Source: a virus
Strand: one strand, 5' to 3'
IMG/VR virus record: IMGVR_UViG_3300043172_001345
Location: 1 to 30,281 of that record
DNA: 30,281 nucleotides
In this document: positions 1 to 30,281 of the stretch, piece after piece
How positions within the stretch are numbered: position 1 is the stretch's first letter
Layout of the letters: every line of letters begins with the position of its first letter
Made by a program: the position numbers and the translations under genes
Notes under the pieces: model-generated
The model's database searches: none
Told to the model about the DNA's origin: nothing
The model's input: only the letters and a program-made list of their open reading frames with translations

Positions 1-360
1 TAAGATGATAAACTGCCTTAAAATCAGAATCCCAAACGTTCTGTGCCGGGGTTTCACCAACATCACCAACATAATCCGTATTATCGGATGCTGTAATATC
101 ATAATAAAGAAAGAATTTCATATCAAGAGCAGAAAAAATAGATGGTGCCTTGAAATGGATTCCCATTTTATCGTTCGCGATATCTTCATGATCTATTTCA
201 ACATAACATTGGGTTTGACCATTGCTTGTTGTGACAGCAATCTTTTTTCTATTGGCTGATATGGATAATTCAGTGAAAAATGCACTTAAATCCAATCCCG
301 AAATTCCAGAATTATCAGAAATATTAAGATATACTGGAAAGTCAGTAAGGTCTTCATCAA
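1..360 (-). repeat. DUF2341 copy 2, DNA-level repeat of two blocks at 1081-1330 and 1945-2040
   Basis: Positions 303-358 are identical to 1983-2038 (offset 1680 bp), and 271-302 match 1951-1982 with few changes. Positions 142-172 are identical to 1210-1240, and much of 21-60 matches 1095-1134. Third-codon positions are conserved too, so the duplication or gene conversion is recent. Confidence 0.9.
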
Positions 361-3028
361 CCTTAGTATTATCTATTATGATCTCAATTCGATTACTAAA
401 TCCACTTAAATATGGGGTTTCAATTAATAAAAGGTCATCATTTAAGGTGTGGTAAGTGGCCTTGATCCAGGACTCGGAGCGAGCGATTTTGGAGAGCCTG
501 ACCTCGTCATATTTGCCTAAAGTGTAATAACTATATGCAGATAAATACCACAGTCGCCCTATTTCAATATCGGGATGATCTGTTGTATCTAAAGTTCTGA
601 ATGCTGTTGAAATATCTTTCGCAATGGTTTCGAATCCATCAACATAAAGTATGGCATCGGATGCCCTATTCATCACCGCCGCAAACGTGTGAAAAATCCC
701 GTCCGCATGATTTAACGCATCCTCAACAACCACCTGTACCGTGTCGTCATCAATAATAACTTTCGCATGACCATTATTACCAATATACGCTGTCCAGCCT
801 TGGTTATTTCCTCGATCTCCATAACTAACTAAGGGATTGGTGCCACTATCAGATATATTAAAAACAGATTCAATGGTAAAATCACCGACTCCAAATTTAA
901 GATTTGGAGCCGTTGGAATACTAACGCAATCATTAGACCCATCAAAATCCAGGGCCTTTCCTACAAGACCATCTATTAAGTCGGCGGAAGTCATAGAGCC
1001 GCGAGGTGTGCCATCGTTTCCATTTAAAGTACTGTCCTTAATAGCATCCGTAACATCGCCATCAGGATCCTGGCCCATATGATGTACCGCAACGAAATCA
1101 GAATCCCAAACGTTCTGCGCCGGGGTTTCACCAATATCACCGACAAAATCCGTATTGTCTACTGGTAGACTATAAAGGAAGAAAGCCGTATCGATACTGG
1201 AAGAAATAAATGGTGCCTTGAAATGGATTCCCATTTTATCATTTGCAATATCTTCATGATCTATTTCAACATAACACTGGGTCTCCTGATCATCTGTCTT
1301 GATTGCGATCTTTTTCCGGTTCGGATGCCCTGCTGGCCATACAACAGTGCCTGAATTAATGACAAAATTATCGAAATCAATACTTAATTCTGCACCGGAA
1401 TTCCAATCATAACCACCGAGCCTTAAGAAGCAATCATCGGAATTCATATCGCGTGAACCACCGGATACGAAATCCCCCGATCCATCAGCATACCAAAGAT
1501 AAACTGTTGAACCAGTTCTCGTAATCTTCATTTTACCGTAATCGTTTGTTCTGGCAGGAGTGGTATCGTAAGTGTTTCCTTCATCATGGTAACGTAAAAG
1601 CCAATTAACTGCACCGAAATATTGACATTTTATAAGAACGTGATCATCACCTGGATCAGGCCCAAAATGAACCTCTAACTCGAATCCAGCCGCATTATGG
1701 AACAAGTGAACAAGATTAGAAAAGTCGATCTGTATGTCAAAATCGCCTGTCAGCATAAAATTGGAGTTGACATTAACACCATCGCCGCCTGCACCCGATA
1801 CACCTGTAAAATAGAAATGAGCCATATTGTTTTGTATATCGGCACCAAAATTGGTGGTTGAATGTAGGGTAAAGGGATCTCCCCATTTTATTATATTGAG
1901 TGGATCATCATCGGCACCGGTAAAATCATCATCGGCAGGATATTTCAGCTCAGTGAAAAATTCGCTTAAATCCAATCCAGATATTCCAGAATTATCAGAA
2001 ATATTAAGATATACTGGAAAGTCAGTAAGGTCTTCATCGATTAAAGATGCTGGAATAGCTATTTTTATCCCAACAGCTTCTTCTTCTTTTATTATTATTG
2101 GATCAGATATGGTCGAGACGATATCTGCCTGGGACGAAAAGATGATCCAAAATTCCTGATCAATAACAGGATCAGATATGGCCGAGACGATATTTGCATC
2201 AGAGGTATATTTATTAATCACAAAAAGATCAGAAGAAATATCGGTCTGAATTACAGGGGAACATGAAAAATGCCATTCCGGTTGTTGGTCAATATCTGCA
2301 TCAATTATGAAATCGATATCGGCAGCAAAAGAATAAAATCGATTAATATTTGGGCCGTCACATATAACATCAAAGCCAATTTCTGCATTACTTGAAAATG
2401 TTCTGAAATTATCTGTGTCTGGATTATTAAAAATGATCTGGATGACCGGATTAGAAACGAATTTATTGATTATGCCGATATATGCATCACCGGAGACCCA
2501 GGAAATATTTGATGTCGATGTAAAGGAATTAAATTGCTGTGCATCGCTATTGATATCGCTTACAATTGCAGGGCTCGAGCCGAATAGGTTTGATGCAGCT
2601 ATGCCAGCGCCCAGGGAAAGCGTAATAAATGGTGCGACCGCAAATGGTCTGTCTCGATATATACCGGATGAAAAATAGAAATGAATTTCTGCCGAATCCG
2701 ATTTAAATTGTTGCTCCTGATTTGAAGCAATATCGCCGATATCGCTCACAATTGATGGAGCCGATACAAACTGGTTTATAACTTTAACTGAGGAGGATAT
2801 ATCGGCCACTATCGATGCCGCAACACCTAAATCGCGGTCGACATCAGCAGCCGAAGATATATTGGTTTGAATAATGGGCTGGATATTAAAGCCTTCATTC
2901 CGCATTACAGAATAAAAATCTCCCCATTGGACACGAGCAAGAACTCGGAACTGACCGGGATAACACCAGGAAAATAAATTCGGGATTTCTTTAATACTTG
3001 AATCTATGCAATCGTCTTTGTAAGTCAT
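1..3028 (-). CDS. Giant tail adhesin/fibre with DUF2341 and LamG-like domains (C-terminus outside window)
   Basis: The reading frame is open from ATG at 3028-3026 to the left edge: 1009 codons with no stop, behind an AAGGAAAGG ribosome site. Residues 1-35 resemble the start of the 4807-5361 protein (EIPNLFSWC versus EIPNLISLC), suggesting a shared virion anchor. Residues about 60-318 hold ten or more degenerate repeats of about 20 residues of the type F-x-S-x-A-[DN]-I-V-x-x-I-S-D-P. A DUF2341-type module begins near residue 320, is interrupted at about 360-567 by a jelly-roll-like insert, and resumes at NRKKIA. A LamG/concanavalin-like domain follows at about 645-860 (AVHHMGQDPDGD, ALDFDGSNDCVSIP, ILYVDGFE). 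A second, uninterrupted DUF2341 copy starts near 880. Such domains bind glycans, so host-surface recognition is the likely role. It is the last gene of the tail operon seen here. Domain names come from motif recognition, not a search. Confidence 0.85.
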   Translation of the reverse strand, partial: MTYKDDCIDSSIKEIPNLFSWCYPGQFRVLARVQWGDFYSVMRNEGFNIQPIIQTNISSAADVDRDLGVAASIVADISSSVKVINQFVSAPSIVSDIGDIASNQEQQFKSDSAEIHFYFSSGIYRDRPFAVAPFITLSLGAGIAASNLFGSSPAIVSDINSDAQQFNSFTSTSNISWVSGDAYIGIINKFVSNPVIQIIFNNPDTDNFRTFSSNAEIGFDVICDGPNINRFYSFAADIDFIIDADIDQQPEWHFSCSPVIQTDISSDLFVINKYTSDANIVSAISDPVIDQEFWIIFSSQADIVSTISDPIIIKEEEAVGIKIAIPASLIDEDLTDFPVYLNISDNSGISGLDLSEFFTELKYPADDDFTGADDDPLNIIKWGDPFTLHSTTNFGADIQNNMAHFYFTGVSGAGGDGVNVNSNFMLTGDFDIQIDFSNLVHLFHNAAGFELEVHFGPDPGDDHVLIKCQYFGAVNWLLRYHDEGNTYDTTPARTNDYGKMKITRTGSTVYLWYADGSGDFVSGGSRDMNSDDCFLRLGGYDWNSGAELSIDFDNFVINSGTVVWPAGHPNRKKIAIKTDDQETQCYVEIDHEDIANDKMGIHFKAPFISSSIDTAFFLYSLPVDNTDFVGDIGETPAQNVWDSDFVAVHHMGQDPDGDVTDAIKDSTLNGNDGTPRGSMTSADLIDGLVGKALDFDGSNDCVSIPTAPNLKFGVGDFTIESVFNISDSGTNPLVSYGDRGNNQGWTAYIGNNGHAKVIIDDDTVQVVVEDALNHADGIFHTFAAVMNRASDAILYVDGFETIAKDISTAFRTLDTTDHPDIEIGRLWYLSAYSYYTLGKYDEVRLSKIARSESWIKATYHTLNDDLLLIETPYLSGFSNRIEIIIDNTKVDEDLTDFPVYLNISDNSGISGLDLSAFFTELSISANRKKIAVTTSNGQTQCYVEIDHEDIANDKMGIHFKAPSIFSALDMKFFLYYDITASDNTDYVGDVGETPAQNVWDSDFKAVYHL
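1081..1330 (-). repeat. C-terminal half of DUF2341 copy 1
   Basis: Matches 1-258 at the DNA level and encodes the KKIA, QCYVEIDHEDIANDKMGIHF and NVWDSDF segments shared by both copies. It is separated from its N-terminal half by about 600 bp of inserted coding sequence. Confidence 0.85.
1945..2040 (-). repeat. N-terminal half of DUF2341 copy 1
   Basis: Near-identical to 265-360 and encodes the shared segments DEDLTDFPVYLNIS and FFTEL. The inserted domain begins directly after FFTEL, where copy 2 continues with only a few residues before NRKKIA. Confidence 0.9.
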
Positions 3029-3036
3029 GCCTTTCC

Positions 3037-3306
3037 TTACTTCTCGACTTCAGCAGCAGCCTTGGCAATCTCGGCAGCAACCTTTTCATTATAGGTATCC
3101 ACAACCGCCGGTGTCCATACAACTCCCGCTATATCTTTGACACGTATATCTTCATTGTCAACATTTTCACCAGGAACATAACTCGTTCTGTGATATGTCT
3201 TTGCGATTTCAACGTCATCCTCAAGAATTAAAAGGGCTCTGCGGACCAGTACGTGTCCATCTCGCGTTATCTCTATCTGGTCTATTACTTCGACTTTTTC
3301 AATCAT
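3037..3306 (-). CDS. Small conserved tail-fibre-region protein, function unknown
   Basis: An 89-residue protein starting MIEKVEVIDQIEITRDGHVL and ending in an Ala/Glu-rich helix (EKVAAEIAKAAAEVEK). The start at 3306 is chosen because AAAGGAG lies about 10 nt upstream; an in-frame upstream extension would overlap the preceding fibre gene. Similar short proteins with an I-x-x-D-G-x-V-L-V-R-R core are often found next to phage tail-fibre genes, but I cannot assign a role. It lies between two fibre genes in the late operon. Confidence 0.75.
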   Translation of the reverse strand: MIEKVEVIDQIEITRDGHVLVRRALLILEDDVEIAKTYHRTSYVPGENVDNEDIRVKDIAGVVWTPAVVDTYNEKVAAEIAKAAAEVEK

Positions 3307-3331
3307 TTTGTAAAACTCCTTTGTGTTTATT

Positions 3332-4795
3332 TTATACGTTTGTTGTATATGATAAAGATAGAAACATATCAGAAGTTGGACCATCAACACTTGATACTTT
3401 TAATGTGGCATTAACCGTCCCTGTAACAATTTCATATAGATTTAAAATTGTACTATTTGCTGTGATATATGATGTGACATATCCTGAGAACGTGAACTCG
3501 CTCAATCTTGGAGCTGCCGCACCAGATTCTGATATTGTCGAGATTGATGTGAACGGTAGTTTACGCAGATATAATACATTGCCAGCAGTCATTCCACCTG
3601 TATCTATATCAAAAATGGCTATTATTATATTAACAATCCTGCCTGTTTTTGTATATGTTCCGACAGAAGTGCCTAATGAAGCAAGGTTACCACCACTTAC
3701 AGCATCGGCCAGTTCAGGAGTCCAGTTACCTTTTTCACAATCGTCTATTGTATTCGGATCAGAGGAGGGTACCTGTGAAGCCGGAAATTTTAGTCCGCCC
3801 CTGGTTTCACCGCCTTCTGCGGTTGACCAGAAGTTATTGACTCCAGCAAAACAAAGATTTGCGGCTCCATCGGGATCGCATGTTATAACATTTTTGGCTT
3901 CTCCTGATAGATTTGGACAAAGAGCTATGTGAGCACCCACCCAATAACCGCTTCCAACTGGAACTGCTTGTGTACTTTTTGCTCCAGTAGCACCTGGGGC
4001 AGCATACGTTTTAAAAGATGCTTCCGAAGTTACTCCAGTTGATGCCGATTTACTCCATCTTTCAAATGCCTCGGTGTAATCAACCGGTTCAGTCATTCCA
4101 CCATACCCATACTGCATTGATGCTATATGCAAAACCAATTCATTATCAGAAATAGTGTCTATTGATTGTGCTATTACTTGACCGTTTTGACCGTTTTGTA
4201 CAGTCCAGTCACCTATTGGAGTATTTGGATCAACATGCCTGAACGACATTATACCACCAGCAACATCCTGTGATGATGCGTCAAATCCCCAGGTATAATT
4301 ACCTGGTTCAGTATTTGCTAACTTATAATAAACAAAATGCATATTATTACTGTTATTTGACTGAGAAAATAATTTTGTCCAACCTTCGGGTACACTGTTA
4401 ATTAGATCATAATTTATCTCAACAGTAAATGACGCCACCATTAAATCACTTTCGATAATTCCTGCTGGTTTGTCGCATACAAAACTGGATACTCCAGCGC
4501 CAGACGCGTAATCAGCACTTGATATATATTCTGGAGGATCAGGATTTCCTGTTCCTTTCAGCATCACTTCTCCGCCCAAATTAGTATTTTTAACTATTAA
4601 TGCATGAGCAGAATTTATAATATCACCAGCAATCAATAACTTATCCATCTCTCTCGTGCCATCAATAAGTACATATGGATCAGTTATTTCTGATATCGGG
4701 GTTTTTCTTGTATTACTGCTTTGCACTATTTCTATTAATTCAGAACCGGTCAGAGGTGTTGATGCATCTGTCATTTCTGATATTTTTGTTGCCAT
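3332..4795 (-). CDS. Tail fibre / receptor-binding protein
   Basis: A 487-residue protein. The start ATKISEMTDASTPLTGSEL is a common virion-attachment motif of phage tail fibres. The middle (about 105-310) has a beta-rich domain with the pattern DKPAGIIESDLMVASF, PEGWTKL and EPGNYTWGF, seen in many phage and bacterial surface proteins. The C-terminus has the familiar fibre motif N-W-T-P-E-L followed by GTSVGTYTKTGRIVNI, typical of beta-structured fibre tips. It sits in the tail operon between the repeat-bearing 184-residue protein and the 89-residue protein. Receptor binding is inferred; no chaperone or enzymatic site is visible. Confidence 0.8.
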   Translation of the reverse strand: MATKISEMTDASTPLTGSELIEIVQSSNTRKTPISEITDPYVLIDGTREMDKLLIAGDIINSAHALIVKNTNLGGEVMLKGTGNPDPPEYISSADYASGAGVSSFVCDKPAGIIESDLMVASFTVEINYDLINSVPEGWTKLFSQSNNSNNMHFVYYKLANTEPGNYTWGFDASSQDVAGGIMSFRHVDPNTPIGDWTVQNGQNGQVIAQSIDTISDNELVLHIASMQYGYGGMTEPVDYTEAFERWSKSASTGVTSEASFKTYAAPGATGAKSTQAVPVGSGYWVGAHIALCPNLSGEAKNVITCDPDGAANLCFAGVNNFWSTAEGGETRGGLKFPASQVPSSDPNTIDDCEKGNWTPELADAVSGGNLASLGTSVGTYTKTGRIVNIIIAIFDIDTGGMTAGNVLYLRKLPFTSISTISESGAAAPRLSEFTFSGYVTSYITANSTILNLYEIVTGTVNATLKVSSVDGPTSDMFLSLSYTTNV

Positions 4796-4806
4796 AATTC
4801 AATCCT

Positions 4807-5361
4807 TTAATCTTCGGTTACCCTTGTGTCTCCTGTTTCGGTTACCCTTGTGTCTCCAGTCTCAGTTACCCGCATGTTTTGGATTTCTGCACTTATTATC
4901 GGGTCTGATATATCAAATACAATATCGGCCTGGGATGCAAAAAGCCTTTGAGCAAATATTGATGAGCTCACATCAAATACGATATTTGCAGTGGATGTAA
5001 AGTGCTTCGCATCCGGCATATCTGAGTATGCATTAAACACGATATTTGCACTGGATACAAATTCATGTAATATTTGCAATGCCGGGTCTAATATATCAAA
5101 GACGATATTTGCACTGGATACAAAATCACGGAATATTTGCATACGAGAACTTACATCAAATACAATATCTGGATTGGAATGAAACTGCGTTTTTAAATGA
5201 CTGATATCAAAACTGATTCTGACGAAAGATCTGAAATGCCCGGCCTCACATAATGAGATTAAATTGGGGATTTCCGTGATCACGGTATCCACACAATCCC
5301 AAATATAGCCTTCGGGTATGTCAGGGACTATTTCAGTCCAAGGGAAAATTTTATCAGCCAT
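4807..5361 (-). CDS. Repeat-bearing tail fibre-associated protein
   Basis: A 184-residue protein. Residues about 20-50 (WDCVDTVITEIPNLISLC) align with the N-terminus of the giant adhesin at 1-3028. Residues about 60-155 form five repeats of about 20 residues with the core F-x-S-x-A-N-I-V-F-D-[VI], for example at 80-90, 101-110, 121-130 and 141-150. The C-terminal 21 residues are a perfect tandem repeat of RVTETGDT ending in RVTED. Repeat composition and position point to a beta-structured fibre or baseplate-attached adhesin. It may be a short paralogue from which modules are exchanged with the adhesin gene. Confidence 0.75.
   Translation of the reverse strand: MADKIFPWTEIVPDIPEGYIWDCVDTVITEIPNLISLCEAGHFRSFVRISFDISHLKTQFHSNPDIVFDVSSRMQIFRDFVSSANIVFDILDPALQILHEFVSSANIVFNAYSDMPDAKHFTSTANIVFDVSSSIFAQRLFASQADIVFDISDPIISAEIQNMRVTETGDTRVTETGDTRVTED
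4817..4870 (-). repeat. 24-bp tandem repeat encoding RVTETGDT
   Basis: Two full 24-bp units (4817-4840, 4841-4864) and a partial third (4865-4870) lie at the 3' end of the 184-residue gene. Units differ at a few positions. In-frame period-8 repeats allow length change without a frameshift. Confidence 0.9.
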
Positions 5362-5363
5362 GA

Positions 5364-5510
5364 TTACCTTTGGATATCTGATTTGGAATCGGAACTAATA
5401 TCAGCTTGGACTGAAAACTTTCTTAATCCTGTAGCCCATTCAACGGAAGCCTTTCCAGCATCACCTTTCGGTATCGATTTAAAAGAATTTAAAACTTTTA
5501 TTTCTGGCAT
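5364..5510 (-). CDS. 48-residue protein carrying one fibre-type repeat
   Basis: Starts at ATG 5510-5508, which overlaps the stop of the gp15-like gene (TAATG), and ends 2 bp before the next ATG, so it fits the operon exactly. The protein begins MPEIKVLNSFKSIPKGDAGK and contains KFSVQADISSDSKSDIQ, which resembles the S-x-x-A-D-I-x-x-x-I-S-D repeat of the two neighbouring fibre genes. It could be a small structural protein or the remnant of a larger repeat gene. Confidence 0.6.
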   Translation of the reverse strand: MPEIKVLNSFKSIPKGDAGKASVEWATGLRKFSVQADISSDSKSDIQR

Positions 5511-6280
5511 TAGGTCTCCGTATTTGTACTTATGACAGCATTTACTGACATCGCACCTTCTGCCTCTTTCTCCAGTGCACAGATTTCATTGAAAGTATGA
5601 TTGATATTAGCGATATCCAGGCACCGGTCATTGTAATCAGTAAAACGGATGTTGATGATTTTGATGATACCGGCATCTTTTATTGGTGGATATAAGTAGC
5701 CTTTTATTGTGAAATCGATATCTGCCATAATGGTTCGGTCAATCTCGTCACCGAACTCATTAGCAATATCCAGATTCATGTTGTTTAAAACTATCGAAAC
5801 GTTCCTCTTGATACCTAATTCAGGAATTTCCTCGACGAAAAAAGTATAATCCGGTCTGAAAAAGGTACCGACCTGCTCGATGATTTGCATCATATCGTCT
5901 TGATATTCTGCCCAAATAGAGAATGCTAACGTGAAGTTATATGGTACAGGACTGTACATGAAACGCTCTGTGTCGTTATTTCGATGATCAATCGGTATCT
6001 CGTTGAGGGCTGGCTCTTTACGCGCCACGTCAGGCTGTAAGCCGGTAATTAAGAAACTCATACGAGGAAGTGTGGTGCTAATTGATTTTCCGATATCATC
6101 TTTTCGTTGTAGGAGATAAAATAGCTTTGATTTCGCCACATATGAACATGGCACCTTGATATCTTTGATTACTTCATCGTTCTTATCGCGCCGGAAAACA
6201 TGAACATCATCAAAAAGATGATGAAAGGCCACAATATATTTCTTGACCATTTCCCAATAAAAATGATTCTGTGAAAGCAT
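5510..6280 (-). CDS. gp15: Tail sheath stabiliser / tail completion protein, T4 gp15-like
   Basis: A 256-residue protein (T4 gp15 is 272). The start HFYWEMVKKYIVAFHHLFDD, followed by VHVFRRDKNDEVIKDIKVPCSY and later LPRMSFLITGL, is the pattern of the gp15 family, as are the central YNFTLAFSIWAEYQDDMMQI and the late DIDFTIKGYLYPPI. In T4, gp15 forms a hexameric ring capping the tail tube and sheath and joins the tail to the neck. Here it follows the tape-measure candidate with a 3-bp gap and is translationally coupled to the 48-residue protein. Confidence 0.85.
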   Translation of the reverse strand: MLSQNHFYWEMVKKYIVAFHHLFDDVHVFRRDKNDEVIKDIKVPCSYVAKSKLFYLLQRKDDIGKSISTTLPRMSFLITGLQPDVARKEPALNEIPIDHRNNDTERFMYSPVPYNFTLAFSIWAEYQDDMMQIIEQVGTFFRPDYTFFVEEIPELGIKRNVSIVLNNMNLDIANEFGDEIDRTIMADIDFTIKGYLYPPIKDAGIIKIINIRFTDYNDRCLDIANINHTFNEICALEKEAEGAMSVNAVISTNTET

Positions 6281-6283
6281 ATT

Positions 6284-7864
6284 TTACTCACTCCCCTCTA
6301 CATTATATGAACGTTGTAAAGCTCGGTCATCGTTTTCAGTTTGCCGGTCGACGGGGACCGCTACATTTGTGTTTTGATTTATTTGCATCGCGTTCCCACC
6401 GGTAACTTGCTCCTGACGTTTAATTCTCCGCTCCTCTGAAGCAGCAATTCGTTGTTTAAGGCCTTCATAACCAACAGCAGAAATAGGTTTCGAAATTGGT
6501 TGAGTCTCCGCTTCACGTGCCTTTTTTAAGTTTGCTGCCCGTACCGCCGCCGCCTTTGCTTTTATAGCATCTGATTTTTGTTTTGCCTCTGCCTCTTTAG
6601 CTGCTTTTAAATTATATTCCTCCTGGGTCTCAGAGAATGCTCCTAATTTTTTTGCTGCTGCCATCCCAATTTTAACAGCAGAAGCAGAGAAAAACCCAGT
6701 TCTGCTATATTTTGTCATGAAGTCAAGCCAACCCACTTCTTTTTTTGCTGATTCTTCGGATCGACCCTCATCCATTAATTTTTGTATTTCTGCACTCTTT
6801 GCATCTAACTCTTTCTTTTCTTCTTCTTTTCGCTTCCTCCATATATCTCTGAAATAAGCAACCGGATCGGAAAGAAGAGTTTCAAATTCCAATGCTAATG
6901 CATCCATTAAAGGAGTGACTATTCCGTCAGTCACCGCCGCGACAATTGTTGCGACCAAATCAATCATCCCATCTTCTATTTGCTGACCGATTGATTTTAA
7001 TTGGCCAGCAGATAAAGTACCAAGACTCAAACCTGATAATATATCAGCAAAGAAATCAGGAGCAGATATTTTGTTGTGAACAAAATCGTCCCAGGATTTA
7101 GTAAAACCTGTCCAGGCTTTGCCGATTGCACCTTCAATTTGCTCGAGAGTATCTGTAAAAAACTTTTTTGAAACCAATCCAAATGATAAATCCGCAAGTG
7201 TCCGTCCGATACCAGAATTAAATTTTTCTAAGGTACTCGCATCATCACCAGCTTCCGCCCATCCTCTCAAAAATTCCACTCCGGCAGCAGCAGCAATAGC
7301 AGGGAAAAATAACTTTTTACCCGCGCTCTTAACCGCACCCAATACCCCTCTGAGCGATTTTCCGGCCATCAGTCCGCCCATCAGTCCGCCGAGCCCGGTA
7401 CCAAGAAACGCTTTTGAATCTGAATCTGATTTGGCTGCAGCCGCAGCAGCATCATCTTCTTTATCGTTAAGGTCTTCGAGCAGCTCATTGGTTCGCCGAT
7501 TGATGTCAAGATCTTGTTCGCGCTCGGCCTCGGCTAAGAAATCATTATGTTCTCCCTTTTCCATAAAGCGATTATTGGTTTTTAATTCATCGACGACATC
7601 ATCTAACAAATCTACCTGGACTTCGGTATCAAAACCTTTTAAATTACCAAAAGCATCGATTAATTGCTTGTTACCGGAATTAATAATGGTTTTTGTTTCG
7701 GAACTTATCAAAGATGAAAAAGTGCCTATGATTTCACCGGCATTTTTATTCAGCGCCGCCGTCTCTGACGGGGAGAGCCGGTCAGTCATCCCATCCTTTC
7801 CATCTATATGGGCAAGATGCCGGTTAATATCTTTTAATATTTTGGTTTCTACTGAATCAGGCAT
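6284..7864 (-). CDS. Probable tail tape measure protein
   Basis: A 526-residue, mostly helical protein. The N-terminal 160 residues are charged and coiled-coil-like with an Asp/Ala-rich linker. A Gly/Ala-rich hydrophobic stretch follows at about 155-205 (GTGLGGLMGGLMAGKSL, FFPAIAAAAGV) and another near 290-325. A long Lys/Glu/Ala helix covers about 350-470, and the C-terminus is Asn-rich (MQINQNTNVAVPVD). No enzymatic motif is visible. The call rests mainly on position: directly after the chaperone gene pair with its frameshift site, as in lambda and P2. A helix of this length would span roughly 75-80 nm. Another tail or baseplate structural role is possible. Confidence 0.6.
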   Translation of the reverse strand: MPDSVETKILKDINRHLAHIDGKDGMTDRLSPSETAALNKNAGEIIGTFSSLISSETKTIINSGNKQLIDAFGNLKGFDTEVQVDLLDDVVDELKTNNRFMEKGEHNDFLAEAEREQDLDINRRTNELLEDLNDKEDDAAAAAAKSDSDSKAFLGTGLGGLMGGLMAGKSLRGVLGAVKSAGKKLFFPAIAAAAGVEFLRGWAEAGDDASTLEKFNSGIGRTLADLSFGLVSKKFFTDTLEQIEGAIGKAWTGFTKSWDDFVHNKISAPDFFADILSGLSLGTLSAGQLKSIGQQIEDGMIDLVATIVAAVTDGIVTPLMDALALEFETLLSDPVAYFRDIWRKRKEEEKKELDAKSAEIQKLMDEGRSEESAKKEVGWLDFMTKYSRTGFFSASAVKIGMAAAKKLGAFSETQEEYNLKAAKEAEAKQKSDAIKAKAAAVRAANLKKAREAETQPISKPISAVGYEGLKQRIAASEERRIKRQEQVTGGNAMQINQNTNVAVPVDRQTENDDRALQRSYNVEGSE

Positions 7865-7866
7865 GT

Positions 7867-8052
7867 TTATTTATTTTCCCGCTTCTGCTTTTCTTTCTCC
7901 ATAGCAGATAAAGTTAATGCCGTAAAAATTTCCATTTCATATGGTACTAAACTCATGATTTCGGCATGTGAATAATCACCATACCGAACCAAATTAAAAA
8001 TCTCTTTATAATAATTTATAATAGTCTTATATTTCCCAATCAACTCAAGTAT
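7867..8052 (-). CDS. Frameshift extension of tail assembly chaperone (gpGT-like C-terminal part)
   Basis: This frame is open for 61 codons and ends at TAA 7869-7867, three bases before the tape-measure ATG. It has no ATG near its beginning, so it looks unstarted. It lies in the -1 frame of the 232-residue gene and joins it at the heptamer 8058-8052. The peptide contains YGDYSHAEIMSLVPYEMEIF and a basic C-terminal helix, similar in style to small chaperone partners with a conserved Y-S/Y-x-x-I-x-x-[ML]-x-P-x-E core. Frameshifting would give a fusion of about 290 residues. An alternative is separate translation from TTG at 8043-8041, but no good ribosome site precedes it. Confidence 0.7.
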   Translation of the reverse strand: MLELIGKYKTIINYYKEIFNLVRYGDYSHAEIMSLVPYEMEIFTALTLSAMEKEKQKRENK

Positions 8053-8738
8053 TTTAAAAAGTCACGTATAACATATTCTTCTTCGTGCTTGCATTTACTG
8101 CAAACCATATCAATTTTTAATTTCACTTTGATCAATTTAGCCGATGATTCAAATATTTTTTTAATTATCGTGTAGGTCAAAGATATTTTATCCTTGAGGG
8201 ATTCAGGAGTAAAATCAGTGAAAATATCTTCTTTCCAAAACACTTTATTTATGCTGTGGACGGCAGTCTCAAGCATCAAATCCTGTTGGGTTTTAATAAC
8301 ATCTGTCGAATACAAAAATCCCATTTTTATCGGGACAATCTCAAACGATAAATCATCATCAATTTTGCATAAGTCACTGAGCACATCTGCGTTCTCGGTG
8401 ACAATATGATCTTCAATATTGATGGATAATTCGATTGATGTATCACACTTTTTACATTTGGCATTTATGTCGAGGATTTCACCCTTTGATTTTGCCCTCA
8501 GATTTACTGCAATGAGAATAAATTCCATTGCTGCCATTGTATCGAAATCAGCATTATCCCCACATACTTCAATCAATTTTTTGTAATTATTGATTATAGC
8601 ACTCACATCTTCAGAGTCTAATGCCGTCAGTATGTTGCGCTCTTGCTCGATGGTATACGGTACAAATTTAAAAATGGCTTTTTGAACAGGTAAAAATAAT
8701 TCATGGACAGGTAAAACGTTTATTACTGGTAATTCCAT
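8040..8738 (-). CDS. T4 gp26-like baseplate/tail assembly protein with zinc ribbon (chaperone gpG position)
   Basis: A 232-residue protein with a helical N-terminal part (FVPYTIEQERNILTALDSED) and two CxxC pairs, C95/C98 and C213/C216, likely one zinc ribbon. The form [FY]-x-P-[FY]-T-x-x-x-E-x-x-[IL]-L followed by a late zinc ribbon fits the T4 gp26 family (Pfam T4 base plate protein). It lies between tube-type genes and the tape-measure candidate, where other phages encode the tail assembly chaperone. The start at 8738 has AAAGGAG upstream. The last codons contain a -1 slippery site, so a second, longer product is likely. Confidence 0.7.
   Translation of the reverse strand: MELPVINVLPVHELFLPVQKAIFKFVPYTIEQERNILTALDSEDVSAIINNYKKLIEVCGDNADFDTMAAMEFILIAVNLRAKSKGEILDINAKCKKCDTSIELSINIEDHIVTENADVLSDLCKIDDDLSFEIVPIKMGFLYSTDVIKTQQDLMLETAVHSINKVFWKEDIFTDFTPESLKDKISLTYTIIKKIFESSAKLIKVKLKIDMVCSKCKHEEEYVIRDFLKYLS
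8052..8058 (-). other. Predicted -1 ribosomal frameshift site (T TTA AAA)
   Basis: The coding strand reads GAC TTT TTA AAA TAC in the zero frame at 8063-8049. The heptamer T-TTA-AAA fits the X-XXY-YYZ rule exactly, four codons before the zero-frame stop TGA. Slipping by -1 enters the 61-codon open frame that ends just before the tape-measure gene. No strong downstream pseudoknot was seen by eye. Confidence 0.7.
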
Positions 8739-8761
8739 ATCTCAATCTCCTTTCAAATAAT

Positions 8762-9616
8762 TTAAAATGGGCTCCATTTCTTCCAATCAAACTTTTGTTT
8801 TGGTAAATTGGACTTGCTATCAAATGCTCCTTTCGCCTGGATTTGGGCATTTTTTGCTGCATTGGCGACTCCGGTACCACCGGTTCCCCCGGCAAATATT
8901 TCTTTCGATCTTTCGCCGATAGCTTTTTCGCTTCCGACAAAGCCAGAAGGTTGCTGGCCGAAGCCTCCGAAAATATTTTTAATTGCTGAGTCAGGGATTT
9001 TCTTGGCCTGATTTTCGATGCCATCTTTTATTGCGTCAATGCCTGTACCTATCGTTCCCTGGGCAAGATCGAAAATAACGTCTTTCACTCCCGCAATGCT
9101 AAATCCGTCATCAAATTCATACATGACATCATCGTACCGGAAGCTGACATTAAGGCTCATTATCTGATCATTTGCATCTGCGGACAGCGCCACATTATCT
9201 ATGTTAACCGGGAATGCATCCAAGATGGTGCATTTAGCTCGCATGAACTGCTTCCGATTTAATAATTCTATCTCAATATTACCACTGTATTCATCCTTAT
9301 AATTAAAGGTTCTGCTACCATCATTCATAACAAGCTTTCGCCAGCTATCAAAGAAACGCAGAACTTTTAGACCGTCATCAACCATAAACTCAAAATTTAT
9401 CGGGTCATAATCAACACTTTGAGCAAAATGCCTGGGCAGGTTGTTATATTGTACAGTTGTGGTGTTATAGGTCATGAACGGGTAAGTTGCACCTTTGGTT
9501 AGAAAGCCGAACTCTTGTTCCCCGAAAAAATGTCCACTGAATGTTACTTGAAATAGATTAGGACGAAGAAAATCTGAAAACGAAGCTTTCAGATTTTCTA
9601 AGAACATTGTAGCCAT
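8762..9616 (-). CDS. Second tail-tube-fold protein (gp19 superfamily; possible tube cap/initiator)
   Basis: A 284-residue protein. The first 175 residues have the gp19 tube fold pattern: LRPNLFQVTFSG, then ATYPFMTYNTTTVQYNNLPR and VDYDPINFEFMVDDGLKVLR, ending in NVSFRYDDVMYEF. Compared with the 164-residue tube protein next door it has an extra Gly/Ala/Lys-rich tail of about 110 residues ending in DWKKWSPF. T4 uses tube-fold proteins gp48 and gp54 to cap the baseplate and start tube assembly, so a similar role is plausible. A second tube isoform is the alternative. Start at 9616 with AAAGG upstream. Confidence 0.7.
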   Translation of the reverse strand: MATMFLENLKASFSDFLRPNLFQVTFSGHFFGEQEFGFLTKGATYPFMTYNTTTVQYNNLPRHFAQSVDYDPINFEFMVDDGLKVLRFFDSWRKLVMNDGSRTFNYKDEYSGNIEIELLNRKQFMRAKCTILDAFPVNIDNVALSADANDQIMSLNVSFRYDDVMYEFDDGFSIAGVKDVIFDLAQGTIGTGIDAIKDGIENQAKKIPDSAIKNIFGGFGQQPSGFVGSEKAIGERSKEIFAGGTGGTGVANAAKNAQIQAKGAFDSKSNLPKQKFDWKKWSPF

Positions 9617-9628
9617 AGAATAGCCTTT

Positions 9629-10123
9629 TTAAAAAATACGAGTCCAATAATCGTATGTGAATGTTACCACATATTCTGCGAGAGTATCATTGGTTTCATA
9701 GCTCAAATCGACGGGAGCAACCGAGGATGGCCATGCTCCAATAAAAGAATATTGTGTAATTTCTTTTCCTGTATTGTCCAGAGCAATAACTTCGGCAGTC
9801 CGCTTATATAAGGCCGCATCCAGGCCGATGGCAGCTTCATTAGCCTTGGCAGTCTGCATCCAAATCTCCAGGGCCGTGTGGACTGCAAAATCATTGTCCA
9901 TTATTACGGTAACCGTCAGGTCTTCATATGTCACATCCCCGGCAAGTTTCGCTTTCATGCCAAGATATGGTGCTTCGACAATACCGATAGTTTTCCCTGG
10001 GAGCTGAGTTGCCTTGCACATATAAACAAATTTCTCCGGCATGCCCATGACTTCCATCTGGTAAAGGTTAGGCCGGTAACCATTCGTTAATGCAGATTTG
10101 AAATCTTCGATTCTGATTCCCAT
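9629..10123 (-). CDS. gp19: Tail tube protein, T4 gp19-like
   Basis: A 164-residue protein, almost exactly the length of T4 gp19 (163). It shows the family pattern YRPNLYQMEV near residue 20, a central TYEDLTVTVIMDNDFAVHTALEIWM, and the closing EYVVTFTYDYWTRIF. Hexamers of this protein stack to form the rigid inner tail tube. It directly follows the sheath gene, as in T4, behind a strong hairpin in the 56-bp gap and an AAGGAGAAAG ribosome site. Confidence 0.92.
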   Translation of the reverse strand: MGIRIEDFKSALTNGYRPNLYQMEVMGMPEKFVYMCKATQLPGKTIGIVEAPYLGMKAKLAGDVTYEDLTVTVIMDNDFAVHTALEIWMQTAKANEAAIGLDAALYKRTAEVIALDNTGKEITQYSFIGAWPSSVAPVDLSYETNDTLAEYVVTFTYDYWTRIF

Positions 10124-10151
10124 TTCTTTCTCCTTATATTAATTTACAGTT

Positions 10152-10173
10152 CGGGGAGATTTGACTCTCCCCG
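10152..10173 (-). other. Hairpin between sheath and tube genes
   Basis: CGGGGAGA (10152-10159) pairs perfectly with TCTCCCCG (10166-10173) around a 6-nt loop. There is no U-tract after it on either strand, so it is not a classical terminator. It may protect or delimit the sheath and tube mRNAs, whose products are needed in large amounts. Confidence 0.75.
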
Positions 10174-10179
10174 ATTATC

Positions 10180-11847
10180 TTATGCTGATTTGCTGATGGT
10201 TTCCGAAAATTCAACGCCTGAGTTCACGTTGATGAATTCGAGGACGATAAATTCAGCAGTTAATTCCGGCTGGATGAAAATCCGGGCCCGAAACTCGTTT
10301 CTGGCCTTGACTGCTGCGGTATTGATATTTGAATCAACCTGGACTTCAAACGCCTCAATTCCCTCTTTACCTTGTACATCACGCAGGAAAGGATCAACCA
10401 TACCCTTAAACTGTCGCCGGGTAAAAGCCGTATTTTTCTCAAACATGAAGTATTTCGATGCTGTCGCGATGGCCTTTTCCAATACGATGAACAACCATCT
10501 GATATCGAGCCGATCAAAACTGGAGGGCCGGGTCAGCAATGTTTTCTGGCCAAGCAGGACAGGGCCGTCCGCGCTATCAACCAAAATCGGATTGATATTA
10601 TCTTTATACAGCAGATCCCGATATGCCTTCGACGGGTTAATCGCGAATTTGATAACATTTTTAATTATGCCGCGATTGTAGCCAGCACCGGCAATCCAAA
10701 GATCCCGCACCTGGGCTGTATTTGCCATAATCCCCGCGCAATCGGCGGAGACCGGAAGCCAACGATACTTACCATTGAAACTGTCTTCCTGATATTTCCA
10801 GTTCCCGAAAAGGGCCGCATATGATGTGGATCTGGAAAGATTGTTTTTCCGATAATCGATGATATCGGTTACTGCGGATGAAATGTTGCTCTGGCCAACT
10901 ACATCGGCGGAAGGCGGACTGAAATATCCGACGACATCTTTGCGAACTTCAAGGATATTATCGATAATATACTGCTGGATTGTTGAGTTCGTCCAGGCAC
11001 CATCGATAAGCATGTTGACATCGACTTCCTCGGCATTTGAAAACAAATCAAATCCGGCTTCTATCTCGGTATTTGTCGGGCTGTCGGCAACGCCGCCGCT
11101 CAGCAAATGGGCCTCAAAAGATGCGATATCATTGGTATTACTGACGTCATTGTATCCGAGAATGTAAGCTGAGTTTGCAAAAAGATAATCGTTAATGTAA
11201 GTGTTTACACCAGCGACCTTATTGCCGGGGATTGTGGATACTATCCAGCGCTCCACGATCTCATAATCGCCATTATCATCCTGAGCCATAACGCAAATGG
11301 CCAATTCATCGGCAATCGGCTCAAACTCAAACTGATCGACAAAAGTGATGCCGGTATCAACCAGAGCATTATTTACGAAATCGGTTTCATTTGCCACGGC
11401 CACTTTGATTGTATTTCCCTTAGTTCCAGGGTATTTTGCCAGAATATGGATTTTGTCGTTCCCACCTGCGAAAACCGGAGTGTGCTGTTCGTATGCATCA
11501 TCATTCAGAAGCAATTCAGCATTCGCAACCGGATCAACCGGATTACTGACGTCCTGACACATAAAACCGGCATTTTTTGCAGTCGATTCATCAACCGCTC
11601 TGACGGCCAGCAAAATGCTGGAGTATTGGAGGTAATTGAATGCTGAAAACCAGGACAGAAAATTGACATCATTTGGGTTACCGAAGATATCAAAAATTTC
11701 TGTGTCTGTGGTCAAAGTGATGCGCTCATTGCAAGCGCCCCATTCAAATTCTCCAACCATACCGCAAATTGTGCTCGAAACTGCAGGGATTGTCAGGGAG
11801 AGATCTCTTTCCACAACACTGACTGAAGGTGATAAACTGAATCCCAT
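10180..11847 (-). CDS. gp18: Contractile tail sheath protein, T4 gp18-like
   Basis: A 555-residue protein (T4 gp18 is 659). The N-terminus SLSPSVSVVERDLSLTIPAV followed by GMVGEFEWGACNERITL and FDIFGNPND is the signature of phage sheath proteins. The C-terminal region with FRARIFIQPELTAEFIVLEF and GVEFSETI is the conserved part that docks on the tube. It contracts on infection to drive the tube through the envelope. The gene follows terminase and precedes the tube gene, with AAAGGAG before the start at 11847. Confidence 0.95.
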   Translation of the reverse strand: MGFSLSPSVSVVERDLSLTIPAVSSTICGMVGEFEWGACNERITLTTDTEIFDIFGNPNDVNFLSWFSAFNYLQYSSILLAVRAVDESTAKNAGFMCQDVSNPVDPVANAELLLNDDAYEQHTPVFAGGNDKIHILAKYPGTKGNTIKVAVANETDFVNNALVDTGITFVDQFEFEPIADELAICVMAQDDNGDYEIVERWIVSTIPGNKVAGVNTYINDYLFANSAYILGYNDVSNTNDIASFEAHLLSGGVADSPTNTEIEAGFDLFSNAEEVDVNMLIDGAWTNSTIQQYIIDNILEVRKDVVGYFSPPSADVVGQSNISSAVTDIIDYRKNNLSRSTSYAALFGNWKYQEDSFNGKYRWLPVSADCAGIMANTAQVRDLWIAGAGYNRGIIKNVIKFAINPSKAYRDLLYKDNINPILVDSADGPVLLGQKTLLTRPSSFDRLDIRWLFIVLEKAIATASKYFMFEKNTAFTRRQFKGMVDPFLRDVQGKEGIEAFEVQVDSNINTAAVKARNEFRARIFIQPELTAEFIVLEFINVNSGVEFSETISKSA

Positions 11848-11886
11848 AATTTTTCTCCTTTAATTTTTTTAGCTAATAAAACAAAT

Positions 11887-11917
11887 TTTACCTGTTAGAA
11901 TGTATTTACCGTTAGAA
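11887..11917. repeat. Two direct copies of TTTACC(T)GTTAGAA before the sheath gene
   Basis: A 14-nt unit at 11887-11900 and a 13-nt unit at 11905-11917 lie 18 nt apart (about two helical turns). The second overlaps the terminase stop. They could be a protein-binding repeat controlling the sheath gene, or a chance small duplication. Confidence 0.45.
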
Positions 11918-13534
11918 CATAGCTCCTATATAATCTTCTTCATCAATTTCTTCATCGAAACTCGTGACATCAATACCATTATCAACATATCCGGCTGGTA
12001 ACAAGTCTTCCTCTATTTTTGATATTTTACCTTTATTTAATAATCTCTGTTGATCAATCCAGTTTTCAGTCCATGACCTATTTGCCATAAAATAGGAAAA
12101 TAGAACCAGTGGAGTGATTAAGTCATCATGGTCCGTATCTTCCTCGGCCTCATAGCTATCCCGCACCTTAATGAATGTGCTAAATTGCGCGATTGTACCT
12201 TGGTCGCTTATCACCATGTTGCCATCTTCGATGTTTTGTTTTAACCGCATACACCCGGTTCTCTTGGATGCTTTAGTCATTTTTATACCGAAATGCTCGT
12301 TGTCACCATAAAAAATATTTTCATATTCCAAATCATAATTCAAATCATCCAGAATACCTATTCCGATGTTATTTGTTTCACCGATACATAGGGCTGTATT
12401 ATAAAATTCCCCTATTCGCTCGATTATATAAGGCATCTCGGAGGGAGCAATGGTATTGTCCTCATATACAGCAACCTCGCGCCAGGGGATGCCGCCTGTG
12501 ATATCCATGACTTGGACAGTATTGTAGTCGAGCCCAACGCCTTCCCCAAAATCGCAAATCATGACGTATTGGTGATTCTCTTTAGGCTTCTCATCATCCC
12601 GTATTGGCATCTCAAAAATCCGGAAGTGATCATCAAATCTAATATCTGCAGGATCCTCCATGACAAGAGTATTTTGCAAATGATATGAGGATATAAGAGT
12701 GCCGCTTGAGCCCAGGAATTGGCATTCATATTCTTGCATCCATTTCTGCATACCAAGTTCTTGAATAGTGCGCTCTCTGAAGCCTTCTTCCGCATATGCC
12801 GGGACATCCATGTATCCGATTTCGTAATTCACAAAAATATTTCTTTTCTTTTCTGAATCGCTCCAGAACTTGAAAAAATGATTCATGCCGCGAGGAGTTG
12901 AAATCATAAAAATCTTTGATTTTTTAGATGATGAAACGGTCGGGTAAATCGAGGAGTAAAAATCATCCCATATATTTTTGGGAACGTGAGCGCACTCATC
13001 AATGACCAAAGTATTGATAGAATCAGATCTGGTACCGGAAGCGGATGTGGCACTTGCCTCAATATAGCTATGATTCTCCAGCTCAATAGATAATTTTGAC
13101 CAGCCGGAAATACCTTGCTGCATCCAATAAGGTAAAGTTTTATATAATAATTTGACCTTTTTTAAAATATTTTTGGCAGATTTCTCTTTATTTGCTAAAA
13201 TAGAACAGGAATGGTAATCATTAAATACAATCTCCCAGACCAAAAATGCCGCGACAATAGCCGATTTTCCGGATTGCCTCGGCAGCTTAAATATAGCTCT
13301 GGTATTGTGCTCCATAATTTCCAGCATTTTATCCTGGTAAAATCGGGTATTAAATAATTGCTTACCTTCATCCAGGGTAACGATATGGCAATATTTATTT
13401 ATGAAATAGTTAGAGTCTTCAGAGCATTTTACTATCTCGGCAATTTGGTCTTTATTTAAAATTATTTCATGACCTTCATTGCGTAAGCCACGGATGCCGT
13501 TAAAGAACTCTTGTTTTTTCTTAATAAAACTCAT
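11912..13534 (-). CDS. terL: Terminase large subunit, T4 gp17-like DNA-packaging motor
   Basis: A 540-residue protein with both motor and nuclease domains. Walker A is LPRQSGKS at 84-91, Walker B is TLVIDE at 175-180, and the coupling motif is ISTPRG at 211-216. The RNase H-like nuclease has its acidic residues at D328 (ICDFGEG), E386 (CIGETNN) and D470/D471 (HDDL). In the T4 system this enzyme pumps DNA into the prohead and cuts the concatemer at headful. It is the first gene of the left late operon, divergent from the early-type module across an 84-bp gap. The C-terminal tail is strongly acidic. Confidence 0.95.
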   Translation of the reverse strand: MSFIKKKQEFFNGIRGLRNEGHEIILNKDQIAEIVKCSEDSNYFINKYCHIVTLDEGKQLFNTRFYQDKMLEIMEHNTRAIFKLPRQSGKSAIVAAFLVWEIVFNDYHSCSILANKEKSAKNILKKVKLLYKTLPYWMQQGISGWSKLSIELENHSYIEASATSASGTRSDSINTLVIDECAHVPKNIWDDFYSSIYPTVSSSKKSKIFMISTPRGMNHFFKFWSDSEKKRNIFVNYEIGYMDVPAYAEEGFRERTIQELGMQKWMQEYECQFLGSSGTLISSYHLQNTLVMEDPADIRFDDHFRIFEMPIRDDEKPKENHQYVMICDFGEGVGLDYNTVQVMDITGGIPWREVAVYEDNTIAPSEMPYIIERIGEFYNTALCIGETNNIGIGILDDLNYDLEYENIFYGDNEHFGIKMTKASKRTGCMRLKQNIEDGNMVISDQGTIAQFSTFIKVRDSYEAEEDTDHDDLITPLVLFSYFMANRSWTENWIDQQRLLNKGKISKIEEDLLPAGYVDNGIDVTSFDEEIDEEDYIGAMF

Positions 13535-13567
13535 ATAATCGAAATCTCCTCTTTTATATATTTACTG

Positions 13568-13597
13568 TTGACAAAAGTAGAGGTTAAGCCGTATAAT
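13568..13597 (+). promoter_or_regulatory. Sigma70 promoter P1
   Basis: TTGACA at 13568-13573, an 18-nt spacer, then TATAAT at 13592-13597; both boxes are perfect consensus. It sits just upstream of the first plus-strand gene, in the divergent gap with terminase. Confidence 0.9.
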
Positions 13598-13618
13598 AGG
13601 GAGAAAAGGAGAAAAATT

Positions 13619-13873
13619 ATGTCCATTAAATCAGATAATCAAAACTTGATATTAATTTTAGGCCGGTACCATACCACTCAAGATGATGACACGCCTTTGG
13701 AAGAAATCAGTTTTATTGATATTCGACCAGTTTTAATGATTGCTGCACACCGGGCCGAGGTCATCATTATAATGGATGGCAACGAATTTGTCGTCTTGAA
13801 GCACAGGCATATGAATATTGCTGGCCAAGTTTATCACAAAAGTTCCTTGACAAATATTATCTCCGCGAGGTAA
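13619..13873 (+). CDS. Hypothetical early protein, 84 residues
   Basis: First gene of the plus-strand module, 22 nt after the -10 box of promoter P1 and behind AAAAGGAG. The start at 13619 is preferred because an in-frame extension would pass through the promoter. The protein reads as a small alpha/beta fold with strands ILILGRYH, EVIIIMDGN and EFVVLKH. I do not recognise the family. The strong promoter and first position suggest expression soon after infection. Confidence 0.75.
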   Translation: MSIKSDNQNLILILGRYHTTQDDDTPLEEISFIDIRPVLMIAAHRAEVIIIMDGNEFVVLKHRHMNIAGQVYHKSSLTNIISAR

Positions 13874-13905
13874 GATAGAACATACTTAATTAAAAAGGAA
13901 TAATT

Positions 13906-15222
13906 ATGGATATTGAAGTGCCAAATAAAGATGACGTTATAATCGATGCCGAAGGGATACCCAAAATAATTCTTACCGAGGAGCAGCAGGGTATAGTTGA
14001 TGCCCTCATGAACTGGGTCGACGACTTTTATGCTCATAAAACCAAAGCGCCATTTACCACGATGGCTGGCCTTGCTGGTACCGGCAAAACAACGGTATTA
14101 GGCTTCCTGGCCAATGCACTCCGCGACAAACGTGCTTATATCCGCATCGGCTTTGTTACCTATACCGGAAAAGCCAGTATTGTGCTGGCCAGCAAATTGA
14201 CCGATTATCAAGGTGATGATTATGTCGGTACAATCCACAGCTTAATTTATCGACCCATTGTCGATGAAGCAACCGGCAAAATTGAGGGATGGAGCCATCA
14301 AGACGATTTGGGTATCGACTTTATCTTCGTTGATGAGGCCAGTATGGTTGGCAAAGACATCTGGAAAGATCTGCTTTCATACAACAAACCAATTATTGCC
14401 ATCGGGGACCACGGGCAATTGCCGCCTGTCGGTGCCGATAGTTTTAATTTGATGGCCGAGCCGGAATATATTTTGACCGAAATCCACAGGCAAGCCAAAG
14501 ATAATCCAATTATCCAGCTATCGATGACCGCGAGAAAAGAAGGATATATCGACTGCGGGATGTACGGTACCGCGATTGCAAAATTGCACTGGACCGATCC
14601 TCGCTGCAAAAAAATATTGAATCAATACGATAAAGATTCGGATTTGATTGCCCTTTGCGGAATGAACCGCACCAGGGTAGACGTCAACAATATTATCCGC
14701 AAAAATTACGGTTTCAAAGGGACGCCGAAAGTCGGTGAGCGCCTGATCTGCTTGAAAAATAACAAAAACGTCAACGTCATGAACGGTCAAATCGGTACAT
14801 TACAAGGTATCAAATCGGTCGGAGCCAAATTTTTTGAAATCCAGATGAGGATGGACGGGCAAAAATATGACGTCTGGCTGTACGTTTTAAAATCCGGTTT
14901 CGGTAAGGTACAGGCAAAAGATGCCTATGCCGAAAGTAATATGCTGGATACTAAAAATGAGCTGGCCGATGAAATCCAGAAAATATACCAAAGCGAAGAT
15001 CCTTCATATTTTATGGGGTATGAGCAACGCCGCAAATGCAAAGTTGATCTTTTTGACTTTGGATATTGTGTCTCGGTCCATAAAAGCCAGGGATCGGAAT
15101 GGAGCCGGGTAATAATGATCGATGAGAGAAATAGCTACCAAAGCGATGACGATTATACCCGTTGGTTGTATACTGGAATAACAAGGGCAAAAGACAAATT
15201 AATTATGATTGAGGATTTCTGA
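13906..15222 (+). CDS. dda: Dda-type SF1B DNA helicase
   Basis: A 438-residue protein, nearly the size of T4 Dda (439). Helicase motifs in order: I, GLAGTGKTT at 55-63; Ia near TYTGKAS at 85-91; II, VDEAS at 142-146; III, GDHGQLPPV at 167-175; V, SVHKSQGSEW at 390-399; VI, WLYTGITRAKDKL at 420-432. This is the 5'-3' RecD2/Pif1-like group used for replication initiation and removal of proteins ahead of forks. It is co-transcribed with the preceding gene and overlaps the next (TGATG). All key residues are present. Confidence 0.93.
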   Translation: MDIEVPNKDDVIIDAEGIPKIILTEEQQGIVDALMNWVDDFYAHKTKAPFTTMAGLAGTGKTTVLGFLANALRDKRAYIRIGFVTYTGKASIVLASKLTDYQGDDYVGTIHSLIYRPIVDEATGKIEGWSHQDDLGIDFIFVDEASMVGKDIWKDLLSYNKPIIAIGDHGQLPPVGADSFNLMAEPEYILTEIHRQAKDNPIIQLSMTARKEGYIDCGMYGTAIAKLHWTDPRCKKILNQYDKDSDLIALCGMNRTRVDVNNIIRKNYGFKGTPKVGERLICLKNNKNVNVMNGQIGTLQGIKSVGAKFFEIQMRMDGQKYDVWLYVLKSGFGKVQAKDAYAESNMLDTKNELADEIQKIYQSEDPSYFMGYEQRRKCKVDLFDFGYCVSVHKSQGSEWSRVIMIDERNSYQSDDDYTRWLYTGITRAKDKLIMIEDF

Positions 15223-15422
15223 TGGAAAAGATAAAAATAAAAACATTGTTTCGGTTTTGGATTGCAGAAGGTGATGAGGATCATTATGTACATATCGAAA
15301 CTGAATCAAAAAAAGTCGCCAAATCCTTATATAAAAGCTATTTGAAATTTAATCTTACATATCTTCGAGTAGATTTGGTTCAAATAATTGAGAAAGTTCA
15401 AGACATTACAAAGGAGTTCTAA
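15222..15422 (+). CDS. Hypothetical protein, 66 residues
   Basis: Its ATG overlaps the helicase stop codon (TGATG), so translation is coupled. The protein is basic at the start (MEKIKIKTLFRFWIAEGDED) with a likely strand-helix-strand fold (VHIETESKKVAKSLYKSY). No family is recognised. Coupling suggests a role with the helicase, which is only inferred from position. Confidence 0.7.
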   Translation: MEKIKIKTLFRFWIAEGDEDHYVHIETESKKVAKSLYKSYLKFNLTYLRVDLVQIIEKVQDITKEF

Positions 15423-15432
15423 TGTAAAACAT

Positions 15433-15461
15433 TTGACAATACCGAGGAAGCCTGGTATTCT
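15433..15461 (+). promoter_or_regulatory. Sigma70 promoter P2
   Basis: TTGACA at 15433-15438, a 17-nt spacer, and TATTCT at 15456-15461. It precedes the secreted-protein gene by 26 nt. Confidence 0.85.
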
Positions 15462-15487
15462 TATAAATAAAAGGAGACTTTATTATT

Positions 15488-15868
15488 ATGAAAAAATTAA
15501 AAAGTATTTTAGTATTGGTAATTATGCTGCTGGTTTCAACCGCTTCCGCTAAAAGTTTGCAACAAGAGACGGTTGACTGGATGAACAAAAACGGTCCCCT
15601 ATACAATGAGAAAAATATAACCTTTGTAGAATCATATTGGAGTCAAATAGATAATAACTTGAGATCTAACTATCTGATCAAATTACCAAATAAACTGATC
15701 AAAAAGCAATTATTAAAAGCCAAAGCCGCCGTCAAAGAAACGATGAAAGCAGAACTTTGTGACAAACCTCTATTTCTTTTCTTTAATTCAATAACATATG
15801 GCTATTATTACGAGTCTGATTTCAGCGTAATAGCAGTCGTTGATCTTTTTCCAAATGAATGCAATTAA
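15488..15868 (+). CDS. Secreted/periplasmic protein, 126 residues
   Basis: The N-terminus MKKLKSILVLVIMLLVSTAS followed by A-K is a typical Sec signal peptide with an A-x-A cleavage site near residue 21. The mature part (about 105 residues) has two Cys (C93 region and C125), which could form a disulfide in the periplasm. The family is not recognised. It has its own promoter P2 and a good AAAAGGAG site. A phage periplasmic protein made early could act in superinfection exclusion or envelope modification, but this is speculation. Confidence 0.8.
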   Translation: MKKLKSILVLVIMLLVSTASAKSLQQETVDWMNKNGPLYNEKNITFVESYWSQIDNNLRSNYLIKLPNKLIKKQLLKAKAAVKETMKAELCDKPLFLFFNSITYGYYYESDFSVIAVVDLFPNECN

Positions 15869-15891
15869 CCCATTATATAAAGGAGATTAAA

Positions 15892-16470
15892 ATGAGTAGA
15901 CAATACAAATGGAATAACAAAGAGCGCACTGCGTTTTATGTCGACCTGCTGGAGAAATTTGGGCTTTGGAAGTATTGGGCCATAAAATCGAATCCCTACA
16001 GTGGCCGAGACGACAAAAACCGACACGATTTATTCAACAAATATTTGGAAGAGACATATCCGAATAAAAAGCCTCTTGCACAATTGGGATGGCTCGGAAA
16101 TTTCAGTCGCATCGGCCTTGTCCCTGATCCTAACTCGGACCTGCCGACACCGCTAAAAGAACTCGTCACGCAGAAATTTAATGCACGAAACTGGTGGGAT
16201 AATAAAATCACCGCCTATTATGCCAATTTTGTCGGGGATGAAGTATTTCCTGATACCTTCGTCCCATATTTTCCGATAACCAAAAAGGAAGCCTGGGGAC
16301 AGGATAAAATCCAGAATAGCCTTTTGGATCTCGATGCCTTTAAGGATATCCCACCGGACGAGGTAGAGGTTGTTAAGGTTGAGGTGGCTATTGTTGAGCC
16401 CTGCTCACCTGGAAGACATTCGCTTTATCCAGATTGTAATTTTTGCCCGAACTGTGGACTAAAATTATGA
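15892..16470 (+). CDS. Hypothetical protein with C-terminal zinc-ribbon knuckle, 192 residues
   Basis: Start at 15892 chosen for the AAAGGAGA site; an in-frame extension to 15859 has none and overlaps the preceding gene. The N-terminal 150 residues are rich in Trp and Tyr (NWWDNKITAYYANFVGDEVF) and unassigned. The end carries CSPGRHSLYPDCNFCPNCGL, a Cys-rich cluster (C, then C-x2-C-x2-C) likely to bind zinc. The last four bases overlap the next small gene (ATGA). Confidence 0.75.
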   Translation: MSRQYKWNNKERTAFYVDLLEKFGLWKYWAIKSNPYSGRDDKNRHDLFNKYLEETYPNKKPLAQLGWLGNFSRIGLVPDPNSDLPTPLKELVTQKFNARNWWDNKITAYYANFVGDEVFPDTFVPYFPITKKEAWGQDKIQNSLLDLDAFKDIPPDEVEVVKVEVAIVEPCSPGRHSLYPDCNFCPNCGLKL

Positions 16471-16580
16471 TATTTGGCTGCATTTGCATAGCCGTATTTT
16501 TCTCCGTCATCGGTGCCATAAGTATTGTCGATGCTTTGGTCGAGAATAGCTTTTATCGAAGTATTGAAAGAAAAAGCTAA
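16467..16580 (+). CDS. Small membrane protein, 37 residues
   Basis: ATG at 16467 overlaps the preceding stop (ATGA). The peptide has a single hydrophobic segment, MIFGCICIAVFFSVIGAISI, followed by a charged tail ending RSIERKS. It is too short for most gene finders. A one-span phage microprotein is the likely reading; the function is unknown. Confidence 0.55.
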   Translation: MIFGCICIAVFFSVIGAISIVDALVENSFYRSIERKS

Positions 16581-16588
16581 AGTTTTGC

Positions 16589-16617
16589 TTGACATATACC
16601 GATATAGTTGTTAGTAT
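16589..16617 (+). promoter_or_regulatory. Sigma70 promoter P3
   Basis: TTGACA at 16589-16594, a 17-nt spacer, and TAGTAT at 16612-16617. A short inverted pair, TGTTAG near the -10 and CTAACA before the ribosome site, overlaps the start region and might bind a regulator. Confidence 0.8.
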
Positions 16618-16652
16618 TAGAAACGATCAAACAACTAACAGGAGAAATAAAT

Positions 16653-17015
16653 ATGACATTCCCGGCAAAAGAAAACTTAATATTTTTTGAAAATCTTGAG
16701 AAAACCCAAACCCAACTTTTTGATGACGCCGCCGACATGGGAATCGAGGTAACCGGTCTCCCCGTAAAAGCCGAGGCCAGAAAACACCTGATGGCTTTGA
16801 TGGAGAATTACGCATACAAATTGAATAAATACGAGGCCGGATCGGTTACCGACATTTTTATACCTTTTGAATTTGATGAGGGAGCATATGTAGGAGTCAC
16901 CCTGAACGTTGATTTTTGCAAAGCCAATGGCCGCGAATGGCTGCTCATCGATATCCGCCCCACCCGTAAAACCCACTCCGAAATCGAAGGCAAACTTTTT
17001 AAAATGCCTAAATAA
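16653..17015 (+). CDS. Hypothetical protein, 120 residues
   Basis: Start at 16653 with CAGGAGAAA upstream; an in-frame ATG at 16608 lies inside the promoter and is rejected. Predicted helical N-terminus (ENLIFFENLEKTQTQLFDDA) followed by an alpha/beta part with DIFIPFEFDEGAYVGVTLNV and WLLIDIRPTRK. No family recognised. Monocistronic under promoter P3, with the next promoter starting five bases after its stop. Confidence 0.75.
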   Translation: MTFPAKENLIFFENLEKTQTQLFDDAADMGIEVTGLPVKAEARKHLMALMENYAYKLNKYEAGSVTDIFIPFEFDEGAYVGVTLNVDFCKANGREWLLIDIRPTRKTHSEIEGKLFKMPK

Positions 17016-17019
17016 AAGC

Positions 17020-17048
17020 TTGACATCCGCCTATCTCGATGCTATTAT
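17020..17048 (+). promoter_or_regulatory. Sigma70 promoter P4
   Basis: TTGACA at 17020-17025, a 17-nt spacer, and TATTAT at 17043-17048. It begins five bases after the preceding stop codon. Confidence 0.88.
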
Positions 17049-17073
17049 TAGATATAATCAAAAAGGAGAAATG

Positions 17074-17340
17074 ATGACTGACTTTTTAGACATGTATAGC
17101 ATAGACGATTTGAAAAAGGTAATTACTGACCGGGAAGAGGCATTAGCTAAACTGAAAATACCTGTCCCGCTCAAAAAACCGGATTTCCACAAGATCCTGG
17201 ATGCTGCCAAAAAACACATCGATTATCTTGCAAACAAAGATTATGAAGAAGATAACGATGAGGAACACATTGTTTATGATGTCGTTATTGAAGCCATATA
17301 CGGAAGAGATGTATGGGAGTGGATAAATGATCGCAACTAA
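17074..17340 (+). CDS. Hypothetical acidic protein, 88 residues
   Basis: Two ATGs are in tandem at 17071 and 17074; the second has the better spacing to AGGAG (17064-17068). The protein starts MTDFLDMYSIDDLKKVITDR, is helical throughout, and has an acidic stretch (YEEDNDEEH) before the end WEWINDRN. No family recognised. Its 3' end overlaps the next gene by 14 bases. Confidence 0.75.
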   Translation: MTDFLDMYSIDDLKKVITDREEALAKLKIPVPLKKPDFHKILDAAKKHIDYLANKDYEEDNDEEHIVYDVVIEAIYGRDVWEWINDRN

Positions 17341-17500
17341 AAATTATATTGAAGATATTGACGGTAATATCATCGGCTGCTGCAATTGCGGAGCCGCTGC
17401 CACATGGGATAGTTGGGAAGAACGCTTTATATTTTCATGTCCCTGCGGGGAGATAGACATCGCCCTTTTACCGCCTGAATTTGAATATCTTTTGCCCTAA
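17327..17500 (+). CDS. Zinc-ribbon microprotein, 57 residues
   Basis: ATG at 17327 overlaps the preceding gene. The peptide has two Cys groups, GCCNCGAAATW and FSCPCGEIDIALL, forming a C-x2-C (or C-C-x-C) and C-x-C pair like a small zinc ribbon, and ends EFEYLLP. It is the first of several Cys-knuckle microproteins in this module. The stop codon lies inside the inverted repeat at 17490-17525. Function unknown. Confidence 0.65.
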   Translation: MIATKNYIEDIDGNIIGCCNCGAAATWDSWEERFIFSCPCGEIDIALLPPEFEYLLP

Positions 17501-17525
17501 ATAGTACCCTATTTTTAGGGCAAAA
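17490..17525. other. Perfect 12-bp inverted repeat upstream of promoter P5
   Basis: TTTTGCCCTAAA (17490-17501) and TTTAGGGCAAAA (17514-17525) are exact inverse complements around a 12-nt loop, with the preceding gene's stop inside. Neither strand has a U-tract after the stem, so it is a poor intrinsic terminator. It ends four bases before the P5 -35 box and could be an operator or an RNA end-protecting hairpin. Confidence 0.8.
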
Positions 17526-17529
17526 ACAT

Positions 17530-17558
17530 TTGACAAATATAGCCTATGCTGCTATAAT
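17530..17558 (+). promoter_or_regulatory. Sigma70 promoter P5 (perfect consensus)
   Basis: TTGACA at 17530-17535, a 17-nt spacer, and TATAAT at 17553-17558. Transcription should start near 17565, directly before the structured leader. Confidence 0.93.
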
Positions 17559-17570
17559 GTTTTAAAGTTT

Positions 17571-17646
17571 GGATGGGTTCACCTTTAACCGGGGTCGGTA
17601 TGCCGACCAGACAGGTGATTTGGGGTAATGCAAAAGCCCACCTCCT
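17571..17646 (+). ncRNA. Candidate structured leader RNA or small RNA
   Basis: The transcript from P5 begins with nested stems: GGTCGG (17593-17598) with CCGACC (17603-17608), then TCACCT (17579-17584) with AGGTGA (17613-17618), and TGGG (17574-17577) with CCCA (17637-17640). AGGT (17613-17616) and GGG (17622-17624) can instead pair with CCCACCT (17637-17643), so two folds exclude each other. The segment ends in CACCTCCT, the anti-Shine-Dalgarno sequence of 16S rRNA. It matches no riboswitch class I recognise. It may be a cis-regulatory leader for the next gene or a free small RNA. Confidence 0.55.
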
Positions 17647-17696
17647 AAAAATTAAACGAGATTATCATGCTACATACATGGAAGGAAAAGAGAAAA

Positions 17697-17930
17697 ATGA
17701 AATGTGCATTATGTGAAATAGAAATTGTGGGGACTGGTGCCGCCGTCGAAGCCGGATGGATACCTTATTTTTATGTTAACGATGACGAATATGGCCCGGC
17801 CTGTTCTGCTTGTGCTGAAATGTATTTGCAAGAAGATGCCGAGGGAGAATGTGAAATGAAGCCGGAATTTATAACCACGTTTCAGGTTTCAACCAGCAGT
17901 AAAATACTGCATATTAGGGGGGAGAAATAA
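17697..17930 (+). CDS. Zinc-finger-like small protein, 77 residues
   Basis: Start at 17697 chosen for GAAGGAAAAGAG upstream; an in-frame ATG at 17667 has no ribosome site. Two CxxC knuckles, C3/C6 (KCALCE) and ACSACAE at about 38-41, likely bind one zinc ion, separated by a Trp/Tyr-rich loop (GWIPYFYVNDDEYGP). It lies behind promoter P5 and the structured leader, which probably controls it. Function unknown. Confidence 0.75.
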   Translation: MKCALCEIEIVGTGAAVEAGWIPYFYVNDDEYGPACSACAEMYLQEDAEGECEMKPEFITTFQVSTSSKILHIRGEK

Positions 17931-17935
17931 TTATT

Positions 17936-18799
17936 ATGAAAATGACAGAAGAGCAAAAAGCCAATCGAAGGGCAGCAAAGGAAGCCGTCCATCTTAAATC
18001 GTGTTTGAGAAATGACAAACGTAATGCTTTTGAAAATATGTTACCGGAGCCGAGCGTTAAATGGGATGTTGGGGACCGGGTCCGCTATGGTGCCTGGGAC
18101 TGGACCGGGATTTTGGCTACCTATAAAGGGAGCCGGGTTTATAAATGTTTTTCGGTCACTCGGCAAACTAATCGGAACGTGCCTGATGAAACTACAGGTA
18201 AAATTCATTATGAGCCCTGGCATAATTTAAACAGTTATCGGTCACCGGAAGAAAACGAGGCCATCGAACATTTTGAGCAGGATGAGGATATCTATTTTTC
18301 CTTTCAACAACGGGATATCCAAAGTTTAATCAGACAGTACCTGAACAAATATGGCCTCGATCTTGATCCCGATTACCAACGAGGCCATGTATGGGATATC
18401 GACCAAAAAGTAAATCTAATTGATTCCATTTTTAAAAATATTGATATCGGCAAATTCGCCGTCATCAAACGACCCTGGGGACCGGATGGTAACAGGCCGC
18501 TCACGCGTAAACTATATGAAGTGCTCGACGGGAAACAGCGTATAACTACCATTGTTGACTATTATCTCGGTCGCTTCCAGTATAAAGGTAAATATTATAA
18601 CGAACTCGGATATCGAGATCAAAGACATTTTACATATTTTTCGGTATCATATGCCGAGTCCGATTATTTGACACAGGAGCAGAAATACCGATACTTTTTG
18701 AAATTAAATACCACGGGGACACCGGTAGATCCCGCGCATATGGATCGAGTAGCCGGACTTCTGGCCGAGGAAATTGAGAGAAATGAGTGCATCGATTAG
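17936..18799 (+). CDS. DUF262-family protein (ParB/GmrS-like fold)
   Basis: A 287-residue protein. Residues about 143-215 show the DUF262 signature: LDLDPDYQRGHVWD, then KVNLIDSIFKNIDIGKFAVI, then YEVLDGKQRITTIVDYYLG, where the usual DGQQR reads DGKQR. The first 100 residues form an extra beta-rich domain (KWDVGDRVRYGAWDWTGI). There is no C-terminal HNH (DUF1524) domain such as full GmrSD-type enzymes carry. DUF262 proteins bind or hydrolyse nucleotides in modification-dependent restriction systems. A stand-alone phage copy could act against competitors, act as a decoy, or process DNA. The start is 5 bp after the preceding gene. Confidence 0.8.
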   Translation: MKMTEEQKANRRAAKEAVHLKSCLRNDKRNAFENMLPEPSVKWDVGDRVRYGAWDWTGILATYKGSRVYKCFSVTRQTNRNVPDETTGKIHYEPWHNLNSYRSPEENEAIEHFEQDEDIYFSFQQRDIQSLIRQYLNKYGLDLDPDYQRGHVWDIDQKVNLIDSIFKNIDIGKFAVIKRPWGPDGNRPLTRKLYEVLDGKQRITTIVDYYLGRFQYKGKYYNELGYRDQRHFTYFSVSYAESDYLTQEQKYRYFLKLNTTGTPVDPAHMDRVAGLLAEEIERNECID

Positions 18800-18896
18800 A
18801 ACATACATTTTAGCTATAAAATACTGGTTCCAGGGTGACGATTGGAAAGCTGCAGTCGAATATGCTGAATCGATTACAACAAAAGGATGGAAATAA
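18783..18896 (+). CDS. Small protein, 37 residues
   Basis: ATG at 18783 lies inside the 3' end of the DUF262 gene and the stop overlaps the next ATG (TAATG), a tight operon fit. The peptide MSASIRTYILAIKYWFQGDD followed by a helix ending TTKGWK is amphipathic. The family is not recognised; support is mainly the overlapping arrangement. Confidence 0.5.
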   Translation: MSASIRTYILAIKYWFQGDDWKAAVEYAESITTKGWK

Positions 18897-19063
18897 TGCC
18901 CGAAGATTTGGAGAAATTTCAAGCTGTATGCCCAAACTGCAGTCATGTTTTTGATTTGGATGAGGACGTCATCGAAAAAGGATTTGATGATAATAAAGAA
19001 TATCTGCAGATAACCTGCCCGGCATGTGAATTCCAAAGATGCCCAACATTAAAGGAATGCTGA
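18896..19063 (+). CDS. Zinc-ribbon microprotein, 55 residues
   Basis: Starts at 18896, overlapping the previous stop. Two knuckles, VCPNCSHVF and TCPACEFQRC, about 30 residues apart, make a classic four-Cys zinc ribbon; two extra Cys occur at the end (RCPTLKEC). Together with 17327-17500 and 17697-17930 it forms a cluster of tiny zinc-binding proteins, which in phages often bind host transcription or replication enzymes. The specific target is unknown. Confidence 0.65.
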   Translation: MPEDLEKFQAVCPNCSHVFDLDEDVIEKGFDDNKEYLQITCPACEFQRCPTLKEC

Positions 19064-19081
19064 CATAATGTTAGGCAACAT

Positions 19082-19157
19082 TCCGAGGTAGCTCAGATGG
19101 TAGAGCGCCTGACCGTTAATCAGGATGTCGCAGGTTCGATCCCTGCCCTCGGAGCCA
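19082..19157 (+). tRNA. tRNA-Asn (anticodon GTT)
   Basis: A complete 76-nt cloverleaf with encoded CCA. Acceptor stem TCCGAGG (19082-19088) pairs with CCTCGGA (19147-19153). D stem is GCTC/GAGC, anticodon stem CCTGA/TCAGG, anticodon GTT at 19115-19117, and T stem GCAGG/CCTGC with loop TTCGATC. Position 33 is C rather than the near-universal U. It lies 18 nt after the zinc-ribbon gene and is likely processed from the same transcript. Confidence 0.96.
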
Positions 19158-19172
19158 ATTATCCAGGAAATT

Positions 19173-19382
19173 ATGAATAAATTTATAGCAAAAAACAATC
19201 TGGTAAAACGCCTGGGGTATGATGAATGGTATAGCTGTGACGGTAAAGCGCGACTTGTAAAAGTCGGGGAACGATATCGCATGGACATCAAGGAAAAGAA
19301 TTGGTCTATGTTCCGCAGCTATTATATTGTTGGACCGCGAGAGCGAGAATTTAGAAGCGTTATTGGCCATCGACGATGGTAA
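19173..19382 (+). CDS. Hypothetical basic protein, 69 residues
   Basis: Begins 15 nt after the tRNA with CCAGGAAA before ATG 19173; an in-frame extension would run through the tRNA and is rejected. The protein is basic and beta-rich (WYSCDGKARLVKVGERYRMD, SYYIVGPREREFRS). No family recognised. Its stop (19380-19382) abuts the stop of the convergent minus-strand gene (19383-19385) with no bases between them. Confidence 0.65.
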   Translation: MNKFIAKNNLVKRLGYDEWYSCDGKARLVKVGERYRMDIKEKNWSMFRSYYIVGPREREFRSVIGHRRW

Positions 19383-19811
19383 TTACTTTTTCTTTTTTGT
19401 TATCTTTTTCTCGTATAAAGCCGCACGTTCATCCCCGTTCCAGTGTACATTTTCTAAGGTTCGAATAATCGCGTGAGTTTTTGCCACGACATTTTCCGGA
19501 TCAAATTTCCGGTCGGTTGCTGTCTCAACAAGGTCGGCCAGCAATAGCTCACAGACCTCGTGATATGCTACAAAAGCGATTGCTTTGGGAGTTGGTATTA
19601 TACCTTCCCATTTTGTGGCCAGGGTGAGAGCGCAAATTCGACCAGAGCCCCATGTTGTACATGACGCACGGGCATCCTCATTTTCTTCGTGAGCAAAATG
19701 TATCTCCCACCCAATTAATCCATATTTATTTAGCCAATAACTGGCTTCCTTTTGAAAAATTTCAAAGTGACTTTTATCAGTTTCAAATACCCCTTCTTCT
19801 CCATTTGGCAT
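19383..19811 (-). CDS. Metallopeptidase-like phage protein (HEVCE motif)
   Basis: A 142-residue protein. ATG at 19811 is preferred over TTG at 19814 because of GGGAG seven bases upstream. Residues 76-95 (KAIAFVAYHEVCELLLADL) resemble the zinc helix of small phage metallopeptidase-like proteins, where HExxH is usual; here the second His is Glu (H84-E85-x-x-E88). H113 in KTHAIIRTLENVHW could be a further ligand. It may be an inactive relative or use HExxE. It is the last gene of the neck/cargo operon. Confidence 0.6.
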   Translation of the reverse strand: MPNGEEGVFETDKSHFEIFQKEASYWLNKYGLIGWEIHFAHEENEDARASCTTWGSGRICALTLATKWEGIIPTPKAIAFVAYHEVCELLLADLVETATDRKFDPENVVAKTHAIIRTLENVHWNGDERAALYEKKITKKKK

Positions 19812-19827
19812 CAACGCACTCCCTTTT

Positions 19828-20454
19828 CTACCCGAGATTTAAAGCCCTTTTTGCATCGACTTTCATTTCTTTTAGTTTAAGCTGGCCATCCAGTTCTATC
19901 CCAATTCCTGTCGCCCATATATTCAGTTTTTTTCGGCTTCTGAAAGATTTTATTGTGGCCATCAATTCGGCCTCGGCATATGCCTTTTCTTCGGCTTCGA
20001 TATCCTCAGTGATATCGGGCTCGGTGTTTTCAGCGTCCAGTAATTCGTTATCGATATCAGGCAGTCCCTCGGCCTCGGCTATAACGTCCTCGAGGATTTC
20101 AGTATCCACTTCATCGGCAGTTTCTTTTGCATTTGCCGCCTCAACCTCTGTTATTTCAGGGCTCAGTGCCGCCGTGTCGAGAGATTCCGTATCATTGGCC
20201 TCGCTATCGCTGTCATCTTTTTCTTCGCCCCAAACGCGAATCTGTTCATCGGAAAACCGTTCCTCTAAGGTGATGGGCTCGGCCTTTTCGATAATCGTAA
20301 AGGTTTGTGGATATGCTTTCAGGATACGCTCATCAACCATTACCGGCTGGTCAGCAAAACATTGAACAAAATATTTTCTACCGTCATCGTTATCAGGATC
20401 CTTGCACAAAAATTTTGTCGTGAACATTGTATGTGAACATAAAACTTTTTTCAT
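19828..20454 (-). CDS. Acidic virion-region protein, 208 residues
   Basis: The N-terminal 65 residues look folded (RKYFVQCFADQPVMVDERIL, QTFTIIEKAEPITLEE). Residues about 75-165 are a long Asp/Glu-rich, low-complexity stretch with ISPEITEVE-like segments. The basic C-terminus (IKSFRSRKKLNIWATGIGIE, then KLKEMKVDAKRALNLG) resembles a SAP/HeH-like helix pair. It has AAAAGGAG upstream of 20454 and follows the gp14-like gene. It may be a head or neck protein or a scaffold-like factor; no firm assignment. Confidence 0.6.
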   Translation of the reverse strand: MKKVLCSHTMFTTKFLCKDPDNDDGRKYFVQCFADQPVMVDERILKAYPQTFTIIEKAEPITLEERFSDEQIRVWGEEKDDSDSEANDTESLDTAALSPEITEVEAANAKETADEVDTEILEDVIAEAEGLPDIDNELLDAENTEPDITEDIEAEEKAYAEAELMATIKSFRSRKKLNIWATGIGIELDGQLKLKEMKVDAKRALNLG

Positions 20455-20494
20455 ACCAATCTCCTTTTAATTATTTATCTATTCTTATATTCAT

Positions 20495-21118
20495 TTACTT
20501 ATCTCCGAAAATATTTTCGCCGTCAAAATTTAAGATATCCCCGGCCTCTTTTTCAAACTGATTAGCTTCATCGGAACTATCAACATCATCAACCCCATCA
20601 AAAAAGGTATCGATATCGTCGACCATACCATCTGCCGATTCAAAGCGCTCATGGCTGTATTTAAATAGTGTTGTTGTAATCCGGAACATCATCTCCCCGG
20701 CACCAAACTGATAAAAGCCCTGGGGTTTAGCAACGTGCTCAATTTTGAAAAACTTTTTACTTACTGGATGATATAATAGATCACCTTCTAATGGCCTATC
20801 GGTAGCAACGATTTTTTTAAAGATATCGGTACCGACAACGAGTATTAATTGATCGTCAATGGTAAAACCAAATTTACCAAACAGGTCACCATTACCTTCA
20901 AACTGCTGAAAGTTTTCGATATACAGGGTCAGGATCCTGCTATCATCAAATTTATTGGAACCATCCTCTCCGAAAATATCATCAGGATTTTCCAATTTCC
21001 TCTGCAGGAAAACGAAATCGATCCCATACATTTCAGCGACCTCATTGCACATCCCCCGATACAAATTATATTCGGGGTCGGTTGGATCAGGATGATGTTT
21101 GAAATATGGATTACCCAT
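20495..21118 (-). CDS. gp14: Neck protein, T4 gp14-like
   Basis: A 207-residue protein (T4 gp14 is 256). The family pattern is clear: IDFVFLQRKLENPDDIFGED, then LYIENFQQFEGNGDLFGKFG, the DRPLEGDLLYHPVSKKFFKI segment (107-126), and GFYQFGAGEMMFRITTTLFK. gp13 and gp14 in T4 form the neck that closes the filled head and accepts the tail. Here the gp13-like gene lies 5.7 kb upstream, split off by the tagged small genes. The C-terminus is acidic. It overlaps the last tagged gene by 8 bp. Confidence 0.85.
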   Translation of the reverse strand: MGNPYFKHHPDPTDPEYNLYRGMCNEVAEMYGIDFVFLQRKLENPDDIFGEDGSNKFDDSRILTLYIENFQQFEGNGDLFGKFGFTIDDQLILVVGTDIFKKIVATDRPLEGDLLYHPVSKKFFKIEHVAKPQGFYQFGAGEMMFRITTTLFKYSHERFESADGMVDDIDTFFDGVDDVDSSDEANQFEKEAGDILNFDGENIFGDK

Positions 21119-21359
21119 TATGTTTCCTTATGAAAGTTTCTATATCTTTGACGAGGTCTCGCTTTGAATTTGCCTGGAAGCTTTCTTCTTGCCAATCATC
21201 ATCGCCATATTTGCCCACGACAATCGTTGAAGACCAGTAATCCGCGCCTTCTGCTTTATAAATTTCGACTTGGATATTCCCTACATTTGCTTCATAATAC
21301 CCGGTAGAAATCCTTTTTAATTTTAATTTCTCACATAAAATTTGCTGATAAGTTCTCAT
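21111..21359 (-). CDS. Tagged internal-protein candidate, 82 residues
   Basis: Starts at ATG 21359, overlapping the previous stop (ATGA), with the tag MRTYQQILCE; cleavage after L-C-E at residue 10 is predicted. The rest is alpha/beta with TGYYEANVGNIQVEIYKAEG and the end DLVKDIETFIRKHNG, resembling a small strand-rich domain without known family. It is the promoter-distal end of the tagged gene series, next to the neck gene. Confidence 0.75.
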   Translation of the reverse strand: MRTYQQILCEKLKLKRISTGYYEANVGNIQVEIYKAEGADYWSSTIVVGKYGDDDWQEESFQANSKRDLVKDIETFIRKHNG

Positions 21360-21844
21360 TTTAATCCCCAAACTTGGAGTTGCTTATCATCTTTTTTAAT
21401 TCTGGTACCAACTTGTATATAAATTGGTATCTTTACCCGCGCCAATGTATCCTTTAACCAGGGAATATCGATATACTGAAGGTCTTTATCAATATTCGAT
21501 TTAATTAAAATAAACTTTGTCGCATATTTGATAGGTAATTTTCTGGACTGAATTGTACTCTCACGCTCACCGCTGAACTTTACACCGGTCAATGAAACAT
21601 CCTGAAATGGAACAACCTTAAAACGGTCGGATATTTTATCACCATCTAATTCAAATTTACCAATTATCACCGGAGGACCGCCCAAATACCAATTAGTCAT
21701 TTTTGACCGGGTCGTCGAAATATTATTAAAATTATTTGATGTAATCGCTTTTTTATCGAGAATGGTGACCAGTTGAGGGACGCCAACAAGATGATAAACT
21801 ATACCGACTTGTTTACCTTCCAATATTTGACGATAAGTTCTCAT
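21356..21844 (-). CDS. Tagged internal-protein candidate with ADP-ribosyltransferase-like fold
   Basis: A 162-residue protein. Tag MRTYRQILEG, with I-L-E at 7-9 as the possible prohead-protease site. After it comes GIVYHLVGVPQLVTILDKKA (H18), ISTTRSKMTNW (42-52), a long strand-rich part with IGKFELDGDKI, and GERESTIQSRKLP (E93, E95). The order Y-H, S-T-T-R, E-R-E is like the His, Ser/Thr and Glu sites of ADP-ribosyltransferase-fold phage proteins. T4 likewise packages the ADP-ribosyltransferase Alt. The catalytic assignment is tentative. Confidence 0.7.
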   Translation of the reverse strand: MRTYRQILEGKQVGIVYHLVGVPQLVTILDKKAITSNNFNNISTTRSKMTNWYLGGPPVIIGKFELDGDKISDRFKVVPFQDVSLTGVKFSGERESTIQSRKLPIKYATKFILIKSNIDKDLQYIDIPWLKDTLARVKIPIYIQVGTRIKKDDKQLQVWGLK

Positions 21845-22521
21845 ATACCACCAATTTTATTAAACATTTTTTCGAACGGAAACTTTTTCTGCTTATCTTT
21901 AATATCTTTATAAATTATATTTGCAAACTGCCTCGCATCCCAATTGGAATCGTCTTGCTTATAATTGAATTTACGCCAGACCTTTTCAGGGACAATCTCG
22001 TAATAATAAAGGTCTTTGCTGTTGCCGCCCATTGTCGGGTCGATGGCCTTTTTGCCATCTATTAAAAAAGCGTGAGTGGTTGTATTAGGCCCGGTCGAAT
22101 AGGTCAGCACCCTCTCTTTTGAAGGGTCCTGTGCAGCCGCTGTCTTTAGCTCATCAAACGCTTTTTGATCGGCCATTATACCATAGGCCAGTTTGATTTT
22201 AGGGTACTCAGCGCCGAAACGGTGCATAAAATCGAGAGCATTATAAAAACATCCATGCACTTGGCAGGATGCGCCACGCTCTTTCAAGCCCTTTGGCATA
22301 CGTTTTGCGCCCTTGGAAACGTTACCATTTTTCTCTGCTGCTGCCATAAATCCGACTGCATAATGGTCTCGGTCGAAATTAACGCGCATGTATTTGGTAT
22401 CGATACCTTCATCCGGATTTTCTTTTGCCCACATCCGGCCCACATCCTGAAGGTGTTTTACGATATTATCAGTGAAATTGGTGAATTGGCTTTCGGTCAG
22501 GATTTGATAAAAGGTTTTCAT
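21841..22521 (-). CDS. Tagged internal-protein candidate with Cys-His-Asp (papain/transglutaminase-like) site
   Basis: A 226-residue protein, the largest with the tag (MKTFYQILTE; predicted cut after L-T-E). Residues 86-97 read CQVHGCFYNALD, with C91 before N94-A95. H150 lies in TTTHAFLIDG and D161 in KKAIDPTMG. The spacing and the C-x-x-N-A / H-A-[FW] / D-P-T pattern match papain-like or transglutaminase-like domains seen in phages. A packaged protease or transglutaminase that modifies a host protein is a reasonable hypothesis. It overlaps the following gene by ATGA. Confidence 0.7.
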   Translation of the reverse strand: MKTFYQILTESQFTNFTDNIVKHLQDVGRMWAKENPDEGIDTKYMRVNFDRDHYAVGFMAAAEKNGNVSKGAKRMPKGLKERGASCQVHGCFYNALDFMHRFGAEYPKIKLAYGIMADQKAFDELKTAAAQDPSKERVLTYSTGPNTTTHAFLIDGKKAIDPTMGGNSKDLYYYEIVPEKVWRKFNYKQDDSNWDARQFANIIYKDIKDKQKKFPFEKMFNKIGGI

Positions 22522-22528
22522 AGCTTCA

Positions 22529-22915
22529 TTACTTACCTTCGTACTTATAAATGGTTGCTTTGGGGTACATCTTCCCTGCCCATTTCAATGCATCATATGC
22601 CGTATCAAAATTGTCACCGATAACATCGTCTTTTTGCGTCTCCACATAAAAAGAGCCATTATGATTTTTCCATACGTGCAGGATTAGGTTCTTCCCACCG
22701 GCACTCTCGGAGACCTCTTTGCCGTCAATGAATTTAGCAAAAATTTCGACACCCGCTGACACATCGGATGAAATCGAATATTTGCCGCCCAAGTTAGTAA
22801 TCACGGCCTGACCGATATTATTTTCATCGTCCAGGGACCATTTAGCAGCTTTCTTTTTGGCCTTCTCCAGATCCCTGTCTTTGCCTTCTTTTAAAAGTTC
22901 TCGATAAGTTTTCAT
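22529..22915 (-). CDS. Tagged internal-protein candidate, 128 residues
   Basis: Start at 22915 (overlapping the previous stop, ATGA) is chosen over an in-frame 23020 ATG because it begins exactly with the tag MKTYRELLKE. The remainder has a basic helix (KDRDLEKAKKKAAKW), a beta region (QAVITNLGGKYSISSDVSAG) and NHNGSFYVETQKDDVI. No family recognised. L-K-E at 8-10 is the predicted prohead-protease site. Confidence 0.75.
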   Translation of the reverse strand: MKTYRELLKEGKDRDLEKAKKKAAKWSLDDENNIGQAVITNLGGKYSISSDVSAGVEIFAKFIDGKEVSESAGGKNLILHVWKNHNGSFYVETQKDDVIGDNFDTAYDALKWAGKMYPKATIYKYEGK

Positions 22916-23292
22916 CGCATTTTCTCGGTATCCACCGCATATCTGGACAGCCATTGAAAAAGTTCTTTTTTCTTTAATTGGGTTAATTCTTTTCTCGTTT
23001 TCACATCGAAAACGATCCAATTTTGGGATGATTTTTTATCATTAGTCGGCAAAGCAGCAATACCACTCCCCGGTACCTGATAAATATCAATGCCATCCAG
23101 TTTCGTCCAGACCGGCACATTGTTTTGTAATGCATTAACATGTTTATTAAAAGCGCTATTGGGATCAGCATGAACTTTTAAATAAGCTTTGCCTTCGTGC
23201 TCAGAACGTTTTGCAAAACTTCTCAATGAACCGGGAGTATGCTGTGCACCTCCGGTAGGACGAGCCTCCAAAATTTCTCGATAAGTTTTCAT
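22912..23292 (-). CDS. Tagged internal-protein candidate, 126 residues
   Basis: Begins with the tag MKTYREILEA (I-L-E at 7-9) and overlaps both neighbours by four bases. The body contains LRSFAKRSEHEGKAYLKVHA and a central beta part LDGIDIYQVPGSGIAALPT, ending in a basic helix with LTQLKKKELFQWLSRYAV. No family recognised. It lies in the middle of the tagged series and is probably translated by reinitiation. Confidence 0.75.
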   Translation of the reverse strand: MKTYREILEARPTGGAQHTPGSLRSFAKRSEHEGKAYLKVHADPNSAFNKHVNALQNNVPVWTKLDGIDIYQVPGSGIAALPTNDKKSSQNWIVFDVKTRKELTQLKKKELFQWLSRYAVDTEKMR

Positions 23293-23591
23293 ATTTTACC
23301 CTGATCCATAAATTGCTTTGCAACCATGAGGCCATTTTTGGTTAAGGTTATGAAAACTTGATTCTGGTGTTCCCAATCATCAAATCCACCCAATCCCTTC
23401 GGCACCTTTTTTGAAGCCTTTATCAATTTCAGTGCTACCCCGGTTTGAACATGTTTAGCATATTCGGAATCGGTTTGCCAGGATTTTAAATCCAATTTGC
23501 CCTGAAAGCCTTTGAATAGCGTTCGCAATTGTAAATCCTGCATCCCGTTTATGGTAATCGATTTTTCTAAAATTTCCCTGTAAGTTTTCAT
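23289..23591 (-). CDS. Tagged internal-protein candidate, 100 residues
   Basis: Tag MKTYREILEK (I-L-E at 7-9). The body is helical with LQLRTLFKGFQGKLDLKSWQ and a C-terminal FITLTKNGLMVAKQF, which has the look of a winged-helix wing and last helix. That suggests DNA binding but is weak. It starts on the stop of the upstream ADP-ribosyltransferase-like gene (one-base overlap) and its own stop overlaps the next ATG. Confidence 0.7.
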   Translation of the reverse strand: MKTYREILEKSITINGMQDLQLRTLFKGFQGKLDLKSWQTDSEYAKHVQTGVALKLIKASKKVPKGLGGFDDWEHQNQVFITLTKNGLMVAKQFMDQGKI

Positions 23592-24004
23592 TATGCTATC
23601 TCTATGTTTGATATTTTTTTAGGGTTATAGATATAAACATATCCTTGGTCAGCAGCATCAATCCCGTTTTTGACCACATCGCGAGTAAACTGCTCTGGAG
23701 AACCAGCAAATGAACCAATTTCACTCGAAAGAGAATCCCATTGATCCCCTTTCCATACATTGCCGCGAAATTTGAATTTTAAAATAACAAGATTCGGTCG
23801 ATTACCGAAGAACTTTTTGACGGATGCTTTTGATTTAGTTGCACTTACTGCATAATCATTTACCCAATTCGGCTTGACATAAATCAGCTTAAATCCGCCA
23901 TCGAGTATTTTCTTGACGTTATCGGCATTCTTAACGCCATGATAGAGGGTCAAGGCCCGAACTTTTGTCTCGCCCTCATTTAACCATTGCTTGAAAGTTT
24001 GCAT
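23591..24004 (-). CDS. Tagged internal-protein candidate with ADP-ribosyltransferase-like fold (second)
   Basis: A 137-residue protein. Tag variant MQTFKQWLNE (cut after L-N-E). Then LTLYHGVKNADNVKKILDGG (H22), a pattern of toxin-type ADP-ribosyltransferase folds (Y-H-G ... I-L-x-x-G-F). VSATKSKA follows at 53-60 with the Ser/Thr strand, and NLVILKFKFRGNV. Candidate catalytic Glu residues are E95 and E104. It differs clearly from the other tagged ADP-ribosyltransferase-like protein. Packaging such an enzyme would parallel T4 Alt. Activity is not proven. Confidence 0.65.
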   Translation of the reverse strand: MQTFKQWLNEGETKVRALTLYHGVKNADNVKKILDGGFKLIYVKPNWVNDYAVSATKSKASVKKFFGNRPNLVILKFKFRGNVWKGDQWDSLSSEIGSFAGSPEQFTRDVVKNGIDAADQGYVYIYNPKKISNIEIA

Positions 24005-24019
24005 AAGATTTCACTGTTT

Positions 24020-24292
24020 TTAATCACCCATAAAACGTTGTTTATTACGGAGGGACATACCATTCAGAGATTTGCGTAATTCCTCATCGCTCAAATGGCT
24101 GAGGGATAAACCAAGTTTCCGGCACTGACTCAGCAAATCTTTTCTGTTCATTATATTGGTGCAATTGCGAAATTGTGAAATCATTGCGTTCTTGCTCGAG
24201 AATCTTGTTTGCATGGCCAATGGCGGACTGTACGCACCGACACCGGTTCCGGCCACTGTCATCTCATCGATAATTTGTCTGAAAGATTTCAT
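24020..24292 (-). CDS. Tagged internal-protein candidate, 90 residues
   Basis: Tag variant MKSFRQIIDE (I-D-E at 8-10). The next 25 residues are Gly/Ala/Pro-rich and flexible, followed by a helical basic part with NRKDLLSQCRKLGLSLSHLS and DEELRKSLNGMSLRNKQRF. The last part resembles a small helical DNA-binding or SAP-like motif, which is uncertain. It follows the B-tag gene by three bases. Confidence 0.7.
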   Translation of the reverse strand: MKSFRQIIDEMTVAGTGVGAYSPPLAMQTRFSSKNAMISQFRNCTNIMNRKDLLSQCRKLGLSLSHLSDEELRKSLNGMSLRNKQRFMGD

Positions 24293-24295
24293 TGC

Positions 24296-24526
24296 TTATT
24301 GCTCCGAGCCATCGATGGTAAATGTCCAGGTTCCACCCGGCATGGTTTTCTTCAGGGCCGCGACTGCCTTGGTATATCGCTGCCTCGCGATCTTTTCTTC
24401 CCTTTGCCCGGCCTGAATATAATCGGTATAGAAGGCCTGTCCTTCATTGTTCAATGCAAATTCCTGAACATTTTTGGACTCTCTGATTATTTTATCCATT
24501 TCTCCTCGAGTGCGTGTCGTCTTCAT
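24296..24526 (-). CDS. Small protein with second-type N-terminal tag, 76 residues
   Basis: Begins MKTTRTRGEMDKIIRES. The motif T-R-x-E-M-D-x-x-I-x-E-S is shared with 27903-28124 and 29916-30182 and ends in I-R-E, a potential prohead-protease site after residue 16. The rest is a basic helix (YIQAGQREEKIARQRYTKAV) with a short beta end (GTWTFTIDGSEQ). It lies among the first-type tagged genes, so both tag types share one operon. Its start overlaps the upstream stop. Confidence 0.7.
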   Translation of the reverse strand: MKTTRTRGEMDKIIRESKNVQEFALNNEGQAFYTDYIQAGQREEKIARQRYTKAVAALKKTMPGGTWTFTIDGSEQ

Positions 24527-24777
24527 TATAGAAATCTCCCTATTGACATTTTGTCAAACAGTTTAAGCATTTTCTTGGCAGCAGTAAGATCGGCACCAAA
24601 CTCCCCGGTCTCCCCATTTAATGAGTTCAACGACTCAACCATACCATTGATATGATCAGACACCCCATAATATCGATCTCTTACTTCATTGACCAATTTG
24701 TTATCGGCAGATCGAAGCATCGATTTGGTTACCTCGTCCTTGTTGCCTTCGATTATTAATTTTTTAAAAGTTTTCAT
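24526..24777 (-). CDS. Tagged internal-protein candidate, 83 residues
   Basis: Tag MKTFKKLIIE (I-I-E at 8-10, predicted cut before G11). The remaining 73 residues are helical (VTKSMLRSADNKLVNEVRDR and LTAAKKMLKLFDKM), with a Gly-rich turn (NGETGEFGADL). No family recognised. The stop overlaps the next start by one base. Confidence 0.75.
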   Translation of the reverse strand: MKTFKKLIIEGNKDEVTKSMLRSADNKLVNEVRDRYYGVSDHINGMVESLNSLNGETGEFGADLTAAKKMLKLFDKMSIGRFL

Positions 24778-24784
24778 GATTCCC

Positions 24785-25036
24785 CTATTTTAATTTTTTC
24801 TTAAAAAGTTTTCCGTTTTGTATAACGGTAAAAGAATCTGCATCGTTAAAATAATGTAAGTCCTGAATTTTATCATATGCAATACCGGATCTACCCTCGC
24901 GTTCTATATTGAGAATCTCCAGCGCCTCTTTGCGATTATCAAACGTAACCCGATCAGAATATTCCGAGCCGTCTTTTAGGACTTCTTTAAAATCCAGATA
25001 ATATTTTTCGTTGAAGGTTTCTCTAAAAGTTTTCAC
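24785..25036 (-). CDS. Tagged internal-protein candidate, 83 residues
   Basis: Tag MKTFRETFNE (F-N-E at 8-10). The rest is alpha/beta: DFKEVLKDGSEYSDRVTFDN, a helix REALEILNIEREG, and the end FTVIQNGKLFKKKLK. This resembles a compact strand-helix-strand domain with no assigned family. ATG overlaps the previous stop (ATGA-type, 4 bases). Confidence 0.75.
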   Translation of the reverse strand: MKTFRETFNEKYYLDFKEVLKDGSEYSDRVTFDNRKEALEILNIEREGRSGIAYDKIQDLHYFNDADSFTVIQNGKLFKKKLK

Positions 25037-25221
25037 TTTAATTTATCTCCAACTTTTCCACCAGGTGAATTCCATACAGTGAATCCTGTACCTTTTTGTT
25101 TTCTAAGGCGATGCATATCCTTTTTACTGCCTTTTACAATTATTACGTTATCAGATCCAGTTAAGGCATATCCGGTTGATTTCATATTCACCTCTATTAA
25201 AATATCGTTAAAAGTTTTCAT
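25033..25221 (-). CDS. Tagged internal-protein candidate, 62 residues
   Basis: Tag MKTFNDILIE (L-I-E at 8-10); predicted mature peptide of 52 residues, basic, with NVIIVKGSKKDMHRLRKQKG. It is the first gene downstream of the minus-strand promoter at 25233-25261; AAAGGA lies just before the ATG. The short leader means this gene begins almost at the predicted RNA 5' end. Confidence 0.7.
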   Translation of the reverse strand: MKTFNDILIEVNMKSTGYALTGSDNVIIVKGSKKDMHRLRKQKGTGFTVWNSPGGKVGDKLK

Positions 25222-25232
25222 GGTTTCCTTTA

Positions 25233-25261
25233 ACTATACCCTGGAGGATCCTGTTTGTCAA
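25233..25261 (-). promoter_or_regulatory. Sigma70 promoter P6 inside the cargo island
   Basis: On the minus strand, TTGACA (25261-25256), a 17-nt spacer, and TATAGT (25238-25233) match consensus at 11 of 12 positions. Transcription would start near 25226, about five bases before the ATG at 25221. Confidence 0.85.
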
Positions 25262-25269
25262 GGGATTTT

Positions 25270-25773
25270 TTACCATTTTCTGGCTTTTGATTTGCCAGAT
25301 GAATCCTTGGTCCGCAAAATCATATCTGAGCGAGAATCAGCCGCTGAGCGCCTCGTGCCGGTATCGGCAGTAAATTCCTTCCGCCATTTTTTAACAAAAA
25401 AGTCAACTGGGCCGTCTTTCCAACCTTCCTCATTTGCATCGATTTTCTTGATGGCCTCTTTTCTCAATTTAGCAAGATGCTTTTTATCCTTGACCTCTTT
25501 AAAATGGTCCGCGACTTTCGGAAATCTCTTTTTAAAATCTCCCTCGGAGCCGACTTGTGACTCCAGGATAATATCCCGAAATGTTTTCATGGGTGATACC
25601 TTTTCTTTTATCAGAATTTTATTGCCTTGCTTCTCCCAAGCAATCCCTGGTATTGAGTCAAGAAATTTTTTTGCTCCCGACCAAAACTCAACGACCAAAT
25701 TACCATGCTTTTTTAAACGCCGATAAAACCGCCTCTGCTGATAATCTATTTCATCATGAACAATTTGATTCAT
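25270..25773 (-). CDS. Tagged internal-protein candidate with possible upstream N-terminal extension
   Basis: The frame from 25773 encodes 167 residues, but the tag MKTFRDIILE begins at residue 62 (ATG 25590), where AAAAGG precedes. The short form would be 106 residues, cut after I-L-E, with basic helices (KHLAKLRKEAIKKID, VDFFVKKWRKEF). The first 61 residues (YQQRRFYRRLKKHGNLVVEF) look like real coding sequence, begin three bases after the upstream stop, and lack a clear ribosome site. Either a long form is made, or the upstream part is a separate small product with an internal restart. Confidence 0.65.
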   Translation of the reverse strand: MNQIVHDEIDYQQRRFYRRLKKHGNLVVEFWSGAKKFLDSIPGIAWEKQGNKILIKEKVSPMKTFRDIILESQVGSEGDFKKRFPKVADHFKEVKDKKHLAKLRKEAIKKIDANEEGWKDGPVDFFVKKWRKEFTADTGTRRSAADSRSDMILRTKDSSGKSKARKW

Positions 25774-26490
25774 TTAACCGCCCAGTGCTTTTAATCGTTT
25801 GAAGGCTTCCTCGGCCTCGTCATGGTGATTTTGATTTTCAAGCTCGGATGCCCAAATCTGAAGCTTTTCGATTTTAGTCATTTTCTTGGTCCGCAGATTA
25901 ATCTGTGCTGAAAATTTTGCCCGATCTCCTTTTGAACGATCCCAAAAATCATTGATCCTTTTCAGGGCCTTTTGGTTTTCTGCATCTCTGCGAGCAGATG
26001 TCATCTCTTCCAAACTCTCTTTAACCAGCTTCTCGGCCTTGGCCTTTGCCACTTTTACAGAAGGAAATTTGCCAGCATATTCACCATCAACGACCAGTTC
26101 AAATCGTTTGCCATCCTCATAAGGTGTTATGGAAATGTCATCCATAATATCCTCATGGGTACCAAGCAACGTGCCGGGAGTGACATTCCGCCGTCCAGGG
26201 TCACCCTCACTCCATTTTATTTTACCACCTTCTCTTATAATTTGAGCAAATAATTTTCCAGCAAAGGTTGATCCACCTTCATTCAATTTTTTCTGAGCTT
26301 TGATGAATAATTTGACGGCTATAATCCAATGATCATAAGCTTTATCCGCCTTATTAAACATAGCTACCAATGATTTTTTGGCTTCTGGGCTACCTTCATC
26401 AGCAATCATCTCAATATTTGCCATGAAATCATCTATTTTATCGACCATATTATCTAACTCTTTTTGCAATCCTTCTGATACTTTTGCCAT
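25774..26490 (-). CDS. Untagged helical protein in the cargo island, 238 residues
   Basis: No N-terminal tag. The first 90 residues are helical (EGLQKELDNMVDKIDDFMAN); an internal LFAQIIREGG at 80-89 resembles the cleavage part of the tag. A beta region with ISITPYEDGKRFELVVDGEY and PSVKVAKAKAEKLVKE follows, resembling an AP2-like or short strand-strand-helix motif. The C-terminal 80 residues are helical and basic. No family recognised. It could be a core or scaffold partner for the tagged proteins. Confidence 0.65.
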   Translation of the reverse strand: MAKVSEGLQKELDNMVDKIDDFMANIEMIADEGSPEAKKSLVAMFNKADKAYDHWIIAVKLFIKAQKKLNEGGSTFAGKLFAQIIREGGKIKWSEGDPGRRNVTPGTLLGTHEDIMDDISITPYEDGKRFELVVDGEYAGKFPSVKVAKAKAEKLVKESLEEMTSARRDAENQKALKRINDFWDRSKGDRAKFSAQINLRTKKMTKIEKLQIWASELENQNHHDEAEEAFKRLKALGG

Positions 26491-26502
26491 TTTTCGGTTC
26501 CT

Positions 26503-26808
26503 TTATCTGGTTAAACCATCCCATTTATCAATTGCATCATACATAAATCCAACCAATTCCTCTAATCTCGATTCATCGAGACTATCTATATAATCGTTGA
26601 CCTTTTTCGGACTCATTTTTATGCCATCCGAGCGGATATCCGCTAACACCTTTTTCTTATTTGAGTGTTTTTTGGGTAATTTATATATAAATTCATTGAT
26701 TAAATCTTTAAACCTGCTCTTGGAAATATCCAAAGTTAAATAATAATCATTGACAGAATATTGCCAATCTTCATCTTTTTCGTTTAAAATTTGAGCAAAA
26801 GTTTTCAT
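26503..26808 (-). CDS. Tagged internal-protein candidate, 101 residues
   Basis: Tag MKTFAQILNE (L-N-E at 8-10); the first tagged gene downstream of the gp13-like gene, overlapping its stop by four bases. The rest is acidic then basic: YSVNDYYLTLDISKSRFKDL and KKHSNKKKVLADIRSDG, ending VGFMYDAIDKWDGLTR. No family recognised. It opens the island in transcription order. Confidence 0.75.
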   Translation of the reverse strand: MKTFAQILNEKDEDWQYSVNDYYLTLDISKSRFKDLINEFIYKLPKKHSNKKKVLADIRSDGIKMSPKKVNDYIDSLDESRLEELVGFMYDAIDKWDGLTR

Positions 26809-27533
26809 GCAAATATTGGATCAGGTGGTTCAGTGTATTTTTCGTCTAATTCGGTTAATAGGGTTTCTTTATCGCTTTCACCCTTCTCGAGTATCCCGGC
26901 AAAATTGATTGTAACACCGCCCGGTAATTGCGCTCCATCATATTTACCTAAATTGACACCCCATTGAATCCGCGCCAGCGCGACACTGTATTTTTTCAGC
27001 CATAACGAGTCATGCACTAAGGCTGAGTCATTGGTATCGACTGCTGCTTGGATAATTTTTAGGATTCTGGTGCCGGTTCTTTTTGGAGGATCGGGAAAAA
27101 TTAACTTTTTGGTGACATCATTAAATTCAAATAAAATATGATTTTTAAATGTGTCCTCAATTAACGCCATTCTCTGTCGATAAACTTCAACCGACACGAT
27201 ATCGTAATAATCATGGGGCTCTGAAAGAGTAACTGGCCTGAGTAAAAGCAAGGGTTCATCATCTAACCAAATGGATGAGCCGATACCTTCGATATTAAGG
27301 CATTCTAAAACGCCTTGGATGGAATCTCCTAAAATATATTCTTTTATCCCGGCTTGCACCTCGACCTCGATAAACCCGATCTCACATGCATCATAGTGGC
27401 TTTCGATAAAAGTTTTCAGTGCTTCATCGATACAGTCATCCATTTGGGTGTCATCAATTTCAACATTGATGACCGGATGTCCGAGTTTGCGAAAAATATA
27501 CTGTTTTAGCTCAGGTATTTTTAAAGTGCCCAT
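26805..27533 (-). CDS. gp13: Neck protein (head completion), T4 gp13-like
   Basis: A 242-residue protein (T4 gp13 is 309). The N-terminus has KLGHPVINVEIDDTQMDDCI followed by DEALKTFIES, and the C-terminal part has LKKYSVALARIQWGVNLGKY and LPGGVTINFAGIL, ending TEPPDPIF, all family signatures. With gp14 it forms the neck collar. In T4 the two genes are neighbours; here they flank the tagged gene island. The ribosome site (AAGGTAAG) is rather far from the ATG. Confidence 0.88.
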   Translation of the reverse strand: MGTLKIPELKQYIFRKLGHPVINVEIDDTQMDDCIDEALKTFIESHYDACEIGFIEVEVQAGIKEYILGDSIQGVLECLNIEGIGSSIWLDDEPLLLLRPVTLSEPHDYYDIVSVEVYRQRMALIEDTFKNHILFEFNDVTKKLIFPDPPKRTGTRILKIIQAAVDTNDSALVHDSLWLKKYSVALARIQWGVNLGKYDGAQLPGGVTINFAGILEKGESDKETLLTELDEKYTEPPDPIFA

Positions 27534-27555
27534 TATTTCATTACCATTACTTACC

Positions 27556-27885
27556 TTACATTCCGGTGATCATATTGATAAATTCCAAAGAAGACATCCC
27601 GGCCTTTTTCAGGACTTTTCTGCCACCAACTTCCCGGCAAAGGTCTTGCAAATCGGAGTCGGTAACATCACCATCGGGAAAACTTTGGTTGAGTCGACTT
27701 TCCATCCATTTCAGTGCCGGTACCATTGCCTTCTCTTCCTTTTCGCCACGCTTGAAATCATCAGCCATCATTTCACATGACCGCTGAAGGTGAGTGGTAT
27801 CGAGCCCGGCAGCTTCGATAATCTCTTTGCACTTTTTACCATCAAGCACATCATCAATGCCCGGTACATCTTTCCAATAATCCAT
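27556..27885 (-). CDS. Hypothetical helical protein, 109 residues
   Basis: Starts MDYWKDVPGIDDVLDGKKCK at 27885 with AAAGGGAACC upstream. Helical throughout, with three Cys (C19, C37, C83 region) and an acidic middle (FPDGDVTDSDLQDLCREVGG). It carries neither tag type. It lies directly before the gp13-like gene. Family not recognised. Confidence 0.65.
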   Translation of the reverse strand: MDYWKDVPGIDDVLDGKKCKEIIEAAGLDTTHLQRSCEMMADDFKRGEKEEKAMVPALKWMESRLNQSFPDGDVTDSDLQDLCREVGGRKVLKKAGMSSLEFINMITGM

Positions 27886-27902
27886 TAGGTTCCCTTTATA
27901 AA

Positions 27903-28124
27903 TTAATCCTGTAAATCAAAAAGGATTTTTCTGGCTTTATCAACCACGGATTCTGCCTTTTTGATATCTTTATTTTTTGAAGAATAATTCGACAACATTG
28001 AACTGGACTTCGTGAGCTGTTGTCTAACAGTCCTAATTAATGTCTGGAGCGCCGCATCTTGTGTTTCATCTCGTGATTCTTCAATATAGCGATCCATCTC
28101 CAGTCGAGTTCGTCCCTGTTTCAT
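27903..28124 (-). CDS. Small protein with second-type N-terminal tag, 73 residues
   Basis: Begins MKQGRTRLEMDRYIEESRDE, sharing T-R-x-E-M-D-x-x-I-x-E-S with 24296-24526 at identical positions; predicted cut after I-E-E at residue 16. The remainder is a Ser/Lys/Gln-rich helix pair (LQTLIRTVRQQLTKSSSM, VVDKARKILFDLQD). Function unknown. It sits between the spanin candidate and the neck region. Confidence 0.7.
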   Translation of the reverse strand: MKQGRTRLEMDRYIEESRDETQDAALQTLIRTVRQQLTKSSSMLSNYSSKNKDIKKAESVVDKARKILFDLQD

Positions 28125-28133
28125 TTTTTGCTC

Positions 28134-28646
28134 CTAAAGCATTAGAAATATGAGACCTGCCGCCATCAAAATCTGGACGATTTTACTTTCGGCATTATCC
28201 CATTTGTGTTCGTATCGTTCCTGCCGATAAGCGTTCTCGGACATCGCATATAATTCAATATATTGCTTGATAATCTGCTCTCGGAGTGCGACCAATTCCT
28301 TCAACGCATTTATTTCAGATATATAAACATTTACCAGATCCTCATGACTCTGCAGTATTTCTTGCTGATCATTATATGCTGCGCTCAACGCCATAATTTT
28401 TTTGAACTCTGCCTTGGTGAATACAAGGTATTTTGCTGTCCCTGGATTCTCCGCCGTAATAGGCTTCATATTTGCATCGAGAGCTACATAGCTCGGCTTT
28501 CCTGGCTTCTTCAGCGCAGATAGGTCAAGCACATAGGGCTGTGTCTTTTCAAACTTTATTTCAGGTGGTACAAAAGGTTTATAAGGTGCCGGTGCACATG
28601 ATATGAGCAGTACCAGCGCCGCGATTAAAGTCAATATTTTTTTCAT
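28134..28646 (-). CDS. Unimolecular spanin candidate (lipoprotein with C-terminal membrane anchor)
   Basis: A 170-residue protein. MKKILTLIAALVLLISC is a lipoprotein signal with lipobox L-I-S-C and C17 as the lipidated residue. A Pro-rich linker follows, then a helical, coiled-coil-like middle (about 80-150, QQEILQSHEDLVNVYISEIN). The C-terminal residues 154-170 (SKIVQILMAAGLIFLML) form one membrane span. An outer-membrane lipid anchor plus a C-terminal inner-membrane anchor is the design of T1 gp11-type u-spanins, which fuse the membranes at lysis. Another envelope lipoprotein is possible. The ribosome site is weak and follows a hairpin. Confidence 0.7.
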   Translation of the reverse strand: MKKILTLIAALVLLISCAPAPYKPFVPPEIKFEKTQPYVLDLSALKKPGKPSYVALDANMKPITAENPGTAKYLVFTKAEFKKIMALSAAYNDQQEILQSHEDLVNVYISEINALKELVALREQIIKQYIELYAMSENAYRQERYEHKWDNAESKIVQILMAAGLIFLML

Positions 28647-28658
28647 ATTATTATTCTC

Positions 28659-28690
28659 AGTCTCAGAGGCAGAGGTGCGCTTCTGAGACT
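28659..28690 (-). other. Hairpin just upstream of the spanin gene
   Basis: AGTCTCAGA (28659-28667) and TCTGAGACT (28682-28690) are inverse complements, and three further inner pairs are possible. It lies between the stop of the 49-residue gene and the spanin start. There is no U-tract, so RNA processing or translational control is likelier than termination. Confidence 0.7.
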
Positions 28691-28839
28691 TATTCTAAAA
28701 ATGCTATTGTGTATCCATCGGTTGCATTACCCAATAAAAATAAAACGCCGGTCCCGGCCTCTCTCAATTCATTGAGTCTTATTTCCAACAAAGCCGCAGT
28801 TGCATATTCCTCGACTTGCCATACTGTAGATGTTGCCAT
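28690..28839 (-). CDS. Short paralogue of the SPRY protein N-terminus, 49 residues
   Basis: ATG at 28839 with AAAGGAG upstream and stop at 28692-28690. Its start, WQVEEYATAALLEIRLNELR, matches residues about 6-25 of the SPRY protein just upstream (YIVEEHADAATLETRLNELR). The remainder ends GNATDGYTIAFLE. It looks like the anchor module on its own, either a separate virion part or a truncated copy. Confidence 0.65.
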   Translation of the reverse strand: MATSTVWQVEEYATAALLEIRLNELREAGTGVLFLLGNATDGYTIAFLE

Positions 28840-28853
28840 TATTATTTACTCCT

Positions 28854-29543
28854 TTATGCTTGAAATGGTAAAAATCCTGTTGGAACAGTATATTTGAAAG
28901 TGGGCCCGAAACTCGCTGTGACCTGTGAAAGTGGTTCGCTCAATGAGACGGCAACAAATTTATAACCGGATAATCCCGTATAAGCTGGATTTGCACGAGT
29001 CACTGGATTGCCGGTATCGAACCATGTATCATTTAATCCCCACCAAATCTCACCGTTGTCCATGTCCAATGCCATCATTATTATGTCACCGGTAGAGGCA
29101 ACACTTCCATAAGCTGAACCAATTTCATTTGTATATTTCTCACCATCATAGGCATAAAAACCATAACTATCCGCCGTGTCCCCTGGATATCTTTCATATA
29201 CTTGGTGACCAAATCCAACAACGCCGAATGTCAGTGAATTAACAATGCTATTAACATATTTTAATTCACAATACCACTTTCCAGACTTTTTTGATATATT
29301 ACTAAAAGTCATAAAAGAGGTACCAGATAAGGAAGCCCGGCCAGTAACCGTAAGATGATTATTGGTTAAATCTAATTGATCGGAATGTTCACCAAAACCA
29401 AAATCATGACATTGTAAAAAGGCGACTGATAAATCATCCGTAATGAATTGAGGTCTACTTTTCAGAGATCGAAGTTCATTAAGCCGAGTTTCCAATGTCG
29501 CTGCATCAGCATGTTCTTCAACTATATATTCGAGACATGTCAT
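28854..29543 (-). CDS. SPRY (B30.2-like) domain virion protein
   Basis: A 229-residue protein. Residues 1-30 are a helical anchor shared with the 49-residue gene. Residues about 60-225 match a SPRY domain: KSGKWYCELKYVNS, FGVVGFGHQVY, SYGFYAYDGEKYTN, GDIIMMALDMDNGEIWWGLN and the closing ASFGPTFKYTVPTGFLPF. SPRY domains are protein-binding sandwiches found on some phage tail or head-decoration proteins. Recognition of host or virion partners is likely; the location in the virion is unknown. It overlaps no neighbour but is within the same operon. Confidence 0.8.
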   Translation of the reverse strand: MTCLEYIVEEHADAATLETRLNELRSLKSRPQFITDDLSVAFLQCHDFGFGEHSDQLDLTNNHLTVTGRASLSGTSFMTFSNISKKSGKWYCELKYVNSIVNSLTFGVVGFGHQVYERYPGDTADSYGFYAYDGEKYTNEIGSAYGSVASTGDIIMMALDMDNGEIWWGLNDTWFDTGNPVTRANPAYTGLSGYKFVAVSLSEPLSQVTASFGPTFKYTVPTGFLPFQA

Positions 29544-29879
29544 TTACCATTCCTCATCGAATTCTGTAGCCAAAGCAGCGAGACTCTTATCGGATGCAAT
29601 TATTGCATCTACCCGCGCCTGGGACGTCCGTACCTCGGTCTTGATTTTCTTTTTTGTTTCTTCTGCTGCTGCTTCAATATTATTGACCTTGACAGCGATC
29701 TCAGATGTTTTTGAACTCAGCACCAGAACCTTTTCGTCTCCCTCGGTCAGGGCAGCATTATGTTTTTTAACTTTGCCAAATCCCTTAAACATTTTTTTAA
29801 GAGGGGCCAGGAAAAAGTACCCGGCCCCGATACCTAATACCGGAACGAGACCTAACAAAATTGTCATTGGTGATAACAT
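29544..29879 (-). CDS. Membrane protein with coiled coil, possible lysis accessory (holin-like)
   Basis: A 111-residue protein. One hydrophobic N-terminal segment (MTILLGLVPVLGIGAGYFFL, about 5-24) is followed by a basic patch (KKMFKGFGKVKKH) and a long helical, heptad-like region (KTSEIAVKVNNIEAAAEETK). Such a layout occurs in single-span phage holin-like and inner-membrane spanin-like proteins. The spanin candidate lies two genes downstream, which fits a lysis role but does not prove it. Its stop abuts the SPRY gene start. Confidence 0.55.
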   Translation of the reverse strand: MLSPMTILLGLVPVLGIGAGYFFLAPLKKMFKGFGKVKKHNAALTEGDEKVLVLSSKTSEIAVKVNNIEAAAEETKKKIKTEVRTSQARVDAIIASDKSLAALATEFDEEW

Positions 29880-29915
29880 TCTTTTACCCCGATGATTTTT
29901 AAATTAAGGTCCGAA

Positions 29916-30182
29916 TTAAAACCCAAAAATCCGCTTGATAAAGGCAAAAATCCTGTTGGAAGGAAAAATTTCCAATTGCAATTTAACCCGGCCACTGAGA
30001 TCATTAACAACTTTCTTCATCGCGGAGAAGGCTTTTTTCAGATCCGGATTTGTTGTTGCTGCCATTGATGCATCTAAGATCAAAGCATCAAGTTTTTCTT
30101 GTATAACTTTCCATTCCTGTGACCAAGATATCTTCGCTTCATTGATCAGTTTAGTCATTTCCGCTCTTGTTAATTTTTTCAT
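29916..30182 (-). CDS. Small protein with second-type N-terminal tag, 88 residues
   Basis: Start at 30182 (AAAGGGG nine bases upstream) is chosen over an in-frame ATG at 30209. It begins MKKLTRAEMTKLINEA, matching the T-R-x-E-M-x-x-x-I-x-E-[SA] tag one residue shorter than the other two; predicted cut after I-N-E. The rest is helical (WSQEWKVIQEKLDALILDAS, MKKVVNDLSGRVKLQLEIF) and ends in an aromatic basic tail FAFIKRIFGF. Function unknown. Upstream (30183-30281) is AT-rich with no further gene visible in the window. Confidence 0.7.
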   Translation of the reverse strand: MKKLTRAEMTKLINEAKISWSQEWKVIQEKLDALILDASMAATTNPDLKKAFSAMKKVVNDLSGRVKLQLEIFPSNRIFAFIKRIFGF

Positions 30183-30281
30183 GTTTTTAACCCCTTTATT
30201 TGTGATCATTTAACCTCTTTACACATTAATTTTATTATATTTCCAATCGAAAAAAGAATTTTTTCAAATTGGTGCTAAAAT

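Follow-up and report, generated by a model that had tools for sequence, protein, structure and literature searches.

The gp26-like gene and the frame that follows it

The window, i.e. the complete 30,281-nt stretch of viral DNA analysed here (IMG/VR record IMGVR_UViG_3300043172_001345), carries a gp26-like gene on its minus strand at 8040..8738. The zero-frame product of 232 aa, the predicted short form of a tail assembly chaperone, matched PF12322 in a profile search with an E-value of 8.9e-25 and 88.1 bits (curated cut-off 24.5), and phrog_150 with an E-value of 1e-23. The gene is preceded by a strong Shine-Dalgarno sequence, AAAGGAG, and ends with the codons GAC TTT TTA AAA TAC TTG AGT TGA (D-F-L-K-Y-L-S-stop). 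The AF2 model of the protein was confident (pLDDT 89.8, pTM 0.83) and resembled the gp26 and gp51 models predicted for many phages in BFVD (E-values from 2e-13). A fold search of the PDB with this model returned nothing significant; the HK97 chaperone 2ob9 was placed at rank 13 (E 3.3, probability 0.14), and this match does not count as support for a chaperone fold. Sequence searches against solved structures, performed with the gp26-like domain and with the -1 frame domain described below, gave chance matches only.

The locus is situated between tube genes of the gp19 type (8762-10123) and a tape-measure candidate that was assigned by position and features. The tail tube protein gp19 is encoded at 9629..10123 (minus; PF06841, E 5e-13; phrog_45, E 4.8e-43), and a paralogue of the same family at 8762..9616 (minus; phrog_45, E 6.5e-37), directly upstream of the gp26-like gene. 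Two neighbouring tail-tube (gp19/phrog_45) paralogues are present between the sheath gene and the gp26-like gene. The tape-measure candidate (6284..7864, minus, 526 aa) was recognized by its position, its hydrophobic segments and its length. It measures 497-528 aa in five of six relatives, and had no match in Pfam or PHROG. In the remaining relative (L093), an 80-aa ORF of the MKTYRQILNEK type (4866-5110) was observed directly 3' of the -1 ORF, at the place taken by the tape-measure candidate in the other five. In phage lambda, G/GT is encoded just upstream of the tape-measure gene.

The heptamer T TTA AAA, which had been predicted near the zero-frame stop, was found at 8052..8058 (minus), in the zero frame and three sense codons before the stop; it contains the tetramer A_AAA. 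The -1 frame (7867..8052, minus) comprises 61 codons plus TAA: after a slip it would be read from 8052 to 7870 as ILELIGKYKTIINYYKEIFNLVRYGDYSHAEIMSLVPYEMEIFTALTLSAMEKEKQKRENK and end at the stop TAA at 7869-7867. Its predicted length and its lack of an ATG at the start were confirmed, the first ATG not occurring before residue 33. The distance from the -1 stop to the ATG of the next gene (7864) is two bases instead of the three given in the original prediction. The -1 product matched phrog_634 ('baseplate hub assembly catalyst', the gp51 family) with an E-value of 3.4e-11 over residues 5-60, could be aligned with 35 relatives, and would form the C-terminal domain of a predicted 290-aa fusion. 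Its AF2 model was all-helical at moderate confidence (pLDDT 77). At the level of sequence, both the -1 fusion of the two frames and the lambda G/GT layout, with tube genes upstream and the tape-measure candidate downstream, were borne out.

The open part of the -1 frame begins 19 nt before the zero-frame stop. Since a -1 stop lies just beyond this point, a slip must fall within the last six codons. Based on composition, 57 open codons are expected by chance with a probability of about 0.3%; for a stretch of six codons, the corresponding values are about 4% for any in-frame X_XXY_YYZ and about 0.7% for TTTAAAA. The only start-like codon is a TTG that overlaps the zero-frame stop (TTGA) and has no Shine-Dalgarno sequence.

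Conservation in the window's group

Comparison with relatives provided much stronger evidence than these chance estimates. The window and five close relatives form a group of six sequences from two samples; another contig was identical in the gp26 gene. Group members share 71-83% identity with the window in gp26. The -1 frame is free of stops in all six. Comparison of the window with its relatives gave dN values of 0.09-0.18 and dS values of 0.58-0.95 in the -1 frame, a range that covers four comparisons because dS was saturated and could not be computed for L005. Pairwise substitutions within the group were distributed over -1 codon positions 1, 2 and 3 as 174, 53 and 268. The -1 frame is under purifying selection.

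The heptamer reads T TTA AAA in four members and C TTA AAA in the other two (L004 and L005), and TTAAAA is invariant in all six. Of the expectation that homologues keep both the heptamer and the -1 frame, the second half was confirmed throughout, whereas the exact heptamer is kept by four of six. The site forms part of a conserved 23-nt block, ATACGTGACTTYTTAAAATACTT (8047..8069, minus), which is proposed as the frameshift signal of the group; 22 of its 23 positions are identical in all members, and the sole variable one (Y) is the first position of the heptamer. Among columns with an invariant amino acid, the codon is identical in six of eight at the junction compared with 18 of 111 in the rest of the gene (Fisher p 8e-4). 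The upstream part of the block, ATA CGT GAC, lies outside the double-coding stretch, and its conservation therefore suggests a role at the level of the mRNA or of the nascent chain. Because of the C TTA AAA variant in L004 and L005, re-pairing in the P site would be near-cognate and the pair not canonical, while A_AAA is invariant.

A Shine-Dalgarno stimulator upstream of the site was not found in the window's group, and the 70 nt downstream contained no structure that was both stable and shared (z between -2.8 and +1.4). The conserved block is the candidate for what raises slip efficiency in the group. In E. coli, U_UUA_AAA does not appear among the top-listed motifs for efficiency, and A_AAA as a tetramer shows only weak activity (PMC4066793); the host of the window phage may differ from E. 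coli. The motif T TTT TTY, in turn, falls within the class H_HHU_UUY, one of the most efficient in that bacterium (PMC4066793). One tentative reading, which we consider possible but rather less likely than its opposite, is that the group has swapped the widespread T TTT TTN for a signal that needs only A_AAA in the A site and the 22-nt invariant context. P-site re-pairing would then perhaps be near-cognate (C TTA AAA), and assistance might come from the nascent peptide or the mRNA context instead of a Shine-Dalgarno sequence or hairpin. If this is true, the gp26/gp51 family would show three routes to the same two chaperones: slippage on the T6 run, a separate pre-fused gene (T4), and the signal of the window's group. 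Members of the group were not found in bacterial genomes by DNA-pattern and protein searches.

Slip sites in T4-like relatives and the fused gene of T4

IMG/VR was scanned for the gp51 domain without regard to phase, which yielded 80 loci. Combined with phage records and the first relatives, the gp51 domain was located in the -1 frame of gp26 in 89 of 89 two-domain loci. Overall, 92 two-domain loci (86 IMG/VR contigs and 6 phage records) and 9 more phage records were collected, and the domain was always in the -1 frame. TTTTTT in slippery phase is present in all 85 loci other than those of the window's group and of one Rhizobium phage; there, the T6 run takes the form T TTT TTC, T TTT TTT or T TTT TTA and ends either immediately before the gp26 stop or one codon earlier. 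In the total set outside the six-member group, all but one carry T TTT TTN at most two codons from the gp26 stop. In Rhizobium phage RHph_I1_18, T TTT TTA and T TTA AAC were found eight to nine codons before the stop. A later scan of viral contigs for the gp51 domain recovered five of the six group loci again, together with two distant relatives with T TTT TTC. The original prediction had named related phages without the heptamer as evidence against it. The distant relatives, with their T TTT TTN, do lack the exact heptamer, but a slip site in general has been retained.

The T6 site was found in cultured phages of Sinorhizobium, Vibrio (including Schizotequatrovirus), Aeromonas (Emmerichvirinae), Methylophilales, Acidovorax and Stenotrophomonas. 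Nine cultured T4-like phages beyond the two-domain loci fit this pattern: Sinorhizobium phiN3 and phiM12, Vibrio D491s and phi-Grn1, Methylophilales Melnitz-2, Aeromonas 65 and Asswx_1, Acidovorax ACP17, and S-PM2; in the Sinorhizobium phages the slip site is located two codons before the stop. The gp51 frame is wholly unannotated in KU686194 (L007), MW117966 (L010), MH791398 (L108) and NC_041997 (L109). The expectation that standard gene calling would miss the second frame agrees with several cyanophage records, which have no feature there. Where records annotate a 'gp51' gene, as many do, or leave the stretch empty, as others do, the sequence probably encodes the C-terminal portion of a fusion.

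For codon statistics, 48 representatives with less than 85% identity were used. The base before TTT is T in 48 of 48 (log10 P -9.2, given the codon usage of the genes themselves), and all of them have TTT as the first Phe codon (log10 P -7.95); both probabilities assume independent lineages, which does not fully hold, and are to be read as strong rather than exact. The codon ahead of the site is AGT, AAT, TCT, GAT, GGT, ACT or GCT, so that the amino acid varies while the final T is fixed. A start codon of any kind for the domain is absent from 18 of the 48 representatives and an ATG from 26, and a start with an SD-like sequence occurs in only two.

With regard to stimulators, the Glu codon about 10 nt upstream of the T6 site is GAG in 23 of 32 relatives (GAG:GAA 23:9; 10 expected, p 3e-6), a choice that creates GAGGG. 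This element is a possible internal Shine-Dalgarno stimulator in these relatives, comparable to the internal Shine-Dalgarno sequence at dnaX, and is absent from the window's group. Examples are the cyanophage loci L001 (5680-5720), L007 and L010, with GAGGG about 10 nt before T TTT TTC. A downstream stem-loop as common stimulator was rejected: the mean z was -0.54 among the 48 relatives (8 below -2), and none was consistent across the window's group.

Phage T4 served as a natural control. Its genes 26 and 51 are located on opposite strands. The N-terminus of T4 gp51 is gp26-like (blastp E 3e-6 versus T4 gp26) and its C-terminus corresponds to the -1-type domain (HMM i-E 1.5e-8 in a two-sequence search). 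The alignment crosses the junction (T4 VFKLL aligned with FFRLA), and both phrog_150 and phrog_634 hit T4 gp51. In T4 gp51, sequence comparison thus shows a gp26-like domain fused in frame to a -1-type domain. T4 gp26 ends with GAG TTC TTT GAG TTA CTA TAA, without a heptamer, and its -1 frame is closed at once by a stop. Given the pre-fused gp51 and the lack of a heptamer in gp26, T4 apparently has a separate gene for the product that slipping would yield in other T4-like phages. T4 gp51 is needed for assembly and is absent from the final particle (PMC3004832). The two-gene arrangement is described in PMC10885494, where Vladimirov et al. 2022 is cited for it.

Predicted frameshifting, alternatives and known systems

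We propose that -1 ribosomal frameshifting produces a short and a long tail assembly chaperone from one gene, as in lambda G/GT, and assign this reading a probability of about 0.88. It is favoured because 89 of 89 two-domain loci, most of them from the phase-blind scan, have the domain in -1 phase, because T4 holds the same domains as a natural in-frame fusion, and because the group combines selection on the -1 frame with synonymous conservation at the slip site. Most ribosomes would terminate at the gp26 stop and yield the 232-aa short form. A minority would slip one base back at (Y)TTA AAA, with the Leu-tRNA and the Lys-tRNA re-pairing one base upstream, to yield the 290-aa long form with its 61-aa helical gp51-like domain. 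In analogy to lambda, the gp26 domains are predicted to cover the tape-measure protein, with the gp51 domain bringing in the tail-tube protein. For the window phage itself, we infer the occurrence of slippage, its efficiency and the chaperone roles.

An improbable alternative is termination at the gp26 TGA followed by reinitiation at the overlapping TTG, which would give a separate gp51-like protein of 58 aa. The TTGA overlap is found in all six group members, a separate gp51 starting from an ATG just past the gp26 stop is annotated in many cyanophage records, and Rhizobium RHph_I1_18 has TAATG at this position. Yet the T of TTGA is also accounted for by a Leu codon of the -1 frame, and the TTG has no Shine-Dalgarno sequence, whereas gp26 has a strong one. 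Reinitiation is further opposed by the relatives that have no start codon (18 of 48) or no ATG (26 of 48), by the preservation of synonymous sites in the slippery heptamer, and by the in-frame fusion in T4, a naturally occurring example of the fused form. Beside frameshifting, reinitiation may contribute to a small extent. Transcriptional slippage on the T run, giving mRNAs with a shifted frame, is very improbable: runs of 6 to 8 T are present in cyanophages and relatives, but the group has only T5A4, the sequence TTCTTAAAA in L004 and L005 contains no run longer than 4, and the fixed phase of the run relative to the codons fits ribosomal slippage. Errors of sequencing or assembly, or decay of the gene, could split one frame such that a single indel would join it again, which is all that speaks for this reading; it was refuted by the same split in the same phase in six sequences from two samples and in many phage families, and by purifying selection on the -1 frame.

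The kind of system predicted here is known. In lambda, gpG and gpGT are a short and a -1-extended chaperone, the long form being minor; the partner bound by G is the tape measure, and that bound by T is the tube protein (Atkins et al. 2016, PMC5009743). G-T frameshifting was called conserved in long-tailed phages 'except T4' (PMC5009743). T4 has been the textbook exception to tail-chaperone frameshifting. As judged from sequence, the window resembles lambda in having a -1 extension at a slippery heptamer near the 3' end (the exact heptamer in four of six group members), and differs in the heptamer itself. No lambda-type family was found among the Pfam and PHROG matches of the window proteins, and no sequence relation was detected. 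The TAC locus of phage Adele (Vandenendeviridae/Andersonviridae, PMC12846349) is similar in layout, with a -1 frame that annotation overlooked and that lies immediately 5' of the tape-measure gene; it belongs to other phage families and has another motif (GTTTTT).

The assignment of gp26/gp51 of T4-like phages as tail assembly chaperones has already been published (Vladimirov, Gautam and Davidson 2022, Virology 566:9-15, as cited in PMC10885494 and PMC12846349). The link of the gp26-like T4 family to the G/GT class, made in the original prediction, is supported by our data and, as far as the citing papers indicate, dates from that work. PMC12846349 refers to the same study for poly-T signals of frameshifting in the TAC-N genes of T4-like phages, and part of the T TTT TTN survey may repeat it. 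The window has the same two protein families. T4 uses two unlinked genes, the long one being a pre-made fusion, whereas the window's group would fuse the domains by the predicted frameshift. The T TTT TTN relatives differ from the group, whose putative slip site is (Y)TTA AAA and whose -1 product carries two additional residues close to the junction. Apparently new are the distinct slip signal of the group, the measured extent to which the -1 phase holds, and the evidence from synonymous sites. The comparisons indicate that T4-like phages of many kinds (cyanophages, Vibrio, Aeromonas, Sinorhizobium, Acidovorax, Stenotrophomonas and Methylophilales) have kept a frameshift site at the gp26/gp51 junction, and this wide retention fits the two genes of T4 as a derived state. 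The window's group would allow two different slip signals that drive the same conserved product to be compared in nature.

Elsewhere in the window, at least nine small ORFs on the minus strand between 20500 and 27000 begin with M(K/Q/R)(T/S)(F/Y)xx(I/L)..E, e.g. MKTFAQILNE and MKTYRELLKE (examples at 26808, 25590, 25221, 24777, 24292, 24004, 22915, 22521 and 21359), with looser fits at 21844, 23292 and 23591. The motif is present in 9 of 186 minus-strand ATG frames compared with 0 of 90 on the plus strand. These N-termini resemble the capsid-targeting N-terminus of T4 internal head proteins, and the ORFs possibly encode a large set of head-packaged, injected proteins. Repeat-built proteins with segments like ANIVFDIS and NIVSDISDP, which look like fibre or adhesin repeats, are encoded on the minus strand at 2-3028 and 4807-5361. 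An ORF on the plus strand (17936-18799) contains a DGKQRITTI motif and by eye resembles DUF262/ParB-like proteins.
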